The notes below the pieces were generated by a model, which saw only the letters and a list, made by a program, of their open reading frames with translations, searched no databases and was not told the origin of the DNA. From Sinomonas humi (lineage in GTDB: Bacteria > Actinomycetota > Actinomycetes > Actinomycetales > Micrococcaceae): 64,000 nt of DNA. Position numbers and translations under genes: made by a program. This document shows, in pieces, positions 1 through 64,000 of this stretch (the first letter of the stretch is position 1; each line of letters starts with the position of its first letter). The stretch spans positions 1 to 64,000 of the forward strand of contig NZ_JTDL01000123.1 in NCBI RefSeq assembly GCF_000802235.1, given 5' to 3'.

Positions 1-42
1 GTTGTGGTGCCCCCCGCCCACCACGGCAGGGGGCACCACAAC
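1..42. other. Inverted repeat in the 23S-5S rRNA spacer
   Basis: The arm GTTGTGGTGCCCCC at 1-14 is complementary to GGGGGCACCACAAC at 29-42, giving a 14-bp hairpin. It lies just before the 5S gene, so it is most likely a processing stem in the pre-rRNA spacer (inference). A 15-base direct repeat, ACAACCGAATACCGC, follows immediately (about 39-68). Confidence 0.6.
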
Positions 43-128
43 CGAATACCGCACAACCGAATACCGCGCACACCGCAGCCCACACGCTTCCCCACCACCC
101 CACCCGGGGTGTGTTGCGAGGAGAGAAG

Positions 129-245
129 GTTACGGCGGCCATAGCGTGGGGGAAACGCCCGGACCCATCCCGAACCCGGAAGCTAAGCCCCACAGCGCCG
201 ATGGTACTGCACCCGCCAGGGTGTGGGAGAGTAGGACACCGCCGG
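129..245 (+). rRNA. rrf: 5S ribosomal RNA
   Basis: This is a structural RNA of the large ribosomal subunit. The sequence has the typical actinobacterial 5S pattern: a GTTACGGCGGCCATAGCG start, the CCCGGACCCATCCCGAACC loop, GAAGCTAAGCCC, and a closing GAGAGTAGGACACCGCCGGA. The 5' and 3' ends pair (GGCGGC with GCCGCC-like ends). Its length of about 117 nt is normal. The 16S and 23S genes would lie upstream, outside the window. The ends are placed by eye and may be off by one or two bases. Confidence 0.95.
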
Positions 246-259
246 ACAACACCACCACC

Positions 260-297
260 CGAGGGCCCCACAACGACCGTGGGGCCCTCGAGCCATT
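260..297 (+). terminator. rRNA operon terminator
   Basis: The 12-bp perfect stem CGAGGGCCCCAC / GTGGGGCCCTCG has a 7-base loop and lies 14 nt after the 5S gene. It is followed by AGCCATTTAAAA. It is a strong GC-rich hairpin with only a short T run, which is common in high-GC genomes. Confidence 0.85.
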
Positions 298-320
298 TAA
301 AACCCCCCCACCAAGCCCCC

Positions 321-499
321 CGTTCCGGGTACGCCAACGAACGCCCCTGGCCGTTCCGGGTACGCCAACCGACGCCCCTGCCCGTTCCGGGTACGCCAAC
401 CAACGCCCCTGCCCGTTCCGGGTACGCCAACCGACGCCCGGGAGCGAGTTCGCGTACCCGAAACAGACCCCCACGGGAGCGAGTTCGCGTACCCGAAAC
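321..499. repeat. Array of six copies of an 18-bp repeat
   Basis: Four forward copies of CGTTCCGGGTACGCCAAC start at 321, 352, 383 and 414, an exact 31-bp period with 13-bp variable spacers. Two inverted variants, GTTCGCGTACCCGAAAC, follow at 448 and 483. The core is an imperfect palindrome centred on GTAC. The same unit with the same 31-bp period recurs at 47324-47372. Function is unknown. It is not CRISPR-like, because both unit and spacers are too short and the spacers resemble each other. Confidence 0.9.
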
Positions 500-550
500 A
501 GACCCCCCACGGCCCCGAACGGCGTCGAACCGAGACGGCCCCGAAACGAA

Positions 551-600
551 AAAGAGCCCCGGAGCGACGATTGGGGGGTGCGCGCTCCGGGGCCGGTATT
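551..600 (-). terminator. Hairpin terminator, better oriented on the minus strand
   Basis: The stem AGCCCCGGAGC (about 555-565) pairs with GCTCCGGGGC (584-593). Read on the minus strand the stem is followed by TCTTTTTCGTTT, a good U tract. On the plus strand the following bases are only CGGTATTT. No minus-strand gene that needs it is visible to its right, so it may be bidirectional or a relic. Confidence 0.6.
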
Positions 601-772
601 TGGGGGCCTTTGGCCTGCTGTCCAGCCTAGACAAGTTAAGTAGATTTCGCCACTAACTGTGGTCATGGAGCTGGGAGTCAACTCCGACCGCGAGAAGGCG
701 GGCGCGGTGGATGAGCTCCTTGCGTTCCTCATGCACCCCACCCTTGCCCGACTCGTGCCGGCGTGCTCGGAT

Positions 773-1882
773 ATGCACATGGAAAACCCTCGATACCTCT
801 TGGCCATCGGCACGAAGAAGGGCCTGTGGCTGGCGACGAGCACCGACCGCCGCGCGTGGGATCTCTCCGAACCGCAATTTCTCATGCAGGAGATTCCGGC
901 GATCGGCATCGACACCCGTGAGGGCCGCAATCGGCTACTCGTAGGCGTCCGTTCCGAGCACTTCGGCCCCACGGTGGTTCACTCCGACGATCTTGGGGCA
1001 ACGTGGACTGAGCCGGAGAGGGCCTCGATTGCGTTCGCGGAAGGCGACGATGCCGCCGTCGAACGTATCTGGCAGATCCTTCCGGACAGCGAGGAGCGCC
1101 CGGACGTGGTCTGGGCAGGCGTGCAGCCCATCTCGCTATGGAAGTCCACGGATGGCGGCGAGACGTTCGAGCTCAATCGTGGGCTCTGGGAGCATCCCGA
1201 CAAGAGCGATTGGGGCGCTGGCTACGGCGGCGCGGCCGCCCACTCGATCATTCCCGACAAGCAGGATTCTCAACTCCTGCACGTTGCGATGAGCACCGGA
1301 GGGGTTTATCGCAGCAGGAACGGCGGCGAGAGCTGGGAGCGTGCGAGCAAAGGCATTTCCGCGTACTTCCTCCCTGACCCCGAGCCCGAGATGGGACAGT
1401 GCGTCCACAAGATAGCGGCCGATGCAGATGGACGCCTCTACGCGCAGAACCATCGAGGGGTCTTCCGAAGCGACAATCAGGGTGAAAAGTGGATCTCCAT
1501 CGCGGAGGGGCTCCCCGCGGACTTCGGGTTCGTCATGTTGACCCATCCCCGTCGAAGCGGGACGGCGTGGGTCATCCCTCTGGTTTCCGACTACGAGCGG
1601 GTCGCTCCTGAAGGCCACTTGGCGGTGCACCGTACCGATGACGCCGGCGAAACCTGGCACAAGTTCGACGACGGGCTGCCAGCAAAAGACTTCAATGTGG
1701 TCCTGCGCGATGCTGCCGCCGTCGACGATGGGGACCCGGCCGGGGTCTATTTCGGGACCCGTGGTGGCTCTGTCTACGCGAGCGGCGACGAGGGGGAATC
1801 CTTCGTCGAGGTCGCTTCGCGGCTGCCTGACGTACTGTGCGTGCGGGCGGCAGTGCTGCACAGTGGCGGGGCGGCTGGCTGA
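773..1882 (+). CDS. BNR/WD40-like repeat protein (sialidase-fold beta-propeller)
   Basis: The protein is built from beta-propeller blades carrying Asp-box (BNR) motifs: SDDLGATW, STDGGETF, SRNGGESW, SDNQGEKW, TDDAGETW and SGDEGESF. This is the pattern of exo-sialidase/glycosyl-hydrolase-like propellers in actinobacteria. There is no signal peptide, so it is probably cytoplasmic. I chose the start at the ATG of MHMENPRYLLAIGTKKG, because the conserved fold begins there; an upstream in-frame extension to 659 looks non-coding. It is followed after 3 bp by a ThiS/MoaD-like gene, an arrangement I recall from other actinobacteria. A glycosidase activity should not be assumed, since catalytic residues of true sialidases are not evident. 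Confidence 0.8.
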   Translation: MHMENPRYLLAIGTKKGLWLATSTDRRAWDLSEPQFLMQEIPAIGIDTREGRNRLLVGVRSEHFGPTVVHSDDLGATWTEPERASIAFAEGDDAAVERIWQILPDSEERPDVVWAGVQPISLWKSTDGGETFELNRGLWEHPDKSDWGAGYGGAAAHSIIPDKQDSQLLHVAMSTGGVYRSRNGGESWERASKGISAYFLPDPEPEMGQCVHKIAADADGRLYAQNHRGVFRSDNQGEKWISIAEGLPADFGFVMLTHPRRSGTAWVIPLVSDYERVAPEGHLAVHRTDDAGETWHKFDDGLPAKDFNVVLRDAAAVDDGDPAGVYFGTRGGSVYASGDEGESFVEVASRLPDVLCVRAAVLHSGGAAG

Positions 1883-1885
1883 GCT

Positions 1886-2161
1886 ATGGTCACACTCGTG
1901 CTGCCAACGATCTTGGCTGAGGTGGCAGGCGGCCGCACGGAGTTCGCCCTGAGTGGCGTCAACTCCGTGCGGGCCGCGTTGGACGACTTGGCTGGCCGCT
2001 ACCCGATCCTCGGGCGAAGACTGCGCGATGAGCGGGGCCGGCTTCGGCGGTATGTGAACGTGTACGTGGACGGTGATGATGTGCGACGGCGCGAAGGGCT
2101 CGACACGGCCGTCGCGGAAGGGCAGGAGATCCTCGTCATCCAGTCAGTTGCCGGAGGCTGA
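1886..2161 (+). CDS. MoaD/ThiS-family ubiquitin-like protein
   Basis: A 91-residue beta-grasp protein that ends in Gly-Gly, the terminus that is adenylated and thiocarboxylated in MoaD and ThiS sulfur carriers. The body (VTLVLPTILAEVAGG, then RYVNVYVDGDDV and VAEGQEILVIQSVAGG) follows the family layout. It starts 3 bp after the propeller gene, so the two are almost certainly co-transcribed. No ThiF/MoeB-type activating enzyme lies nearby. A role in molybdopterin or thiamine synthesis is possible, but the genomic pairing suggests a dedicated, uncharacterised function. Confidence 0.85.
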   Translation: MVTLVLPTILAEVAGGRTEFALSGVNSVRAALDDLAGRYPILGRRLRDERGRLRRYVNVYVDGDDVRRREGLDTAVAEGQEILVIQSVAGG

Positions 2162-2163
2162 CC

Positions 2164-2406
2164 TCAGGCGACGAGATCGTTCCCGTTGAAGGTGACGTCC
2201 GTCTGCACGTGCCAGAGGGAGAAGTCCTCCTCCTGGATAGCGCGACGACGGCGGGTGTCCTCGTCCCGTATCCAGACAACGCCGATGCCTGGCGCGGTGT
2301 CGTAGACGGCCCCCCGGAGGACAGTGACGCCGCTACGGGCCTCGATGAGGTCCCCGCGACGGAGTTCGCTGAGCTTCCGGATGCGGCGGTGGGTCTCACT
2401 GGTCAT
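2164..2406 (-). CDS. Small hypothetical protein, 80 aa
   Basis: Not recognised. The start ATG at 2406 is preceded by AAGGAG with a 6-base gap, which decides it over a TTG 15 bases upstream. The protein begins MTSETHRRIRKLSELRRGD and contains a beta-rich centre (VTVLRGAVYDTAPGIGVVWIRDE), suggesting a small SH3-like or PilZ-like barrel; that is only an impression. It is convergent with the ThiS-like gene, with 2 bp between the stops. Confidence 0.7.
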   Translation of the reverse strand: MTSETHRRIRKLSELRRGDLIEARSGVTVLRGAVYDTAPGIGVVWIRDEDTRRRRAIQEEDFSLWHVQTDVTFNGNDLVA

Positions 2407-2768
2407 CAGATGCTCCTTCAAGTGTCAGTGATGTTCCGACTGCTTCAGTCTCGAGCACGGCCGTTTCCGGGCGGTTTCGAGAGCATGAGCGTTCAGTAAG
2501 GACTTGAAGGCGTAAGCGTTTCCGCAGGTCGGCGGCGTAATTTAGGACACACAGGCCACCTCATGCGAGTCAAACAGGGCGTGTGCGTGCCTGCACGCTA
2601 AACCAGCGGTCATAATGCGAAAATATGCTGTGACTGCGCCCAGTACTTGCCAGTAGGGGTATCGCAACCGGACCGTGCACGATAGCGTCTATCACCTGAC
2701 CCAGCAACGAAGCAGGGTCGGAGTGGGTACTGAAATCGGTACTTGGGTGACAGGCGAAGGGGCGTGCC
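2407..2768. other. Divergent intergenic region, 362 bp
   Basis: No gene is supported here. It separates a minus-strand and a plus-strand gene, so it must hold two promoters, but I see no convincing -35/-10 pair, palindrome or riboswitch. Confidence 0.5.
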
Positions 2769-2957
2769 GTGGCAGCAAGGTTCGAGGTGCTCAAGGATGA
2801 GGCAAGGCTCTACCGGGTGCAGTTGAGGTCGGCCGAGGGGGTGGTCGTGGCGGTTGCCCAGGGACTTCAGTCCCTCGATGCAGTGAAGCACGTGATCGCC
2901 TCCGTGCGCGAAAGCGCGGCAATAGGGCTAGTGGTGGACATGACTCAGCCCATTTGA
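2769..2957 (+). CDS. DUF1508/YegP-like small protein
   Basis: A 62-residue protein with one YegP-like repeat: FEVLKDEARLYRVQLRSAEG, then VVAVAQGLQSLDAVKHVIASVR. This matches the family pattern (F-x-V-x-K-D...Y-R-w-x-L, then G-e-v-i-a-x-s-e-g-y...a...I-x-s-V). The GTG start has AAGGGG six bases upstream. The family's function is unknown. It stands alone, in front of the GAF regulator. Confidence 0.75.
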   Translation: MAARFEVLKDEARLYRVQLRSAEGVVVAVAQGLQSLDAVKHVIASVRESAAIGLVVDMTQPI

Positions 2958-3067
2958 CGCCTCCGGCGTCCTGACGAGATGCAACGTTGATGCAACCTCG
3001 TCGGGCGCGGTGAGAGAGGCCCCCGCGTACACTGTGAGGCACGGCACACATAAGGGAGTGGGTGGAC

Positions 3068-4276
3068 GTGCGGACAGAGCAGCGGGTGCCCGCGGGGCAG
3101 GAGACAGCGCGCGATGTCGTGGAGGACTCGTGGCGCCGTTCCTTCCAGGCACATCCACGTCGCGAAGATGCCGCGGTGGAAAGCGTGCTGGGGGAGGACG
3201 AGCTCCGAAGCTATCGCGAAGGCCACGCGCTGGCGCCCGTCATGCCGCTCATCTCGGATCTCTTGGTGCAGCCTGCGAGGGATGCGGGAACCGTGGTCGC
3301 CGTCGGCGACGAGACCGGACGACTCCTCTGGATCGATGGTGATTCCGCGGTCCGACGCCGGGCCGAGCGGATGGCCTTCCTCGAGGGCGCCGACTGGTCA
3401 GAGGACAGCATTGGTACGAGTGCGCCCGGAACCGCCCTCGTAACAGGCGGGGCAGTCCAGATAACCGGCCCCGAGCATTTCAGCCCTCTCGTCGAGGCCT
3501 TCTCGTGCACGGCGGTGCCCATTCGTGACCCGCGCTCAGGTGACTCGATCGGCGTCGTCGACATCACGGGAGGCGAGCAGGCCGTCTCTGGCTACGCGAT
3601 GCCTTTAGTCCGGGCAGCCGTTGCGGCGGCCGAGGAGCGTCTGCGCGCGCTCGCGGCGGCGTCCCAGCGGAGCGGCCGCGCGTCGTCGTCCGCTCCTGCA
3701 GTGCTCTCCGTAACCGGCCGCGATCATGGGGTCCTCCGCTCGGGTGAGCGGACCCTGAACCTCTCCGTCCGCCATTCGGAGATCCTCGTGCTCCTCGCCG
3801 ACAATCCGCGTGGCCTTACCGCCGAGGAGCTTTCCGATCGGCTGTACGAGCAGTCTGTGCCCGCCGTGACGCTGCGCGCCGAACTCGTGCGGCTCCGCAA
3901 GGTCATCGACCGGTTTGGCGGAGGGGTGGTGCTGCATTCCCGCCCTTATCGAGTAGAGGGCCTTGAGGTCGATTCAATGCATGCCCTTGCCCAGCTCGAG
4001 CGCGGATCCCACCGCCTCGCGCTCAACTCCTACGGGGGCCAGATCCTTCCGCGTTCCGAATCGCCCGCGATCGCTGAACTCCGCGACGAGCTTTCGGCGA
4101 CCCTCCGCGAGGCCGTTGTGGGAAGCGCAGGTGCCGACGTCCTGATGGCCTACCTCCAGCTTCCAGAGGCGGCGGACGACGCCGAAGCCTGGCTGACGGC
4201 GCTACGCCTCCTTCCGCCGCGCTCGCCCAAGCGGGCCGGCGTCGTCGCTCACCTCGAGCGGCTTCTGGCCGCCTGA
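3068..4276 (+). CDS. GAF-domain transcriptional regulator
   Basis: The N-terminal 200 residues match the sensor part of AcoR-like activators: a short helical lead with SWRRS, then a GAF domain (DAGTVVAVGDETGRLLWIDGD, then EDSIGTSAPGTAL and the VEAFSCTAVPIRDPRSGDSIGVVDITG strand). Instead of an AAA+ domain, the C-terminal half carries a winged-helix (LRSGERTLNLSVRHSEILVLLADNP, then LTAEELSDRLY and VTLRAELVRLRKVI). This GAF-plus-winged-helix form is usual in actinobacteria. The GTG at 3068 was chosen because AAGGGAG lies nine bases ahead; a GTG at 3062 is too close to it. The target is unknown; no aldehyde or ketone dehydrogenase is adjacent. Confidence 0.8.
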   Translation: MRTEQRVPAGQETARDVVEDSWRRSFQAHPRREDAAVESVLGEDELRSYREGHALAPVMPLISDLLVQPARDAGTVVAVGDETGRLLWIDGDSAVRRRAERMAFLEGADWSEDSIGTSAPGTALVTGGAVQITGPEHFSPLVEAFSCTAVPIRDPRSGDSIGVVDITGGEQAVSGYAMPLVRAAVAAAEERLRALAAASQRSGRASSSAPAVLSVTGRDHGVLRSGERTLNLSVRHSEILVLLADNPRGLTAEELSDRLYEQSVPAVTLRAELVRLRKVIDRFGGGVVLHSRPYRVEGLEVDSMHALAQLERGSHRLALNSYGGQILPRSESPAIAELRDELSATLREAVVGSAGADVLMAYLQLPEAADDAEAWLTALRLLPPRSPKRAGVVAHLERLLAA

Positions 4277-4420
4277 GGACTCGTTCCACCGCAGCTTTTC
4301 CCTGGCGTCCATGACGGGCGGGAAGCTCACAGATGGGGGTCTGGAATTCTGTCGGTGGGGGAACGTAGGCTCCAGATGTCGGAAGCGTCCGGCTCCCGCA
4401 GACGACCAAGGAGATCTGTT

Positions 4421-4876
4421 ATGCCCACGATTCTGAACCCCTACCTCAGCTTCAAGGACAATGCCCGCGAGGCGATGAACTTCTACCAGTCGGTCCTCGG
4501 CGGCGACCTCACCATCTCCACCTTCGACGATTTTCATGCTGCTCAAGATGAGTCCGAGGGACCACTCGTGATGCACTCGATGCTGACGACTCCGAGTGGT
4601 ATCACGCTCATGGCCTCGGACACGCCGGAGCGAATGGAGTACCGCCCCGGAACGAACTTCTCAATCTCGCTGAGTGGGGATGACGAGGAGGAACTGCGGG
4701 GCTACTGGGACAAACTGACCGACGGCGCGAACATCACGATGCCGCTCGAGAAGGCGATGTGGGGCGACACCTTCGGAATGCTCGTGGACAAGTTCGGCAT
4801 TTCTTGGCTTGTGAACGTCGCGGGCCAGCCGGAGGGCCAGTCGGACGAGAATTCAGATCCCACACCTCAGGTGTAG
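4421..4876 (+). CDS. PhnB-like VOC-family protein
   Basis: A single-domain glyoxalase/bleomycin-resistance-fold protein of the PhnB type: NPYLSFKDNAREAMNFYQSVLGG at the N-terminus, GITLMASD in the middle and EKAMWGDTFGMLVDKFGISWLVN at the C-terminus. Proteins of this type are dimeric and bind small ligands; the substrate is unknown. The ATG at 4421 is preceded by AAGGAG with a 7-base gap. It follows the GAF regulator after 144 bp. Confidence 0.85.
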   Translation: MPTILNPYLSFKDNAREAMNFYQSVLGGDLTISTFDDFHAAQDESEGPLVMHSMLTTPSGITLMASDTPERMEYRPGTNFSISLSGDDEEELRGYWDKLTDGANITMPLEKAMWGDTFGMLVDKFGISWLVNVAGQPEGQSDENSDPTPQV

Positions 4877-4908
4877 GTTCAGCGCCGCGATGGAGAGCGA
4901 CTAGGTGC

Positions 4909-5358
4909 TCACGAAGCGGGGCGGTCTTCGCGCTTCTGCTTCGTGAGCGTCTCGTCGATAATGTCGCGGATTTCGAGCAGCAGCTCGGGCGAAAGATCGC
5001 TCGTGAGGCTGCGGGCAGCGAAGCTCTTGACCTCGGCCTCGCGCATGGCGCGGAGGAGGTCGAGTTGGGCCGTGACGCGGGCCGGGGTCTCGGCGTCAGC
5101 GTTCGTGAGGAACGCGGCGGGAACTCCGAAGAAGTCCGCGAGGGCCTCGAGGAGGTCGGTGTCGGGAGTCATCGGTCCGGTCCCAGCGCGCATGTAGTGC
5201 CATCGCTGACGGGAGATGTGAAGGCCGCGGTCCTCAACGGCCTTTTTGATGTCCGGGAACGTGTAGCGGTGGCCCCCCTCGGCCGCGACGACATCCAAGA
5301 GCGTGTTGAGACGCTCCGCCAGAACCTCCTCGGGCTTCTGGGGTTCGTGCTCAGGCAT
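4909..5358 (-). CDS. XRE/EspR-like regulator
   Basis: A small helix-turn-helix protein. The N-terminal half (LAERLNTLLDVVAAEG, then YTFPDIKKAVEDRGLHISRQRWHYMRAG and LLEALADFFGVPAAFL) follows actinobacterial XRE/EspR-like regulators; the C-terminal helix pair probably dimerises. The ATG at 5358 has GGAGGGAG upstream. It is the last gene of a three-gene operon and overlaps the end of the membrane gene by 8 bp. By analogy with ImmA/ImmR it is probably the DNA-binding partner of the ImmA/IrrE protease encoded two genes upstream (inference). Confidence 0.8.
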   Translation of the reverse strand: MPEHEPQKPEEVLAERLNTLLDVVAAEGGHRYTFPDIKKAVEDRGLHISRQRWHYMRAGTGPMTPDTDLLEALADFFGVPAAFLTNADAETPARVTAQLDLLRAMREAEVKSFAARSLTSDLSPELLLEIRDIIDETLTKQKREDRPAS

Positions 5359-6334
5359 AGAGGGCTCCCTCCGATTTCTGGACAAGCTTCGTTTCGGACT
5401 CGCTCAGCAGAGTCCCGCCAGCAGCGAGATTGCTGTCGAGAATTTCGACGAGGGCGCGATGCAGCCGCGCGCGTGGATTGCGGCCGAGCACTCCCTTGAG
5501 AGGAACGGATACCGAGTCTATGACGACACTGGCATGTGCCGTACGGCGCCACACGGGGTGGAGCCGCAAGAGGTGGTAGCGCTCGCAGAGCTGCCACTGG
5601 GCGACGCGCTCCGAAATGGAGGGAAGCATGAGTCCGAACGAGAGCAGGAGCGCTGCAATTCCCTCAAGCGCTTGGAACGCGTTCTGCAGAAACGGCTCGT
5701 AGTCCAAGCCGACAAAGGTCAGGACGATGATCTGCCGGAGGAATTTCGCGGCGAAGGCGGCCACGGTGATGACGCAGCCCAGCGCGACCGAGGTGAATCC
5801 CGTGCGGAACATGACCGAAGCCATTTGGGGCAGATAACGCAGGCAGACAATAGTCACCTCGACGGACACCGCGGCGAGAAATGCGCACAATGTCGCCATG
5901 AACACGAAGACGCCTGCATCGCTCTGAGATGCTGCGTCGAACGTCGGCAGTCCGAGAGGCTGGTCAACCGGGACGGCGCCGGCCGCAGACGCGCAGGCAA
6001 ACGCTACGCAGTAGACGGTCATTGCCGCGGTCGTCTGCAGAAGCCCGCGTCGGAGGACGGGCTCCTGCTCCTCGGGGGCGACCACGGCCTTGACGATCGC
6101 CGTTCGGAACAATCCGAAGGAGAGCATGATCAGGCAACCGCTCATGAGGCTCGCTACGCCGGGGAGGCCCAGGGCTGAGTCAACGGAGCGGAAGACGGTC
6201 GGGTAGTTGATTGTCGCCGAGAGAGCGGCGGGCAGTGCGACGAAGAAGACGAGGTCCCCCCGTTGGCGGACGCACGAGGGCAGCCGCGAGAGCACGAGAA
6301 GCCACAGCGCCACGATTGAGGCGATGACGATCAC
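5351..6334 (-). CDS. MAB_1171c-like multi-pass membrane protein
   Basis: It has about seven hydrophobic segments from the N-terminus (IVIASIVALWLLVLSRL, FFVALPAALSATI, VASLMSGCLIMLSFG, VYCVAFACASAAGA, FVFMATLCAFLAAVSV, FTSVALGCVITVAAF, LEGIAALLLSFGLML) and a cytoplasmic C-terminal region. Layout and setting match the MAB_1171c family of putative transporters, which often stands with ImmA/IrrE proteases and XRE regulators. Start GTG at 6334: its GTGA overlaps the stop of the protease gene, implying coupled translation. Function is unknown. Confidence 0.75.
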   Translation of the reverse strand: MIVIASIVALWLLVLSRLPSCVRQRGDLVFFVALPAALSATINYPTVFRSVDSALGLPGVASLMSGCLIMLSFGLFRTAIVKAVVAPEEQEPVLRRGLLQTTAAMTVYCVAFACASAAGAVPVDQPLGLPTFDAASQSDAGVFVFMATLCAFLAAVSVEVTIVCLRYLPQMASVMFRTGFTSVALGCVITVAAFAAKFLRQIIVLTFVGLDYEPFLQNAFQALEGIAALLLSFGLMLPSISERVAQWQLCERYHLLRLHPVWRRTAHASVVIDSVSVPLKGVLGRNPRARLHRALVEILDSNLAAGGTLLSESETKLVQKSEGALYA

Positions 6335-6816
6335 CCGAATACCCCCCTGAAGTTCCCCGGCTCCACTCGCCCGGCGCGACGGGTGCGGGCCAGCGCATCC
6401 GCGAAGAGGTCGGCGAGGGACTCGGCGACGATCTCGGGCTCTGTGTGCCGCTGGCAGCGCGCGAGGCATTTGGAAACGAGGGTAGGGCTGAGATCGGGCA
6501 GGAGGGTGGCGAGATGCTCTTCTTCATCCATGAGCCGCTCGTGGTTGAGGGCCATATGCGCGAATTCGTGGAGGATGATCTGCTCACGGTGCAGCGGCGA
6601 GGAAGTCTCGGCGTGGAGAATGAGGTCTGTTTCCGGGAGGGAAAACCAGAGGCCGGAAATTTGATTTCTGCCGAGTTCCTTGACTTCGCGGATCACGATC
6701 GACTTGCCCCGATCGTCTTCGAGGAGACGGCGGAGGTCTTCGAGGGTGACGTGCTCGGGGACGTCGAGGTCGCAAAACGCCGCGGCTGCTTGCCCGCGGA
6801 GCTGCTCCATGTCCAT
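6331..6816 (-). CDS. ImmA/IrrE-family metallopeptidase
   Basis: A zinc protease with the motif HEFAHM (His-Glu-x-x-His). In this family the motif activates a cut of a partner XRE repressor, as for ImmA on ImmR or IrrE on DdrO. The ATG at 6816 is preceded by AAGGGTGG. A second acidic region (EIVAESLADLFADAL) is in the place of the third zinc ligand region. It is the first gene of the operon protease-membrane protein-XRE, with 4-bp and 8-bp overlaps. That order suggests a signal passing through the membrane protein to the protease and then to the repressor (inference). Confidence 0.85.
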   Translation of the reverse strand: MDMEQLRGQAAAAFCDLDVPEHVTLEDLRRLLEDDRGKSIVIREVKELGRNQISGLWFSLPETDLILHAETSSPLHREQIILHEFAHMALNHERLMDEEEHLATLLPDLSPTLVSKCLARCQRHTEPEIVAESLADLFADALARTRRAGRVEPGNFRGVFG

Positions 6817-6865
6817 AACGCCACCCTTGGTCTTACCTGCGGACTCGTACCAGAATATCAGGGCT

Positions 6866-6943
6866 TGGACACGTCCATTTATCACGACGGGCTGGAAATG
6901 TCACAAAAAGTGCTCAGCTCCTGCACAAAAGTGATGGACACGT
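6866..6943. promoter_or_regulatory. Repeat-rich control region of the ImmA operon
   Basis: The 5' region of the protease operon holds two copies of TGGACACGT (6866-6874 and 6935-6943). Between them are two short dyads, CAC-AAAAA-GTG (6902-6912) and CAC-AAAA-GTG (6924-6933). Such paired sites are what an XRE repressor would bind. No assignment of -35/-10 is secure. Confidence 0.5.
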
Positions 6944-6972
6944 GACCGTTTGAGTCAGTAGAGTCTTGTCGC

Positions 6973-7869
6973 GTGACGGCCGCTCGGCCAGTCGATTACC
7001 CCTGTGCTCAAGGCTGGCAAGTGATCAAACGGTTGTGGCAGTTCCCCGCTGTCATCGGCGGGACTGCACTCCTCACTTTCTGCGGCGTGAGCGCGCTCCA
7101 AGCGAGTGTGAACGGTCCGCTTCACGCGTTCGGGGCGAGCGTCGAGGCCGCGCGTGCCAGCGCTTCCGCTAGCGCTGCGGCCGTCGCCCTGGCAGCTGGC
7201 GCCCCGGTCCACGCATCCTCCGGATCCCCATTAGGCGGCAAGCCCACGAGCGTGGGCGCTGCGGGCGCCGTCGTCCCCCCTTCGCCTCAGCCAGGGACGA
7301 CCAACGACGGCCGGTCCCCGCATCACAGCGCGCCGGCCGTTGGGCTGGCGGGCGACGGCGCCAGCTCTGCCGACGCAGGTTCCGACGGCGCGGGCTCCGA
7401 CGGCGCGGGCTCAGGCGACGCCCTGGCCAACACCGGAGCGAACGACGGCGATGCAGCCGTCGGCGGTGTGGGCGCCGGGGCGTCGGGCGAGCAGAACTCA
7501 GGAAGCCCCGGAAACGCCCAGGGCGTTGGCCTAGGTGGAAATGGCCTAGGTGGAAATGGGCCCGACGGAAATGGGCCAGACGGAGGCAGCCAAGGTGCGA
7601 GCGGTCTGCAACCCGCAGCGGGGCACGTGCCGGCCGGCGGTACGGGTGGCGGCCAGGCATTGAGCGGGTCGGCGCCCGGGGGCGGCGCCGGAATCGGCTC
7701 GGCTGTTCCGGGAGGAGCCCGCTTCGGATCAGGCGCCAACCCCTCGGGTGGTGCCCACTCGTCGTCGTCCGCTGGGCTTGGAGCGAGCGCATCGGAAGGG
7801 GCTCAGCAGCTCAGCCAGGAACTCGGCCGGTGGCTCGGATTGAAGGGCCGCGGGCCAGGGGGCAACTAG
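6973..7869 (+). CDS. Gly/Ala/Ser-rich single-span protein, hypothetical
   Basis: Not recognised. Residues about 23-45 form one hydrophobic span (FPAVIGGTALLTFCGVSAL). The rest is low-complexity, rich in Gly, Ser, Ala and Pro, with short repeats (GSDGAGSDGAG; GLGGNGLGGNGPDGNG) visible in the DNA as well. This looks like an exported, wall-spanning or disordered protein with an N-terminal anchor. The GTG at 6973 has no clear ribosome site; a GTG at 7021 would still keep the span. It overlaps the end of fliW by 4 bp on the opposite strand. Confidence 0.55.
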   Translation: MTAARPVDYPCAQGWQVIKRLWQFPAVIGGTALLTFCGVSALQASVNGPLHAFGASVEAARASASASAAAVALAAGAPVHASSGSPLGGKPTSVGAAGAVVPPSPQPGTTNDGRSPHHSAPAVGLAGDGASSADAGSDGAGSDGAGSGDALANTGANDGDAAVGGVGAGASGEQNSGSPGNAQGVGLGGNGLGGNGPDGNGPDGGSQGASGLQPAAGHVPAGGTGGGQALSGSAPGGGAGIGSAVPGGARFGSGANPSGGAHSSSSAGLGASASEGAQQLSQELGRWLGLKGRGPGGN

Positions 7870-8231
7870 CCGAGTGGCATGCGGAGGGGCCAGCCCTGCC
7901 CGTCGAGGATCGTCTGTGCGCTCTGGCCCGTCGCCTCGTTGACGATGACGGGGGCCATGAGGTTCACGGTCGTGCCGTTTCCGCCGGGAGTCGCAACCAC
8001 GAGCACGCGTGCTTCTTCAGGGGACCCGAGCCCAAGGTCGCCGCAGGGTCCCGAGATCTCGGGAGCGTATCCCGGAACGTACACAGCGGGGTCGAGCAGG
8101 AAGAGCCGGATTTCGGGAGCCGTGTCCGGGCGGAGGCTGAAGAGGCCGGCAGCGCCCTCGACTGCTTCGAGCGTGAAGTCCGTGTGGGGCGCGAGGCCGG
8201 GGAGCGGCTCGGCGAAGGTGAGCGCGCTCAC
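7866..8231 (-). CDS. fliW: Flagellar assembly factor FliW
   Basis: FliW binds flagellin and, in Bacillus subtilis, antagonises the translational repressor CsrA. The 121-residue protein shows the family course: GLAPHTDFTLEAVEGAAGLFSLRP at the start and VNLMAPVIVNEATGQSAQTIL near the end. Start GTG 8231, whose GTGA overlaps the flgL stop; it is the last gene of flgN-flgK-flgL-fliW. Unusually, no csrA gene follows; the next gene is convergent and unrelated. Confidence 0.9.
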   Translation of the reverse strand: MSALTFAEPLPGLAPHTDFTLEAVEGAAGLFSLRPDTAPEIRLFLLDPAVYVPGYAPEISGPCGDLGLGSPEEARVLVVATPGGNGTTVNLMAPVIVNEATGQSAQTILDGQGWPLRMPLG

Positions 8232-9112
8232 TTGAGGAAGTCCATGAGGCTGGGCTGCAGGGTGCGCGCGGTGACCGCAAGGGCCGCCTGATAGTTCGTC
8301 TGCTGGAGCTGCAGGTCGAGGGCCGCTTGGCCGAGGTCGAGGTCCTCGATCCCCGAACGCTTCGCCTCGAGCGCATTCTGCTGTGTCATGTTCTCCGATC
8401 CTGCGCGCTGGAGTTGGGCGAGTCGTGTTCCGACGTCGGCGCGGCCATTGACGACTGTGTTCATCCCGGCGTCGAGCGCTTGCAGCTGTGAAGTCGGATC
8501 GCTGCCGTTTCGTAGCTCGGAGGATATCGCGTCCAGGACGTTGAAGACCGAGTTTGAGCCCGTGCCGAAGATCGCGGCGCCGTTCGCGTCCACTTGGACC
8601 GTCTCGTCTGGGCCGATCCGGCGCTGGACGGTGTCCCCTGCTGTCCCGTTGAAGGTTGGCGGCGTGCCGTCAGTGAAGGCGCTCGTTGCGTCAGAGGTGC
8701 CCGCGAAGACGCTGCGGCCCATGTACTTCGTGTTGGCGGCGGCGAGCAGATCGCTGCGGAGGGAATCGATCTGGGCTGCAAGGGCGTTCTTCGCATCCTG
8801 GTTGAGCGAGCCGTTCCCGCCCTGGACGGTGAGGTCCCGGACTTGGCGGAGGTAGTCCGTCGCGTTGCTCAGGGTCGAGTCGAGCGTCGTGAGCCACGAC
8901 GTCCCGTCGTCGATATTCCGCTTGTATTGGGTGTTGGCTGCGATCTGGGCGTGCACGCTCAGGGAATCGGCGGTCCCCACCGGATCGTCCGAGGGGCGGG
9001 TGATGCGCTGCCCTGAGCTCGCTGCGTCTTGCGCCGAAGAGAGGCGCGCCTGGCTCGCGCCGAGGCGGCGTTGCGCCGCGCTCAGCATGGTCTGGTCGGT
9101 GACGCGGAGCAT
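8228..9112 (-). CDS. flgL: Flagellar hook-associated protein FlgL (HAP3)
   Basis: Junction protein between hook and filament. The 294-residue protein begins MLRVTDQTMLSAAQRRLGASQARLS, has the flagellin-like N-terminal heptads with RITRPSDDPVGTA, and ends in a flagellin-like helix (AALDLQLQQTNYQAALAVTARTLQPSLMDFLK). Both ends are typical of FlgL. It starts 1 bp after the flgK stop and overlaps fliW by 4 bp. Confidence 0.95.
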   Translation of the reverse strand: MLRVTDQTMLSAAQRRLGASQARLSSAQDAASSGQRITRPSDDPVGTADSLSVHAQIAANTQYKRNIDDGTSWLTTLDSTLSNATDYLRQVRDLTVQGGNGSLNQDAKNALAAQIDSLRSDLLAAANTKYMGRSVFAGTSDATSAFTDGTPPTFNGTAGDTVQRRIGPDETVQVDANGAAIFGTGSNSVFNVLDAISSELRNGSDPTSQLQALDAGMNTVVNGRADVGTRLAQLQRAGSENMTQQNALEAKRSGIEDLDLGQAALDLQLQQTNYQAALAVTARTLQPSLMDFLK

Positions 9113-9113
9113 C

Positions 9114-10538
9114 TCAGAGTCCTACCGTTCCCATGTGGTTGATGAGCGTATCGAGCGTCTGGTCTAGTGCGGTGAGGACGCGGGCCGCGGCTTCGTAGGC
9201 GTGCTGGCCAGCGAGCAGATTCACGTTCTCCTCGTCCAGGCTCACTGAAGCATTGGAGGTCTGCGCGGTCTTGGCGTTCGTCGCGGCCCCCTGCGTCGTC
9301 GTCGCCTGCTGCTGCGCTGCCTGGGACGCGCTGCCGAGGATGGAGACGAAGGAGGCCCACTGGCTGTCCGGCGAGTCGGTCTGGGTGCTGAGCTGGGCGA
9401 TTGCATCGGCGTTCGAGCCATCCTTGGCTCCCGAATTGACCGCGCCGGTGGCTATCCCGCTCGCGTCGGTCGGCACGACCCCCAGCCCCTGCGCAGCCGG
9501 ACGTGAGGGGTCAAGGCTGAAGAAGTCGAGGCCAGTCGTGCCGGAGGGCGTCTTTCCCTGGGCATGCACGGTGTTGACGGCTTGCGCGAGGGACGTGGCG
9601 AACGAGTTGTACTGCGCTGCGGCTTCCGCGATGGGGCCGCCCGTCCCCGAGCCGTTCGCGGGGGCGAGGATCGAGAGGTCGCCCGCGATCGTCCCGCCGT
9701 CGGGCCCCACCGGGACGCTCGGACGGTCGGCCCACACGAGCGAGGGGGCGGGCGATGACGTGTCCGCCATGCTCTGCGCTCCGACGAGCTGAACGGCGCG
9801 GGACGTGCCGCCCGTGACAAGTGCATTTCCGCCGAGGAAGACGGTGACCGTGCCGTCGGGCTGCTGTCTCACCGTTCCGCCGGCGAGGGACGCGATCGTC
9901 TCGGTGAGCTTCGACCGCTGGTCGATGAGCTCGTTGGCGTTGCCGCCCGCGGCGAGGGTTGAGCGGATGGTCGTGTTGAGTGCAGCGACTTGGGTGGCAG
10001 CGTCGTTCAGCGAGGTGACCATGCCCTGCGTCTCGGACTGGGTTGAGGCCCACTGGGCCGAGAGGGCCGAGTAGCCGCTCGAAAGCTTGGCAGCGAGCTG
10101 CTTGCCGTTCTGGATGACGGTCGAAGCCGCAGACGCATCGCCCGGCTGGTTCGCGAGATCCTGCCAAGACGACCAGTAGGACTGGAGCTGCGCGGAGATC
10201 CCGCTCGTCCCCGGTTCCTGGAGGGTCGCCTCGATGTCTTGGTACGCCGTCGACCGCTGTGCGGCATAGCCGGCGGACGACGACGTCGACCTCACCGAAG
10301 TGTCGAGCAGCGCGTCGCCGAGCCTTGCGATGCCATCGACCGAGACGCCTTGGCCGACTTGCTGGACTGCCGCGGATCCCATTGCCTGGGCGAGGGGCCC
10401 GACGGCGGACTGTTCGATGCGCTGGCGCGTGTAGCCGTCTGTCCCGACGTTGTCGATGTTCTGGCCCGCGAGGTCGATGGCCTGCTGCGCCGCGGAAAGG
10501 CCGCGGTAGGCCACGTTGAGGGCGCCGAATGTGCTCAC
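9114..10538 (-). CDS. flgK: Flagellar hook-associated protein FlgK (HAP1)
   Basis: First hook-filament junction protein. The N-terminus STFGALNVAYRGLSAAQQAI and the following NIDNVGTDGYTRQR motif are the rod/hook/HAP signature. The C-terminus (VSLDEENVNLLAGQHAYEAAARVLTALDQTLDTLINHMG) is the matching FlgK end. The GTG at 10538, preceded by AAGGAC, gives 474 residues; in-frame sequence upstream belongs to the flgN region. It lies 14 bp after flgN. Confidence 0.95.
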   Translation of the reverse strand: MSTFGALNVAYRGLSAAQQAIDLAGQNIDNVGTDGYTRQRIEQSAVGPLAQAMGSAAVQQVGQGVSVDGIARLGDALLDTSVRSTSSSAGYAAQRSTAYQDIEATLQEPGTSGISAQLQSYWSSWQDLANQPGDASAASTVIQNGKQLAAKLSSGYSALSAQWASTQSETQGMVTSLNDAATQVAALNTTIRSTLAAGGNANELIDQRSKLTETIASLAGGTVRQQPDGTVTVFLGGNALVTGGTSRAVQLVGAQSMADTSSPAPSLVWADRPSVPVGPDGGTIAGDLSILAPANGSGTGGPIAEAAAQYNSFATSLAQAVNTVHAQGKTPSGTTGLDFFSLDPSRPAAQGLGVVPTDASGIATGAVNSGAKDGSNADAIAQLSTQTDSPDSQWASFVSILGSASQAAQQQATTTQGAATNAKTAQTSNASVSLDEENVNLLAGQHAYEAAARVLTALDQTLDTLINHMGTVGL

Positions 10539-10552
10539 AGTCGTCCTTCGGT

Positions 10553-11035
10553 TCAGAGGTCCCGGGCGAAGAGGCGCGACTCGTTCGTGCCCGCAGGGCG
10601 CCCGTGGGCGTCGTAGGTCTTGGCCGTCGAGGTCACGTCCGCGAGCGTCTCCTGAGTCGAGCGGGAGGCAGCGCGGAGGAACTGCGAGTTGGCATCCCGG
10701 AGCTGGCGGATGACGGCGGTCTGTTCCGTCATCGCCTTGAGGTGCGCAGTGAGGATCTCGCCCCACGGCCCTTCCGGAGCTCCTGCCGCGAGCTCGCGCA
10801 GGGTCGCCTCCTGCGGAAGGCCCCATTCGCTGGCGACGGCGGCGGCAGTCACGACGCGCGCGAGGCCGGCGGAAGAAAGCCGCTCGAGGACCTGCTCGAC
10901 CTCGCGGGTCGCGTGCGAAACCCAGCGGGTCTTGCCCGCAGTGAGGAGCAGCTGCTCCTCCTCGAGCTTGAACGTCAGGAGGTCCAGCAGTTCGCGCTCA
11001 TGCCAGAGCTGAGCCGAGAGGTCGTGGATCGCCAT
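10553..11035 (-). CDS. flgN: FlgN-like flagellar export chaperone
   Basis: Chaperone that delivers FlgK and FlgL to the export gate. The 160-residue, mostly helical protein (LSAQLWHERELLDLLTFKLEEEQLLLTAGKTRW at the start) has the FlgN pattern, and it sits directly before flgK. The ATG at 11035 has GAGGAG nine bases upstream. First gene of its operon, with a FliA-type promoter 70 bp upstream. Confidence 0.85.
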   Translation of the reverse strand: MAIHDLSAQLWHERELLDLLTFKLEEEQLLLTAGKTRWVSHATREVEQVLERLSSAGLARVVTAAAVASEWGLPQEATLRELAAGAPEGPWGEILTAHLKAMTEQTAVIRQLRDANSQFLRAASRSTQETLADVTSTAKTYDAHGRPAGTNESRLFARDL

Positions 11036-11104
11036 TCCGTGGCAACTCCTCATCCGTGAGCCTTACAGACGCGAACGCGGCGATCGGCGCCCCGTTGACC
11101 GTCT

Positions 11105-11132
11105 CTATCGGCGGGACGAGGGCCCTGGTAAG
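11105..11132 (-). promoter_or_regulatory. FliA/sigma-28-type promoter of flgN-flgK-flgL-fliW
   Basis: On the minus strand CTTACC, 14 bases, then GCCGATAG. The -10 is one base from the enterobacterial FliA consensus GCCGATAA, and TTAC-N15-GCCGATAG keeps the FliA spacing (TAAA-N15-GCCGATAA). The same arrangement precedes fliC, flgB and flbD. Confidence 0.85.
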
Positions 11133-11151
11133 CGGGAGGGCGGGGCGAGCG

Positions 11152-13110
11152 TCACGAGATGGCGATGGTCCCATTGATGTCGGTGATCCTGCCGCCTTGG
11201 AAGTTCTGGGCCGTGCCATTGGGCACCGAGTAGACCTCGCTCGTCGGGTAGCCGAGGCGCCCGCCCTCGAACCCAGTGGACTGCCACGCGGCGCGGATCG
11301 GGCCGTACGATTCGTGAGCTCCTGACCCCGGGGACCAGATGACGGCGCCGCCCTGATAGTTCTGGTAGACGCCTCCGTTGCGCAGCCCACCGACCTCGTC
11401 GGTCGTCGGGTAGCCCAGGATGCCGCCCTCGAAGCCAGTGGCCTGCCACTCGCCCCGGATGGCTCCGATGGATTCGTGGGTTCCCGAGGACGGCGAGGAG
11501 ACGATCGCTCCGCCCTGGTAGTTCTGGTACGAGCCCCCGTTGCGGAGACCCTTGACCACTTCGGTGGTCGGGTAGCCGAGGGGGCCGCTCTCGAAGTTGG
11601 TGGCTGCCCACTCAGAGCGGATGGGGCCGTAGGATTCGTGCGTTCCCGAGGCGGGCGAGGACACGATCGCACCGAAGATAAAGCCCTGGTACGAGCCGCC
11701 ATTCCGGAGCCCGGTGACAATATCGGTGAGGGGCCAACTCAGGGGGCCGTGCTGCAAGCCGGTAGCTTGCCACTCGGAGCGAATCGGGCCGTAGGACGCG
11801 TGGGCGCCGTTGAGTTCCGGCGAGCTCACGATTGTCCCTCCTTGATAGTTCTGGTACCACACTTCGTACTCCAGGCCGTCTACCAGATCGCTCGTCGGGT
11901 ATCCGAGGATGCCGTTCTCGAATCCGGTCGCCTGCCACTTCGACCGAATTGGGCCGGACGACTCGTGGGCTCCGCTGGCCGGGGACCATACGATTGCCCC
12001 GCCATCGTAGTTCTGGTAGACGCCCCCGTCTCGCAGGCCCCCGACCTCGTCGGTTGTGGGGTAGACCAGAGGGCCATTTTCGAAGCCGAGCGCGGCCCAC
12101 TCGTTACGGATTGCACCTCGGGAGACGAATAGCTTGTCATCGCTTACCGCGATAACGGCACCGAACTGGTAGTTGCGGTATGAGTTCCCGTAGAGGATGC
12201 CCGTGACTGCGCTTGTGGCCGCCCCGAGCCCCCATGCCGTGGCCTTCGCGTCCATGGCCTCGGCGAGCGTCATCGGGGGGTCCACTGTGAAGGGCAGGCT
12301 CAGGGAGGCGAAACCGGGAGACATGACGCTAACCCAGTGGGATGCTCCGATCGCGGACGTAGGAACAGACGTGTTCAGGGCGAAGGTGCCATCGGCGGAG
12401 ATGGTCGCCGAGCCGAGCACGGCGCGGTCAAAGTTCACAGTCGCGGTGGCCGACGGCGCATATCCAGTTCCGGTAACCGTCAATGACGATCCGAGCGGGC
12501 CAGAAGAGGAAGAGAGGGCGATGGCGGGGCAACCCGAGATGGGGCCGTTATCAGGGACCTTCGACGGCATCCGCGTGCCGCTCCACATCGATGCCGAATT
12601 GCCCGTGCTCAGGTACGGGTTGTTGCTGAACTCCACGCTGATCAGATTGCTTGGGCTCTGGCACGAGTAGTCGACGGACCACGTGGCCACGGTCTGGGTC
12701 ACAGTCGCGGTGGCAGGGACGAGCGTTCCAGCGGCGGTAGCGCAGGTGGTGACAGTCGGATCGGTAGCAGTGCTGGTCGTGCTGAGCCACTGTGAGAGTT
12801 GGGGAGAGCGGTCGCTCACTGTGTTGGCCCAAGTCGGGTCGCTGAAGTAGACGCCGACCGTCCCGTCTGGGGCGCTTTGGCTCTGAGTGGCGCACTGCGG
12901 GTCCGAAAAGGTTTCCCGGTACAGCGTCTGGGTGCTGAAGGTGACAGTCCCGGATCCGGCGACGGTGCCCGGAGTGACAGCGACGTTGATGACCCACGGC
13001 GGGGCCGCCGCGTTTGCTGGTCCAGCTCCTGTGACGAGGCTGGCGGCCAGGAGCACGGCCCCCACGACTGCGGACAAACATGCGCGAATGCGCCCTGACT
13101 TGATTTCCAA
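11152..13110 (-). CDS. Secreted LGFP-repeat protein
   Basis: An exported protein with a signal peptide (RIRACLSAVVGAVLLAASL, cut near PANA-APPW). An Ig-like N-terminal half follows, with a domain around GPLGSSLTVTGTGYAPSATA. About six or seven C-terminal LGFP repeats contain LGYPTSD/LGYPTTD-type motifs alternating with GGVYQNYQGGAIVWSP-type strands. LGFP repeats occur in actinobacterial envelope proteins and are thought to bind wall components. I chose the TTG at 13110, with GGGGGA just upstream, because it places a normal signal peptide at the N-terminus; an ATG at 13149 would add 13 residues. It sits between two flagellar blocks but a flagellar role is not shown. Confidence 0.8.
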   Translation of the reverse strand: MEIKSGRIRACLSAVVGAVLLAASLVTGAGPANAAAPPWVINVAVTPGTVAGSGTVTFSTQTLYRETFSDPQCATQSQSAPDGTVGVYFSDPTWANTVSDRSPQLSQWLSTTSTATDPTVTTCATAAGTLVPATATVTQTVATWSVDYSCQSPSNLISVEFSNNPYLSTGNSASMWSGTRMPSKVPDNGPISGCPAIALSSSSGPLGSSLTVTGTGYAPSATATVNFDRAVLGSATISADGTFALNTSVPTSAIGASHWVSVMSPGFASLSLPFTVDPPMTLAEAMDAKATAWGLGAATSAVTGILYGNSYRNYQFGAVIAVSDDKLFVSRGAIRNEWAALGFENGPLVYPTTDEVGGLRDGGVYQNYDGGAIVWSPASGAHESSGPIRSKWQATGFENGILGYPTSDLVDGLEYEVWYQNYQGGTIVSSPELNGAHASYGPIRSEWQATGLQHGPLSWPLTDIVTGLRNGGSYQGFIFGAIVSSPASGTHESYGPIRSEWAATNFESGPLGYPTTEVVKGLRNGGSYQNYQGGAIVSSPSSGTHESIGAIRGEWQATGFEGGILGYPTTDEVGGLRNGGVYQNYQGGAVIWSPGSGAHESYGPIRAAWQSTGFEGGRLGYPTSEVYSVPNGTAQNFQGGRITDINGTIAIS

Positions 13111-13254
13111 AAGATCCCCCGACCCCAAGCCGAATTGATGTAAGAACATCGGCTGGGCTCACGGTAGCGGTTGGGAAACCGAGACGACAAGGCTTTGCGG
13201 TAGTGAGTTATCAGAAGACGCGGGCATTTATCGAAGAGTGCTAGTTTCGCCGCC

Positions 13255-13557
13255 ATGACTTTTGCAAATGCGGGCACGCTCGGTGCCGTTCCTGGGCGAC
13301 GCGACGAACTGGTCGCGCATCTGACCAAGCGCAGCAATCTGCTAGAGAAGCTAGGCTGCCTCACCTACGAAGTCGGGATCAACGACGACGAGCCTGAGAC
13401 GGTGTTCGTCGTCGAGATTTGGGAGAGCGCGGAAGCTCACCGTTCCTCGCTGGCCGCTCCGGAAGTCCAGGCGTCCATCGCGGCCGCTCGTCCCCTCTTG
13501 TCCGGCGCCTTCGGCGGGTTCCGGTTCGAGATCGTGGGATCCCCGCTTCGCGATTGA
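13255..13557 (+). CDS. Antibiotic biosynthesis monooxygenase (ABM) domain protein
   Basis: A 100-residue ferredoxin-like dimeric alpha/beta barrel protein. The pattern GRRDELVAHLTKRSNLLEKLG, then CLTYEVGINDDEPETVFVVEIWESAEAHRSSL, is that of ABM/YgiN quinol monooxygenases. The substrate cannot be told. It is convergent with the large membrane protein, with 8 bp between stops. Confidence 0.85.
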   Translation: MTFANAGTLGAVPGRRDELVAHLTKRSNLLEKLGCLTYEVGINDDEPETVFVVEIWESAEAHRSSLAAPEVQASIAAARPLLSGAFGGFRFEIVGSPLRD

Positions 13558-13565
13558 AGGGCCAC

Positions 13566-15995
13566 CTATGAGGACGGCCGGAGTTCCCAGACCGTCACTG
13601 TTGGGAGCGTGAGGCGGCGGACGGCGAGCGAATCGAGCAGCTTTGCGTCCGCTGGCGTCCCGTTGCGGTCGGCTACGAGCCAGCGGACCCCGCGGGAGCT
13701 GTAGAGGCGGTCGAGCAGCGCAGGCGTCGGTTGGGTAAACGAAGTGGTCTCCTCCGTCAGCCGTTCGGGGTCCCAGAAGGGCTGGTTGGGCCACCAGACC
13801 GTGGCGGTCCATGCGGAGTCGAGATTGCGCGGCGCATAGGCCCAGCCTCCTACGTCCACGCTGCGTTGCGACAAGGCTGACAGGGTGTAGGCCTTCGCTG
13901 TGCACGGGTTTTGAGGCTGAGGCCCAGCTTGGGGCTGGAGACACTGCTGATTGGATCCCACGACGTCGTGGGGTCCGGCATGGGCGGCAAGCCACTTGCC
14001 TGCGGCGAGCTCGTCTTGCGTGACGTTTGGCGGCTGGCCTGCACCTTGGACGACAGCCAGAGAGGGCGTCGTCGCCGTGTTGGTGAGATAGAGCCCCGTG
14101 GACAGCATGCCGGTGCCGAGAAGGGCCGCTAGCAGCCCGACCGGAACCGCGCGCCGCAGGCGCGTGCGGCGCATCGTCAGCAGGATTGCCAGCGCACCGC
14201 AGCCACCCAGCACGGCGGCAAGAACGACCAGCGGCCCGGCCCACCACATGACCTGTTGCACCGGGTCGACGACAGTGGGAGTCGGTCCCGCACCGCCGTG
14301 GCTCGTGAGCCAGGCAGCCATGGGTGGCGTGCGCCCGGCGAACGTTGCGATTGCGATGGTCGCCGCGAGGCCGAACAGGAGGCCGACGAGAGAAGCGAGC
14401 CGCCACGGAGTATCTTGGCGCCGCGCCAAGTACGTTGCGATCCCGGAGGCAGAGCCGACAATGCCGACTGGGTACGCGGCCACGAGGAAGAATTCTTCCG
14501 AGAGACCGGGCTGGCGGAAAGCCAAGGCGCCGCCGAAGCCTGCCACGACTGTTCCGAGCACAAACCACGACGCCGCGTCCCGGCGCGCGGCTGTGAGGTA
14601 CCCGATCCCGACCAACCTCGGCAGCAGCGGCAGCAGCCATAACCCGAACGCCGCGACGAGGGCCAGCATTGGAAGCTGAGGCAGGGAGAGATAGGACGAA
14701 CCCGTGGACGGAGTCGTCAGTCCCGGGAATAGCCAAGTGGCAAGTTGTTGAATCGTGCCGCCCGGCGCGAACTGCAGGCCGTATCCTGTTCCACCGTAAA
14801 TGGTGTATTTGGCGATTAGCAGGATCCCGACAGTCGCAGCGCAAACGATGAGCGCTGCACGCACACGTCGCTTGGTCCTGAGCGCGACGAGCACCGCGAA
14901 GACCGCACCGCCAGCGAGAACGGCGTCGTCGGCCGATTTGGCTCCCGCACCGAAGACCAACAGCGGTATGAGCAAGCGGACGGGTACGGCGTCGTCGTCC
15001 GCCCCCTTCCTCAGGAAGGCGATCGCGCACCCCGCGCAGGCCAAGGTGGCGAGCCAACCGAAAACGGTAGTCAATGACGCCCACCAATAGGTCTGCACGA
15101 CTGACTGGGATCTGCCGTCTGGGGTCCAGAAGGTGGCCGCGGTGTTGCCCATTACTGTCAGCAGGGCGGCGGCGATGGGGCCAGCCCACACATTGCCGGA
15201 AAGGCGCCGAGCAACCACGGCGGCGAGCAGGACGATCGCGGGCAGAAGGGTGACCGGTGCAAGGCGGAGGACCATGTCCCACGGGTCCACCCCGCTGCCG
15301 GTGGCCAGGTGCGCCAAGATGGCGTGGCCGAACCAGTGGTAGGCAAAAGGCTCGCCGGAAACCGTGGGGTATTGCGGAACGAGGGAATGCCGCATTTGCC
15401 CGACTACGGCGAGCTGAAAGAGCACGTCTGGATAGTAGGCGCGACCGCCCGCGCCGGGATCTGCGGGATTGAGCCGCAGGAAGTCCTGCGCCATCCAGGC
15501 AATCGCCACCGCGATCGCCCCGATTACCGCTAGGTTCGGGCCAACTCCCCAACCCGGGGCTGGGCGCGCCAGAACCCGTCGTCGAGCCGTGGGAACAGCA
15601 AGAAGCACAGCGATAACCGCGGGTCCCCAGAGCCACGACGGCGGAGACCAAGGCAGGCCGGCGTCGAGCACCCAACCCGCTAGCGCCACCAGGCACCCAG
15701 CCGGGATGCCCCAGGCGACGTCCTCAATGAGGGGCGCCTGAGCGGGGCGGACGGCACGGACGAGAGCAATGCCGGGCAGGAGGACCGCCAGAACGCACGC
15801 CACCACCCAGCGTGCAGTGTCCAGAGCTGGCGAGCCGGTGGCGACCAGCACGGCAAACCACACGGCTGCGAGCAGCAACCAGGCCGTCGCTGATACGGGG
15901 AACCTGCCGCGCCGGGACTGCTGGGGGAGCCGGTCCAGGACCACCTCGGCGGTCATCAAAGCCTGACCATTACCGAACATCCCGGTTGTCCCCAT
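13566..15995 (-). CDS. Large multi-pass membrane protein, GT-C glycosyltransferase-like
   Basis: About 809 residues with some 14-16 predicted spans and a hydrophilic C-terminal domain (about 640-809). The layout resembles membrane GT-C enzymes that use polyprenyl-phosphate sugars: long hydrophobic core, an early external loop with YYPDVLFQLAVVGQMRHSLVP and EPFAYHWFGHAILAH, and a soluble tail. I see no decisive catalytic motif, so 'glycosyltransferase' is an inference. The ATG at 15995 was used; a TTG at 16016 and an internal ATG (MTAEVV) are alternatives. A second protein of similar type is at 20787-22421. Confidence 0.65.
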   Translation of the reverse strand: MGTTGMFGNGQALMTAEVVLDRLPQQSRRGRFPVSATAWLLLAAVWFAVLVATGSPALDTARWVVACVLAVLLPGIALVRAVRPAQAPLIEDVAWGIPAGCLVALAGWVLDAGLPWSPPSWLWGPAVIAVLLAVPTARRRVLARPAPGWGVGPNLAVIGAIAVAIAWMAQDFLRLNPADPGAGGRAYYPDVLFQLAVVGQMRHSLVPQYPTVSGEPFAYHWFGHAILAHLATGSGVDPWDMVLRLAPVTLLPAIVLLAAVVARRLSGNVWAGPIAAALLTVMGNTAATFWTPDGRSQSVVQTYWWASLTTVFGWLATLACAGCAIAFLRKGADDDAVPVRLLIPLLVFGAGAKSADDAVLAGGAVFAVLVALRTKRRVRAALIVCAATVGILLIAKYTIYGGTGYGLQFAPGGTIQQLATWLFPGLTTPSTGSSYLSLPQLPMLALVAAFGLWLLPLLPRLVGIGYLTAARRDAASWFVLGTVVAGFGGALAFRQPGLSEEFFLVAAYPVGIVGSASGIATYLARRQDTPWRLASLVGLLFGLAATIAIATFAGRTPPMAAWLTSHGGAGPTPTVVDPVQQVMWWAGPLVVLAAVLGGCGALAILLTMRRTRLRRAVPVGLLAALLGTGMLSTGLYLTNTATTPSLAVVQGAGQPPNVTQDELAAGKWLAAHAGPHDVVGSNQQCLQPQAGPQPQNPCTAKAYTLSALSQRSVDVGGWAYAPRNLDSAWTATVWWPNQPFWDPERLTEETTSFTQPTPALLDRLYSSRGVRWLVADRNGTPADAKLLDSLAVRRLTLPTVTVWELRPSS

Positions 15996-16103
15996 TCCTC
16001 TTGCCAATCGAGCCACCGCAGGCCGCTGAAACTCTCAGCACCCCGCCGTTGCCGGGCACAACATACCCGAGCATACTGGGCTCCGGCAGAGGAGGAGAAA
16101 AGC

Positions 16104-16511
16104 ATGAACACGGTCCAAATCCGCTACATCGTGAACGATGTCGATGCGGCGATAGCGTTCTACACCAGGCACTTGGGCTTCCACGAAGAGATGCATCCTG
16201 CTCCCACCTTTGCCATGCTGTCCCGAGGAGACCTTCGTCTGGTGCTAAGTGCCCCGAGTGCTCCGAACACAGGCGGCGGCTCGGCTCTCCCCGACGGGCG
16301 CAAGCCCGAGCCCGGCGGCTGGAATCGTTTCGCCATCCAAGTGGACGACCTCGCTGCCCTGATGCCCCGACTTCAACACGACGGCGTCCGCTTTCGTACG
16401 AAGGTCATCGAAGGAGTCGGCGGCAGGCAAGCGATTATTGAGGACCCGTCCGGCAACCCGGTCGAATTGTTCGAACCCATCCGGCCTGAGGCTCGCCTTT
16501 CCAACGGCTGA
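16104..16511 (+). CDS. VOC-family (glyoxalase-like) protein
   Basis: 135 residues with two beta-alpha-beta-beta-beta modules: IRYIVNDVDAAIAFYTRHLGF and, later, IIEDPSGNPVELFEP, the usual glyoxalase I/bleomycin-resistance ends. Ligand unknown. The ATG at 16104 follows GAGGAGGAG. First of three adjacent genes; a second VOC gene follows. Confidence 0.85.
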   Translation: MNTVQIRYIVNDVDAAIAFYTRHLGFHEEMHPAPTFAMLSRGDLRLVLSAPSAPNTGGGSALPDGRKPEPGGWNRFAIQVDDLAALMPRLQHDGVRFRTKVIEGVGGRQAIIEDPSGNPVELFEPIRPEARLSNG

Positions 16512-16535
16512 GCCGAAATCGAGAGAGGGAGCGCT

Positions 16536-16976
16536 TTGGGCATTCAACGGATGGATAACGTCGGCGTCGTCGTCGAGGACTTGGATGCCGCTGTCGGCTT
16601 CTTTACCGAACTCGGCATGGTTGTGGAAGGCAGCGCGTCGATCGAGGGCCCTTGGGCAGACCGTACGGTCGGACTCGACGACATCAGAAGCGACATCGTG
16701 ATGATGCGGACGCCGGACGGCCACGGCAAGCTCGAACTGACCAAATATCACGCCCCTGCCCTCTCGGGTGCCGGTGCCGAGAATCCACCGCCCAACACTC
16801 TGGGACTGCATCGCGTCATGTTCGCCGTCGATGACCTCGACGACACCCTCAGCCGCCTACGTGCTCACGGCGCGGAACTCCTCGGCGAGGTAGCGCAGTA
16901 CGAAAATACCTTCCGGCTCTGCTACCTCCGAGGGCCCGCAGGCATCATCCTCGCCTTGGCTGAGCAGATCGGCTAG
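16536..16976 (+). CDS. VOC-family (glyoxalase-like) protein
   Basis: 146 residues; MDNVGVVVEDLDAAVGFFTELG at the start and LCYLRGPAGIILALAEQIG at the end mark a VOC protein. The TTG at 16536 follows GAGGGA with a 5-base gap; the ATG at 16551 is possible too. It is not close in sequence to the preceding VOC protein, so this is not a recent duplication. Confidence 0.8.
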   Translation: MGIQRMDNVGVVVEDLDAAVGFFTELGMVVEGSASIEGPWADRTVGLDDIRSDIVMMRTPDGHGKLELTKYHAPALSGAGAENPPPNTLGLHRVMFAVDDLDDTLSRLRAHGAELLGEVAQYENTFRLCYLRGPAGIILALAEQIG

Positions 16977-16984
16977 GACTGCCG

Positions 16985-17548
16985 ATGCGCAGCGTCACCT
17001 ACTCGATGAATGTTTCACTTGACGGCTTCATCACCGGACCCGACGGCGACATCAACTGGTCCGCGCCCGACGAGGACGTCTTCCGCTTTGTCACCGACGA
17101 GATACGGGGGGTCGGCGACTACCTGCTGGGACGACGGCTGTACGAGACGATGCTGTACTGGGAGACCGCCGACCAGGACCCGTCCCTCACTGACTCACAG
17201 CGCGAGTGGGCCGCGCTCTGGAAGCCGCTCCCCAAGGTGGTGTTCTCCCGTTCTCTCACAGAGGTTCAGGGCAATGCCCGACTGGCCTCCGGCGGGCTAC
17301 GGGAGGAGATCGAGCGCTTGCGAGCCGAGCCGCGGGAAGGGGATATCGCAATCGGCGGGGCGACCCTCGCTGCCGAGGCGGCCGCACTGGACCTGATCGA
17401 TGAGTATCGTGCCAGGGTCTGCCCGGTGCTGCTCGGCGGTGGCATCCCCTTCTTTCCCCAAGGTGAGCGGCGTGTCCATCTCGAACTCCTCGAGAGCCGG
17501 GTCTTCAACTCCGGACTCGTCTATCTCCGCCATCGCGTCCTGCGATAG
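16985..17548 (+). CDS. Dihydrofolate-reductase-like (RibD C-terminal) protein
   Basis: 187 residues with the RibD_C/DHFR fold: YSMNVSLDGFITGPDGDINW at the start, LLGRRLYETMLYW, and IAIGGATLAAEAAALDLIDEYRARVCPVLLGGGIPFF at the end. It is probably an NADPH-dependent reductase of unknown substrate. It follows the second VOC gene after 8 bp, so the three form a small operon. Confidence 0.85.
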   Translation: MRSVTYSMNVSLDGFITGPDGDINWSAPDEDVFRFVTDEIRGVGDYLLGRRLYETMLYWETADQDPSLTDSQREWAALWKPLPKVVFSRSLTEVQGNARLASGGLREEIERLRAEPREGDIAIGGATLAAEAAALDLIDEYRARVCPVLLGGGIPFFPQGERRVHLELLESRVFNSGLVYLRHRVLR

Positions 17549-17591
17549 GTCCGTGGGTCCTGCAGTAGCCAGAAGAAATCTTCCTCCGTCA

Positions 17592-17619
17592 CTTACGCAC
17601 GGCCGGCAACAGCCGATTG
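17592..17619 (+). promoter_or_regulatory. FliA/sigma-28-type promoter of fliC
   Basis: CTTACG, 14 bases, then GCCGATTG, about 65 bp before the flagellin start. It has the same spacing as the elements before flgN, flgB and flbD, with one change in the -10. Confidence 0.8.
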
Positions 17620-17684
17620 GTGGCAGTGAGGGCCCACGGACGGGCCTGAAGCAGTGACAACAACTCATTCACGGAGGACTCACG

Positions 17685-18545
17685 ATGGCTCTCACCGTCA
17701 ACACCAACCTCATGGCCCAGCAGGCCTACCTCAACCTCAACAAGACCTCGGCCGACATGGCGAGCTCTATGGCCAAGCTCTCGAGCGGTCTTCGCATCAA
17801 CACGGCGGCCGACGACGCGGCCGGCCTCTCGATCTCGCAGGGCCTCACCTCGCAGGTCAGTGGCAACCAGATCGCGTCCCGGAACGCGCAGGACGGCATC
17901 AACGTCATTCAGACGGCTGATGGCGCCCTCGGCGAGGTCCAGTCGATCCTCCAGCGTATGCGTGACCTCGCGGTTCAGGGCGCGAATGACTCGAACAACA
18001 CCGATTCGCGCAACGCCATTACTTCTGAGGCGAGTGCTCTCAGCAAGGAACTGGGCCGGATCACATCGTCCACCAACTTCAACGGAATCAACCTCTTGGA
18101 TGGCTCGGCTGGCGCGGCCATGGACGGTAACCTCAGTTTTCAGGTCGGGGCTGGCGGAAATACCGCCAATGACCAGATCTCTGTCGACTTCAAGAACATT
18201 GGAGGAGCGGGCGGCGCGTTGAACGGGTTCGACACTGCCGCCACCTTCGACGTGACGAGCGCGACCACCGCCGCGACCACCATCAATAATCTGGACACGG
18301 CAATTAAGAACATCTCAAGCCAGCGCTCTGATCTCGGTGCAGCTCAGAACCGCCTCACCCACGCCATGAACATCGCGAACACGTCGGCCCAGAACCTCAG
18401 CGCCGCCAACTCGCACATCACGGATACCGACATGGCGTCCGAGATGGTCAACTACACGAAGGACTCGATCCTCTCGCAGGCTGGCACGGCGATGCTCGCG
18501 CAGGCCAACCAGTCCGGCCAGGGCATCCTCAAGCTCCTCGGCTAG
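17685..18545 (+). CDS. fliC: Flagellin FliC
   Basis: Filament subunit, 286 residues. The N-terminal D0/D1 region (VNTNLMAQQAYLNLNKTSADMA, SSGLRINTAADDAAGLSISQGL) and C-terminal D1/D0 region (DTDMASEMVNYTKDSILSQAGTAMLAQANQSGQGILKLLG) are canonical. The middle is short (about residues 130-200), so this is a compact flagellin lacking large D2/D3 domains. ATG with GGAGGA upstream; own FliA-type promoter and a following hairpin mark it as a single-gene or read-through unit. Confidence 0.97.
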   Translation: MALTVNTNLMAQQAYLNLNKTSADMASSMAKLSSGLRINTAADDAAGLSISQGLTSQVSGNQIASRNAQDGINVIQTADGALGEVQSILQRMRDLAVQGANDSNNTDSRNAITSEASALSKELGRITSSTNFNGINLLDGSAGAAMDGNLSFQVGAGGNTANDQISVDFKNIGGAGGALNGFDTAATFDVTSATTAATTINNLDTAIKNISSQRSDLGAAQNRLTHAMNIANTSAQNLSAANSHITDTDMASEMVNYTKDSILSQAGTAMLAQANQSGQGILKLLG

Positions 18546-18561
18546 AAAACGGATCAACGCT

Positions 18562-18600
18562 GATGGCGGTCAGGGAGGCAATCCGCTCCTGACCGCCATC
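18562..18600 (+). terminator. Hairpin after fliC
   Basis: The perfect 13-bp stem GATGGCGGTCAGG / CCTGACCGCCATC has a 13-base loop and begins 16 bp after the fliC stop. There is no T run behind it. It may end fliC mRNA, or protect its 3' end with partial read-through into fliD. Confidence 0.8.
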
Positions 18601-18630
18601 GGCGTGTGACTGACGCGAAGGAGTTAGAGC

Positions 18631-20061
18631 GTGACCGGAATTTCGATCAACGGCCTGGGCAGTGGGCTCGACATCACGTCGATCATCAATTCGCTCATGC
18701 AGGTCGAAGCCCTGCCGCAGCAGCAGCTCGAGCAGACTCAGGCCAACGACCAGAGCATGATCAGCGCCCTCCAAACGCTGAATGGCAAGGCGTCCTCGCT
18801 CGCCACGCTTGCCGACAACATGGCACTTCCGGGGGCGCTCAACCTCTTCACAGCCAGCTCGAGCAACAGCGCGGTGACCGCGACGGCTGGGACGACGGCA
18901 ACCGCGGGTGCCTTCAGCGTCCAGGTCAACCAGACTGCGCAGACCCAGGTCGACGTCACCGCCGCCATGGCGAGTTGGCCCACTGACTCAACCGGGGCGC
19001 CGTCGTCCCTCACCCTCGTCGACTCGACGGGAAAGCAGACCCAGGTCACCCCGGCGAGCACATCGATCGACGACGTCGTGAGTGCCATCAACGCGGCTGG
19101 TGGGCCGGCGACGGCGATGAAGGTCGCCTCGGGCACCGACGCGAGCGGGAACACCCTCTACCGGCTCCAGCTCAACGCCACGCAGTCCGGCGCGGCTGGA
19201 GCGTTCACCGTCTACCAGGGGACCTCGGCCGACGTCGCCGCGGGCACGGCCACCGACCTCATGTCCCAGTCGAGTGCCGCCGTCGTGACCACGGCCCAGG
19301 ACGCTTCGGCGACCCTCTACTCAGGGACGGCCGCGCAGCAGACGGTCATCTCGTCGTCGAACACGTTCACCAACCTGCTCCCGGGGGTCGACGTCACCGC
19401 GACGTCGGCGTCGGTAGGCACGACGGCGACGATCACCGTCGCGAGCGACAACGCCGGCATCGCGAAGCAGGCCAGCGACCTCGTCAGCTCGGTCAACGAC
19501 CTCCTGAGCAACATCTCGGACAACACCAAGGTCACAACGACGATCAACAACACGGGCGGCTCGACCGCCTCAGGGGGCCTCTTCACGGGCGAGTCGACCG
19601 TGCGAGGCGTCTCGGACGCGATCACCAACGCGCTCTACATGCCCACGAGCAACGGCCAGTCGCCGTCGGCCCTCGGGATCAGCATCAACCAAGACGGATC
19701 GTTCACGTTCGACCAGAGCAAGCTGACCTCCGCGCTCGCCGCCGATCCTGCGGGAACCGAAGCGTCGCTTCAGGAGATCGCGTCCCGCGTCTCCTCGGCG
19801 GCAAAAAACGCGTCTGACCCCGTCACGGGGTCGATCACGTCCCTCATTTCGGGCCAGCAAACCGAGGTCGCGGACCTTTCCACCCTGATCAGCGACTGGG
19901 ACACCCGCTTGGCCGACCGCAAGGCGACGCTCACCGCCCTCTACAACAACATGGACACGATGATGGGCACGCTCAAGTCGCAGCAATCGTGGCTCACGAG
20001 CCAGATCGCAGGGCTTCCCACCTACTCCTCGTCATCCAGCAGCTCCAGCTCCAACGGTTAG
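18631..20061 (+). CDS. fliD: Flagellar filament cap protein FliD (HAP2)
   Basis: Caps the growing filament. 476 residues; ISINGLGSGLDITSIINSLMQVE at the N-terminus and LISDWDTRLADRKATLTALYNNMDTMMGTLKSQQSWLTSQIAGL at the C-terminus are the FliD ends. The GTG at 18631 is preceded by AAGGAG with a 7-base gap. A serine run (Ser-Ser-Ser...) ends the protein. fliS follows after 8 bp. Confidence 0.95.
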   Translation: MTGISINGLGSGLDITSIINSLMQVEALPQQQLEQTQANDQSMISALQTLNGKASSLATLADNMALPGALNLFTASSSNSAVTATAGTTATAGAFSVQVNQTAQTQVDVTAAMASWPTDSTGAPSSLTLVDSTGKQTQVTPASTSIDDVVSAINAAGGPATAMKVASGTDASGNTLYRLQLNATQSGAAGAFTVYQGTSADVAAGTATDLMSQSSAAVVTTAQDASATLYSGTAAQQTVISSSNTFTNLLPGVDVTATSASVGTTATITVASDNAGIAKQASDLVSSVNDLLSNISDNTKVTTTINNTGGSTASGGLFTGESTVRGVSDAITNALYMPTSNGQSPSALGISINQDGSFTFDQSKLTSALAADPAGTEASLQEIASRVSSAAKNASDPVTGSITSLISGQQTEVADLSTLISDWDTRLADRKATLTALYNNMDTMMGTLKSQQSWLTSQIAGLPTYSSSSSSSSSNG

Positions 20062-20069
20062 GAACGCCC

Positions 20070-20495
20070 ATGACTCTCCAGCCAGCCCGCGCCCGGCAGC
20101 TGTACAACCGGGACGCGATCCTCTCCGCGAGCCCGGTCCGGCTCCTCACGATGATCTACGACCGCCTCCTGCTGGACCTCCACCGCGCCGAGACGGCCCA
20201 GGGCGCGGCAGACTGGCAGACGGCTAGCGATTGCCTCCTGCACGCGCAGGACATCATCGCGGAGCTCAACGCCACCCTCAAATCCGGCATCTGGGACGGT
20301 GCGGAAGGCCTGCGCAGCCTCTACGACTACGTGCGCCGGGCCCTGGTCAACGCGAACGTCAACCGCAACCCCGCGCTCACGCGCGAAGCCATCGCGCTCC
20401 TCGAACCGCTGCGCCAGTCGTGGCACCAGGCCGCGGCATCCCTCCCGGCCGAGCGCCCGGAAGCCGCTACAGCCGCGGGGGGCTACGTTGGCTGA
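20070..20495 (+). CDS. fliS: Flagellin export chaperone FliS
   Basis: Binds the C-terminus of flagellin in the cytoplasm. 141 residues with the family start (ARQLYNRDAILSASPVRLLTMIYDRLLLDL), then a helical bundle (ADWQTASDCLLHAQDIIAELNATL; LRSLYDYVRRALVNANVNRNP). The ATG at 20070 lies 8 bp after fliD, in the usual fliD-fliS order. Confidence 0.93.
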   Translation: MTLQPARARQLYNRDAILSASPVRLLTMIYDRLLLDLHRAETAQGAADWQTASDCLLHAQDIIAELNATLKSGIWDGAEGLRSLYDYVRRALVNANVNRNPALTREAIALLEPLRQSWHQAAASLPAERPEAATAAGGYVG

Positions 20496-20784
20496 ATCCT
20501 GGGACGAGGTGCTCGGCCGCCTCGAGACCGACCTGGACGCCGTCGAGCACGGGCTCCGAGACCCGGCCGCTCCGGCCGTCGAAGCGTGGCCCCTCCCAAC
20601 TGGGCTGGGGCCGATTCCGGAGCGCCTTGTCCGCCGGGCCCTTGCGCTGAGCGACCGGCAGGAGATTCTGGCCAACCTCCTCGAAGAGGCGAAGGCGAAG
20701 ACTGCGCGGCACCTCGCCGTCGTCCGCTCCGTGCCCCCCGCCCGGGCCGAGGGAACCGCGATCTACCTCGACGTCAAGGGCTGA
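20488..20784 (+). CDS. Small helical protein after fliS, FliT-like by position
   Basis: 98 residues starting with a TTG inside the end of fliS (8-bp overlap), so translation is probably coupled. It is mainly helical (AESWDEVLGRLETDLDAVEHGL; LALSDRQEILANLLEEAKAKTARHLAVV). I do not recognise the sequence. Position suggests a FliT-type chaperone for FliD, but that rests on synteny only. Confidence 0.7.
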   Translation: MAESWDEVLGRLETDLDAVEHGLRDPAAPAVEAWPLPTGLGPIPERLVRRALALSDRQEILANLLEEAKAKTARHLAVVRSVPPARAEGTAIYLDVKG

Positions 20785-20786
20785 AG

Positions 20787-22421
20787 TCAGGGGACTGGGT
20801 CGGGCGAGGCTGGGCCGATCGTGAGGATGGGCGAGCCGAAGTCCGTGATGGTGTAGCGGCCGCAGTGGATGGTGCTCGACGGCGCCGTGTTGGCGATGGG
20901 AGGAAGCACGAGCGGAGTGGGCTCCGAGTCGGTCACCACGAACGAGACCTTGGCGCCCGAGTAGTCCGTCCGGTCAGTGAGCCACGCGTACTTCCCGAAC
21001 TGGCTGTCCACCTGAACCAGTTGGCTGGGTTCGGCGAGAAAGGCCTTGGGCGCCCGGATGGCCCAGAACCTTCCGGCCCCGATTTCGTGGCTCGAGCTGA
21101 CCCAGGCGTCGACGCAGCGGACATCGAGGTCGACGACGGCGGCGGACCTGGTCAGGGCTCCCGTCGCCGCAGCTGACGCGGCCAAGCAGGCCACCACAAG
21201 GCCGGCAAAGATCCCCGTGACCGCCTTGCGTGGAAGACGGCGGAAGATCGCCGGGGCCCGCGCGAAGAGCTTCGGCGCCAACACCAGCGTGCACACGGGA
21301 GCGAAGTACATCGGCTGGAGATAGCGAACCCAGAATTGGCCGAGGATGATCATTCCGCCCATGACCGCCAATGGAGCCAGCCATGCCAACCCGCTGACGA
21401 CGGCGGTGCCGGCGTCTCGCGTGGCGAGGGAGCCGCGGAACACAATCACCGAGATGAGGATCAGCGCGATGACAGCTGTCAGAGACACAGCGCCCTCGAT
21501 CGTCGAGGCTCTTTCGGCCAGCATGTGCGGGTAGAAGATGGCGGCCACGCTGGCCATCCCGGGGTTCACGTAGGACGGGCCGTCCCTGAGGATGATGGAC
21601 CCGAATGGAATCCTCGCCAGAAGGCCGAGGCCGCTGCCGAGGGCCAGAAGAGCGGCTGCAAACGCAAAGCGCCGCCAGCCGATGACACGCTTCCACGCGA
21701 TCAACGCGAGAACGACGCCGAGCGGCAGCACCTCCCAAGCCAGGAACAACGGGTTCGTGAGGCTTGAGACCGCGGTTACGCCGACGAGAACGAGTTCGAG
21801 CCAGCGCCAGCGGCTCAGTCCCTGGGACTTCAAGAGCCGCACCGTGAGCGCCGTCGTGGCGACCGATGCGAGCACGGTCATGCTGTAGTACGTCGTGGTC
21901 GCGAGGAGCGAAGCGAGTTGGAAGTCGTTGTAGCCCGAGGAGCTTTCCAAGAGCGCAAAGCCCGTCATCGCGCCGAACGCGACGAGTGCGCCGGCGACCC
22001 GGTGCGCTCGCAGCCGCTCGCGCTGCACGACGCCGCTCAAGAGCCTCAGTGCCCCATAGAACAGGAGCAGATTGACGACGGCGTTGAGCGCGAACGTGCC
22101 CTTGACCCCGAGCCCCAGCGCGGCGAGGACGAGGTACAGCCCCATCTCCGGGATGAACAGGACGGCGGAGAGGGCCCAGTCCTGCTGCTGTCCCGAGAGG
22201 ATGGATCCGCGGACGAGCGCTGGCAGCACCGAGTCGCCGTCGTAGTACAGCATCCACGAACGGTCGGTGGCGTCGAGGTGCCACACGGTCAGCAGCGCGA
22301 GCGCGAGCGCGACGACGAGGCCAACGCACTCGGCTCCCCACAGCCTCCCGATCCGCCGGAGCGGACGCCGGGCCGGCTTGGTCACCGACGCAGCATCGGT
22401 CAGCACGACGGAATCAATCAC
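20787..22421 (-). CDS. Multi-pass membrane protein, hypothetical
   Basis: About 544 residues with some 10-12 hydrophobic spans, beginning near VGLVVALALALLTVWHL, and a C-terminal soluble part. A loop with DRSWMLYYDGDSVLPALVRGS after the first span recalls the acidic first loop of GT-C transferases, but no family can be named. The GTG at 22421 is used; a TTG at 22442 is possible. It lies between the fliCDS and flgB units on the opposite strand. Confidence 0.65.
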   Translation of the reverse strand: MIDSVVLTDAASVTKPARRPLRRIGRLWGAECVGLVVALALALLTVWHLDATDRSWMLYYDGDSVLPALVRGSILSGQQQDWALSAVLFIPEMGLYLVLAALGLGVKGTFALNAVVNLLLFYGALRLLSGVVQRERLRAHRVAGALVAFGAMTGFALLESSSGYNDFQLASLLATTTYYSMTVLASVATTALTVRLLKSQGLSRWRWLELVLVGVTAVSSLTNPLFLAWEVLPLGVVLALIAWKRVIGWRRFAFAAALLALGSGLGLLARIPFGSIILRDGPSYVNPGMASVAAIFYPHMLAERASTIEGAVSLTAVIALILISVIVFRGSLATRDAGTAVVSGLAWLAPLAVMGGMIILGQFWVRYLQPMYFAPVCTLVLAPKLFARAPAIFRRLPRKAVTGIFAGLVVACLAASAAATGALTRSAAVVDLDVRCVDAWVSSSHEIGAGRFWAIRAPKAFLAEPSQLVQVDSQFGKYAWLTDRTDYSGAKVSFVVTDSEPTPLVLPPIANTAPSSTIHCGRYTITDFGSPILTIGPASPDPVP

Positions 22422-22525
22422 TCTGTGATCGTTGCAAGCCAACTGGCGCTAGGGCCGTGTGCTCACCGAAATCTTTGCCCTTCCTTGCGAGAAACTTGGA
22501 CTCGAACGCACGCTGGCTCCGCCTC

Positions 22526-22553
22526 CTAACGCCGGGGCGTGCACTGCCGATAG
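22526..22553 (+). promoter_or_regulatory. FliA/sigma-28-type promoter of the flgB operon
   Basis: CTAACG, 14 bases, then GCCGATAG, 77 bp before flgB. Spacing is identical to the fliC, flgN and flbD elements. Basal-body genes are usually class II rather than FliA-dependent in enterobacteria, so a flat hierarchy is suggested here. Confidence 0.8.
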
Positions 22554-22630
22554 ACAACAGCGAGCACGGACTGCTCGTCATGACCTGGCCACGGATCGGC
22601 CGGACCATCCCCCTACCCAGGCAGGACAGT

Positions 22631-22972
22631 GTGCTCGATTCCGTGACCTCTGCCGCGCTCACGAGCGCGCTCAACGGACTTTCGCTGCGCCAGCAGGCCA
22701 TCGCGGACAACATCGCGAACGTCAACACGCCCGGCTACCACGCGAAGCGCGTCCAATTCGAGAACGCCCTCGCCGCCTCGGTGGCGGCGGGCAATGGCAA
22801 CGCCCAGGCGACGACGTCGGTGTCCGAGGAGCCGACGCAGCTCAATGGGAACAACGTGAACCTGGACACCGAGACTCTTTCGAATGTCGACACGGTTCTT
22901 CGCTACCAGTTCGCTTCCCAGGCGCTCAACAACGAGTTCACCTCCGTACGCACCGCGATGAAGACGTCCTAA
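22631..22972 (+). CDS. flgB: Flagellar basal-body rod protein FlgB
   Basis: Proximal rod subunit. 113 residues with the rod signature LSLRQQAIADNIANVNTPGYHAKRV and the C-terminal helix YQFASQALNNEFTSVRTAM. The GTG at 22631 has GGCAGGAC upstream. First gene of a ten-kilobase operon. Confidence 0.94.
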   Translation: MLDSVTSAALTSALNGLSLRQQAIADNIANVNTPGYHAKRVQFENALAASVAAGNGNAQATTSVSEEPTQLNGNNVNLDTETLSNVDTVLRYQFASQALNNEFTSVRTAMKTS

Positions 22973-22981
22973 GGAAGAGCC

Positions 22982-23377
22982 ATGACTTTCGACACGATTG
23001 GCATCGCCGGAACGGCCCTGACCGTGAATCGCAAATGGCTCGATGCCATCTCGGACAACCTCGCGAACGTCAACACGGCCGCCCCGACGAGCGGTCCCGC
23101 CTTCCAAGCCCGCTACGTCGAGGCGCAGGCTGGCCCGGGGAACACGGGCGTGTACGTCGCCGGAACCCCGCAGGGCGATGCGACGGGGCGTCTGGTCTAT
23201 CAGCCGGACAGTCCCATCGCGGACAAGAACGGCTACGTGCGCTACCCGGACATCGACCTCAGCGAGCAGATGGGCTCGCTCATCATGGCCCAGAGGGGCT
23301 ATCAGGCCAACACGGAGGTCGTGAACCGGGCGAAGGACATCTACGAGGCCGCGCTGCAGATCGGAAAGTCGTCATGA
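22982..23377 (+). CDS. flgC: Flagellar basal-body rod protein FlgC
   Basis: Proximal rod subunit. 131 residues with LTVNRKWLDAISDNLANVNT at the start and MGSLIMAQRGYQANTEVVNRAKDIYEAALQIGKS at the end, the paired rod-protein coiled ends. 9 bp after flgB. Confidence 0.94.
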   Translation: MTFDTIGIAGTALTVNRKWLDAISDNLANVNTAAPTSGPAFQARYVEAQAGPGNTGVYVAGTPQGDATGRLVYQPDSPIADKNGYVRYPDIDLSEQMGSLIMAQRGYQANTEVVNRAKDIYEAALQIGKSS

Positions 23378-23670
23378 GCATTTCACCCGTCCAAGGCGTC
23401 ACCGCAAGCAGCTACCTCGCCCCCACCGCCCAGCCGACGACGACGAATGGTTCCGGTTTCGCCGCGAGCCTCGCCGGCGCCGTCGACAATCTCCAGCAGC
23501 TCCAGTCGACGTCGAACCAGCTCGCAGTGCAGGCGGTCACGGGCAACCTGGACGACATTCACAACGCGACGATCGCGGCGACCCGTGCCCAGGTCACGCT
23601 CGAGCTCGCCTCCACGATCCGCAACCAGGGCGTTGACGCGTTCAACGAGATCATGAGGATGCAGGCCTGA
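23374..23670 (+). CDS. fliE: Flagellar hook-basal body protein FliE
   Basis: Links the MS ring to the rod. 98 residues; FAASLAGAVDNLQQLQSTSNQLAVQAVTGNLDDIHNATIAATRAQVTLELASTIRNQGVDAFNEIMRMQ has the FliE course. Its ATG overlaps the flgC stop (ATGA). Confidence 0.93.
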   Translation: MSISPVQGVTASSYLAPTAQPTTTNGSGFAASLAGAVDNLQQLQSTSNQLAVQAVTGNLDDIHNATIAATRAQVTLELASTIRNQGVDAFNEIMRMQA

Positions 23671-25295
23671 TGCCGCCGTTCGTCAGCGCTGCGTGGCGCC
23701 GTTTCTCAGCGACCGTCCAGGGCTTCACGGTGGGCCAGCGCACCGTCGCGATCATCGGCATCGCCGTCCTCGCACTCGGCGCGTTCGCCCTCGTCTCTTG
23801 GCTCACGAAGCCGAGTTACGCCCCGCTCTTCACTGGGCTCCAGAGCTCGGACGCGAGCGCCGTCGTCCAGCAGCTCGGCAAGGACAACGTGCCGTACCAG
23901 CTCACCGACGGCGGCTCGACCATCCTCGTTCCCCAGGACAAGGTGTACGACGAGCGGCTCAAGGCTGCCTCCGCCGGCCTTCCCTCCGCGCCCGCGACCG
24001 GTTACTCGCTCCTCGACAAGATGGGCGTGACGTCTTCGCAGTTCCAGCAGGACGTGACCTACAAGCGCGCGATCGAGGGCGAGCTGGCGACGACGATCTC
24101 GCACCTCGACGGCGTCAAGTCCGCGAGCGTGCAGCTCGCCATTCCGGACAAGACGGTGTTCACGTCCCAGCAGACCGACCCGACCGCCTCGGTGTTCATC
24201 GAGACCCAGCCGGGCGTGACCCTGACGAGCGACAAGGTCGACGCGATCGTCCACCTCACCTCCGCGTCCATGCCCGGGATGAAGGCGACCGACGTCTCGG
24301 TGGTGGACTCGCAGGGCAACGTCCTCTCCGCCGTCGGCACGGGGATGACCGGCAACTCGTCGAAGCTCGCATCGGACTACCAGCAGCAGACCCAATCGGC
24401 CGTCCAGGCCGTCCTCGACCGAGTCCTCGGGCCCGGGAACGCCACGGTCGCCGTCATTCCGGACGTTGACCAGCAGTCCGCGCAGCAGACGTCCGAGACG
24501 TTCTCGAGCGCCAACAACACGGCGCCGCTGAGCCAGTCGACGACCACCGAGAAGTACACGGGCACAGGCGCGTCCGGGGCGTCGGGGGTGCTCGGGCCGG
24601 ACAACATCGCCGTCCCTTCGGGCACCAGCACGGCGGGCCCCGGCGGCAACGGCACCTACGACTCCACCACGGACACCAAGGACAACGCGATCGACAAGGT
24701 CACCGAGGACCGCACGATCCCGGCCGGCGCGCTCAAGAAGCAGTCCGTCTCGGTCGCGATCAACCAGTCCGCCGCGCAGGGCCTCAACCTCCAGAACATC
24801 AATTCGCTCGTCTCGGCCGCCGCCGGGATCGACGCGAAGCGTGGCGACGTCCTCTCCGTGCAGATCGTCCCGTTCAGCACGGCCGCCGCGGATCAGGCCA
24901 AGGCAGCCCTCGCCCAGCAGCAGGCCGACGACGCCGCGAAGGCCCAGCAGGCCATGTGGACGAACATCATGTGGGCCGGCATCGCGCTCCTCGCCCTCAT
25001 CGCCGTCGCCCTGTTCGCGTGGCTGCGGGCGCGCCGGGCGGCCATCCGCGAGCCCCTCGACCTCGGCGGCAGCATCGTCTTCGACGAGTTGCCCGAACCC
25101 GCCGTCATCGAGGCACCCACGACCGTCGCGCTCCCGACGATCGCCGAGCCAGTCCCCGCACTGCCGGACCCGGGCGCTGAGGTGCTCGACGCCGAACGGC
25201 GGCGGGCCCAGGTCGATCGGCTCGGGGGAACCGACCCGCAGAAGACGGCGGAGTTCCTGCGCGGCCTCATGGACGAGTCCAGGGCGGGCGTATGA
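23670..25295 (+). CDS. fliF: Flagellar MS-ring protein FliF
   Basis: Forms the ring in the inner membrane on which rod and rotor assemble. 541 residues: first span near 27-46, the periplasmic ring-building motifs (YAPLFTGLQSSDASAVVQQLGKDNVPYQL; ATTISHLDGVKSASVQLAIPD; FIETQPGVTLTSDKVDAIVHLTSASMPG), second span near 430-450, and the cytoplasmic tail that binds FliG (GTDPQKTAEFLRGLMDE). Its ATG shares one base with the fliE stop. Confidence 0.96.
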   Translation: MPPFVSAAWRRFSATVQGFTVGQRTVAIIGIAVLALGAFALVSWLTKPSYAPLFTGLQSSDASAVVQQLGKDNVPYQLTDGGSTILVPQDKVYDERLKAASAGLPSAPATGYSLLDKMGVTSSQFQQDVTYKRAIEGELATTISHLDGVKSASVQLAIPDKTVFTSQQTDPTASVFIETQPGVTLTSDKVDAIVHLTSASMPGMKATDVSVVDSQGNVLSAVGTGMTGNSSKLASDYQQQTQSAVQAVLDRVLGPGNATVAVIPDVDQQSAQQTSETFSSANNTAPLSQSTTTEKYTGTGASGASGVLGPDNIAVPSGTSTAGPGGNGTYDSTTDTKDNAIDKVTEDRTIPAGALKKQSVSVAINQSAAQGLNLQNINSLVSAAAGIDAKRGDVLSVQIVPFSTAAADQAKAALAQQQADDAAKAQQAMWTNIMWAGIALLALIAVALFAWLRARRAAIREPLDLGGSIVFDELPEPAVIEAPTTVALPTIAEPVPALPDPGAEVLDAERRRAQVDRLGGTDPQKTAEFLRGLMDESRAGV

Positions 25296-26317
25296 CGCCG
25301 GCCCTCGCCCCCGCGCTCACGGGAACCCAGAAGGTCGCGATCGTGCTCATGCAGATGAGCCCCGAGAACGCTTCGAAGGTCATGGCGCACTTCAGCGAGT
25401 CCGAGGCGGAGGAGGTGGCTGCGGAGATCGTGCGGCTCAGTCGCGTCGAGGCCGCTGTCTCAGAGCAGGTCATCGCAGAGTTCCATGAGATCGCCGTCTC
25501 CGGGCGCCGCACGACGCGCGGCGGCCGCGACCTCGCTGTGGGCCTCCTCGAATCCTCGTTCGGTCCCGACAGGGCGGCGGGAGTCATGGACCGTTTGGCC
25601 TCGACGATGGCCGGGAAGTCGTTCGAATTCCTCGACAGCGTGGACCCGTCCCAGCTCCTGACCCTGCTCGACGGCGAGCTCCCCGAAACCATTGCGCTTG
25701 TCCTCGCGCATCTGCGCCCTGCAAAGGCGTCCGAGGTGATGGCGGGCCTCGGCGAGGCGCAGGCGATCGACGTCGCCCAAGCGCTCGCGACGATGGGCTC
25801 GGCTACGCCGGAGGCCGTGAGCATCATCGCCGAGAGCCTCAAGGGCCGCACGAGCACCGCGGTCCCGTCTGGGCGCAAGCAGGCTGAGGTGATCGGCGGG
25901 ATCCAGCCGCTCGTCGACATCATCAACCGCTCGGACATCGCGACCGAGCGCACGGTCCTCGACGGCCTGCAGGAACGCGACCCCGAGCTTGCTGAGGAGG
26001 TGCGCTCGAAGATGCTCACTTTCGCCGACATCGTGAAGCTCGAGCGCCGCGACATCCAGCAGATCCTCCGCGGGATCGACGCCGGCGTGCTGGCCCGTGC
26101 GATGAAGGGCGCGCCCGCTTCCGTGCTCGAGGCGATCAACGGCAACGTCTCCGATCGCAACCGCGAGATCCTGCAGTCCGAGATCGCCGCTGTAGGGCCC
26201 GTGCGGGCGTCCGAGGTCCAGGAGGCGCGCGCGTCGATCGTCCGGACCATCCGGGAACTCGAGGCCTCGGGCGACATCACGGTCCGGCGCGGCGAGGAGG
26301 ACGATCTTGTCTACTGA
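25292..26317 (+). CDS. fliG: Flagellar motor switch protein FliG
   Basis: Rotor protein that receives torque from MotA. 341 residues: N-terminal FliF-binding domain (GTQKVAIVLMQMSPENASKVMAHFSESEAEEVAAEI), middle armadillo repeat, and C-terminal domain with charged torque residues (EEVRSKMLTFADIVKLERRDIQQILRGID). Overlaps fliF by 4 bp. Confidence 0.96.
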   Translation: MTPALAPALTGTQKVAIVLMQMSPENASKVMAHFSESEAEEVAAEIVRLSRVEAAVSEQVIAEFHEIAVSGRRTTRGGRDLAVGLLESSFGPDRAAGVMDRLASTMAGKSFEFLDSVDPSQLLTLLDGELPETIALVLAHLRPAKASEVMAGLGEAQAIDVAQALATMGSATPEAVSIIAESLKGRTSTAVPSGRKQAEVIGGIQPLVDIINRSDIATERTVLDGLQERDPELAEEVRSKMLTFADIVKLERRDIQQILRGIDAGVLARAMKGAPASVLEAINGNVSDRNREILQSEIAAVGPVRASEVQEARASIVRTIRELEASGDITVRRGEEDDLVY

Positions 26318-26891
26318 GGCACGGCCGGTCGTGTTCCCCTCGCTCCACGCCTCCGGCGAGGCCGAGGGCTTCACGAAGGGCCACGCGGCGGGATATGCGG
26401 CGGGGTTGCGGAAGGCCGAGACCGAGGCGCGGGCTCGCCTCGCCGAGTTCGAGGCCGGGCATGCCGCGGCCCTTGAGGACGGCAGGCAGCGGACTGAGAG
26501 CGCCGTCGCCGTCCTCGAAGCCGCCGCCCGTGCACTGCATGCGCGCACCGCTCCCGTCCTCGCCGAGGTCGAGGCGGAGCTCGCGTCCGCCTCGATCGCC
26601 CTCGCGGAGGCGGTGATCGGGCGCGAACTCTCGGACGCCGTGACGGGAGCCAAGGCGGCCCTCGCCCGCGCCCTGTCCGGAACGGACGCCCCCGCCGTCG
26701 TCGCCGTCCGCCTCCACCCCGCCGATCTGGCGCTCGTCGGGGAAGCCGCGCCGGCCGGCGTCGTGCTCCTCGCCGATCCCGCGCTTTCCCGCGCCGACGC
26801 CGTGGCCGAATATCCGGACGGTGAGCTCGACGCACGCATCTCCACGGCGCTCGCTCGAGCGAGGGTCGCCCTCACGGGGGAGGACGCGTGA
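26307..26891 (+). CDS. fliH: Flagellar export regulator FliH
   Basis: Stator of the export ATPase. 194 residues with Gly/Ala-rich helical repeats (AEGFTKGHAAGYAAGLRKAETEA) and the C-terminal FliH/HrpE domain. The TTG at 26307 has GGAGGA five bases ahead, inside the end of fliG (11-bp overlap). Confidence 0.88.
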   Translation: MSTEARPVVFPSLHASGEAEGFTKGHAAGYAAGLRKAETEARARLAEFEAGHAAALEDGRQRTESAVAVLEAAARALHARTAPVLAEVEAELASASIALAEAVIGRELSDAVTGAKAALARALSGTDAPAVVAVRLHPADLALVGEAAPAGVVLLADPALSRADAVAEYPDGELDARISTALARARVALTGEDA

Positions 26892-28195
26892 GGGGCCTGG
26901 CCGGCGCGCTTGAGGCGGCCGCGCCGGAACGAGTCGGCGTCGTGACGTCTGTGCTGGGGCTGGGCCTCGAGGTGGCCGGGCTCGCGTGCGCGGTCGGCGA
27001 CACGATCGCCGTGGCAACGGACGACGGCGGCACAACCGAGGCTGAAGTCGTCGCCACTGCGCGGGGAACCCTGCGCTGCATGCCGCTCGGCCGCCTCGCG
27101 GGGATCCGCCCCGGCGACGCGGTCCGCGTGCGCCGCGGTGCCAGCGCCGTTCCCGTCGGAGAGCAGCTCTTCGGCCGCGTACTCGACGGCCTCGGCCGTC
27201 CCATCGATGGGCGCGGCCCGCTCGGGGCTCACCGCGTCCCGCTCGAGCACGCGACCCCCTCGGCCATGCAACGGGCCCGCATCGACACCCCTCTCCAGAC
27301 CGGGGTCCGCGTCCTCGACACTCTCACCACCCTCGGGCGGGGGCAGCGGCTCGGCCTCTTCGCAGGGTCCGGAGTGGGCAAGTCGTCGCTCCTTTCGATG
27401 GTCGCGCGCGGCACCGAAGCCGAGGTGTCCGTGATCGCACTCGTAGGGGAACGGGGCCGCGAGGTCCGCGAGTTCCTGGATGACGACCTCGGACCGGAGG
27501 GCCTAGCCCGCTCGATCGTCGTCGTGGCGACCTCCGACGAACCCGCGCTCGTGCGCCTCCGGGCCGCGTTCACGGCCACACGCATCGCCGAGTCGTTCCG
27601 CGAACGCGGCGCTCATGTCCTGCTCATGATGGACTCCCTCACACGCGTCGCGATGGCACAACGGGAAATCGGGCTCTCGGCAGGGGAACCGCCGGCAACC
27701 CGCGGCTACCCGCCGTCGACCTTCGCGCTCCTCGCGCGCCTGCTCGAGCGCGCCGGCACCGCGGAAAGCGGATCGGTGACCGGCATCTACACCGTGCTCG
27801 TCGACGGCGACGACCACAACGAGCCCGTCGCGGACGCCGCACGATCGATCCTCGACGGCCACGTCGTGCTAGATCGGCGGCTCGCCGTGAGCGGGCACTA
27901 CCCGCCCATCGACGTTCTCGGTTCGGTGTCCCGGGTCGCGTCGAAGGTGAATCCACCTGAACGCACGGCGCTCGCCGCAGAGCTGCGCCGCGTCCTTGCC
28001 GCGCGCAAGGCGGCGCAGGACCTCATCGACGTCGGTGCGTATCAGCGGGGAAGCAACCCCCTCGTCGACGCCGCGCTTGCTCATGAGAGCGAGATCGAGG
28101 GGTTCCTGCGCCAGAACCTCGACGACCAGACACCTGAGCGAGAGGCCTGGGAGCGCCTCGCCAGGCTCGCCGCGACCCTCGGAGGTGTACGTTGA
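26888..28195 (+). CDS. fliI: Flagellum-specific ATPase FliI
   Basis: Energises type III export. 435 residues: Walker A AGSGVGKSS near 159-167, Walker B VLLMMDSLTR, and the F1-beta-like block GEPPATRGYPPSTFALLARLLERAG. GTG start overlaps fliH by 4 bp. Confidence 0.96.
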   Translation: MRGLAGALEAAAPERVGVVTSVLGLGLEVAGLACAVGDTIAVATDDGGTTEAEVVATARGTLRCMPLGRLAGIRPGDAVRVRRGASAVPVGEQLFGRVLDGLGRPIDGRGPLGAHRVPLEHATPSAMQRARIDTPLQTGVRVLDTLTTLGRGQRLGLFAGSGVGKSSLLSMVARGTEAEVSVIALVGERGREVREFLDDDLGPEGLARSIVVVATSDEPALVRLRAAFTATRIAESFRERGAHVLLMMDSLTRVAMAQREIGLSAGEPPATRGYPPSTFALLARLLERAGTAESGSVTGIYTVLVDGDDHNEPVADAARSILDGHVVLDRRLAVSGHYPPIDVLGSVSRVASKVNPPERTALAAELRRVLAARKAAQDLIDVGAYQRGSNPLVDAALAHESEIEGFLRQNLDDQTPEREAWERLARLAATLGGVR

Positions 28196-28644
28196 ACCGC
28201 CCATTCCCCCTCGCGGGGCTCCTGCGTCTGCGCCGAATCGAACAGGACCAGGCGGCGGCCCGCTTCGGGGCAGTCAACGCCCAGCTCCGGGCAGTAGGCG
28301 CCCAGCAAGCCTCCGCCCAAGCCGACGCACAGGAGATCCCGTCCGAGGTTGACAGCTCCGCCGCGCTTCTTGCCGTCGCCGCGGCACGGGCCGCCTCGGC
28401 AAGCCTCCTCGCTGACCTCGACGCGCTTGTCTCCATGACCGAGGCCGAGCACGGGCAGGCACAGCGTGACCTTGCAGCCGCGCGGGGTCGAACCGTCGGG
28501 CTCGAAAAACTCGAGGCTCGGCATGATGCGCTCGCAGTGGCAGGCGAACTCGCCGCCGAGCAAGGCGTCCTCGACGACCTCGGTTCGTCCGCGCGGCTCA
28601 GGCTGGGTCCCGAGGCCCTGCGTCAAGGAAGGAAGACGACGTGA
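28192..28644 (+). CDS. fliJ: FliJ-like export protein
   Basis: Position directly after fliI, length (150 aa) and the coiled-coil composition (LLRLRRIEQDQAAARFGAVNAQLRAVG; MTEAEHGQAQRDLAAARGRTVGLEKLEARH) fit FliJ, the central stalk of the export ATPase. Sequence conservation is weak in this family, so the call leans on synteny. TTG start overlapping fliI by 4 bp. Confidence 0.8.
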   Translation: MNRPFPLAGLLRLRRIEQDQAAARFGAVNAQLRAVGAQQASAQADAQEIPSEVDSSAALLAVAAARAASASLLADLDALVSMTEAEHGQAQRDLAAARGRTVGLEKLEARHDALAVAGELAAEQGVLDDLGSSARLRLGPEALRQGRKTT

Positions 28645-29801
28645 GCGTCAGTGCGCTGGGTCTCGACGCCGCGATCGGGCGCGTCCAGGCGATCCAAGCG
28701 ACCCTCACCCACCTCGCGGACCCGACGCTCGGCGCCACGGCGGGCTCGGCGTCGTCGTCCGTCTCGCCCGCCGCCGCTGGCACTTCCTCGGCGAGCCTTC
28801 CGTCGACGGCGAGCCTTGCCTCCACGACGAGCCTCGCGTCCTTCGGGCAGGCGCTCGCCGGCGCGCTTGGTTCGGCGCCGACGACGGCGCTGCCCGCCAC
28901 GGGTGGAGGGCTCGCCGCAAGCGCCGGCGTGGCGGCAACCGCGGGCATGGCGGCGAGCGGGGGAGTCACAGGCGGCGAGATCGCCGCTGACGCCCAGAAA
29001 TACATCGGCGTGCCGTATCTGTGGGGTGGCACCGACCCCTCCAAGGGGCTGGACTGCTCGGGCTTCGTGCAGCGCGTGTACCAGGACCTCGGGATCTCCC
29101 TCCCGCGCGTCGTGCACGACCAGATGCAGGCGGGGACGCCCGTGGCCTCGCTCGCGGAAGCCCAGCCGGGCGATCTGCTGGTCAGCTTCGGCGGTGAGCA
29201 CGTGGCCATCTATCTCGGGAACGGCAAGGCGATCGACGCCCCTGTGCCCGGGCAGACCATCCAAGTCCGGGACGCGTGGGAGCAGTACGGGAACCTCACG
29301 GCGATCCGCCGCATCGTGCCGGCGGCGAGCTCGTCGAGTACGGCCGGTGTGGCCGGGCTCGATGCCTCCCAGCAGCAGTATGCGCAGGACATCGTGAACC
29401 GGGTCGCCCAGCGGGGGCTGCCCGCTCAGGCCGCCGTCGATGCGATCTCGACCGCGCTTCAGGAGTCGTCGCTGCGGATGTACTGGAACCCTAAAGTCGA
29501 CGGCTCGCAGGCCCTCGCCCCGGACCAGTCCGCGCTCGGGACCGACGGATACTCTGTGGGCCTCTTCCAGCAGCAGGTCAACGGGAACGAGTTCTCGTGG
29601 GGAACCGTCTCGGACGCAATGGACCCTGCCGCATCCACCGACGTGTTCCTCAACCGCCTGACCGCCATACCGGGCTGGCAGAACATGCCGGTCACCTCGG
29701 CCGACCAGGCCGTACAAGGATCTGCTTACCCCGACGCCTATGCCAAGTGGGAAGCGGAGGCTCGTCAGATTGTCTCAGCCCTTTCACCGACGGGAGCATG
29801 A
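28641..29801 (+). CDS. Flagellar-operon wall hydrolase: NlpC/P60 plus lysozyme-like domain
   Basis: 386 residues. Residues 1-110 are an Ala/Ser-rich, probably export-competent region without a Sec signal peptide. Residues about 112-226 are an NlpC/P60 peptidase: GVPYLWGGTDPSKGLDCSGF with Cys139, GGEHVAIYLG with His187, and Asp199 in the third position. Residues about 243-382 resemble a lysozyme/transglycosylase-like domain (AISTALQESSL with Glu275, SVGLFQQ, and PVTSADQAVQGSAYPDAYAKWE). It sits between fliJ and fliK, overlapping fliJ by 4 bp. That is the place to expect a rod-penetration hydrolase, so it probably replaces FlgJ, cutting both peptide and glycan bonds, and is probably exported by the flagellar system (inference). 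Confidence 0.85.
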   Translation: MSVSALGLDAAIGRVQAIQATLTHLADPTLGATAGSASSSVSPAAAGTSSASLPSTASLASTTSLASFGQALAGALGSAPTTALPATGGGLAASAGVAATAGMAASGGVTGGEIAADAQKYIGVPYLWGGTDPSKGLDCSGFVQRVYQDLGISLPRVVHDQMQAGTPVASLAEAQPGDLLVSFGGEHVAIYLGNGKAIDAPVPGQTIQVRDAWEQYGNLTAIRRIVPAASSSSTAGVAGLDASQQQYAQDIVNRVAQRGLPAQAAVDAISTALQESSLRMYWNPKVDGSQALAPDQSALGTDGYSVGLFQQQVNGNEFSWGTVSDAMDPAASTDVFLNRLTAIPGWQNMPVTSADQAVQGSAYPDAYAKWEAEARQIVSALSPTGA

Positions 29802-31102
29802 TGCCAGCCGTCCTCTCCGCACTCCCCGCCGCGCCCCCGGCCGTGACGCAGCAGCCGGCCAATCCCGGCGCGACAGGTCCCGATGCCGGATCCTCCAGCG
29901 CCGACACTCCCGGACTGTTCGCCGCCTTGCTTGCCGCGGTGGCGCCTGGGGCCTCGAGCGCCGCGGCGTTGCCTGGCCATGCGGGTGCCGTTTCTGGAGG
30001 CGTCGATCCGGAGAGAGATCCCAAGTCAGGTACTAATGGCGGGTTCATGGGCGTTGCCGGAGGCGGCGATGCGAGCGGCACGACCAAAGGCGCCACCAAT
30101 GCCGGCTCCACTAAAGTCGGTGCCACCAAAGCCGGCGCCAAGGACCCCACCAACAACGACGCCGCCAACAACGCCGCCGCCAACAACGACGCCGAGGGCG
30201 ACCCGGCCCTGAACGCCGCGTTCGTTGGTCAGGTACCGACGGTCGTCCCCCCGTTCGTTGGTCACCTCCCGACAGTTCCTCCACCCTCCGACGGTCGCCC
30301 AGCGTCAGACTCTCCAAGCGTCGCCTCCTTCAGCGGTCACCTCCCGGCGGTTGCACGGACGACGGCGCCGCCTCCAAGCGCAGGCGGATCCACGAGCGCA
30401 GGGGCATTCACGAGCGCAGCCATACCCATCAACGCAGGCGCGCTTACAAGCGCAGCCGCGTCCACGAGCGCAGCCCCACTCACTAGCGCAGGCACCGGCC
30501 CCTCCGCGAGCTCCACCAAGCCCCCGGCCCCCGCCGTCACGGGCATAACCACCGCGAAGACGGACGATCCGGCGCTCGCGGCCATCCCGCCGTCGTCCGC
30601 CTTTGGCGCGGTGCAGGACGTAACGCGAGCCCACGTCCTCGAGCCTCCGCCGCCCCCTGCCCCCCAACCCTTCTCCGCCCAGATTGCGAAGCCCGTCTTC
30701 ACGCTCGCGGCCGCGGGTCCGGGAGAGCACATCATGACGGTCAAGGTCACGCCGGAAGATCTCGGTCCGGTCACCGTGCAGGCGCACATCGGCACCGACG
30801 GGGTCAAGGTCCAGCTCTTTGCGCCGACTGACGCCGGACGTGCGGCGGTGCAGGCCGCGCTCCCGGAGCTGCGGCGGGACCTCGCCGCCGCGGGCCTCGG
30901 GGCGAGCCTCGATCTCTCGGCGCGAAGTGCGCCCCAGGAGAGCAGCGGCGGAGCCGGGGGCCGGGACAGTCCCGAGAAGGGCGGCGGGAACCCCGGGCGC
31001 GGGAGGCGGGGAGCCGCCGCCGTCGGGCTCGACGCCGTGGCGCCGGCACAACGCCCCGCCCACCTGCCCAGTAGCGACAACCGGCTCGACATCCTCGCTT
31101 AG
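29801..31102 (+). CDS. fliK: Flagellar hook-length control protein FliK
   Basis: Measures hook length and triggers the export switch. 433 residues: a long low-complexity ruler region (Asn/Ala/Thr-rich, with near-repeats such as FVGQVPTVVPPFVGHLPTVPP and serial TSA-rich units) and a C-terminal Flg_hook domain (HIMTVKVTPEDLGPVTVQAHIGTDGVKVQLF). The start is one of two adjacent ATGs (29798/29801); the second has the better spacing to GGGAG. The repetitive DNA of the ruler region may vary in length between strains. Confidence 0.85.
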   Translation: MPAVLSALPAAPPAVTQQPANPGATGPDAGSSSADTPGLFAALLAAVAPGASSAAALPGHAGAVSGGVDPERDPKSGTNGGFMGVAGGGDASGTTKGATNAGSTKVGATKAGAKDPTNNDAANNAAANNDAEGDPALNAAFVGQVPTVVPPFVGHLPTVPPPSDGRPASDSPSVASFSGHLPAVARTTAPPPSAGGSTSAGAFTSAAIPINAGALTSAAASTSAAPLTSAGTGPSASSTKPPAPAVTGITTAKTDDPALAAIPPSSAFGAVQDVTRAHVLEPPPPPAPQPFSAQIAKPVFTLAAAGPGEHIMTVKVTPEDLGPVTVQAHIGTDGVKVQLFAPTDAGRAAVQAALPELRRDLAAAGLGASLDLSARSAPQESSGGAGGRDSPEKGGGNPGRGRRGAAAVGLDAVAPAQRPAHLPSSDNRLDILA

Positions 31103-31152
31103 AGAAACGCGCTTAGAGAAATGCGCTTAGAGAAACTCACCTAGAGAAAGCA
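31097..31152 (+). repeat. Four 14-bp tandem repeats at the fliK-flgD junction
   Basis: GCTTAGAGAAACGC-type units begin at 31097, 31111, 31125 and 31139 (the last degenerate, ACCTAGAGAAAG). The first contains the fliK stop codon and the last supplies the weak ribosome site of flgD (AGAAAG, 6 bases before ATG). A slippage origin is likely. Confidence 0.9.
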
Positions 31153-31156
31153 GCCC

Positions 31157-31603
31157 ATGAGCATCAGCCCCGTCAGCAGCCCTGTCGGCACCGCGGCCGC
31201 GAGCAGCGCCGTCGGCGGTACGAGCCTGACCTCGTCGACGCCCACCAGCTCACCCCAGCAGACGCTCAATTCCAGCGTCTTCATGGACCTCCTCGTGGCG
31301 CAGCTCAAGAATCAGGACCCGAGCTCGCCGATGGACACCAACGCGATGATCCAGCAGACCAGCCAGCTCTCCATGGTCGAGCAGCTCACGCAGCTCGCGA
31401 CGGACAGCAGCCAAGGCCTCAGCGTTCAGCAGCGCGCCGCAGCCGCCGAACTCATCGGCAAGGCAGTGACCTACCTCGCCGCTGACGGCACCCCCGGAAG
31501 CGGCACTGCAAGTTCCGTCTCCTACAGCGGGACGACGCCCACCATCAGCATCGGTGGCGCTTCGATTCCGCTCGCCTCGATCACCGGCGTCACCGGCGCC
31601 TAG
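31157..31603 (+). CDS. flgD: Flagellar hook-capping protein FlgD
   Basis: Cap for hook assembly. 148 residues; QTLNSSVFMDLLVAQLKNQDPSSPMDTNAMIQQTSQLSMVEQLTQLA is the FlgD signature. The C-terminal region is short, with no large Ig-like domain as in enterobacterial FlgD. Confidence 0.93.
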   Translation: MSISPVSSPVGTAAASSAVGGTSLTSSTPTSSPQQTLNSSVFMDLLVAQLKNQDPSSPMDTNAMIQQTSQLSMVEQLTQLATDSSQGLSVQQRAAAAELIGKAVTYLAADGTPGSGTASSVSYSGTTPTISIGGASIPLASITGVTGA

Positions 31604-31632
31604 CCGCCGCCAGCCTTAGAAAGGAAGCCATC

Positions 31633-32808
31633 ATGCTCCGCTCCCTCTACTCCGGCATCTCGGGCCTCCGCGCCCACCAGACCATGCTCGATGTCACGGG
31701 CAACAACATTGCGAACGTGAATACGGTCGGCTTCAAAGGCTCGTCGACCGAGTTCGAGGACACGCTCTCGCAGCTGACCCAAGGGGCCTCGGGCCCGCAG
31801 GGCCAGACCGGCGGAACGAATCCGGCTCAGGTCGGCCTCGGTGTGAAGGTCGCCGCGATTACGACCAATTTCAACCAGGGCTCCGCCGAATCGACGGGCA
31901 AGGCGACCGACATGATGATCTCTGGCGACGGCTTCTTCGTCACGAGCAGCGGCGGCCAGCAGCTCTACACCCGTGCGGGCTCCTTCGACTTCGACGCTTC
32001 CGGGCGGCTCGTAACGCCCGACGGCGCGCTGCTCCAAGGCTGGACTGCGAACGCAGCAGGGGTGGTCAACACCGGGTCGCCGATCGGGAACATCACCCTT
32101 TCGCCGACGACGACGATCCCCGCCGTCGCGACGAGCCAGGCCACAGTGGATGGGAACCTCCCGTCGGATGCCGCGACGGGAACGTCGCTCGAGCGCGACC
32201 TGCAGGTCTTCGACGGCAACGGCGTTGCGCGCAATCTCGCGCTCACGTTCACGCGCTCGGCAACTGGCTGGGACGTCTCCGGCGCGGATGCCAATGGGAT
32301 CACAGGTACTGGCTCGCTCGGCTTCACGAACGGCAAGCTCACCTCCGGCGGTTCGCTCTCGGTCGGTGGGATCACGGTGGATCTCAGCACGGTGACGGGT
32401 TATGCAGGGATGACGACCGTCGCCGCGAGCGGTCAGAACGGTTCCGCGGCTGGAACGCTCGAATCGTTCACCCTCGGCAACGACGGCTCGCTTGTCGGGG
32501 CGTTCAGCAACGGGCTCAAGCAGGTAGTAGGGCGCGTTGCCCTCGCCAAGTTCACGAACCCTGCCGGACTTCAGAAGTCCGGCGACTCCTCCTACACGAG
32601 CACGGCGAACTCGGGGAACCCGCAGATCGGCCAAGCGGGTGACCCGGGATTTGGCACCTTGGCCGGGGGCGCGCTGGAGATGTCGAACGTGGACCTCTCG
32701 CAGGAATTCACGAATCTCATCGTGGCGCAGCGAGGATTCCAGGCGAACGCGCGAATCATCACGACGTCGGATCAGGTCCTGCAGAGCTTGATTGACATCA
32801 AGCAATAG
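31633..32808 (+). CDS. flgE: Flagellar hook protein FlgE
   Basis: Hook subunit. 391 residues: MLRSLYSGISGLRAHQTMLDVTGNNIANVNTVGFKGSS at the N-terminus, a FlgE D2-like centre, and SNVDLSQEFTNLIVAQRGFQANARIITTSDQVLQSLIDIKQ at the C-terminus. No separate flgF or flgG is present in this block. Last gene of the operon in the window; flbD, which commonly follows flgE, lies 30 kb away. Confidence 0.95.
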   Translation: MLRSLYSGISGLRAHQTMLDVTGNNIANVNTVGFKGSSTEFEDTLSQLTQGASGPQGQTGGTNPAQVGLGVKVAAITTNFNQGSAESTGKATDMMISGDGFFVTSSGGQQLYTRAGSFDFDASGRLVTPDGALLQGWTANAAGVVNTGSPIGNITLSPTTTIPAVATSQATVDGNLPSDAATGTSLERDLQVFDGNGVARNLALTFTRSATGWDVSGADANGITGTGSLGFTNGKLTSGGSLSVGGITVDLSTVTGYAGMTTVAASGQNGSAAGTLESFTLGNDGSLVGAFSNGLKQVVGRVALAKFTNPAGLQKSGDSSYTSTANSGNPQIGQAGDPGFGTLAGGALEMSNVDLSQEFTNLIVAQRGFQANARIITTSDQVLQSLIDIKQ

Positions 32809-32893
32809 GAAACCCGGCTGCGCCTAACTGGCCATTGAGAACGGGTAGGGTGTTCCCCGACCCGGCGAAGGCGGAGGAACGCGGAGTAAAGCT

Positions 32894-33199
32894 ATGGCAA
32901 CGAACTTGGTTGACGCTCTTGTGGACGACATCCGAGACCTCTTGCGCACCTCAGCCGTTGGACTCTACGAATTCATCTGGCTTCTCCAAGCCAGGGACGC
33001 CAGCTTGAGTCTCGAAGCCAAGCGCGAGCAGGCGTCTTTGGCGTTGGAGCGACTGCTCGCCGATGGGCAAGGCCGGCTAGCGCTCCTCATGTGGCCATCT
33101 GAAGACGTCGTGGAGACCTACCCGACTACGTGCGTGGGACCACACAGTTGGGAAGACCCTGTCCTGGCGGAGCCGTACATTGCGATCACTCGTAACTGA
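32894..33199 (+). CDS. Hypothetical protein, 101 aa, paralogue of 43147-43465
   Basis: Not recognised. It is helical at the start (NLVDALVDDIRDLLRTSAVGLYEFIWLLQ), with a C-terminal WPSEDVV...EPYIAITRN segment. ATG with GGAGGAACGCGGAG upstream. A second, frameshifted copy about 10 kb to the right is roughly three-quarters identical at DNA level by eye. It marks the left edge of the non-flagellar insertion after flgE. The second copy sits behind a SUKH immunity-like gene. Confidence 0.7.
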   Translation: MATNLVDALVDDIRDLLRTSAVGLYEFIWLLQARDASLSLEAKREQASLALERLLADGQGRLALLMWPSEDVVETYPTTCVGPHSWEDPVLAEPYIAITRN

Positions 33200-33273
33200 T
33201 GCTCCTCCATGCCGCGGCCGCCTTCCGCCGCACAGAGGGGGATCCTTCAGCGGGCTGTCCCTTGGGTTGCCGC

Positions 33274-34641
33274 TTATATCGTCGTGTTGGCGGTGGATTG
33301 GCCTTTTTCGGCAGTTCTCGCCGCCGCGATTGCGGCGAAGGCGAGGACCATGGCGAACCCGGAGAAGGCCCAGAGCCATGCGGTGCCTCGGCCGATCCCC
33401 AGCTCGGTGGAGAGAGAACCGAATCCGGCGCCGAGGGTGGCGCCGGCAAGCGCCCCGAACGACTCTGTGGTGACGGCAGCGGTGGCGAGCTGCGCTGCCG
33501 CAGCGGGGGTATGAGCGGTAGTGGCGCGCAGATAGTGGGTTGGGTAGGAGAGCCCGATGCCGATCCCGGTGAGAGTCCACGCGCACAGAGCGGCGAGCCA
33601 CGAGGCTCCGGCAAGGCCGAGGAGCGAGACGAGCATGGTGCCCGTGGCCGCGGTACCCATTCCGATCGAGGGCGCGTGTCGCAGCATCCGGAGCCTCGGC
33701 GCAAGTGGGGCGACGATTGCCCATGCGATTGAGGTGGTGCTCAGGGCGATGCCGGCTTGGAGCAGGGTTGCGCCGAAGGACTGTGTGAACAGCAGGGTGG
33801 TGAGGCTGTTCGCGCCGAAGTAGCCGAAGCCGAAGAGCGTCAGGCCGGCAAAGGCCGCGGGGGCGCCGCGTGCCATCTGCGCGGTGCCTGCAGGCATCAG
33901 GGCGAAGTAGCCGACGGTAGCCGCGCCAAGGGCGAGGGGTGCGAGGTACCACCACTCGGAGCCGACAAGGAGAACGGATGCCGTCACGCCGAGCGGGATG
34001 AGGAATGCCCGTGAAGACGGCGCAACCCGCTCCGACGTGGACCGCGCGCCGACGAGGAGGAAGGCGCGGGCGAGGAGCATCAGTGGAATCGGCGCGAGCA
34101 GTGTCAGCCGCCACCCGATGAAGTGTTGCAGTGCGAGCGTCGCCGGTGGCCCCACAAGGGAGGGAATCAGCCACATCGCCGACATGGCGGCCACCACCTT
34201 CGCCCGCAGGCCGTCCTCCAGATGGTGGATCGCTGCGGTCACCCCGAAGACCGACAGCACGCCGCCGGCAACCCCAGCGATGAAGCGTCCGCCCGCGAAC
34301 ATCCAGGCGTCGACCGAGAGCGCGGACGTGGCGGAGCCGATCACGGACAGGGCGAGGCCCGCCAGCATCAGCCGTGCGGGTGGGATCCGCTGCACGATCC
34401 ACGCTGACAATGGAAGCGCGGCGAACATGCCGATCTCCCCGCCGGTGACCAGCAGCTGGACCTGATGCGCCGCCGTGAGGTCGTGCTCGATCAGCGGCAG
34501 CAGGGTGCCTGCGACGAATGAGGAGACCGACGCGACGAACTCCAGCAACACCACACCGACCGCCAGCCGTAGCGCCGCCGATCCGGTCAACTTCTCGTCG
34601 CCGGCGCTGCTCGGCTGCTCGGCGGTCTCCTTGCTACTCAT
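33274..34641 (-). CDS. MFS transporter
   Basis: 455 residues with about 12 spans and the MFS layout: FVAGTLLPLIEHDLTAAHQVQLLVTGGEIGMFAALPLSAWI in the first two helices, RFIAGVAGGVLSVFGV, and a C-terminal half starting near PAAFAGLTLFGFGYFGA. It is probably a drug or metabolite exporter; the substrate is unknown. It is divergent from a small RHH regulator gene, with 32 bp between the starts. Confidence 0.85.
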   Translation of the reverse strand: MSSKETAEQPSSAGDEKLTGSAALRLAVGVVLLEFVASVSSFVAGTLLPLIEHDLTAAHQVQLLVTGGEIGMFAALPLSAWIVQRIPPARLMLAGLALSVIGSATSALSVDAWMFAGGRFIAGVAGGVLSVFGVTAAIHHLEDGLRAKVVAAMSAMWLIPSLVGPPATLALQHFIGWRLTLLAPIPLMLLARAFLLVGARSTSERVAPSSRAFLIPLGVTASVLLVGSEWWYLAPLALGAATVGYFALMPAGTAQMARGAPAAFAGLTLFGFGYFGANSLTTLLFTQSFGATLLQAGIALSTTSIAWAIVAPLAPRLRMLRHAPSIGMGTAATGTMLVSLLGLAGASWLAALCAWTLTGIGIGLSYPTHYLRATTAHTPAAAAQLATAAVTTESFGALAGATLGAGFGSLSTELGIGRGTAWLWAFSGFAMVLAFAAIAAARTAEKGQSTANTTI

Positions 34642-34658
34642 CCCCGTTCATTCAACAG

Positions 34659-34674
34659 TGCTAGATTGCTAGCA
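34659..34674. promoter_or_regulatory. Palindromic operator TGCTAG-ATTG-CTAGCA
   Basis: A perfect 6-4-6 dyad whose last base is the first base of the RHH start codon, in the 32-bp gap to the divergent MFS gene. A site here could control both genes. The likely binder is the adjacent RHH protein (inference). Confidence 0.7.
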
Positions 34675-34838
34675 TGCAAGAGGACGGGGGCGGCGCAAAG
34701 GCCCAGTTCAACGTCTATCTGCCAGCCGAGCTGGTGCGCGCCATCAAGCACCGGGCGATCGATGAGGGCACTTCGCTCTCTGCGCTCGTGGAGAAGGCCA
34801 TGTCCGAGTACCTGCGCGCGGCGGAGGGTGAGCGTTGA
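34674..34838 (+). CDS. Ribbon-helix-helix (CopG/Arc-like) small regulator
   Basis: 54 residues: [20 protein letters not shown], then [20 protein letters not shown], a standard ribbon-helix-helix with the beta strand QFNVYLP. It may work as a repressor or as an antitoxin. The following gene overlaps it by 4 bp (TTGA) and is not a toxin by sequence. Start ATG 34674 lies within the dyad operator, consistent with autoregulation. Confidence 0.8.
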
Positions 34839-35536
34839 CCACGGTACAAGCTATCTACCACACCCAGCGCACCCACGAGTGGCATCGATTCGCTCTCGAC
34901 CTCGGCCTTCGACCCGCTTTCGAGCCAGGTCCGGATTGGGCAGAGTTCCACGGCGGCGGCGTCCTCGCGATCCAACGCACCGACGCCGCCGCTGCCCTTC
35001 ATGGCATCACGCGCCTGCACGTCCTGGTCGCTGACCTGGGCGGCGTCGAGGCCCTGCTGCACACGACCAGCGCCGCGGTCTCACGACACGAGATGGAAGG
35101 CGTGGGCACCGTCGTCACAGCACGACCGGCTTCGGGGATCACCGTTAGTGCGTCTGCCCGACCTCGGCCCGCCCGCGGGGCTCTGCGAGTCCAGCCGATC
35201 TGGTCCCAGGTCGACTCCGACGAGGCCATCGGCGTGCTTCGGGCGCTAGGGCTGAGCGAGCGCATCCGCTCCGAAGCCGGCACCTGGGTGGACTTCGAAG
35301 GCGACACGGGCGGGCTCGCCGCGTTCCACACCGGCATGAGCCAGCCCATGACCCTTTCCTTCGAGTACGCGGGGGACCTCGACAGGCTCGCCGAGCGGCT
35401 GAGCGACGCCGGACACGAAACCTCCGTCGTCGACGAGGCCTACAACCGCTCGCTGCTGGTACGGACGCCCGACGACTGGACGCTGTGGGTCAACGGGCAG
35501 ATGACCGACCTCTACGGGTACCGGCGCGCCGACTGA
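34835..35536 (+). CDS. VOC-like protein, 233 aa
   Basis: Two glyoxalase-type half domains: [21 protein letters not shown] and [20 protein letters not shown], each followed by a beta-rich run. It is probably a VOC dimer-like fusion binding a small ligand. The TTG start has GGAGGGTGAG upstream and overlaps the RHH gene. Together with the divergent MFS exporter this looks like a small ligand-sensing or resistance unit. Confidence 0.7.
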
Positions 35537-35576
35537 TACCGGCTGGCGCGCCACGAGCTGCGCGTAAGCCGATCCC

Positions 35577-36548
35577 TTACCGGGCGGGGCTGGGATTGCT
35601 CAATTGGCTAGTCGCGACCCGGGATTCGACAGCGGCGTGGGCCTCCTCGGCGATCAGGTCGGCATTGACGGCAACGCCCGCAGCAACTCCCGCGCCGGCG
35701 GCGGATGACACCATCGCTGAGAGGTCGCTTGAGTTCCCGGCCGCCCACACACCCGCAACATCAGTCGCGCCCATGGGTCCCGTGGGGATGAACCGACCCA
35801 TCGGGTGATCGACGAGTTGGCCACGCAGCTGCTCGAAGAGCTCGCCGCGGGCCATAAACCGCGGCGCCACCACGAGCGCGTCGACGTTCGCCGTCTGCCC
35901 CGTCTCGAGTACGACGGCGAGTTTGTCGCCGTCGCCATCGACGCGCGCCACAGCGCCGTCCACCACCTCGATGCCCAAGGCGGCGAGCTGCTCCCACTGC
36001 TCGTCTGAGGGCTCGGGCATCGTATGCCGGAAGAGCGTCACGTGCTCGGTGAGCTGCCGGAACAGGAGCGCTTGGTGGATGCTCTGAGGCCCGGCGCCCA
36101 GGATGCCGACGAGTTGCCCGCGAACCTCCCAGCCGTGACAGTACGCGCAGTGCAGGACCCGGCGGCCCCAGTGCTCGCGCAGCCCGGGCACGTCCGGGAG
36201 CTCGTCGGCGAGCCCGGTCGCAAGGATGAGCCTTCGCGCCGCGAGCTCCCCGCCGCTGGCGAGCGTGAGGACGAACACATCGCCCTCACGGCGCACGCCC
36301 ACCGCACGCCCCGGGCGAAGCTCCGCTCCGTAGGAGCGCGCCTCCGCCCGGCCCGCCTGCAGCAGCGTGAGCGGCGCGGTGCCCTCGCGGCCGAGGAGGT
36401 TGTGCGCGCCTTCAGCGGACGCGTTGCGGGGCTCACCTGCGTCGATCACGACGACGCGACGCACCGAGCGTCCCAGCGCCACGGCGGCACTGAGGCCGGC
36501 GGCCCCGCCGCCGACGATCGCCACGTCGTAAAGGTTGGCTCGGGTCAT
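35577..36548 (-). CDS. Thioredoxin-reductase-like FAD oxidoreductase
   Basis: 323 residues: FAD site VAIVGGGAAGLSAAVALGRS (13-18 GGGAAG), redox motif CAYC (Cys134/Cys137), NAD(P)H site GILGAGPQS, and the C-terminal FAD loop VAGVWAAGNSSDLS. Length and CxxC fit low-molecular-weight TrxR-like proteins; no thioredoxin gene is adjacent. The ATG at 36548 has GAGGAGG upstream. Divergent from an XRE-cupin regulator, a common pairing for these reductases. Confidence 0.88.
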   Translation of the reverse strand: MTRANLYDVAIVGGGAAGLSAAVALGRSVRRVVVIDAGEPRNASAEGAHNLLGREGTAPLTLLQAGRAEARSYGAELRPGRAVGVRREGDVFVLTLASGGELAARRLILATGLADELPDVPGLREHWGRRVLHCAYCHGWEVRGQLVGILGAGPQSIHQALLFRQLTEHVTLFRHTMPEPSDEQWEQLAALGIEVVDGAVARVDGDGDKLAVVLETGQTANVDALVVAPRFMARGELFEQLRGQLVDHPMGRFIPTGPMGATDVAGVWAAGNSSDLSAMVSSAAGAGVAAGVAVNADLIAEEAHAAVESRVATSQLSNPSPAR

Positions 36549-36608
36549 GGTTTCCTCCTCGTTCGAATAGGAACGATTCTCATCAGCGAAGCAGACCATG
36601 GCAACTTC

Positions 36609-36627
36609 GTTTGCTGAAATGGCAAAC
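36609..36627. promoter_or_regulatory. Dyad GTTTGC-N7-GCAAAC between reductase and regulator
   Basis: A perfect 6-bp inverted repeat with a 7-base centre, 8 bp before the regulator ATG and 60 bp before the reductase start. It is a likely operator of the XRE-cupin protein for both genes. Confidence 0.7.
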
Positions 36628-36634
36628 TGGTCGC

Positions 36635-37222
36635 ATGGAGGAGTCGAGCGACAATGTGCTGGCTGGCGTCGGGCCGCGCCTGCGGGCGGTCCGCGAGGGG
36701 CGGAACCTGACGCTCGCGGAGGTGTCGGAGGTGACAGGGACGTCGGTGAGCACGCTTTCGCGGCTGGAGTCGGGCGGCCGCAAGCCCACCCTGGAGCTAC
36801 TGCTGCCGCTCGCGCGGGTCTACGCCGTGCCCTTGGACGAGCTCGTTGGCGCCCCGGAAACCGGCGACCCACGCGTCCACATCAAGCCCGTCCGGCGGCA
36901 CGGCCAAATACTCCTGCCGCTCAACCGCGGCGCAATCGGCCTCCGCGCGTACAAGTACGTCCTGCCGGGCCGTGCGAAGCCAGAGACGCCAGCCCCGAGG
37001 ACTCATGCGGGCCATGAGTGGGTCTACGTTATCGCCGGGCGCCTCCGGCTCGTGCTCGGCGCCCGCGAGTACGTCCTCGAGCCCGGCGAGGCCGCCGAGT
37101 TCGACACCCGCACGCCCCACTGGCTCGGCGCGGGCGGACCGAAGGCCGTCGAGTTCCTGAGCCTCTTCGGGCCGGGGGGCGAGAGGGTGCATGCGGACCG
37201 GCTGGGAGAAGACGGCAACTAG
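36635..37222 (+). CDS. XRE-cupin transcriptional regulator
   Basis: 195 residues: N-terminal XRE helix-turn-helix (LRAVREGRNLTLAEVSEVTGTSVSTLSRLESGGRKPTLELLLPLARVYAVPLDELV) and a C-terminal cupin (HAGHEWVYVIAGRLRLVLGAREYVLEPGEAAEFDTRTPHWLG) with the His/Glu/His metal or ligand ligands. ATG 36635 is used. Divergent from the TrxR-like gene, which it probably controls. Confidence 0.88.
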   Translation: MEESSDNVLAGVGPRLRAVREGRNLTLAEVSEVTGTSVSTLSRLESGGRKPTLELLLPLARVYAVPLDELVGAPETGDPRVHIKPVRRHGQILLPLNRGAIGLRAYKYVLPGRAKPETPAPRTHAGHEWVYVIAGRLRLVLGAREYVLEPGEAAEFDTRTPHWLGAGGPKAVEFLSLFGPGGERVHADRLGEDGN

Positions 37223-37297
37223 ACCCATCCGCTAAGTGTTGCAATCACCGCAAGAACCCAAGGATCCTTCATCGGGTGTTCGTGGAGAGTCCGCAGA

Positions 37298-38072
37298 TTA
37301 GCGCCTTGCTTCGGATAGAGCCTCGTCGAAGCGGTGATTGGCTCGGTCGATCGCGTTCCTCAGGATCGACGGTTCGGCGCGCAACTCCGTGATGGTCTCG
37401 TCGATGGCCCGGAGGCCGGCACGCTCTAGGACCCGCTTCTCATTGGTGACCCATTCCCCGCGGGCCGCGAGCACGGCGTGTGCCGCCATAGCGGCAGAGG
37501 CTGCGATGGCTCCGGCGACCTCAGTGACTTTCCCGCCCTCGACGTACGCGTTTCGCGCGTAGTGCAGCGTCATCCGGGCGCGGTCGATCCACAGTGGCGG
37601 GGCGGATTCCCTCAGCATCGGCGGGAACTCCGGATGGGGCATATCGCCTTGGAGGACGCGGCTGATCGCGAGCTCGGCGACGATCAGATAACTGGGAATC
37701 CCGGCCAGATGGAACATGAGGGGCTCGATGTGGAAGCGCCCGTGCTGTGTTTCGGCCAGCTGGTGCTCGACGACGCCCAGGTCTCTGTAGTGGACGTCCA
37801 CGTGACGCCCGTCGATTTCTAGCCAAGCGCCGCCGTTGAACACGCCACCGCCCCAACCGCCGATCTCGGACACCGTGCCTTCCCAGCCGACGGACCGCAA
37901 GTCCTCGGGATCAAATCGGTCCCTGTAGTACAGCGCAAAGTCCCAGTCGCTCGCAGGAGTGTGGGTGCCAGATGCGCGGGATCCGCCCCAGCGAGACGGC
38001 TGACACCCCGGGAAGGTCTGCGAGGCGGGCGGCGACATAGTCAACGAAATGCGGATCATCCATCAGGGGCAT
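37298..38072 (-). pseudogene. Nucleotidyltransferase-like gene with a +1 frameshift
   Basis: The first frame reads MPLMDDPHFVDYVAARLADLPGVSAVSLG and then loses the motif. The second frame resumes with GSRASGTHTPASDWDFALYY, the GS-x10-D-x-D core of nucleotidyltransferases. One extra base in the C4 run at 37987-37990 (G4 on the coding strand) explains both. The rest is intact to the stop at 37298. It is either a recent frameshift mutation or a sequencing error in a short homopolymer; the intact remainder means the gene was recently functional. Confidence 0.8.
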
Positions 38073-38174
38073 CTTCGGTCCCCGGGGGACAGCGACGAGC
38101 GCGTCTTCACGAAGCCACCGTAACCGCAAAATGGCCCACTGAACGTTCCCTCACCGGGCGCCATGGAGCGGTGG

Positions 38175-38753
38175 CTAACCCGCGTTGTCCCGAGTCGAGC
38201 GCAGAAGCGGTCCTTCAAGCCACCGCTCCACCTCCTTCTTGGAGCGCAGCCTGACCACCATCACTGGTAGCGATGCGGTCTCCAGTGCCGGAACCTGGGT
38301 GCGGTACGTGAAGCGCGTGGAGATCGCCCAGCGCACAATATGCTCGGGGTCGGTAAAGAAGGTATGCAGAGGCGACTCCACCTTGCCGTTCCACAGGACC
38401 TCCCGCCTGAGCCAGCGCCATAGCGTTCGACGCACGACGCGCGGCAGCGTCGTCGTCCAGAAAGGAAGGTCGAGCCATACAACGATGTCAGCACGCTCAG
38501 CCACGAGCGGGCGGGCGGCGCTGTACTGCCACTCGGTCGTCCACCTCTCTTGTGCGACCAGCGAACGGACATCGTCAAAGAATGACTCGCGCGGCACCCA
38601 GTCCTGTCCGTGGTAGAGCGCGTCGATCTCGATGTGGGGTGCATCGATGACCTCCGCTATACGTCGCGCAAGGGTTGTCTTTCCGGTTCCGGCCACACCG
38701 GCGACAGCCACGCGGCGCGGGCGACGCGGGAGGGGGTCGTTGTGGCACAGCAC
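38175..38753 (-). CDS. P-loop NTPase, topology-modulation/kinase-like
   Basis: 192 residues with Walker A VAGVAGTGKTTLARRIAE and the pattern of FlaR/adenylate-kinase-like proteins (IEIDALYHGQDWVPRESFFDDV; IVVWLDLPFWTTTLPRVVRRTLWRWL). Probably a small-molecule kinase; substrate unknown. Stands alone. Confidence 0.8.
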   Translation of the reverse strand: MLCHNDPLPRRPRRVAVAGVAGTGKTTLARRIAEVIDAPHIEIDALYHGQDWVPRESFFDDVRSLVAQERWTTEWQYSAARPLVAERADIVVWLDLPFWTTTLPRVVRRTLWRWLRREVLWNGKVESPLHTFFTDPEHIVRWAISTRFTYRTQVPALETASLPVMVVRLRSKKEVERWLEGPLLRSTRDNAG

Positions 38754-38836
38754 GTATGGATGGTAGCGAACGTCTCTGCCGCTAGTCGCCCGGAATCCGA
38801 TCGCTCACCGCACGGCTGCCGTCGGGATCGATGCGG

Positions 38837-39361
38837 CTACGTGCTCGCTCGCGTCGACAGCAGCTTTCTGGTGCGGTGTCGGACGCTCTGGCCGAGCATT
38901 GGATCGTCGACTACGGTCCGCATGGCTGCAAGCGGAATGTTCAGCGCAGGAAGCCTCGTGATCCACTCGAGCGCACGATCGATCCAATAGTCAGACTTGG
39001 TGTCGAACGCGGCAGCGAATACGTCCGCTGAGGGCAAGGCATTGATCAGGTCGGCGGGCTTTGTCCGAAGAATGTCCGCAGCGTGCGTGAGCTTTCCTGG
39101 CAGCGCTGCCGGATCGAGCTCGAGTACGGGCAGGACTCCAACTACATCTGGGGGTTGGAGTTCATGGAGATGGCTCGCGCCGCTCCTGTCGATTGAAGTC
39201 CACAGCCAAGGGCCTGATGCCTCTAGGACAAGTGCCTTCTGATCTTCGTCAAACGGCAGGACCTCGAACCAACGCCGAGTCTCGCCGGTTGACGAACTAG
39301 CCGTCCAAGCTGACGGCGGAACGCGTCGCGTGAGCGCGGAGGGGGTCAGCGCCTCAGTCAA
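38837..39361 (-). CDS. Hypothetical protein, 174 aa
   Basis: Not recognised. Soluble, mixed composition, with SGASHLHELQPPDVVGVLPVLELDPAALPGKLTHAADIL in the centre and an Arg-rich end. TTG start at 39361 without a clear ribosome site, so start and even reality are less certain than for its neighbours. Confidence 0.5.
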   Translation of the reverse strand: MTEALTPSALTRRVPPSAWTASSSTGETRRWFEVLPFDEDQKALVLEASGPWLWTSIDRSGASHLHELQPPDVVGVLPVLELDPAALPGKLTHAADILRTKPADLINALPSADVFAAAFDTKSDYWIDRALEWITRLPALNIPLAAMRTVVDDPMLGQSVRHRTRKLLSTRAST

Positions 39362-39592
39362 CGATGTTCACCCCGTAACGAACACGTCGTGTCGGCGAAT
39401 GGATTCACAGCCAATTCCTCCCCAGGCAACCGAACGTCCGTCGAGACGCAGCCTAATGCCAGAGGCGCTTTCAATGTTTCGGGTAGCCCACCGGGGAGCC
39501 TGGCCCGGTCGAGTCAGTAAGCACCGACCGAACCCCCTCCCGCATGCGGATCGGTTTAGGGGGCGCCCCTGCTCGCAGACGAGCGCCTATGC

Positions 39593-39961
39593 TCACTCGA
39601 TGGGGAGGCCAGCCCAATTGTGCGGAGTCCAGTCCACCGCGTAGCCGTACTCGTCCAGCAACAGAAGAAGAGGCTCGGGACGGCTGGGAGACCAAAACGT
39701 CCACCACACGCTCGGATCCGTGGTTACGAATACGACGTCGGCGTCTCTGGGTGGGAAGAAGCTATGTGTTCTCTTCATGAAGACCTGCCTCACCTGCTCG
39801 CGGGAGATGAGCCACGGTCCCCGGCTGAAGAGCCGGGCGAGTCCGCGAGCATGGAACTCCACCTGCTTCGGGGTGACCACGAGGCGGATCCAAGGCGGCC
39901 CGGCCTTGACCTTGTAGTTGCTGTAGGCACCCCCGATGAACTCCCTGTCTCGGCGCCTCAC
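39593..39961 (-). CDS. Hypothetical protein, 122 aa
   Basis: Not recognised. It is rich in Trp, Phe and Arg (PPWIRLVVTPKQVEFHARGLARLFSRGPWLISREQVRQVF), with alternating beta-like stretches resembling a PH-like fold. Start at a GTG with no good ribosome site. Compare with other orphan genes in 37-44 kb. Confidence 0.5.
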   Translation of the reverse strand: MRRRDREFIGGAYSNYKVKAGPPWIRLVVTPKQVEFHARGLARLFSRGPWLISREQVRQVFMKRTHSFFPPRDADVVFVTTDPSVWWTFWSPSRPEPLLLLLDEYGYAVDWTPHNWAGLPIE

Positions 39962-40091
39962 CCCTGATACCGGGCCCCATCGGCGTTTCCCATGAGAAGG
40001 AGTTTATGGCTGGTATGGAGAACAATGTCCGTTCGGTCAGGGATCCCAAAGCGGACCCCGCTGTGCCCCGTGCTGAGACGCGCAGCGTAGG

Positions 40092-40478
40092 GTGAACCAG
40101 GTGGGTGAGCAGCGGTGGGCCTTGCGGATCGGTTGGATCGGTCTGGTAGGCGTGAGCCTCGGCATCATGGGTTTCGGCGCAGTGATCGCAATCGCGCCGA
40201 TGGGCGCCGACGAGTTGCTCTACCGCGCTGACGGACTCGCCTCGATCGGACTGGGCCTACTCGGCGGCCTCCTCGCCCTGATCCCCTACCGCCGGCGCGA
40301 GCGCTGGGCATGGATCGCGCTCTGGTTCTACCCCGTTTTCTGGACCATCCATCTGGTCTCCGGACTGCCACCGGGCAAGGACCACATCCACCAGGTCGTC
40401 TTTATTGCCCTCTCCCTGCTCGGGCTTCTCCTGCCGGTGCGGGCATTCTTCCCACGACGCCAAACAGTTGTCCGCTGA
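40092..40478 (+). CDS. Small membrane protein, 128 aa
   Basis: Four hydrophobic segments (IGWIGLVGVSLGIMGFGAVIAIA; GLASIGLGLLGGLLALIPY; WAWIALWFYPVFWTIHLVSGL; VVFIALSLLGLLLPVRAFF). No family assigned. GTG start. Confidence 0.65.
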   Translation: MNQVGEQRWALRIGWIGLVGVSLGIMGFGAVIAIAPMGADELLYRADGLASIGLGLLGGLLALIPYRRRERWAWIALWFYPVFWTIHLVSGLPPGKDHIHQVVFIALSLLGLLLPVRAFFPRRQTVVR

Positions 40479-41181
40479 AGGATCGACCGACGATCCAGCG
40501 GGACCCGGCAGCTCACATGCCTCCTTTTCGTCGCCTCCGCCCGGCTCGGCTCAAACGACTGAGGCGTGGGCAGAAGGTCGTCGTGCGGTCATAGAAGGCC
40601 GCCGTCGATAACTCCCTGGAGGCAACGATGAATGACATCAAGGTCGGCTACACCCGATAGCCGGGCATGAGACGTGTTCAGTCGTCTCTTGTCTCACTGT
40701 CGGTCGAAGTATCGAGCGCAGGCTTCAGGCGCTGTAGCGATGTTGTCTCAGACGAGTGTTTCGCAGCCGGGCCGCTCATCTCCTTGCTAACACCGGGTTG
40801 GCGGCCCCTCCTCGCGACCAAGGAGGAGATCTCTGGTGCCGGCCCCATTTCAGGGACGGCATGACGGTCTGATTCAGGACCATTCCCCGACTTTGACTTC
40901 TCGGGAAAAGGCAATTCCCTGAAGCGTGATTGCATAACCTCAGATTCAGCACTTCATGCCAAGTGCTATGCACGCTCTCCATCCATACGTGACGACAATG
41001 CCGAGGAAGGCAACTGCTCCCGAGACCGCCGCCGCGATCGATCCAGGCTGGCCTTGAGCTCGGGGACCAATGCCGCGCCAGGCCACCCCATGGCACCTGC
41101 CTGGCCAAGTTGTTCACCGGACGTCCCTTCTTTTCCGGCCTTGACGGTCTGGCTCATGTTACTGTCGCGGAAATGCTGTCA
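40479..41181. other. About 700 bp without a supported gene
   Basis: Open frames here are short and lack ribosome sites. The only recognisable trace is at 40628-40660, where TGGAGG leads into ATG and ten codons reading MNDIKVGYTR, like the start of a serine recombinase, followed by a stop. The stretch is less GC-rich than the flagellar blocks and looks like decayed mobile DNA. Confidence 0.5.
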
Positions 41182-41601
41182 ATGAGTAAGGCGCTTGTCG
41201 TCTGTTATCTTGGAATCGTTGCTTACGCGATTGGATACTCGGGGCGGTTCAAGCTCCCAGTGGTAATTCCTCCGGGCTCGCCGAGGCACAAGTTCTTGGG
41301 TCGCGTGAACCTAGCACTCCACGGCTTCGCGATCGTGGTTTCAATTAGTCTGCCCTTGGCATCTGGCTTCGCTGGGAGCCCGATCCTGTCATACAGTTCT
41401 GGAGCCCTCGTCGCGGTTTCACTACCGCTGAGACGCTGGAAGCCACTTACGCCCAGCGCGCGCTTTGTCTGGGACAGGGGTCGACGGGGCAAACCCCTCC
41501 CCGAAGGGGAACGATCCACGTGGCCCTACGCGCTGATCTGCGGCACCGGTTATGCCGTGATGCTGGTATACATACAGACAATATTCGGAGCTCTCTTCTG
41601 A
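41182..41601 (+). CDS. Small membrane protein, 139 aa
   Basis: Three to four hydrophobic segments (ALVVCYLGIVAYAIGYSG; VNLALHGFAIVVSISLPLASG; SYSSGALVAVSLPL; YALICGTGYAVMLVYIQTIFGALF). No family recognised. The ATG at 41182 is used; the ATG at 41173 is equally possible. Confidence 0.55.
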   Translation: MSKALVVCYLGIVAYAIGYSGRFKLPVVIPPGSPRHKFLGRVNLALHGFAIVVSISLPLASGFAGSPILSYSSGALVAVSLPLRRWKPLTPSARFVWDRGRRGKPLPEGERSTWPYALICGTGYAVMLVYIQTIFGALF

Positions 41602-41606
41602 GCGGT

Positions 41607-41729
41607 GTGCACGCCCGGGCATTCCCAGAGTGGGCCACTGACCACGCGTTCTATGAGAGGCTGCTTGACGGTGACCTGCAGGCAGGGAGATTCGAGCGAC
41701 TTCGTGCTGAGACCCGAGCGAATGAGTGA
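41607..41729 (+). CDS. Possible 40-aa protein or C-terminal fragment
   Basis: A GTG frame starting 6 bp after the preceding stop, ending FPEWATDHAFYERLLDGDLQ and then RFERLRAETRANE. The composition looks protein-like. It has no ribosome site of its own and may be a remnant of a longer gene. Confidence 0.3.
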   Translation: MHARAFPEWATDHAFYERLLDGDLQAGRFERLRAETRANE

Positions 41730-41838
41730 GAGCTAAGCGGGGTCGGAAGTTGAAGGTTCTGTCCATCTTGTCCCGCTCAACGATCCCTCGGCGGACACCG
41801 ACCGCTACCGGGGCCAAGGCCAGTTGGCGGAGCATCCT

Positions 41839-42222
41839 TCACTCGCCGAGCAAAACACCTTCGACCACGCCGCCTGGCGCGTAGAAGGACATGCGCCACG
41901 AAGGAACAAGGACCGCGTCATCCTCCGCGGTTGAAGCGAGCCCGATTCTTGACAACAAATCACCCAGGCGATCTGTCGAAAGCCCGAGGAGAGCTAAACC
42001 CACAAGCCTTGGTGACGCCGGTTCGGCGAACTCGATCAGTACCACCCGGTCTTGTGGGTCATAGGTGGCCATCAGTCCTGCGTCGAGGAATTGATCAGAT
42101 GGAGGTGACGTCGGTGCGCGACGGAACTCCCGGAAGTTCCCAAGACTGCGGCGCAGTACGTTCTTGGACATGCCGAGATGGACGTTCTCGGTACCGGTCG
42201 GGCCCAAAATTTCGAAGATCAC
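41839..42222 (-). CDS. Hypothetical protein, 127 aa
   Basis: Not recognised. It begins VIFEILGPTGTENVHLGMSKNVLRRSLGNFREFRR and ends SWRMSFYAPGGVVEGVLLGE. An alternating strand pattern suggests a small beta-rich protein, possibly an immunity-type protein given the SUKH gene nearby (weak inference). GTG start at 42222 chosen because sequence upstream is not protein-like. Confidence 0.5.
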   Translation of the reverse strand: MIFEILGPTGTENVHLGMSKNVLRRSLGNFREFRRAPTSPPSDQFLDAGLMATYDPQDRVVLIEFAEPASPRLVGLALLGLSTDRLGDLLSRIGLASTAEDDAVLVPSWRMSFYAPGGVVEGVLLGE

Positions 42223-42385
42223 GACAGCCCTGCCTCTCGATCGGGTTGTGCTCGTTTGAGCAGATGCAGTTGTGTCGGAGCCTAATCGCGATCTCGCCGA
42301 TAGAGCCTTGACCTGAAGATGATGCAGCCTCACCCGAGTCCAGCCGTCTGGCGAGGATCGTTAGGAGTGCGCCACGAGACGATAG

Positions 42386-42655
42386 TCAGGCCAAGTCCTC
42401 GAAGCTCTCCTCGCCCGGGCGCCACACCATCCAGGCTCGATCAGGGAATCCCATGAGGTGGGCGATCTCTACGTAGACGTCTTCCTTCGCAGGATGGATC
42501 ACTACCATCCCAGTGTCGAGCTCGATACGTATGCCACTGCCTGTGGCTTCGCTTGTCGAGGTCACGGTGCCCGGGGTCAAGCGGCGTAGCGCATCTGCAT
42601 AGCCGAGGTCTTGCTCGTGCCAGAGGCGGCCACTTGCCTGAACGACGGGCCACAC
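42386..42655 (-). CDS. Hypothetical protein, 89 aa
   Basis: Not recognised. SGIRIELDTGMVVIHPAKEDVYVEIAHLMGFPDRAWMVWRPGEESFEDLA at the C-terminus looks like a compact two-sheet domain. GTG start, no clear ribosome site. Lies in the same cluster of small orphan genes. Confidence 0.45.
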   Translation of the reverse strand: MWPVVQASGRLWHEQDLGYADALRRLTPGTVTSTSEATGSGIRIELDTGMVVIHPAKEDVYVEIAHLMGFPDRAWMVWRPGEESFEDLA

Positions 42656-42743
42656 GTAGCAGTTAAGGATCGCTTACCGGACGCGCGATCTGTGACCTTT
42701 CTTCGGTGCCTGATCGAAACCTTTGTGCGGCAAGATGGGGGGC

Positions 42744-43163
42744 ATGCACGTGGAGGAGATTCAGCGCTGGGGCACCGCCACTTTCAACTCCCCGGCATCG
42801 GCGAACGCTCTTCAAGCGTGCGAGGCCCGACTAGGCCACAAACTCCCCGACCATCTTCGGCAACTTCTGGCCGAGACGAATGGCATCGAGGGCGAATACG
42901 GGCTGGCTCTGCTTTGGAACACCGAGCGCATCGCTGAAGACAACACCCGCTTTCGGAAGAACGTTGACTTCCGACGGCTCTACATGCCCTTCGTCGGACT
43001 CGTCTTCTTTGCTGACGCCGGCAACGGTGACCAGTTCGCGCTGTCGCTGGGCGGGAATCACGAGGTCTACGTGTGGAACCACGTGGATGACAGTCGGATG
43101 TGGGTCGCGCCGACTGTCATCCGCTACCTTGAGGATTGGATGACCGGTGCGCTCACCGTCTGA
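42744..43163 (+). CDS. SMI1/KNR4 (SUKH) family protein, immunity-like
   Basis: 139 residues with the SUKH course: ALQACEARLGHKLPDHLRQLLAETNGIEGEYGLALLWNTERIAEDN, then LVFFADAGNGDQFALSLGGNHEVYVWNHVDD and VIRYLEDWMTGAL. SUKH proteins commonly serve as immunity proteins to contact-dependent or polymorphic toxins. No toxin lies beside it, so it is an orphan immunity or housekeeping SUKH protein. The ATG at 42744 follows GGGGGG. Confidence 0.85.
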   Translation: MHVEEIQRWGTATFNSPASANALQACEARLGHKLPDHLRQLLAETNGIEGEYGLALLWNTERIAEDNTRFRKNVDFRRLYMPFVGLVFFADAGNGDQFALSLGGNHEVYVWNHVDDSRMWVAPTVIRYLEDWMTGALTV

Positions 43164-43465
43164 ACATCACTTAGTTGACGCCCTTCTGGTCAACGTCCGA
43201 GATCTCTTAGACACCTCCTCCGTCGGACTCTACGAATTCATCTGGATTCTTAGAGGCATGGACGCGAGTCTGGATTTGGACGCAATGCGCAAGCAGGCGT
43301 CTTTGGCCTTAGGGTGCCTGCTTTCCGAGGGACAAGGTCGTCTGGTGCTCCTTCCGATGGCCATCGGAAGGCGTCGTTGGGACCTGCATGCCTGCCGATG
43401 TGGGACCAGACAGTTGGGAAGATCCGAGTCCGGCGGAGCCGTACATCGCGATCACGCGTAACTGA
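43147..43465 (+). pseudogene. Frameshifted paralogue of the gene at 32894
   Basis: The first two-thirds (HLVDALLVNVRDLLDTSSVGLYEFIWILRGMDASLDLDAMRKQASLALGCLLSEGQGRLVLL) align with the intact copy. Near 43355 one extra base (CTCCTTCCGATGG against CTCCTCATGTGG) shifts the frame. The other frame then restores WPSEGVVGT and SWEDPSPAEPYIAITRN to the stop at 43465. The GTG at 43147 lies inside the end of the SUKH gene, so the two were co-translated. Confidence 0.75.
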
Positions 43466-43608
43466 TCCTCAGCCTGCGGTCTGGCGTGTTATCCCGGTCG
43501 CCGCAATTAGCAGGCCAATAGCTTGGCCAAGCCCCTGCGGATCGCTCAACGAATGTCGCTACCTTGCCGACGTCATGCCTGCGTGCGGGACTCGCGGTCC
43601 GGAGCGTC

Positions 43609-44088
43609 CTAGCGTCTGATCACAACGCTAAGTACCCACAAGAACGGGCTGATCGCCGCGCAGATTGAGCCGATGACGCAGAATGCGTTTATCAATGTCG
43701 CCGAGGTCTTGAGGCGTCGATCTCCCTCGGGAATGACGCGCCCATGGGAATCGCGCACTTCCGTGGTGCCGGTGCCGGTGCCGGACCAGCGAACAGTGGT
43801 GTAGCCCCTGTGTAGCTCTTTTTTCATCTTGAAGTATCCGGCGTACCCGGCGACCGCGCCGACAACTATCGCGGGGAAGGTGGTGGCTGCGAAGAAGACA
43901 CCCTCGAAGGTCATGAGGGCGGGCGCTTCGTCTGGGTGGAACGCCGGGGCAAAGAACAGCAGGCTGAGGAGCCCGGCGAGAAACATCCCGAACATGGCAA
44001 AGAAAAGGTTGTTCCAAGCCTGTGCGCTCAGGCCCGGCAACAACCGCCCAGAAGGCATGGGAATCCGATTCGCGCGGTAATCGTCCAC
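43609..44088 (-). CDS. Membrane protein, 159 aa, hypothetical
   Basis: Three to four spans (AWNNLFFAMFGMFLAGLLSLLFFA; VFFAATTFPAIVVGAVAGYAGYF; LINAFCVIGSICAAISPFLWVLSVVI) with a short soluble loop (TEVRDSHGRVIPEGDRRLKT). GTG 44088 chosen, with GGGAGG upstream; in-frame sequence above it is not protein-like. Confidence 0.6.
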   Translation of the reverse strand: MDDYRANRIPMPSGRLLPGLSAQAWNNLFFAMFGMFLAGLLSLLFFAPAFHPDEAPALMTFEGVFFAATTFPAIVVGAVAGYAGYFKMKKELHRGYTTVRWSGTGTGTTEVRDSHGRVIPEGDRRLKTSATLINAFCVIGSICAAISPFLWVLSVVIRR

Positions 44089-44861
44089 CCCACGCGGACC
44101 TCCCACCCTAGCTATCCTCATGGGCCATCGGGAGGCACCACCGCTGACGTGCCTAGCCCCTGAACGCATGCGATAGCCCACGCGCTTACCCCCTGAATCA
44201 ACCGTTGGATCGCAGCGCAAGGCTACGCTCAGGGCAGTTCCTTGGGAAGGATGCGCGGGTGTGGCGGCCACAGTCCGATGTCCCCTAACCGGCCCGACAA
44301 CGTGCCACTCAGCACCGTCCAGCCTCGTCCGAGGGCTCGGGATAGCCCGAGGTGCGTTTACCCAGCACGATGGAATGCCCCTTGAACGTACGACAACGGC
44401 AACATCAGAGTCACAGACAAGGCGTCCCCGTGGTCCTGGCCTCGTGGAGGTTGACCGAGCCATGCGCCGCGCCCAGGCAACAACACAGTTCAGGTCACTG
44501 AAGGTCTGACATCCTGCGGTAAGAGCGCGTCCCAGGCAGCCGGGATTTCAGGCCGCCCTCCTCGTCGACGCCTCTCATTCCCCAGACCCCTGCCGGCGCA
44601 GTCGCCGGCTGGCGTATCGTCGTGCACGGGCTGGGGATCCGGCGACCCCCGCCCCGGCCGCTTGGGGTCTGGGACTGACCGCGCTCCTTAGCGCCTGGTG
44701 CTCGGGCCCTGCCGTCACTGGTCTCTCTGGCGTGCGTCATCATGATCATGTCGCTATGATCATGATCATCTCGCGATAAACATGATCATGAGTGGGAGAC
44801 CAGCACGAGGACAGGCACCTGACCGCCCTCCAGCCCTCCCGGATGAATCACAGGAGCGGCA
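44089..44861. other. About 770 bp without a supported gene
   Basis: No coding frame with a start site and protein-like composition is found. The right end carries the CATGATCATG array before the AlbA-type regulator. The rest shows no repeat or RNA structure I can support. Confidence 0.5.
44741..44790. promoter_or_regulatory. Array of CATGATCATG palindromes
   Basis: CATGATCATG at 44741-44750 and 44781-44790, and the overlapping double ATGATCATGATCAT at 44756-44769, all perfect dyads, within 70-120 bp of the AlbA/HATPase gene start. Multiple copies of one dyad suggest cooperative binding and autoregulation. Confidence 0.8.
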
Positions 44862-46637
44862 TTGGACGTCGAAGAACTGCGCGAGGTGGCTTTCACCCTC
44901 AGGCGAGTGGGCAGCGATCTCGAAGACGTCGAGGCCAAGAGAGCCGACGGCGGCCTGCCCAAGAGCGTCAGGGAGACCCTTTCGGCGTTCGCCAACACTC
45001 ACGGCGGCCTTCTGCTGCTCGGCCTGGACGAGCAGTCCGGCTTCACAGTGGTCGACATTGCCGATCCTGGGAAAATGGCCGCCGACCTGGCTTCCGCCTG
45101 CGCCGAGATGGAGCCTCCCCTCCGAGCGGACATCAAGGTTGCCGAACTCGAAGGCAAGCCGATCATCGTGGCGGAGATCCCGGAAGCCGACCGTCGCTCC
45201 AAACCGTGCTACATCCGTTCCGTCGGCATGAACCGCGGCAGCTATATCCGCGTCAACGACGCGGATCAGAAGATGACCAGCTACGAGATCCAGCTCATGC
45301 TCGCCAATCAGGGCCAGCCCCGCGACGACGTAGCCCCAGCCGACGGTTCGAACATCGAGGACCTGAGGCCGGAAGGGGTGAGCGCCTACGTGAACCGTCT
45401 GCGCACTCTGCGTCCCAACGTGTTCGGAAGCCTGGAATCCAAGGAGGTCCTTCGGCTCTCCAACGTTCTGGTGGAAGCGAACGGGAAGCTCGTTCCAAGC
45501 CTCGCCGGGCTCCTGGCCCTCGGGCGGTTCCCGCAGCAGCGGTATCCCCAGCTCATGCTCACCTTCGTCAGCTACCCGACAGTCGAGGGGCCGGAACCCG
45601 AAGGCACCCGGTTCCTTGACAACGTCTCGATCGAGGGACCCATCCCTGAAATGGTCACGGAGGCCCTCAAGGTAATCCGCCGCAACATGAGCCGCAGGGC
45701 GGTCGTTTCCGGCGCCGGGAGGCGAGACCTCTGGGACTACCCCGAGCCCGCGCTCCGGGAAGCAATAGTCAACGCCCTCGTCCACAGGGACCTCTCTCCT
45801 GAGAGCCATGGCACTCAGGTGCAGGTGGAGATGTACCCGGACCGTCTGGAGATCCGCAACCCCGGGGGCCTCTTCGGTCCCGTGCATGTCAACGCTCTCG
45901 GGACCGATCCGCTGTCCTCCTCCCGCAACGCCGCTCTCCTCCGAATGCTCGAAGATGTCCAGATCCCCGGCGAGGACAGGACCGTCTGCGAAAACCGAGG
46001 ATCTGGGATCCGGACAATGATCAGCGCCCTTCGCGCCGCCGGGATGTCCACCCCGATCTTCCGCGACAACGTCTCCTCCTTCTCCGTGACCTTCCCTAAC
46101 CACAGCCTCTTGAACTCGGACCTCGTGGAGTGGATCGCCTCCCTGAACGAGCCCGGTCTGACGGAGTCGCAAATCCTTGCCCTGGCCCACCTGCGAGATG
46201 GCGACGCACTGGACAACGGGCATTATCGGGAGATGGCGGCCGTCGACTCTCGTGTTGCCACCCAGGAACTGCAGGACCTCGTAGCACGCGAGTTGACCGA
46301 GCAAGACGGCAAGGGCCGCTGGGCGACTTACCGTCTGGCGCCCCGGCTCCATGACGGCAACGTCGCGCTCCCCAAAGGTGAGCGCCTACCGCCCGCGGAC
46401 CGCCGCGACGAGATCCTCGCCGCATTCCAACCGGATGAGACACTGTCCCGGGCCGCTCTGGTGGAGCGAACAGGACTAGGCGACCAAGTGGTCCGGCGCT
46501 GGCTGCGCATTCTGAGGGACGAGGGCTACGTGGAATTCACTGGAGCAGCCAGCCCCCAGAGCAAGAATGTGCAATACCGCAGGACGATACAGACATACGG
46601 GAACCAGCAACAGGCAACTCTCGATTTCGACGTCTAG
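44862..46637 (+). CDS. AlbA_2 (Schlafen-like) / HATPase_c_4 transcriptional regulator
   Basis: 591 residues. The N-terminus (ESTEAK-like core DLEDVEAKRADGGLPKSVRETLSAFANTHGGLLLLGLDE) is an AlbA_2 putative DNA- or RNA-binding domain. The centre has an ATP-binding helper domain (REAIVNALVHRDLSPES, and the end motif ENRGSGIRTMISALRAAG). The C-terminus has winged helices (LSRAALVERTGLGDQVVRRWLRILRDEGYVEF). Such proteins are stand-alone regulators, common in mobile or variable regions. The TTG at 44862 has AGGAG upstream. Palindrome array upstream; no partner genes. Confidence 0.85.
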   Translation: MDVEELREVAFTLRRVGSDLEDVEAKRADGGLPKSVRETLSAFANTHGGLLLLGLDEQSGFTVVDIADPGKMAADLASACAEMEPPLRADIKVAELEGKPIIVAEIPEADRRSKPCYIRSVGMNRGSYIRVNDADQKMTSYEIQLMLANQGQPRDDVAPADGSNIEDLRPEGVSAYVNRLRTLRPNVFGSLESKEVLRLSNVLVEANGKLVPSLAGLLALGRFPQQRYPQLMLTFVSYPTVEGPEPEGTRFLDNVSIEGPIPEMVTEALKVIRRNMSRRAVVSGAGRRDLWDYPEPALREAIVNALVHRDLSPESHGTQVQVEMYPDRLEIRNPGGLFGPVHVNALGTDPLSSSRNAALLRMLEDVQIPGEDRTVCENRGSGIRTMISALRAAGMSTPIFRDNVSSFSVTFPNHSLLNSDLVEWIASLNEPGLTESQILALAHLRDGDALDNGHYREMAAVDSRVATQELQDLVARELTEQDGKGRWATYRLAPRLHDGNVALPKGERLPPADRRDEILAAFQPDETLSRAALVERTGLGDQVVRRWLRILRDEGYVEFTGAASPQSKNVQYRRTIQTYGNQQQATLDFDV

Positions 46638-47323
46638 TCCAGCCAGAAGGAATCAGCGGCAAGAGCGGAACATGCTGGGATTCCCTAAGCCCCGGGCTCG
46701 AGCGAGAGGAACTACTCCACTTCGGGCAGCGCGGCCACACACGGCGTCAACACTACGAACTTCGCGTGGAGCCTCTCGCCTCACACCGGGCTCTGCTCCT
46801 TCGCGACCGCCAGGAGTGCAGTACAAACGGCGCAACCAGGCTCTCATCGCCCTCGCCCCGCTAGCTGGTCCTTCTCGAAGCCCCATTCCGGTGGCGCCGC
46901 AACGAACACGGCGTGAAGTGCCCCTGCGTGTTCGCTCAGGTCCCGCAGCGTCAGAGACCGCACAGCACCAGAGTAGACACGGGTCGCGATGGGAGCGAGA
47001 AAGGACTTTTCAGGTGTTCAGGCGAGAAGTTCGCGGATAATTGGTCCCGATCGGCGATGAACGCCCGCGTCTGCCCAACCACTCAACCGACCGTCGCCCT
47101 ATAAGGCCCGCAAAATCTAGGCGGCCCCCACCCCTCGGCGGGATGCACCCGACTTCGAACTCGCACCCTCTTCCCAGAGGAGACAGTCTCGCCGACTATG
47201 ACGAATTGAATTGATTCATCCGAGGAGGCACCTGTTTCTTATGAAACAAGAGGAGACACCCACCTTCGCTCAGAAGCAGTAGGAAACCCGGGAAGCGATC
47301 TTCGGGTTCGCCGGTGAGGGGGA
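46638..47323. other. About 690 bp without a supported gene
   Basis: No gene is supported. The stretch ends with the second repeat array (47324-47372). A tRNA-like string near 47120-47200 does not fold as a tRNA. Confidence 0.5.
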
Positions 47324-47372
47324 GTTGGCGTACCCGAAACGTCTGTGAGGGGGAGTTGGCGTACCCGAAACG
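47324..47372. repeat. Second array of the 18-bp repeat (two copies)
   Basis: GTTGGCGTACCCGAAACG at 47324-47341 and 47355-47372, the reverse complement of the units at 321-431 with one base change, again with a 31-bp period. It lies just after the stop of the YciI-like gene, so the unit may be a 3'-end element. Confidence 0.9.
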
Positions 47373-47394
47373 AAAGGGCGGGGTGGGCTTCGGG

Positions 47395-47697
47395 TCACAA
47401 GTCGAGGCACTCGTTGATCTGGATCGTTCCACCGAGGGCAATGTAAGGGTGGTCCGAGAGCAGGGCTCGCGCGTCGGCAAGGGACCGAGCCTCGATGATC
47501 GTGTAGCCGTCGATCTCGACGGCGTCCACGGGCTCGCCCTCGGCGAGCTGGCCGCCTTGAAGCACTGGCGCCCCGAAGTCGACTAGCGCTTTGCCAAGCG
47601 ACTCCCGGGCCCACTTGCGCAACGCTCCCCGCGTGGCCGCAATGACGTCGGGCTGCGGGTATGGCATGCCGTGGTACGTGATGAGGAAGCGCGTCAT
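47395..47697 (-). CDS. YciI-like (YCII-related) protein
   Basis: 100 residues: RFLITYHGMPYPQPDVIAATRGALRKW, then VEIDGYTIIEARSLADARALLSDHPYI and GGTIQINECLDL, the dimeric alpha+beta barrel pattern of YCII-related proteins, found with ECF sigma factors and redox enzymes elsewhere. No such partner is adjacent. ATG 47697 with AAGGACAG upstream. Confidence 0.85.
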   Translation of the reverse strand: MTRFLITYHGMPYPQPDVIAATRGALRKWARESLGKALVDFGAPVLQGGQLAEGEPVDAVEIDGYTIIEARSLADARALLSDHPYIALGGTIQINECLDL

Positions 47698-47843
47698 GGC
47701 TGTCCTTCCGGCCAGTTGTTGCCTAACGCTACAACTGCCTGTGGCCCGTGCGAAGGCTTGGGCTCCTAGCTGCCGCTACTTCTGGCCGGCCCGCCTGCCG
47801 ACTCCACCATCCGACGTGCTCGCCCCCACGGAAACTGCTTAGC

Positions 47844-47996
47844 TCAACCGCACCAGACATCTCCGGCGGAGAGGCGGGTGATCTGTGCTCGGGCCTGCTG
47901 CTCACTCAGGCCAACTTCGATGAGGGATGGGATGAGCCATTCCTGTCGCTTCAGCGTCGCTAGGTCGGCCGCTCGTACGTAGAAATCAGGGTCCAT
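47844..47996 (-). CDS. Small hypothetical protein, 50 aa
   Basis: An ATG preceded by GAGAGGAG with a 5-base gap opens a 50-codon frame reading MDPDFYVRAADLATLKRQEW, then IEVGLSEQQARAQITRLSAGDV. The good ribosome site and amphipathic helices argue that it is real. Not recognised. It lies between YciI and the sigma factor. Confidence 0.6.
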   Translation of the reverse strand: MDPDFYVRAADLATLKRQEWLIPSLIEVGLSEQQARAQITRLSAGDVWCG

Positions 47997-48114
47997 TCCG
48001 CTCCTCTCAGCACAGTTCACGGCTTAGCCGGAAAGCCGGCCGCGAATGGGTGTACCGAGCAGCATGCCCAAGAACGGTCTCAAGCGCGTAGGGGCGAAAG
48101 ACCCTATCGTCGCA

Positions 48115-48855
48115 TCAGGCGGCGACCTTCCGACGCATGCGCTCGAGGAGCCTCTTGAGGAGCCGCGAGACCTGCATCTGGCTCACGCCCAGGATTTCTG
48201 CGATCTCGCTCTGGCTCATCTCCTCGACGAAGCGCAGGTGGAGGAGGCGTCGCTCGTCCTCGGTGACCCCGTCCAGGGCGGCCGCCAGGAGCTGATGGGA
48301 CTCGACTTCCTCGAAGCCGGGTTCGACGACGGAGAGCGCCCGCACGGAGGGGTCCGGCCGTGAATCCTCCTCGCTCGGAGGCTCGATCGAGAGCCCGACC
48401 ATTGCGGCGTCGGCGAGCTGAGCCTCGGCGATCTTCTCTTCGGGGACTCCGGCTTCCTCTGCAAGCTCCGCCGCGCTCGGCTCACGCCCGAGTTCTTGGA
48501 CGAGCTGACGGCGGGCAGCGTTCACTTCGAGACGCAGTTCCTGGACGGACCGCGGGGGCCGGACGGCCCACGAATGGTCGCGGATGTAGCGCTTGATCGT
48601 TCCGGTGATCGTAGGAACTGCGTAAGGGACGAAGCCTTGCCCCGCGCCCTCGCGGTAGCGGCGGATCGCCACCATGAGCCCCAGTCGTGCCACCTGACGC
48701 AGATCCTCTGGATCGTGCCCCGGGTAGCGGTGCCGGTTCGCCAGTGCATCCGCTACACCCAGGTACTTGAGGGCCAGGTCTTCCTCGCCGTGCTCGCCCA
48801 GTTCGGGCTGCAGCTCGTCGGGTTCGTGTGCTGCTGGATCGTAGAGATCAGTCAT
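48115..48855 (-). CDS. SigF/SigB-like group 3 sigma factor
   Basis: 246 residues: region 2 (DLRQVARLGLMVAIRRYREG; GTIKRYIRDHSWAVRPPRS), region 3 (LVQELGREPSAAELAEEAGV) and region 4 (MSQSEIAEILGVSQMQVSRLLKRLLERM). It belongs with stress/sporulation-type sigma factors, but no RsbW-type anti-sigma gene or STAS antagonist is adjacent, which is unusual. Instead it is divergent from a TetR regulator whose operator lies in its promoter. Its promoter has TGGACA-18 bp-TATAAA with GACAGAC-AG-GTCTGTC inside. ATG with AAGGGCAAGG upstream; leader about 50 nt containing a second operator. Confidence 0.9.
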   Translation of the reverse strand: MTDLYDPAAHEPDELQPELGEHGEEDLALKYLGVADALANRHRYPGHDPEDLRQVARLGLMVAIRRYREGAGQGFVPYAVPTITGTIKRYIRDHSWAVRPPRSVQELRLEVNAARRQLVQELGREPSAAELAEEAGVPEEKIAEAQLADAAMVGLSIEPPSEEDSRPDPSVRALSVVEPGFEEVESHQLLAAALDGVTEDERRLLHLRFVEEMSQSEIAEILGVSQMQVSRLLKRLLERMRRKVAA

Positions 48856-48886
48856 CGCCTTGCCCTTCTCGCGTTTATCCGTAAGT

Positions 48887-48906
48887 GAGACAGACGGGTC
48901 TGTCTC
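48887..48906. promoter_or_regulatory. TetR operator in the sigma-factor leader
   Basis: Perfect dyad GAGACAGAC-GG-GTCTGTCTC, the longest of the set (9-bp arms). It lies 32 bp before the sigma-factor start, just downstream of its predicted promoter, so a bound repressor would block elongation. Confidence 0.85.
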
Positions 48907-48914
48907 CTCAACGA

Positions 48915-48944
48915 TTTATACAAGTAGACAGACAGGTCTGTCCA
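48915..48944 (-). promoter_or_regulatory. Promoter of the sigma factor with built-in TetR operator
   Basis: On the minus strand TGGACA, 18 bases, then TATAAA. The spacer contains the dyad GACAGAC-NN-GTCTGTC (48927-48942). The same layout precedes two small genes at 54.4 and 54.8 kb. Confidence 0.8.
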
Positions 48945-48985
48945 TAATCGCTGATTACGAAGTGGTAACGGAGTTTTGGAGAAAG

Positions 48986-49015
48986 GCAGACAGTACTGTC
49001 TACACGGGTTAGCAT
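48986..49015 (+). promoter_or_regulatory. Promoter/operator of tetR
   Basis: A perfect AGACAG-TA-CTGTCT dyad (48988-49001) followed by a -10-like TAGCAT (49010-49015), six bases before the GTG of tetR. The mRNA may therefore be leaderless. The dyad is a variant of the regulon site, fitting autorepression. Confidence 0.7.
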
Positions 49016-49021
49016 CGCTAT

Positions 49022-49756
49022 GTGGACGCCCGAGGTGAGACTCGCGCGACCGTGAGTCTCAGGCCCGGTGCGCGCGACAAGATTCTTGATACTTCGTACG
49101 AGCTCTTCGCTCGTCGCGGGATTCGCGACGTGGGCGTGGATGAGATCATCTCCCGCTCAGGAGTGGCGAAAGCTACCTTCTACCGACATTTCCCTTCGAA
49201 GGACGCTCTCGTCCTCGCCTATCTGGACCGCTGGTTCGTGGCGCGCAGTGCCGCAATCGAGGCGGCCACAGAGGGAATTGAGAGCACCGAAGAAGCGGTG
49301 CTCGCCGTGTTCGGCGTCCTGCACGACTGGTTCGAGCACGGAACGGCTGAGGCGAGTGCGTTCCTGCACGTCATGATCGAGATGGGGCCCGACCATCCGC
49401 TCGGCCAGGCAAGCATGGACTACCTCACGCGGACGCGCAAGCAGCTCGCGGACCTCGCGGAGGCCGCGGACCTGCGTGATCCAGAGGGGTTCGCCTGGTC
49501 CTGCCACATCCTGATCAAGGGTGCGATGGTGGCTGATTCCGAAGGGGACACAGAGGCCGCGGCTAGGGCCCTCACGATGGCGCGCCTCCTCGTCGAGGAA
49601 CATCACGAGAAGAAGCCCTCCTCAGCCCCCCGCCGATTCACTGCCTGGACGGACCCCGAGGGGCTCAATCAGAACGTTGCGACGTCAGCGCCCCAGCGCG
49701 CGGCTACTTCGCGCGCCTCTACTCCGCAGCGAGCTCGCCGAGCCGGGTCACGGTAG
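49022..49756 (+). CDS. TetR-family regulator of the GACAGAC regulon
   Basis: 244 residues: helix-turn-helix ARDKILDTSYELFARRGIRDVGVDEIISRSGVAKATFYRHFPSKDALVLAYLDRW and a helical ligand domain. The C-terminal 40 residues are basic and disordered. Divergent from the sigma factor, with three matching dyads in the 166-bp gap. GTG start six bases after the -10, no ribosome site, so probably leaderless. The ligand is unknown. Its end overlaps the convergent second TetR gene by 38 bp. Confidence 0.88.
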   Translation: MDARGETRATVSLRPGARDKILDTSYELFARRGIRDVGVDEIISRSGVAKATFYRHFPSKDALVLAYLDRWFVARSAAIEAATEGIESTEEAVLAVFGVLHDWFEHGTAEASAFLHVMIEMGPDHPLGQASMDYLTRTRKQLADLAEAADLRDPEGFAWSCHILIKGAMVADSEGDTEAAARALTMARLLVEEHHEKKPSSAPRRFTAWTDPEGLNQNVATSAPQRAATSRASTPQRARRAGSR

Positions 49757-50309
49757 CCCTCAGGTCTGCCGCGCTGGCCCTTCCGGGTCTGGTGGTGTAC
49801 CCGCTGTCCGCGTGGAGGAAGAGCGCGGCGAACACAAGCGCCACGGCCAGATGGGCCCTCGTGGGCTCCGAGGTGCGCTGTTCGGCGAGCTGGATGACGT
49901 GCTTCCGCAGCCCTGACGTCCACTGATGGAGGGCGGCGAGGAGGTCGGGCTCGAGCCGGATGAGCTCCCGCACGCGGGGGAGGTCCTCATGGCCGCTCGA
50001 GACGCTCGTGATGAGCTCGCACAGCTCGTCGAGGAGAGGGCCCTTGCCCTCGAGGAATCGGCGTTCGTCTTCAGCGGTGATGGCGGTGGACGGTAGGCCC
50101 AGCGCTGCGGCGGCCTTGGAGGGGAAGTAGTTGAAGAAGGTCCGCTCCGAAATCGTCGCACTCGAGCAGATGTCTGCCACGGTCACGTGAGCGAGGCCGC
50201 GTTCGGTTGCGAGGGTGTACGCCGCCTCGTGGATGGCGCGCCAGGTCTGCTGCTTCTTTCGCTCGCGAAGAGAGCAGGTCTTGTCGGTGACGGACGGGTT
50301 CGTGGTCAC
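49719..50309 (-). CDS. TetR-family repressor of the efflux pump
   Basis: 196 residues: RERKKQQTWRAIHEAAYTLATERGLAHVTVADICSSATISERTFFNYFPSKAAAAL, then a ligand domain. It follows the DHA2 transporter on the same strand after 72 bp with a hairpin between, so it is probably the pump's repressor and acts at the dyad 52572-52592. Confidence 0.88.
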   Translation of the reverse strand: MTTNPSVTDKTCSLRERKKQQTWRAIHEAAYTLATERGLAHVTVADICSSATISERTFFNYFPSKAAAALGLPSTAITAEDERRFLEGKGPLLDELCELITSVSSGHEDLPRVRELIRLEPDLLAALHQWTSGLRKHVIQLAEQRTSEPTRAHLAVALVFAALFLHADSGYTTRPGRASAADLRATVTRLGELAAE

Positions 50310-50338
50310 GATGGTGGATCCTGGGGGTGAGAACGGAA

Positions 50339-50375
50339 GGCTCGGGGCCCCGCCTCGTGGACGAGGCCCCGAGCC
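50339..50375 (-). terminator. Hairpin between efflux pump and its tetR
   Basis: The 11-bp stem GGCTCGGGGCC / GGCCCCGAGCC with a 15-base loop lies just behind the transporter stop. It may end or attenuate transcription into tetR. Confidence 0.75.
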
Positions 50376-50381
50376 GGGTGG

Positions 50382-52514
50382 CTACGGTCGGTGGACCCGG
50401 ATAGGCCCGGTCGCCGGCGCTGCCTGCGCACCAGCCTCCGCCGCGGCTGTGGCCATGTACACCTCGAGGTCCTCGGCGGTGCCCTGCTTGTCGGCCTGCT
50501 CCTGGAGCGCGGAGCGCTGGCGCAGCGGCGGCGTCTTGAAGAACCAGCTCAGGACGAACGCGAGCAGGATCACACCGAGGCCGACCCAGTAGATGCTCAC
50601 GGCCGAGGAGTTGAAGCCCACCATGAACGGCCGCGTCAGGCGAGCGTCAGCACCCTTGAGGTAGGACGTATCCGACGTGCTCGACGACGACGAGGAGGAG
50701 GACTGCTTGGCATTCTTGAGCTCGTTGATCATGGTCGGAACGACCTTGTCGACGACGGCGGTGCGCTGCGCCTGATTCGAGAAGTCGATGGCGAGGCGGC
50801 CGTCGACGACCGAAGCGCCAGCCTTCTGCGCTGCCACCGTGAGTGCCTGCTGCTCAGCGGCTGGCTTCGCAGCGGCGACCTGCTGGTCGATGATCGACGG
50901 CGCGGCAGCGGCGGGGATTGCGCCTGCTGAAACCTGCTGCTGCACGGCCGCCGTGACCTTCTGGGTGACAGCCTGATCGGCAGCCTGCTTTGCCGCCGTC
51001 GTGCCTTGATCAAGCCCGCTCTGGATCTGCGACTTCACCGGGGTGACGATCGGGTTCCAGATCTGCTGCATGACGCCGGCATTGGCGGGGTCGCTCGCGA
51101 CGGACGGCGTGAGGGCCGCGTCGAGGGCGGTCGTGAGGTCTGCCTTGTTGGACATCGCGGTCGTGATGTTGGTCGGCATGAGCGCAAACAGGACCGAGAG
51201 GAGGACGGCGGTGCCGAGCGTACCGCCGATCTGGCGGAAGAACGTCGCAGAGCTCGTGGCAACGCCCATGTCCTGCGGCGGCACCGAGTTCTGAGACGCG
51301 AGGGTCAGGGACTGCATGAGCTGGCCGAGGCCCAGACCGATGAGGAACATCGCGATCATGAGGAACCACAGCGGCTTGTCGATGGTCATGAAGGTCAGGA
51401 CCAGGTAGCCGCAGGCCGTGACGAACGTGCCCGTGATCGGGAAGATGCGGTACTTGCCCGTGCGGGCCACGATCTGGCCGGAGACGATCGAGGCGATCAT
51501 GAGGCCGCCCACCATGGGCAGCGTGGCGAAGCCGGATTCCGTCGGAGTCAGGCCGGTCACGAGCTGGAGGTACAGCGGCAGAGTCAGCATGGCGCCGAAC
51601 ATCGCGAAGCCGACGAGGAAGCCAAGGACAGTGGCCATGGAGAACGTGCCGGAGTGGAACAGGCGGAGCGGGATGATCGCGTTGGTCCCCATTGCACGCT
51701 CGATGAAGATGAACGAGACGAGCCCGACGAGTCCGATGACGTAGCACGTGATGGAGGCGGCGGACGTCCAGCCCCAGTCGCGGCCAGACTCGGCGACGAG
51801 GAGGAGCGGAACGAGCGTTGCGATGACTGCGGTGGCGCCCCACCAGTCGATGCGGGACTTGGACGAGTCGTGGAACTTCGGCAGGTGCAGGAACGCGAGG
51901 ACCATGCCGAGCGCGATGAGGCCGATCGGGACGTTCACGAGGAACACCCAGCGCCAGCCGGAGATGAAGAGGATCTGGCTCGCGCCCGAGAAGATGCCGC
52001 CAACAAGCGGGCCGACGACCGAGGACACGGCGAAGACGGCGAGGAAGTACCCCTGGTACTTGGCGCGTTCGCGCGGGGCGAGGATGTCGCCCATGATCGC
52101 GAGCGGCAGCGACATGAGGGCGCCGGCGCCGATGCCCTGGAACGCGCGGAATCCCGCGAGCATGAGCATCGAGGTCGAGAAGGACGACATCAGCGAGCCG
52201 AGGATGAAGACGCCGAGACCGAAGATGTAGAGCGGGCGGCGGCCGAAGAGGTCAGAGAGCTTGCCGTAGATCGGAGTCGCGATAGTCGAGGTGATCAGGT
52301 AGGCGGTCGTCACCCACGCCTGCTGATCGAGGCCGTGCAGGTCGTCGCCGATGGTCCGGATCGCCGTGCCGACAATGGTCTGGTCCAGCGAGGAGAGGAA
52401 CATTCCGGCCATGAGGCCGTAGATGACAAGAAGGATCTGACGGTGGGTCATCACCGGGTTCGGGTGAGCGGCGCTACCGGCATTTGATCCGGGGCTCGCT
52501 GCTGCGTTGGACAT
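50382..52514 (-). CDS. DHA2 (EmrB/QacA-type) multidrug MFS transporter
   Basis: 710 residues. The first 14-span block is typical: MFLSSLDQTIVGTAIRTIGDDL, GRRPLYIFGLGVFILGSL, and motif C-like AVFAVSSVVGPLVGGIF. Between the last two spans there is a large (about 170 residues) hydrophilic, Ala/Gln-rich, partly coiled insertion (about 450-630) with a serine run, then a final span (VSIYWVGLGVILLAFVLSWFF). The long insertion is found in some actinobacterial DHA2 pumps. Regulated by the downstream TetR via an upstream dyad. A proton-driven drug exporter in the cytoplasmic membrane. Confidence 0.9.
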   Translation of the reverse strand: MSNAAASPGSNAGSAAHPNPVMTHRQILLVIYGLMAGMFLSSLDQTIVGTAIRTIGDDLHGLDQQAWVTTAYLITSTIATPIYGKLSDLFGRRPLYIFGLGVFILGSLMSSFSTSMLMLAGFRAFQGIGAGALMSLPLAIMGDILAPRERAKYQGYFLAVFAVSSVVGPLVGGIFSGASQILFISGWRWVFLVNVPIGLIALGMVLAFLHLPKFHDSSKSRIDWWGATAVIATLVPLLLVAESGRDWGWTSAASITCYVIGLVGLVSFIFIERAMGTNAIIPLRLFHSGTFSMATVLGFLVGFAMFGAMLTLPLYLQLVTGLTPTESGFATLPMVGGLMIASIVSGQIVARTGKYRIFPITGTFVTACGYLVLTFMTIDKPLWFLMIAMFLIGLGLGQLMQSLTLASQNSVPPQDMGVATSSATFFRQIGGTLGTAVLLSVLFALMPTNITTAMSNKADLTTALDAALTPSVASDPANAGVMQQIWNPIVTPVKSQIQSGLDQGTTAAKQAADQAVTQKVTAAVQQQVSAGAIPAAAAPSIIDQQVAAAKPAAEQQALTVAAQKAGASVVDGRLAIDFSNQAQRTAVVDKVVPTMINELKNAKQSSSSSSSSTSDTSYLKGADARLTRPFMVGFNSSAVSIYWVGLGVILLAFVLSWFFKTPPLRQRSALQEQADKQGTAEDLEVYMATAAAEAGAQAAPATGPIRVHRP

Positions 52515-52571
52515 GGAGGAAAATCCGAATCTCTCAAGGGGGACGATTCAAGGCGCCGCGAACGCGGCTGA

Positions 52572-52592
52572 AACTTGCAGACTCTGCAAGTT
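52572..52592. promoter_or_regulatory. Operator of the efflux pump
   Basis: Perfect dyad, arms AACTTGCAGA and TCTGCAAGTT around one C, 57 bp before the transporter start. A half copy (CTCTGCAA) follows at about 52599. A likely TetR site. Confidence 0.85.
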
Positions 52593-52719
52593 TACACACT
52601 CTGCAACCAAGGCGCCACTCGAACATTCGACCCCCACCAACTACCCTCCGTCCGCCCGTTCACTCCATCTCCCTCCGCTTCCCCGGGCACAGCCAGCCAC
52701 CCCTGTTAGCCTGTGCCGA

Positions 52720-53721
52720 ATGCGAACCGTACAGATTTCCTCTCCCGGTGCATCCTTCGAAACCGTCGAGCGCGAGCTGCCCGAGGTTCCCCGCGGTCAC
52801 GTCCTCGTGCGCGTCGCCGCCTGCGGCATCTGTCATAGCGACGGGATGGCAGCCGCTGGGCTGGCTTCCTCGTACCCCCGGGTGCCCGGCCATGAAGTGG
52901 CTGGGACTGTCGAGTCGGTGGGCGAGGGCGTCGTCCAGTGGGCGGAAGGGCAGCGGGTCGGCGTCGGCTGGTTCGGGGGAGCCTGCTTCGTCTGCGATTC
53001 CTGCCGGCAGGGCGACTTCATCTCTTGCCGTTCTCTCAGGGTCACCGGTCTTTCGTTCGACGGCGGATACGCCGACTACGTCCTGGCCCCCGCCGACGCG
53101 CTCGCGGCTATCCCGGACGCACTCTCGGATGCCGAGGCCGCGCCCCTCATGTGCGCGGGGGTGACCACCTTCAACGGGCTGCGCAACAGCGGCGCCCGCG
53201 CGGGCGACGTCGTCGCCGTCCTCGGTCTCGGAGGCCTCGGGCACCTTGGGGTCCAGTTCGCGAGCCGCATGGGGTTTGAGACGGTGGCGATCGCGCGCGG
53301 GGCAGAGAAGGAGCCGTTTGCCCGCGAGCTTGGCGCTCACCACTACATCGACAGCACGACGGCGGACGTCGCGGCCGAACTTCGCGAGCTCGGCGGAGCG
53401 AGTGTCGTGCTCGCCACCGTGACAGACGCCCACGCCATGGCCGTGACCGTGCCTGGCCTCGCGCCCCGCGGGCGTCTTGTGGTCCTTGGAGTCCCGCATG
53501 AGCCCCTGCCCATTACTGCCGGCGACATCGTAGGCGGGAGCCGGCTCGTTGCTGGCCATGCCTCGGGGAGTGCCAAGGACTCCGAGGACACGCTCCGCTT
53601 CGCGGCACTCACCGGAGTGCGCCCCCTCATCGAGACGTATCCGTTGGAAAAGGCGAGTGACGGGTTCGAGCGGATGATGTCTGGCAAGGCGCGCTTCCGA
53701 GTCGTTCTGACTGCCGACTGA
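52720..53721 (+). CDS. Zinc-dependent alcohol dehydrogenase
   Basis: 333 residues of the medium-chain dehydrogenase type: catalytic zinc site CGICHSD, GHEVAGTV, structural zinc cysteines (CFVCDSCRQGDFISC), and NAD(P) site GLGGLGHLG. No other pathway genes adjacent; substrate unknown. The ATG at 52720 was chosen by the family start MRTVQIS. Confidence 0.92.
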   Translation: MRTVQISSPGASFETVERELPEVPRGHVLVRVAACGICHSDGMAAAGLASSYPRVPGHEVAGTVESVGEGVVQWAEGQRVGVGWFGGACFVCDSCRQGDFISCRSLRVTGLSFDGGYADYVLAPADALAAIPDALSDAEAAPLMCAGVTTFNGLRNSGARAGDVVAVLGLGGLGHLGVQFASRMGFETVAIARGAEKEPFARELGAHHYIDSTTADVAAELRELGGASVVLATVTDAHAMAVTVPGLAPRGRLVVLGVPHEPLPITAGDIVGGSRLVAGHASGSAKDSEDTLRFAALTGVRPLIETYPLEKASDGFERMMSGKARFRVVLTAD

Positions 53722-53784
53722 GTCGAGGCGCTTGATTCACTGGGAGCGGGCTGGGTAAGCCATTGGGAAAGGAGGTACGTCAAC

Positions 53785-54033
53785 GTGCCAGAGTTTCATT
53801 TGACCGTTCTCCGCACAACGGGTTCGGCTCGAGAAAAGACACCCGCCCCGGAGATCACCTTCATGGCGAGGGATCTCTCCTCCGCGAAGACGCTCGCGGA
53901 GTGCATCATCAAGCAAGACCGGTTCAAGGGGCCCGCCGCAGACGAGGCGACGCTCGTGGGGCCGGCCTCAGCGCCCGCTTCCAGATGGACGAGCAGTTCC
54001 GGCTGGGATGAGGCGCTTGAGCCAGTGACTTGA
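53785..54033 (+). CDS. Hypothetical protein, 82 aa
   Basis: Not recognised, but AAAGGAGGT eight bases before the GTG is the strongest ribosome site in the window. FHLTVLRTTGSAREKTPAPEITFMARDLSSAKTLAECIIKQDRF looks like a small alpha/beta domain. Ends at a bidirectional terminator. Confidence 0.7.
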   Translation: MPEFHLTVLRTTGSAREKTPAPEITFMARDLSSAKTLAECIIKQDRFKGPAADEATLVGPASAPASRWTSSSGWDEALEPVT

Positions 54034-54063
54034 CGCTCCTGAAGAGGGCACGAGGCGCTGCCG

Positions 54064-54108
54064 AAGAATCTCGGGTGATAGCAATTCCTGCTATCGCCTG
54101 AGATTCTT
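54064..54108. terminator. Bidirectional terminator
   Basis: A 20-bp stem (AAGAATCTCGGGTGATAGCA with its near-complement, one mismatch) and a 5-base loop, with A/T-rich ends (AAGAATC and GATTCTTT). It separates two convergent small genes. Confidence 0.85.
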
Positions 54109-54127
54109 TGGCCCGAAGTGGGACGTC

Positions 54128-54307
54128 TCAGCCTGGAAGCGGGACGTCGGGGGCGTCGTCGTCGCCCCCGTAGGCTTCTTTCTCCAGTTCCTCGGCCCGT
54201 TCCGGATCCTTCTCGGGAGCGATGCTGCGCTTCTCCTGCTGGGGCTCGGGCGCTTGGTCTTCCGCGCGTTCGAGATCGTCATCGGGCTGATCGATAGGTG
54301 CCGTCAC
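54128..54307 (-). CDS. Small acidic protein, 59 aa
   Basis: GTG with GGGGAAGGAGAGG upstream opens 59 codons: VTAPIDQPDDDLERAEDQA, then RAEELEKEAYGGDDDAPDV. It is highly charged and probably disordered or helical. Not recognised; the strong ribosome site and shared terminator support it. Confidence 0.6.
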   Translation of the reverse strand: MTAPIDQPDDDLERAEDQAPEPQQEKRSIAPEKDPERAEELEKEAYGGDDDAPDVPLPG

Positions 54308-54377
54308 GGCCCTCTCCTTCCCCTTCGGTTTTCGGACGCCGTTAACCTACCCGCGCGTTGGAAGCCGAATCGAACTC

Positions 54378-54407
54378 TGGACAGAACGGTCTGTCTACTC
54401 CTAGCGT
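54378..54407 (+). promoter_or_regulatory. TetR-regulon promoter before the mini-sigma gene
   Basis: TGGACA, 18 bases, TAGCGT, with the dyad GACAGAA-CG-GTCTGTC (54380-54395, one mismatch) in the spacer. Same form as the sigma-factor promoter at 48915-48944. A possible start of transcription at about 54414. Confidence 0.8.
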
Positions 54408-54450
54408 GACGAATATGCGGGGCTTCCAGCCCTGCCGAGAGGAGTCAGCC

Positions 54451-54762
54451 ATGGAGGAGAGCGCATTCTGTGCCGGAGCCCTGGAAGCTGGCCCGCCAGA
54501 GGAAGCTTGTCCCGACACCGTCGTTGAGGCGGCAGCGGCAGGGCAGTTCGCCATCGAGTGTTACCGCGATCGGGCTTGGGCCAGTTGCCCACCCCGGAGC
54601 CTTGTGGCCATCCGGCTCCAGGCGCAGGATCTCCGGGGCGTGCTCCTGCAGATTTTGGGCCGCGAGCCGACGATCGAAGAGGTCGCAGACGCCCTGCGCG
54701 TGGAGGGAGAGGCTGCTCAAGTCGAGGCGGTTGGCCTGCCGGCTCCGGCTTCCATTGGGTAG
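54451..54762 (+). CDS. Sigma-factor fragment (regions 2.4-3), mini-sigma protein
   Basis: 103 residues. Residues about 31-92 align without a gap to residues 84-145 of the sigma factor at 48115-48855. Shared are RD-x-x-W-A-x-x-P-P-R-S (39-50), R-L at 55-56, and L-G-R-E-P-(S/T) (69-74). It has no core region 2.1-2.3 and no region 4, so it cannot be an ordinary sigma factor; it may be a decoy, an anti-sigma-like partner or a decayed sigma gene. It carries the same TetR promoter as the sigma gene, which argues for a working protein. ATG with GAGAGGAG; an upstream ATG at 54415 would be leaderless. Confidence 0.75.
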   Translation: MEESAFCAGALEAGPPEEACPDTVVEAAAAGQFAIECYRDRAWASCPPRSLVAIRLQAQDLRGVLLQILGREPTIEEVADALRVEGEAAQVEAVGLPAPASIG

Positions 54763-54772
54763 CGCGTGGAAT

Positions 54773-54802
54773 TGGACAGACTGGTCTGTCTACTTCTAGC
54801 AT
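54773..54802 (+). promoter_or_regulatory. TetR-regulon promoter before the 80-aa gene
   Basis: TGGACA, 18 bases, TAGCAT, with the perfect dyad GACAGAC-TG-GTCTGTC (54775-54790) in the spacer. Confidence 0.85.
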
Positions 54803-54809
54803 TCTTGGC

Positions 54810-55052
54810 GTGTTGAATATGAGTGGCGCTGCAATGGCGCAGAAGCCGCAGGGTGCATCGGCCGATTCCGGGCTGGCCGCCGAGTCGGAGCTTCACTACC
54901 GATCGCTGTGGATCCTGCAGCACCTTCTTGAGGGCTCCGAGTTGGCGTCAGAGACCAAGACCCGTCTCCGGGAACTCGTCGAGGAGCATGCCGCCGATCC
55001 CGAGCAGGCCCTTCTCGAGCACCTTCGTGAGGTCCGCGCCCCCCTGACATGA
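54810..55052 (+). CDS. Hypothetical protein of the TetR regulon, 80 aa
   Basis: Not recognised. Mostly helical: ESELHYRSLWILQHLLEGSELASETKTRLRELVEEHAADPEQALLEHLREV. The predicted mRNA starts at or just before the GTG at 54810, eight bases after the -10, so leaderless translation is likely; ATGs at 54819 and 54834 lack ribosome sites. Co-regulation with the sigma factor and the mini-sigma suggests a partner role, e.g. an anti-sigma or adaptor (inference). Confidence 0.6.
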   Translation: MLNMSGAAMAQKPQGASADSGLAAESELHYRSLWILQHLLEGSELASETKTRLRELVEEHAADPEQALLEHLREVRAPLT

Positions 55053-55077
55053 AAGCTCGCCTTGCGCGGAGGGTTGG

Positions 55078-55959
55078 ATGAAGATCTTCGTAACCGGCGC
55101 ATCCGGATGGATTGGTTCAGCGCTCATTCCGGAACTTGTCGGGGCCGGCCATGAGGTTCTGGGGCTGGCTCGATCGGATAGGTCGGCGGCCGTCGTGGCC
55201 GCACGCGGCGCCGAGGTGCTTCGCGGTGAGCTGACGGATCAAGGCGCCTTGACGGCGGGAGCGAAGGCATCGGACGGCGTCATCCATCTCGCATTCATCC
55301 ACGACTTCACGGATTTCGCCGCAGCAGTGAGGGCCGACGCCGACGCGATCGCCATCCTCGGAGCTGCGCTCGAGGGTTCGGGAAAGCCGCTCGTCATCGC
55401 GTCCGGGACCCCCGTTGTGCCCGGCCGCCTCGCGACCGAACGTGACAGGAACGCCTCGACCTCCCCTGCAGCCGCCCGGGAGGAGAATGCCCAGGCCCTC
55501 CTGGGCATGGCTGACCGCGAAGTCCGCCCCGTCGTCGTGCGCCTCCCCAGGAGTGTGCACGGGGAAGGCGACGCGCACGGGTTCGTGGCCCGCCTCATCG
55601 CGACTGCGCGCGAACGGAGGGTTTCGGGCTACGTCGGCGACGGCTCCAACCGCTGGCCCGCTGTTCACGTGCTGGACGCGGCCCGCCTGTTCCGCCTAGG
55701 CGTGGAAGAGGCGCCGCCCGCGTCGGTCCTTCACGCCGTGGGGGATGAAGGGGTCGCGATCGGGGACATCGCGGCGGAGATCGGGCGCCGTCTGGAGCTT
55801 CCGACGGCGCCCGTCCCGGCCGAGCAGTTCGGTTTCCTCGGCGGGATCCTTGCCCAGGACCAACCGGCTTCCGCCGAGCTCACGCGGCAACTGCTCCCGT
55901 GGGAGCCAGAGCACCCCGGGCTACTCGAGGACCTTGCGAAGGACCACTATTTCGCCTGA
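55078..55959 (+). CDS. NAD-dependent epimerase/dehydratase-family protein (SDR)
   Basis: 293 residues with the extended SDR start MKIFVTGASGWIGSALIPEL (G-x-x-G-x-x-G), ending in the C-terminal lid. The Tyr-x-x-x-Lys pair is not evident at its usual place (SPAAAREENAQ), as in the atypical SDR5 group. So an NAD(P)-binding protein of unclear catalytic power. Likely co-transcribed with the gene before it (25 bp gap). Confidence 0.85.
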   Translation: MKIFVTGASGWIGSALIPELVGAGHEVLGLARSDRSAAVVAARGAEVLRGELTDQGALTAGAKASDGVIHLAFIHDFTDFAAAVRADADAIAILGAALEGSGKPLVIASGTPVVPGRLATERDRNASTSPAAAREENAQALLGMADREVRPVVVRLPRSVHGEGDAHGFVARLIATARERRVSGYVGDGSNRWPAVHVLDAARLFRLGVEEAPPASVLHAVGDEGVAIGDIAAEIGRRLELPTAPVPAEQFGFLGGILAQDQPASAELTRQLLPWEPEHPGLLEDLAKDHYFA

Positions 55960-55987
55960 GCGCCCGGTTCGCCTGAGCGCTCCGGCT

Positions 55988-57862
55988 CTACGCCCGGTCG
56001 GCCAAGCGTCGGGCTGCCTCCGCGATAGCGTCGGCGTCGATCTTCGCCCAAGCCATGAGTTCCGCGCCCGTCCCCGAGCCCGGCATGCCGCGCACCGCGA
56101 GGTGCTCGACCTCGAGGCTCGTACGCCCTCCCGAGAGGAGGCTCTCGACCACGGCGGACCCGAGCCCGCCTTCAGGGTGATGGTCCTCGACGACGACGAA
56201 CTTGCCTCCCGTGGCATCCGCGGCTGAGCGCAAGGCGGCCTCGTCGATCGGTTTGATCGAGTAGCAGTCGATCACCCGGGCGTTGATGCCGTCCTTCCCG
56301 AGTTGCTCGGCAGCATCGAGACACGCGTGAAGTGTCACGCCCGCACCGACGAGGGTGACGTCGCTGCCCTCCCGCAGCGTCTTCGAGCCGCCCACCGAAA
56401 AGTCCTCGTCCGGGCCGTAGAGCACGGGGTAAGCACCGCGCGTCGTACGGAGATAGCTGATGCCGCGAGTCTCTGCCATCCGCTCCACGAGGGCCGCGGT
56501 GCTCGTCGCGTCGCTCGGATACAAGACGGTGGAACCGTGCACCGAGCGCATCATCGCGAGGTCTTCGAGGGCCATCTGCGAAGGCCCGTCGGCCCCGATC
56601 TCGATTCCGGCGTGGGAACCGACCAGCCGGAGGTCTGCCCTCGAAACGGCGCCCATTCGGATGAAATCGTGGGCGCGGGTGAGGAACGCGGCGAACGTGG
56701 AGGCGAACGCGGTATACCCGCGCACGTTGATCCCGGTCGCCGCCGCAACGAGCTGCTGCTCCGCGATATACATCTCGAAGAAGCGGTCCGGAATCTCTTG
56801 CGCGAATTCGTTGGCGTACGTCGAGTTGCTCACCTCGGCGTCGAGGGCGACGACGGCGGGATTCGCAGCTCCCAGCGCGGCGAGCGCCTGGCCGTACGCC
56901 TTGCGCGTGGCTACCTTCTCGCCGACCTCGTACTGCGGCAGGTCAACCTTGCCCGCCTGGCCGCGCGCCCCGCCGTCGGACGCTTCGCCCTCTGGGAGCG
57001 GCCCCCGCACGCGCACGTCCCGCGTACCCCCGAGCTCCTTGATGGCGCGCTCGGCCATGTCCTCGGGGAACGGCTTGCCGTGCCAGTCCGGGCTGTCTTC
57101 CACTTCGGAGAAGCCCTTGCCCTTGACCGTCTTCGCGATGATGACGGTCGGCCTCTCATCCGAATCGTCCTCCGCCTCGCTGAGGGCTTCGTCGATCGCG
57201 GTCAGGTTGTGCCCGTCGATCCTGATGACGCGGGCGCCGAACGCCTCGGCTCGCCGAGCATACGCCGCGGTGTCCCAGCCGAGGTCGGTTTCACCACGCT
57301 GGCCGAGACGGTTCACGTCGATGATCGCGACGAGGTTCGAGAGCTTGTAGTGCGAGGCCTTGTCGAGGGCCTCCCAGATCGAGCCCTCTGCGAGTTCACT
57401 GTCCCCGCACAGCACCCACACTCGGTAGGGGAGCTTGTCGAGGTACTTGCCGGCGAGGGCGATGCCGACGCCGTCGGGCAGGCCCTGCCCGAGCGACCCG
57501 GTGGCGACGTCGACCCATGGCAGCACTGGCGTCGGGTGGCCTTCGAGGCGCTCGCCGAAGCGGCGGTAGCCGTTGAGCAGCTCGTCCTCCGAGACGACGC
57601 CGACGGCCCGGAACACCGAGTAAACGAGGGGCGACGCGTGGCCTTTCGAGAAGACAAGGTGATCGTTGCGCGCGTCGTCCGGGTTGTCCCAGTCGTAGCG
57701 CAGATGCCGGCTGATGAGCACAGCCAGCACGTCTGCGGCGGACATGGACGACGTCGGGTGGCCAGAGCCGGCGCTCGTGCTCGAGCGGACCGAGTCCACC
57801 CGCAATTGGGCGGCTACCTCTGCGACGGTATCGAGGTCAGGCTTCGTGAGTGTCTCTGTCAT
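55988..57862 (-). CDS. tkt: Transketolase
   Basis: Transfers two-carbon units in the pentose phosphate pathway. 624 residues: TAGSGHPTSSMSAADVLAVL-type N-terminus, thiamine diphosphate site (SLGQGLPDGVGIALAGKYL; CGDSELAEGSIWEALDKASHYKLSNLVAIIDVN), pyrimidine-binding middle domain (GPSQMALEDLAMMRS) and C-terminal domain. Length is at the low end for the family. Possibly a second transketolase paralogue, since it stands alone without tal or zwf. Confidence 0.9.
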   Translation of the reverse strand: MTETLTKPDLDTVAEVAAQLRVDSVRSSTSAGSGHPTSSMSAADVLAVLISRHLRYDWDNPDDARNDHLVFSKGHASPLVYSVFRAVGVVSEDELLNGYRRFGERLEGHPTPVLPWVDVATGSLGQGLPDGVGIALAGKYLDKLPYRVWVLCGDSELAEGSIWEALDKASHYKLSNLVAIIDVNRLGQRGETDLGWDTAAYARRAEAFGARVIRIDGHNLTAIDEALSEAEDDSDERPTVIIAKTVKGKGFSEVEDSPDWHGKPFPEDMAERAIKELGGTRDVRVRGPLPEGEASDGGARGQAGKVDLPQYEVGEKVATRKAYGQALAALGAANPAVVALDAEVSNSTYANEFAQEIPDRFFEMYIAEQQLVAAATGINVRGYTAFASTFAAFLTRAHDFIRMGAVSRADLRLVGSHAGIEIGADGPSQMALEDLAMMRSVHGSTVLYPSDATSTAALVERMAETRGISYLRTTRGAYPVLYGPDEDFSVGGSKTLREGSDVTLVGAGVTLHACLDAAEQLGKDGINARVIDCYSIKPIDEAALRSAADATGGKFVVVEDHHPEGGLGSAVVESLLSGGRTSLEVEHLAVRGMPGSGTGAELMAWAKIDADAIAEAARRLADRA

Positions 57863-57941
57863 CGTGCGACCTTTGCGTTTCTCGACTGTACCGGTAGCTC
57901 CATTACCCTCCCGGCTGCCGTGGCAAGCAAGGGTTGATGGA

Positions 57942-59234
57942 CTAGCGGACGACGGCGGTCGGGAGCCCGGAGACGAGGAGCTCGGTCATCGCCTCGGCCG
58001 GCAGGGGGCGGCTGAAGTAGTAGCCCTGACCCGACGTCGCCCCCAAGCGTCGGAGGATCTCGGCCTGCTCGGCCGTCTCGATGCCCTCGATGACAGTCGT
58101 CAGCCCGCACGCGGTGACGAGGTTGACGACGGCGTTGAGGAACCGCCGTTGGCCCACGTCCTCGACAAGGTTGCCGAGGAGCGAGCGGTCGATCTTCGCC
58201 CGGGTGACCGGAAGTCGCCGCAGGTAGCTGATCGACGAATAGCCCGTCCCGAAGTCATCGATGTCGAGCCCTACACCGAGTCGGCGGAGCCCATGCAGCG
58301 AATAAGTGTCGACGTCGTCGCCAGCGACGAAGGAGGCTTCGGTGAGCTCCAAGGTGAGGTGTCGCGGCTCGACGCCAGCATCCTCGAGCGCGTGACGAAC
58401 CTGTTCAATGAACTCGAAGTGCTGGAGCTCAGCAGGCGTGATGTTGACGCTCACGGTGAAGTCGTCGGAGAGGTCGAGGGTCTCCTGCCAGATCTTGAGC
58501 TGCGCGAGCGCTTCCGCCAGAACATGCCGATCAAGTTCGCCCGCGACTCCGAGATCCTCGGCGAGCGGGATGAATTCGTCCGGCCGCACGGGGCCGAGCG
58601 CCGGATGAGTCCACCGCGCGAGCACCTCCACACCCTCGATGCGGCCCGAGTGCAGGCCGACGATCGGCTGGTAGACAGTGCCGATGCGGCCATCCCGGAT
58701 CGCGTCGGTGAGGTCGGTGATGATCGTCCGGTGAATCTGTAGGGCGTGCAGCATGAACGGCTCGAAGACCTTGACGAGGCCTCGGCCCTCGGCCTTCGCA
58801 GCGTCGAGGGCGACCCCTGCCTCTCGAATAACCTCGTTCGCAGGCTGCCCGATCTCCGCTCCCCGCACCCCGATGCTGACGCTCAGAATGGGTCCAGACC
58901 GGCCGCTGTCGACGTTGCGGATCCCTCGTTGGATGGCACCGCCAAGCCGACGGGCCTCGGCGACGGTGGCGTTCTCGAGGAGGACGGCGAACTCGTCACG
59001 GTCGAGCTGGGCGGCGAGGCCGCGCTGCCCCACCGCTTCGGACAACGTCCGCAACACCTCGGCGACGATGCGGTCGCCCTCATTCGGGCCGAGGTTGTAC
59101 GTGATCCAGTTGAAGGAATCAAGGCTCACAAGCAGCATGGCCGGAGGTTTGCGCTCGGGCCCAATCGCGCCGAGAGCGGATTCGAGCGCTCGCAGCACCT
59201 CGCGCGATCGGTCTTGCCAGACGAGCGGAGGCAC
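57942..59234 (-). CDS. c-di-GMP phosphodiesterase (EAL) with degenerate GGDEF
   Basis: 430 residues. N-terminal GGDEF domain with DRDEF in place of GG(D/E)EF, so no cyclase activity is expected. C-terminal EAL domain with EVL for EAL, NIT, ELTE, DDFGTGYSS, K in AKIDRSL, and the final TSGQGYYFSRPL; all metal and substrate residues seem present, so it should cut c-di-GMP. Cytoplasmic, no sensor. It lies 59 bp behind the cyclase gene on the same strand. Confidence 0.9.
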   Translation of the reverse strand: MPPLVWQDRSREVLRALESALGAIGPERKPPAMLLVSLDSFNWITYNLGPNEGDRIVAEVLRTLSEAVGQRGLAAQLDRDEFAVLLENATVAEARRLGGAIQRGIRNVDSGRSGPILSVSIGVRGAEIGQPANEVIREAGVALDAAKAEGRGLVKVFEPFMLHALQIHRTIITDLTDAIRDGRIGTVYQPIVGLHSGRIEGVEVLARWTHPALGPVRPDEFIPLAEDLGVAGELDRHVLAEALAQLKIWQETLDLSDDFTVSVNITPAELQHFEFIEQVRHALEDAGVEPRHLTLELTEASFVAGDDVDTYSLHGLRRLGVGLDIDDFGTGYSSISYLRRLPVTRAKIDRSLLGNLVEDVGQRRFLNAVVNLVTACGLTTVIEGIETAEQAEILRRLGATSGQGYYFSRPLPAEAMTELLVSGLPTAVVR

Positions 59235-59293
59235 GGCGCTCTTTCCTCCCCTTGTGTTGTTGAGTGACAGTCCAAGCTGTGGGCGGCGGACCT

Positions 59294-61036
59294 CTATGAC
59301 ACGTTAGGGGCGCCCTCGTCCGCGAAGCAAACCATCTCACTGCGCGCGGCGAAGGAGACTCGAAGCGACTCTGTGATGAGCGGCCCCTGTGCCCGGTCGC
59401 AGCCGAGTTCCCGCAGGACCTCAAGCTGCCCGGGCCGTTCGATTCCAGGAGCGCTTACTGCAATCCCGAGAGCGTGGCCCATGCTGACGACGCCCCCGAG
59501 AATGACAGCGTCCGTCGGGTCGACGTCCACTCGCGCCGCGAGCGACGGGGCAACGTTGAGCACGCTGAAGGGCAGACTGCGGAGCAACGCGACTGTCGCC
59601 TGCTCGCTCCCGTAATGGTCGAGCGCGATCTCGACCCCTGCCCTGCGCAGCCGTTTGAGCTGACCGCTCGCCTGTTCAGGGTCGACGAGGCCAATGCGCC
59701 CGCTGAAGTCGAGCTGGAGGGCGGCGCCAGGGAGCTCGTGCTTGGCCAACGCGGCAAGCACGTCTTCGGCCAGCTTTCCCGTGGACAGCCAGGCGGGGGA
59801 GACATCGAGCGCGATGCGGCTCGGCCTGCCCTCGTCACGGAGCATTCTGGCCTGGGCACAGACACGGTCGACGGCGCCGCGACCGATCGCTTGGCCCTCA
59901 CCGCTGCGGTCGGCTACCGGCATGAATTCGTCGGCCCTCAGCAGCCCGAGCTCGGGTGTGTCCCAGCTGAGTCGTGCCTGAAGGTCGGAACACGAGTTGC
60001 TCGTGAGTTCGAGGACCGGCTCGAAGGAGAAATCGAACGCGTCTTCTTCGATCGCCTCGGCGAGGCGACGCCTGATCTGCGCGAGCCGCGCGAACGGGTC
60101 GCTTTCCCGACGGTCGAGGCGCTGGACGCGCTGTTTGCCGTGCTGCTTCCCGGCGAGCATGGCCCCATCGGCATGCCGCAGGAGGGCGTCGAGCGGGCCG
60201 AGCGCGTCGTCCCCCTCGACCTCCTTGCCCATGACGAGGCCGATAGTGGCCGAGAGCTGGAGGGAATACTCGCCGTACGGAAGCGGCTCGAGGATCGCGT
60301 CCAGAACCCGCTGACCGACCCTCTGCGCGTCCAGCTCCGAGATGTCGGCCAGGAGCGCGATGAACTCGTCCCCGCCGAGGCGGACCGCGACGTCGCTCGT
60401 GCGGAGCGAGGCTTGCAGTCGCCTGCTGAACTGTACGAGGACCTCGTTTCCCACGTCGTGGCCGTGGGTGTCATTGACCGTCTTGAAGTTGTCGAGGTCG
60501 ATGTAGAGGATGGCAGTTCGCTCGGGGTCCGAGGATGCGAGGAAAGAGGTGCCCTGTTCCGAGAGCCAGCGGCGGTTGGGTAGGCCCGTGAGGGCGTCAT
60601 GCCAGGCGGCGTGGCGGAGTCTTGCCGAGAGCTCCTCGAAGACGCGGGAGACGGCGACGGCGCGCGGTCCGCCTTCACCCAAGAGGAGGAAGTCGTCGTA
60701 ACGCACGGGCTCGGGCCGCGCGAGCGCGAGGTCGGCGGCCTCTTCGAGCCCGATATCTCCGGCGACCACGAGCTGGTATTCCGGCACGAGTCGGGCTGCT
60801 GTACTACGGGCGTGCAGTGCCCGGCCGTAGCCGAGCCGTCCCGAGAGCTGGTACTCGACTTGGCCGCGGGTGAGAATCCCCCAAGGGCCCTCCCGGCGCG
60901 CGACGGCAACTGCCCGCAAATTCCGGTCGTGTCGGAACAGCTCGTCCACCACGTTGACGGGAGCGTCAGCTGGAACAACCGGGATCGCGACGCCGAGCTC
61001 GCCGACAGACTCGACAGGAGGACCCATCTTGACCAC
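59294..61036 (-). CDS. Diguanylate cyclase (GGDEF) with degenerate EAL and CBS-like sensor
   Basis: 580 residues. N-terminal about 130 residues resemble a CBS pair (VPADAPVNVVDELFRHDRNLRAVAVARREGPWGILTRGQVE). The GGDEF domain has LGGDEF, and RxxD five residues before it (RTSD), the inhibitory I-site. The C-terminal EAL-like domain reads LQARLSW where E-A-L-R-W is expected and LDHYGSEQ for DDFGTGYS, so it is inactive. The GTG at 61036 has GCAGGAGGGG upstream. The neighbouring protein has the reverse pattern. Confidence 0.9.
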   Translation of the reverse strand: MVKMGPPVESVGELGVAIPVVPADAPVNVVDELFRHDRNLRAVAVARREGPWGILTRGQVEYQLSGRLGYGRALHARSTAARLVPEYQLVVAGDIGLEEAADLALARPEPVRYDDFLLLGEGGPRAVAVSRVFEELSARLRHAAWHDALTGLPNRRWLSEQGTSFLASSDPERTAILYIDLDNFKTVNDTHGHDVGNEVLVQFSRRLQASLRTSDVAVRLGGDEFIALLADISELDAQRVGQRVLDAILEPLPYGEYSLQLSATIGLVMGKEVEGDDALGPLDALLRHADGAMLAGKQHGKQRVQRLDRRESDPFARLAQIRRRLAEAIEEDAFDFSFEPVLELTSNSCSDLQARLSWDTPELGLLRADEFMPVADRSGEGQAIGRGAVDRVCAQARMLRDEGRPSRIALDVSPAWLSTGKLAEDVLAALAKHELPGAALQLDFSGRIGLVDPEQASGQLKRLRRAGVEIALDHYGSEQATVALLRSLPFSVLNVAPSLAARVDVDPTDAVILGGVVSMGHALGIAVSAPGIERPGQLEVLRELGCDRAQGPLITESLRVSFAARSEMVCFADEGAPNVS

Positions 61037-61109
61037 TGATCCCCTCCTGCCGCTTCCTCGACAATTGGACATGTACATTTCACATGCTACGCGCTGGTAA
61101 GTTTGATCG

Positions 61110-62531
61110 GTGCGCACTTCCTGGTTTCAGCGCCTTGTAGGACTCTTCATCCTTGCAGCCGTCGCCGGTGCAGCCTCTCTTCTCTGGTGGGGCGTCGCAG
61201 CGAGCGAGCCGCCCACGCTGTGGGCGCCCGTCAGGGTCAGCCTCGCCGGGGTATGGACCGTCCTGTACGACGCCCACGCTCCCGACACCCGCGTCGTCGT
61301 CGCGGCAGTCGCGGTTGCCGTCATCCTCGGCGCCGCCGTTGCCTTCACGGAACGCATCATCGCGAACCGGGCCCGCCGCACACCAGTCCACGTCAGGACG
61401 CGCCCGATCGCGCCCAAGACCATCATGGCTGCGACACGGGGAGCGTTCGCAGGCCATGTGACGTTCACGGTGCTCATACCTGCCCACAACGAAGAGGCAT
61501 CGCTGCCTGCGACCCTTGCGTCGCTGCTCGCCCAGAGCCGGCAGCCCGAGCGGATCGTCGTGGTTGCCGACAACTGTACGGACGGCACGGTGGACGTCGC
61601 CCGCCGCGCCGGGGTTGAAGTCTTCGAGTCATCGGGCAACAGGGAAAAGAAGGGCGGCGCCCTGAACCAGGCGCTCCGCGAGGTGCTGCCCTCCCAAGGG
61701 GACAACGACGTCGTCATGGTCATGGACGCCGATACCACGCTCGACGGCGGATTCCTTTCCGAGGCGTCGCGTCGCTTCACCGACGATCGCGCTCTCATGG
61801 CCGTCGGCGGCCTCTTCTACGGTGAGCCTGGCCACGGCCTCATTGGACAGTTCCAGCGCAACGAGTACCTCCGCTACAGCAGGGAGATCCAGCGGCGGCG
61901 AGGGCGCGTCTTCGTCCTCACCGGAACCGCGTCTGTCTTCCGCCCCGCTGCACTGCGCGCCGTTGCTGAGAGCCGCGGTGTCCAGCTTCCCGGCCGCAAC
62001 GGTGACGTCTACGACACGGCCGCCCTCACCGAGGACAACGAGCTCACGCTTGCGATCAAGTCCCTCGGCGGCCTCACGATCTCGCCCTCGCAGTGCACTG
62101 TCGAGACTGAACTGATGCCGACGTGGCGCATGCTGTGGGCGCAGCGACTCCGCTGGCAGCGCGGAGCCCTCGAGAATCTCGGGGCGTATGGGGTTACGCC
62201 TCAGACGCTGCGCTACTGGGCCCAGCAGGTCGGCATCGGCTACAGCGTGATCGCGCTTGGCGCGTATCTCGTGCTGTTCGCCATCATGGTCCTCGCCGTC
62301 GATTCCTGGGTCTGGTTCCCGTTCTGGCTCGGCCTCGGATCCCTGTTCATCGTGGAGCGGGTTGTGACGGTCTGGAAGGGCGGCTGGGCAGCCCGCCTGC
62401 TTGCGGCGACGATCTTGCCCGAGCTGCTCTTCGACATGTTCCTCAACGTCGTGTACGTGAAGGGCATCCTGGACATCACACGCGGCCAGAAGGCCACGTG
62501 GAAGCATCTCGCAAAGTCAAAGGTGGCGTAA
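61110..62531 (+). CDS. Family 2 glycosyltransferase, membrane (BcsA/PgaC-like)
   Basis: 473 residues: two N-terminal spans, GT2 domain with PAHNEEASLPATLASLLAQ, MDADTTLD (D-x-D), TEDNELT and QRLRWQRG (Q-x-x-R-W), then three to four C-terminal spans. The motifs are those of processive polysaccharide synthases such as PgaC. No PilZ domain is visible. Divergent from the c-di-GMP cyclase with 73 bp between starts. Confidence 0.9.
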   Translation: MRTSWFQRLVGLFILAAVAGAASLLWWGVAASEPPTLWAPVRVSLAGVWTVLYDAHAPDTRVVVAAVAVAVILGAAVAFTERIIANRARRTPVHVRTRPIAPKTIMAATRGAFAGHVTFTVLIPAHNEEASLPATLASLLAQSRQPERIVVVADNCTDGTVDVARRAGVEVFESSGNREKKGGALNQALREVLPSQGDNDVVMVMDADTTLDGGFLSEASRRFTDDRALMAVGGLFYGEPGHGLIGQFQRNEYLRYSREIQRRRGRVFVLTGTASVFRPAALRAVAESRGVQLPGRNGDVYDTAALTEDNELTLAIKSLGGLTISPSQCTVETELMPTWRMLWAQRLRWQRGALENLGAYGVTPQTLRYWAQQVGIGYSVIALGAYLVLFAIMVLAVDSWVWFPFWLGLGSLFIVERVVTVWKGGWAARLLAATILPELLFDMFLNVVYVKGILDITRGQKATWKHLAKSKVA

Positions 62532-62734
62532 TGGTCCCGCTCGGCGTCCTCCTTCCGCAGTCGATCCTTGCGACAAACACGTTCAACGTCCTGATGACGT
62601 TCGTGGCCATCAATACTCTGCTGTACGTCGCGCTCTCGATCCTCAAGGCCTTGCCGCGCCTCCGGGTGTCCCTTTTCCCGCGCCGCTACCGGCGCTCGGA
62701 GACGCGCAGCATCTACCCGGATGGCCCGCTCTGA
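62531..62734 (+). CDS. Small membrane protein partner of the glycosyltransferase, 67 aa
   Basis: The ATG shares one base with the preceding stop (TAATG), so translation is coupled. One or two spans (LPQSILATNTFNVLMTFVAINTLLYVALSILKALPRL) and a basic tail. Not recognised; place and size recall small accessory subunits such as PgaD (inference). Confidence 0.75.
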   Translation: MVPLGVLLPQSILATNTFNVLMTFVAINTLLYVALSILKALPRLRVSLFPRRYRRSETRSIYPDGPL

Positions 62735-62753
62735 CCGAGGGGCAGTAATCACA

Positions 62754-62781
62754 CTTACTGGCCGGGAGTCTCGGCCGATAG
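62754..62781 (+). promoter_or_regulatory. FliA/sigma-28-type promoter of flbD-motA-motB
   Basis: CTTACT, 14 bases, then GCCGATAG, 45 bp before flbD. Same spacing as at flgN, fliC and flgB. Confidence 0.85.
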
Positions 62782-62826
62782 GGGAGAGGGAAATCGTCAC
62801 CGCACCGTCCCACGAGAAATGGCCCC

Positions 62827-63075
62827 ATGATCGTTGTCACCCGGCTCAACGGGTCCCGCTTTGCGGTCAATCCTGATCTCATCGAACGCGTCCAGGAGAA
62901 TCCGGACACGACGCTCGTCATGGTCGGGGGCACGACGTACGTGGTGCAGGAGAGCCTCGCCGAGGTCATCGATCTGGTCGCCGGCTACCGCGCCCTCGTT
63001 CTCGCGACGGCCCGTGGACTGCCCGCCTTCGAGGGCCAGCACCTGAGCCTGGTTCCGCGGCCCGGAGAGCACTAG
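62827..63075 (+). CDS. flbD: FlbD/SwrD-family flagellar protein
   Basis: 82 residues with the family start MIVVTRLNGSRFAVNPDLIERVQENPDTTLVMVGGTTYVVQESLAEVIDLV. In Bacillus, SwrD raises motor torque. It precedes motA, a standard place. Confidence 0.92.
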   Translation: MIVVTRLNGSRFAVNPDLIERVQENPDTTLVMVGGTTYVVQESLAEVIDLVAGYRALVLATARGLPAFEGQHLSLVPRPGEH

Positions 63076-63086
63076 GAGAGGGCCCC

Positions 63087-63887
63087 ATGGATCCTTCAAT
63101 CGTCATCGGCCTCGTCTTGGCCTTCGGCTCAGTGGTCGCGATCGTGACCATGGAAGGCGCGAGCGTCACGGCGCTCCTCCTTCCGCCGCCCATGATCCTC
63201 GTCTTCGGCGCGACGCTCGCCGTGGGGTTGGCCGGCAACACTCTCAAGGACACGCTCCAGGCGTTCAAGGCCATGCCGAAGGCGCTCATGGGCAAGGCTT
63301 CGAAGCCGCAGGAGAGCATCGACCGCATCATCGCCCTCGCGGAGAAGGCGCGTGCCGAGGGGCTTCTTTCGCTCGAGTCCGAAGCGACCGATGCGAAGGA
63401 CCCGTTCCTGGCGCGGGCCCTCCAGAACGTCGCGGACGGTACCGACGGCGAGGAACTCCGCATCATGATGGAGGACGAGATCGGCACGCGCTCGCGGGCA
63501 GATCAGGCCAACGCCCGGTTCTTCGCTGCGCTCGGCGGGTACGCGCCCACAATCGGCATCATCGGCACGGTCGTCTCCCTCACCCACGTCCTCGAGAACC
63601 TCTCCGACCCCACGAGTCTGGGCCCAATGATCGCAAGCGCCTTCGTCGCTACGCTCTGGGGCCTCTTGTCCGCAAACTTCATCTGGCTGCCGTTCTCGTC
63701 CCGCATTTCGCGGCTCTCCGAACTCGAGATCGAGCGGATGACGCTCGTCATGGAGGGCATTCTCGCGGTGCAGGAGGGGGCACAGCCCATGCTCCTTGCA
63801 GACCGTCTTCGCGCGATGGTCCCCGACCACCACTTCAAAGGCAAGGGGAAAGCCGACGCCAAGGAGAACGTGAGGGCCGCAGCGTGA
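63087..63887 (+). CDS. motA: Flagellar stator protein MotA
   Basis: 266 residues, four spans: first two near 5-55, last two near 150-210 with GGYAPTIGIIGTVVSL (conserved Pro) and the cytoplasmic torque loop (ESIDRIIALAEKARAEGLLSLE). Forms the ion channel with MotB. Overlaps motB by 4 bp. Confidence 0.95.
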   Translation: MDPSIVIGLVLAFGSVVAIVTMEGASVTALLLPPPMILVFGATLAVGLAGNTLKDTLQAFKAMPKALMGKASKPQESIDRIIALAEKARAEGLLSLESEATDAKDPFLARALQNVADGTDGEELRIMMEDEIGTRSRADQANARFFAALGGYAPTIGIIGTVVSLTHVLENLSDPTSLGPMIASAFVATLWGLLSANFIWLPFSSRISRLSELEIERMTLVMEGILAVQEGAQPMLLADRLRAMVPDHHFKGKGKADAKENVRAAA

Positions 63888-64000
63888 GCCCGCGTCGTCG
63901 TCGTCCGCTGAAGAAGCCGGCGCCTTTCCACGTCGACGAGCGCTGGGCCATTTCCTATATGGACATGATCACGGTCCTCTTCTGCCTCTTTGTGGTGCTT
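63884..64000 (+). CDS. motB: Flagellar stator protein MotB, start only
   Basis: The first 39 codons: basic N-terminus (SPRRRRPLKKPAPFHVDERW), then the single span with the proton-accepting Asp27 in YMDMITVLFCLFVVL. GTG start overlapping motA. The window ends inside the span, so the peptidoglycan-binding part is not seen. Confidence 0.93.
   Translation, partial: MSPRRRRPLKKPAPFHVDERWAISYMDMITVLFCLFVVL

Follow-up and report, generated by a model that had tools for sequence, protein, structure and literature searches.

To our knowledge, sigma-factor mimicry is known mainly from PhyR, and the natural splitting of a sigma factor mainly from SigO–RsoA of Bacillus subtilis. PhyR, of the alphaproteobacterial general stress response, is described as a protein of sigma origin whose DNA-reading residues are degenerate and which titrates an anti-sigma factor (PMC4598750, PMC8103513). 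PhyR mimics an ECF sigma factor (sigma-2 plus sigma-4) and has a receiver domain fused to it, with phosphorylation as the switch. In SigO–RsoA, according to the sources, the sigma regions reside on separate small proteins (PMC8103513, PMC10028694), with SigO being the sigma-4 part and RsoA the sigma-2 part. The other related system is the partner switching of SigF and SigB (SpoIIAB/RsbW, SpoIIAA/RsbV), for which structure 1L0O is described as a fifty-residue stretch of SigF solved on SpoIIAB (PMC10141391).

We analyzed a 64,000-nt stretch (hereafter, the window) of contig NZ_JTDL01000123.1 of Sinomonas humi, a soil bacterium of the Micrococcaceae, that encodes a full-length sigma factor of the SigB/F/G type and, separately, a 103-aa protein resembling a piece of it (hereafter, the fragment; Table 1). 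By analogy, the fragment can be said to resemble PhyR and the split sigma factors. Like PhyR, it is a sigma-like domain with degenerate promoter-binding residues, anti-sigma titration being only proposed in its case; unlike PhyR, it is a bare sigma-3 piece of a group 3 sigma factor under a TetR-type operator, and a domain search found no receiver domain in it. A second sigma-derived protein of 62 aa, encoded outside the window, is a region-2-type piece like RsoA but, unlike in the SigO–RsoA system, a full-length sigma factor is also present in Sinomonas and the searches made, which were not aimed at region 4 in particular, brought up no separate region 4 protein. As for SigF/SigB partner switching, the window sigma factor belongs to that class and the genome contains a pair of STAS-like and RsbW-like genes; in contrast to that system, a sigma fragment would take the part of the STAS protein as antagonist, and control would operate at the level of transcription. 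Neither a free-standing sigma-3 protein nor this arrangement in actinobacteria was found among the literature matches listed, which covered few subscription papers. If our reading is true, a sigma-3 domain that stands on its own, is maintained by selection, has altered DNA-reading residues and apparently belongs to the regulon of the full sigma factor would represent a novel means of freeing or restraining a group 3 sigma factor.

Table 1. Features of the sigma fragment locus and of related loci (positions refer to the window unless a contig or locus is named).
Feature	Position	Strand	Basis
Free-standing sigma regions 2.4–3 protein, 103 aa	54451..54762	+	homology, orthologues, purifying selection
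AGGAG ribosome-binding site of the 103-aa ORF	54440..54444	+	sequence; conserved in three species
Putative promoter TGGACA-18 bp-TAGCGT, overlapping the fragment operator	54378..54407	+	read by eye; three-species alignment
TetR-type operator ACAGAACGGTCTGT, upstream of the fragment, within the sigma-70-like promoter	54381..54394	.	sequence, pattern search; conserved in three species
Full-length SigB/F/G-type sigma factor, 246 aa	48115..48855	-	homology, domain profiles
Operator, sigma side of the divergent sigma/TetR region	48890..48903	.	pattern search
Operator, second copy in the divergent sigma/TetR region, 38 bp off	48928..48941	.	pattern search
Variant palindrome AGACAGTACTGTCT 5' of tetR	48988..49001	.	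imperfect counterparts at the equivalent position in G009 and G006
TetR-family regulator, 244 aa, presumed operator reader	49022..49756	+	domain profiles
Operator 5' of the 77-aa ORF, not named in the original prediction	54776..54789	.	pattern search
Small protein, 77 aa, likely same regulon	54819..55052	+	dN/dS 0.06 to G009; own operator at 54776
Sigma region 2.1/2.2 fragment, 62 aa, GTG start	G000:C132:1941-2129 (L153)		
Further loci of the 62-aa fragment	L154:5895-6083; L155:5807-5995		

The ORF of the fragment opens with ATG and closes with TAG, and its AGGAG ends 6 nt 5' of the start codon. BLASTP of the fragment against the window sigma factor yielded a main match to sigma residues 86–133 (41.6 bits, E 3e-10; 48 columns including one gap, 46% identical); two other pieces, of 16.5 and 12.3 bits, were at chance level. 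When profiles of three fragment orthologues and ten sigma factors were compared by hhalign, fragment residues 37–87 aligned to sigma residues 90–140 in 51 gap-free columns (E 5.8e-12). The original prediction, namely that this ORF matches regions 2.4–3 of the window sigma factor without gaps at an offset of 53, was confirmed by these searches, including the profile match that it had anticipated; of its "about 60" aligned residues, the gap-free register stood and the extent was reduced to 51 residues that are firm. Both motifs named in it, RD-x-x-W-A-x-x-PPRS and LGREP(S/T), occur in the fragment and the sigma factor alike. Toward the N-terminus from residue 38, the likeness to the sigma factor is weak and requires a one-residue deletion, placed by MAFFT directly ahead of the RD motif, and the N-terminal 33 residues show only a weak likeness to region 2.3–2.4.

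The fragment matched NCBIfam SigBFG with residues 38–88 (E 5e-6) and Pfam Sigma70_r3 (E 6e-4), under the curated cut-off in both cases, as is expected of a protein that is a piece only. The window sigma factor contains regions 2, 3, and 4 (Pfam) and scored 212.8 bits against SigBFG (model cut-off 234.35). Its closest sequence relatives among solved structures, 8X6G SigB and 1L0O B. stearothermophilus SigF, are complete sigma factors, unlike the fragment. The claimed lack of regions 2.1–2.3 and 4 agrees with BLASTP and the domain searches: hhalign against full-length sigma factors aligned sigma 90–140 only, without core-binding region 2.1–2.2, and Pfam detected no region 4, the protein stopping after region 3. 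PHROGs contained no match for the fragment. The protein is acidic overall, with a net charge of −8 to −10 in the three orthologues. It shares the region 3 homology of group 3 sigma factors (SigB/F/G) and, judging by its sequence, is not a group 3 sigma factor by definition.

Orthologues of the fragment were sought in 15 Sinomonas genomes, comprising the genome of the window (G000) and others such as G006 and G009. Three genomes were positive: G000, G009 (76% identity), and G006 (66%; position 40409 of its contig). The expectation that relatives would carry the gene was therefore correct as to the existence of orthologues, which were limited to two of the 14 other Sinomonas genomes. A near-identical sigma factor co-occurs with the fragment in three of three carriers, but this is weak evidence because the carriers are close to each other. 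The neighborhood common to the carriers consists of a 100-aa ORF, the sigma factor, TetR, a second TetR, an MFS-type transporter, the 82-aa ORF, the fragment, and a transketolase-like gene (the names transporter, dehydrogenase, and transketolase were assigned by look). No match to the alcohol-dehydrogenase-like gene or the 77-aa ORF was found in the G006 stretch, and none to the 293-aa ORF at 55078 in the G009 stretch.

The three orthologues are syntenic and exactly 103 aa each, with no indel and no stop. Nei–Gojobori dN/dS values were 0.23, 0.23, and 0.24 overall, 0.14, 0.14, and 0.17 for residues 34–90 (the sigma-like core), and 0.32–0.39 for the N-terminal 33 residues, which are conserved too; the sigma factor yielded 0.06–0.08 for comparison. 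The fragments differed by 26, 37, and 38 amino acids versus 42, 54, and 54 expected neutrally, i.e., with the same substitutions placed at random. For each pair, 0 of 5000 shuffles reached the observed number, and random placement produced at least one stop in 48–74% of trials. Coding in another frame or strand was rejected, as dN/dS exceeded 1 in both shifted forward frames and in all but one of the three reverse frames, and the remaining reverse frame had dN/dS of 0.30–0.33 but one to two stops per species; we infer that its low ratio results from wobble positions coinciding with those of the real frame. Gene debris, considered unlikely from the outset, was likewise rejected, since in all three species the frame is open and of the same length, its codons are under constraint, and its promoter is conserved: stops, indels, and neutral substitution, the marks of a pseudogene, were not found in the relatives. 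Judged by this comparison, the fragment goes back to a sigma gene of the SigF-like type, and selection has maintained it.

In a sample of 395 genomes of the family, with up to 12 candidates scored per genome, a full-length match was present in the same three genomes only, among the matches listed, which speaks against a widespread family. The other listed matches were in frames of at least 195 aa, except G013:C1:2405355 (142) and G005:C13:61332 (172), which we judged to be decayed sigma copies. A search of 98 relatives returned the same three carriers. A plasmid-borne fragment was also rejected: only four of 72,556 plasmid records matched, all with annotated Rhodococcus sigma genes.

The promoter of the fragment contains the near-palindrome of the divergent sigma/TetR promoter. 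The 4.4 Mb assembly contains seven exact sites for ACAGANNNGTCTGT, of which four are in the window (48890, 48928, 54381, and 54776) and three elsewhere (C12:51347, C132:1837, and C132:1875), with those at 54381 and C132:1875 matching on one strand only; the reversed control pattern had zero exact matches in the assembly. This agrees with the claim that the same operator precedes the fragment and the sigma factor. Allowing up to two mismatches, a related pattern gave nine strand matches in the window versus 2.3 expected, a number reached by 0 of 100 shuffles. For a 15-base form of the operator, 82 distinct sites were listed among the 15 Sinomonas genomes, 14 of which had at least one, and its reversed control matched once, in G009. 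Most of the sites (67 of 82) had a sigma or tetR homologue no more than 600 bp away, a count unaltered by adding 22 TetR places initially left out. Five of the remaining 15 were in front of the fragment or the 77-aa ORF in G000, G006, and G009, and ten were near other genes. The layout of operator and promoter upstream of the fragment is conserved in the three species, as is the ribosome-binding site; the fragment and its orthologues each have the conserved operator within the promoter, as expected of members of the presumed TetR regulon. From the position of these predicted operators, the window TetR would be their reader, and the common operator indicates that the fragment is probably co-regulated with the full sigma factor. 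Several Sinomonas genomes, e.g., G005, G008, and G013, contain multiple copies of divergent TetR/SigF-like gene pairs that have two operators ~36–46 bp apart.

Residues kept and changed were assessed against those positions within 90–140 that are invariant in ten Sinomonas sigma factors. All three fragments retain R92, D93, W96, P100, P101, R102, R108, L118, L122, G123, E125, P126, and E130, and all three have changed V98, R99, Q105, and G136. E106 is changed in two fragments and kept in G006; changes at L107, V111, and, in two fragments, L109 are conservative. In the region 2.4 helix, near-invariant K88 is replaced by Glu in all three, and near-invariant R89, beside the one-residue deletion, by Cys in two, being kept in G006. 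We assigned DNA-contacting residues from E. coli sigma-70, in which R99 and E106 presumably correspond to residues contacting extended −10 DNA. Residues expected to read −10 and extended −10 DNA are mostly changed in the fragment, and much of the region 3 core is kept. On this alignment, the fragment should not act as a sigma factor, because the DNA-reading residues are mostly lost and the parts binding core RNA polymerase are absent.

A single AlphaFold2 model of the fragment (mean pLDDT 79, pTM 0.49) contained helices at residues 21–45, 49–69, and 75–95. The underlying alignment had 41 of 48 rows, namely the three fragments and 38 of 45 sigma segments, the seven omitted resembling those kept; duplicates, short matches, and stop-containing segments had already been removed from the 45. 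Foldseek returned 80 matches for this model, none at E ≤ 0.001, and 48 of the best 50 of the 80 were RNA-polymerase or sigma chains. The top matches had TM scores of 0.31–0.35 by query length and rmsd values mostly >10 Å. Against chain C of 1L0O (SigF on SpoIIAB), represented in the Foldseek library by 57 residues, the model matched over 34 residues at 0.5 Å rmsd (probability 0.72, E 2.8). The SigF part seen on the anti-sigma factor in that structure is, we take it, region 3, which fits this local match. The fragment is close to the 1L0O SigF part and little else.

The 62-aa fragment is preceded by a pair of the same sites, with the 38-bp spacing seen at 48890/48928, and its frame is divergent from a TetR paralogue 76% identical to the window TetR. 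Its core, EADELREVARLALEMAVRRYRE, matches the sigma factor from residue 48 on, i.e., region 2.1–2.2, with 54–64% identity over 24–25 residues in three species, and no Pfam family was found for it. Orthologues of the same 62-aa length are present in G009 and G006, so that the carriers are the same three species that have the 103-aa protein. In all of them, the stop codon shares nucleotides with the start codon of the frame that follows (ATGA or GTGA), an arrangement that looks like the one in translational coupling. The dN/dS was 0.37–0.61 for the whole protein and 0.08–0.22 for its 26-codon core; neutral trials reached the observed value in 8.5%, 3.4%, and 0%. A gas-vesicle protein gene is located downstream of the 62-aa fragment.

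In G010, the place of the 62-aa piece is occupied by a full-length sigma factor 73% identical to that of the window (contig C4), with the surrounding order unchanged: SDR-like gene, 173-aa ORF, TetR, paired sites, sigma factor, and an ORF 79% identical to the 80-aa query; a gas-vesicle gene is further on, with other genes between. On contig C8 of the same genome, the transketolase-like gene adjoins a homologue of the 77-aa protein (70%) with a related site, GACAGAACGCTCTGTC, 5' of it, and no fragment orthologue was found anywhere in the genome. In the simplest history, an intact TetR–sigma pair would have come beside the 77-aa gene in the ancestor of the carriers, the old copy would have been cut to 62 aa, and another copy would have become the 103-aa protein. 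The full-length sigma factor at the 62-aa place in a sister species suggests how a sigma gene may be pared down to a piece that is then kept.

The mechanism that we consider best is a sigma-derived regulator acting as an anti-sigma decoy, or as another competitor for a sigma-3 partner, to which we assign a probability of roughly 0.38. The titration of an anti-sigma factor envisaged in the original prediction is plausible. Given the common operator, a TetR-repressed promoter of the housekeeping type would drive the fragment together with the full sigma factor. The fragment would then occupy the partner that normally grips sigma region 3, with an RsbW/SpoIIAB-type anti-sigma factor as the first candidate, so that once TetR leaves the operators, new sigma factor would be made along with a decoy keeping it free. 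The genome has an RsbW-like gene adjoining a STAS-like gene (G000:C4; STAS named by look), and the RsbW-like proteins of the two other carriers are 94% and 89% identical to it. No anti-sigma gene linked to the window sigma factor was found, the RsbW-like/STAS pair being unlinked. Five of the 15 Sinomonas genomes have sigma and TetR homologues and operators and, at E 1e-10, nothing that matches the RsbW-like protein; hence the window sigma factor may not be under this protein. SigF Asp148 is described as an acidic residue located where SpoIIAB and SpoIIAA clash (PMC7340262). If Asp148 corresponds to the Asp of ISPED, under an assumed numbering offset, the window sigma factor has Lys141 and the fragment Ala88 there, and the preceding acid alone is kept; Asp148 is thus probably unmatched in both. 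SpoIIAB binding has also been attributed to residues in the N-terminal part of SigF (PMC3174212), which is absent from the fragment. The missing linkage, the five genomes with no RsbW-like match, the probable mismatch at Asp148, and the SpoIIAB contacts outside region 3 all weigh against the decoy, as do the poor Foldseek E values and the restriction of the fragment to three close species.

Behind the anti-sigma decoy, we rank together an inhibitor of sigma factor or polymerase and a role unrelated to either. A fragment that sits where sigma-3 docks on RNA polymerase, or that pairs with the sigma factor itself, would dampen the sigma factor by negative feedback through co-expression. We consider this unlikely: most region 3 core residues are kept and the fragment is probably made along with the sigma factor, but its acidity in all three orthologues disagrees with such a role and, as sigma–core binding relies on region 2, it should bind core polymerase with low affinity. 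The proposal that it competes at the −10 element is disfavored by the same absence of core-binding region 2 and by the change of most DNA-reading residues. Equally doubtful is a stand-alone small helix-turn-helix protein co-opted for a function unrelated to sigma. Here, the good conservation of the region 3 helix-turn-helix stretch and the constraint on the mostly new N-terminal 33 residues have to be set against the residues expected to face DNA, which are changed rather than kept, and against the probable continued membership of the fragment in the regulon of the sigma factor.

Bringing in the 62-aa protein, we tentatively extend the decoy reading to both pieces: two mini-proteins from duplicated sigma genes, induced by TetR release with the intact sigma factor, might tune it by occupying its partners, and the sigma system would then carry its own dismembered copies as regulators. 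It is far less probable that the two act together as a split sigma factor in the manner of Bacillus SigO/RsoA. They do occur in the same three species, each after the same kind of operator, and match different, non-overlapping sigma regions; however, neither has an intact region 2.3 or region 4, most −10-reading residues are gone, and selection on the 62-aa protein is weaker, as the neutral trials show. Slow decay of a duplicated sigma gene, with the fragment as its remnant, appears just as improbable. Apparently decayed or partial sigma copies exist in the relatives G005, G013, G010, and G004, and G010 has the full-length sigma factor at the place of the 62-aa piece, but a remnant would hardly stay open at the same length in three species under strong codon-level constraint, with its promoter and ribosome-binding site conserved.

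Several small ORFs adjoin these genes. The 77-aa family had matches in eight of the 15 Sinomonas genomes, and some members in other species adjoin an operator-like site or a tetR-like gene. Apart from a weak second match in the genome of the window, the 82-aa ORF (53785–54033) had matches in none of the 15 genomes but the same three, and it is constrained (dN/dS 0.07–0.10). Between it and the fragment is an acidic 59-aa ORF on the minus strand (54128–54307). Small proteins of a family marked by a GRRRQR motif repeatedly follow the sigma gene or the 62-aa gene (L153:2126-2398, L161:1459-1698, and L165:1668-1859); in G005 and G013, this family is also found beside another operator, next to a response-regulator-like gene (by look). 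Apparently decayed sigma copies were located at L045:4309-4494, L046:3248-3822, and L047:2631-4766 in G005, G013, and G010, and the one in G010 is split by a transposase-like gene (by look).
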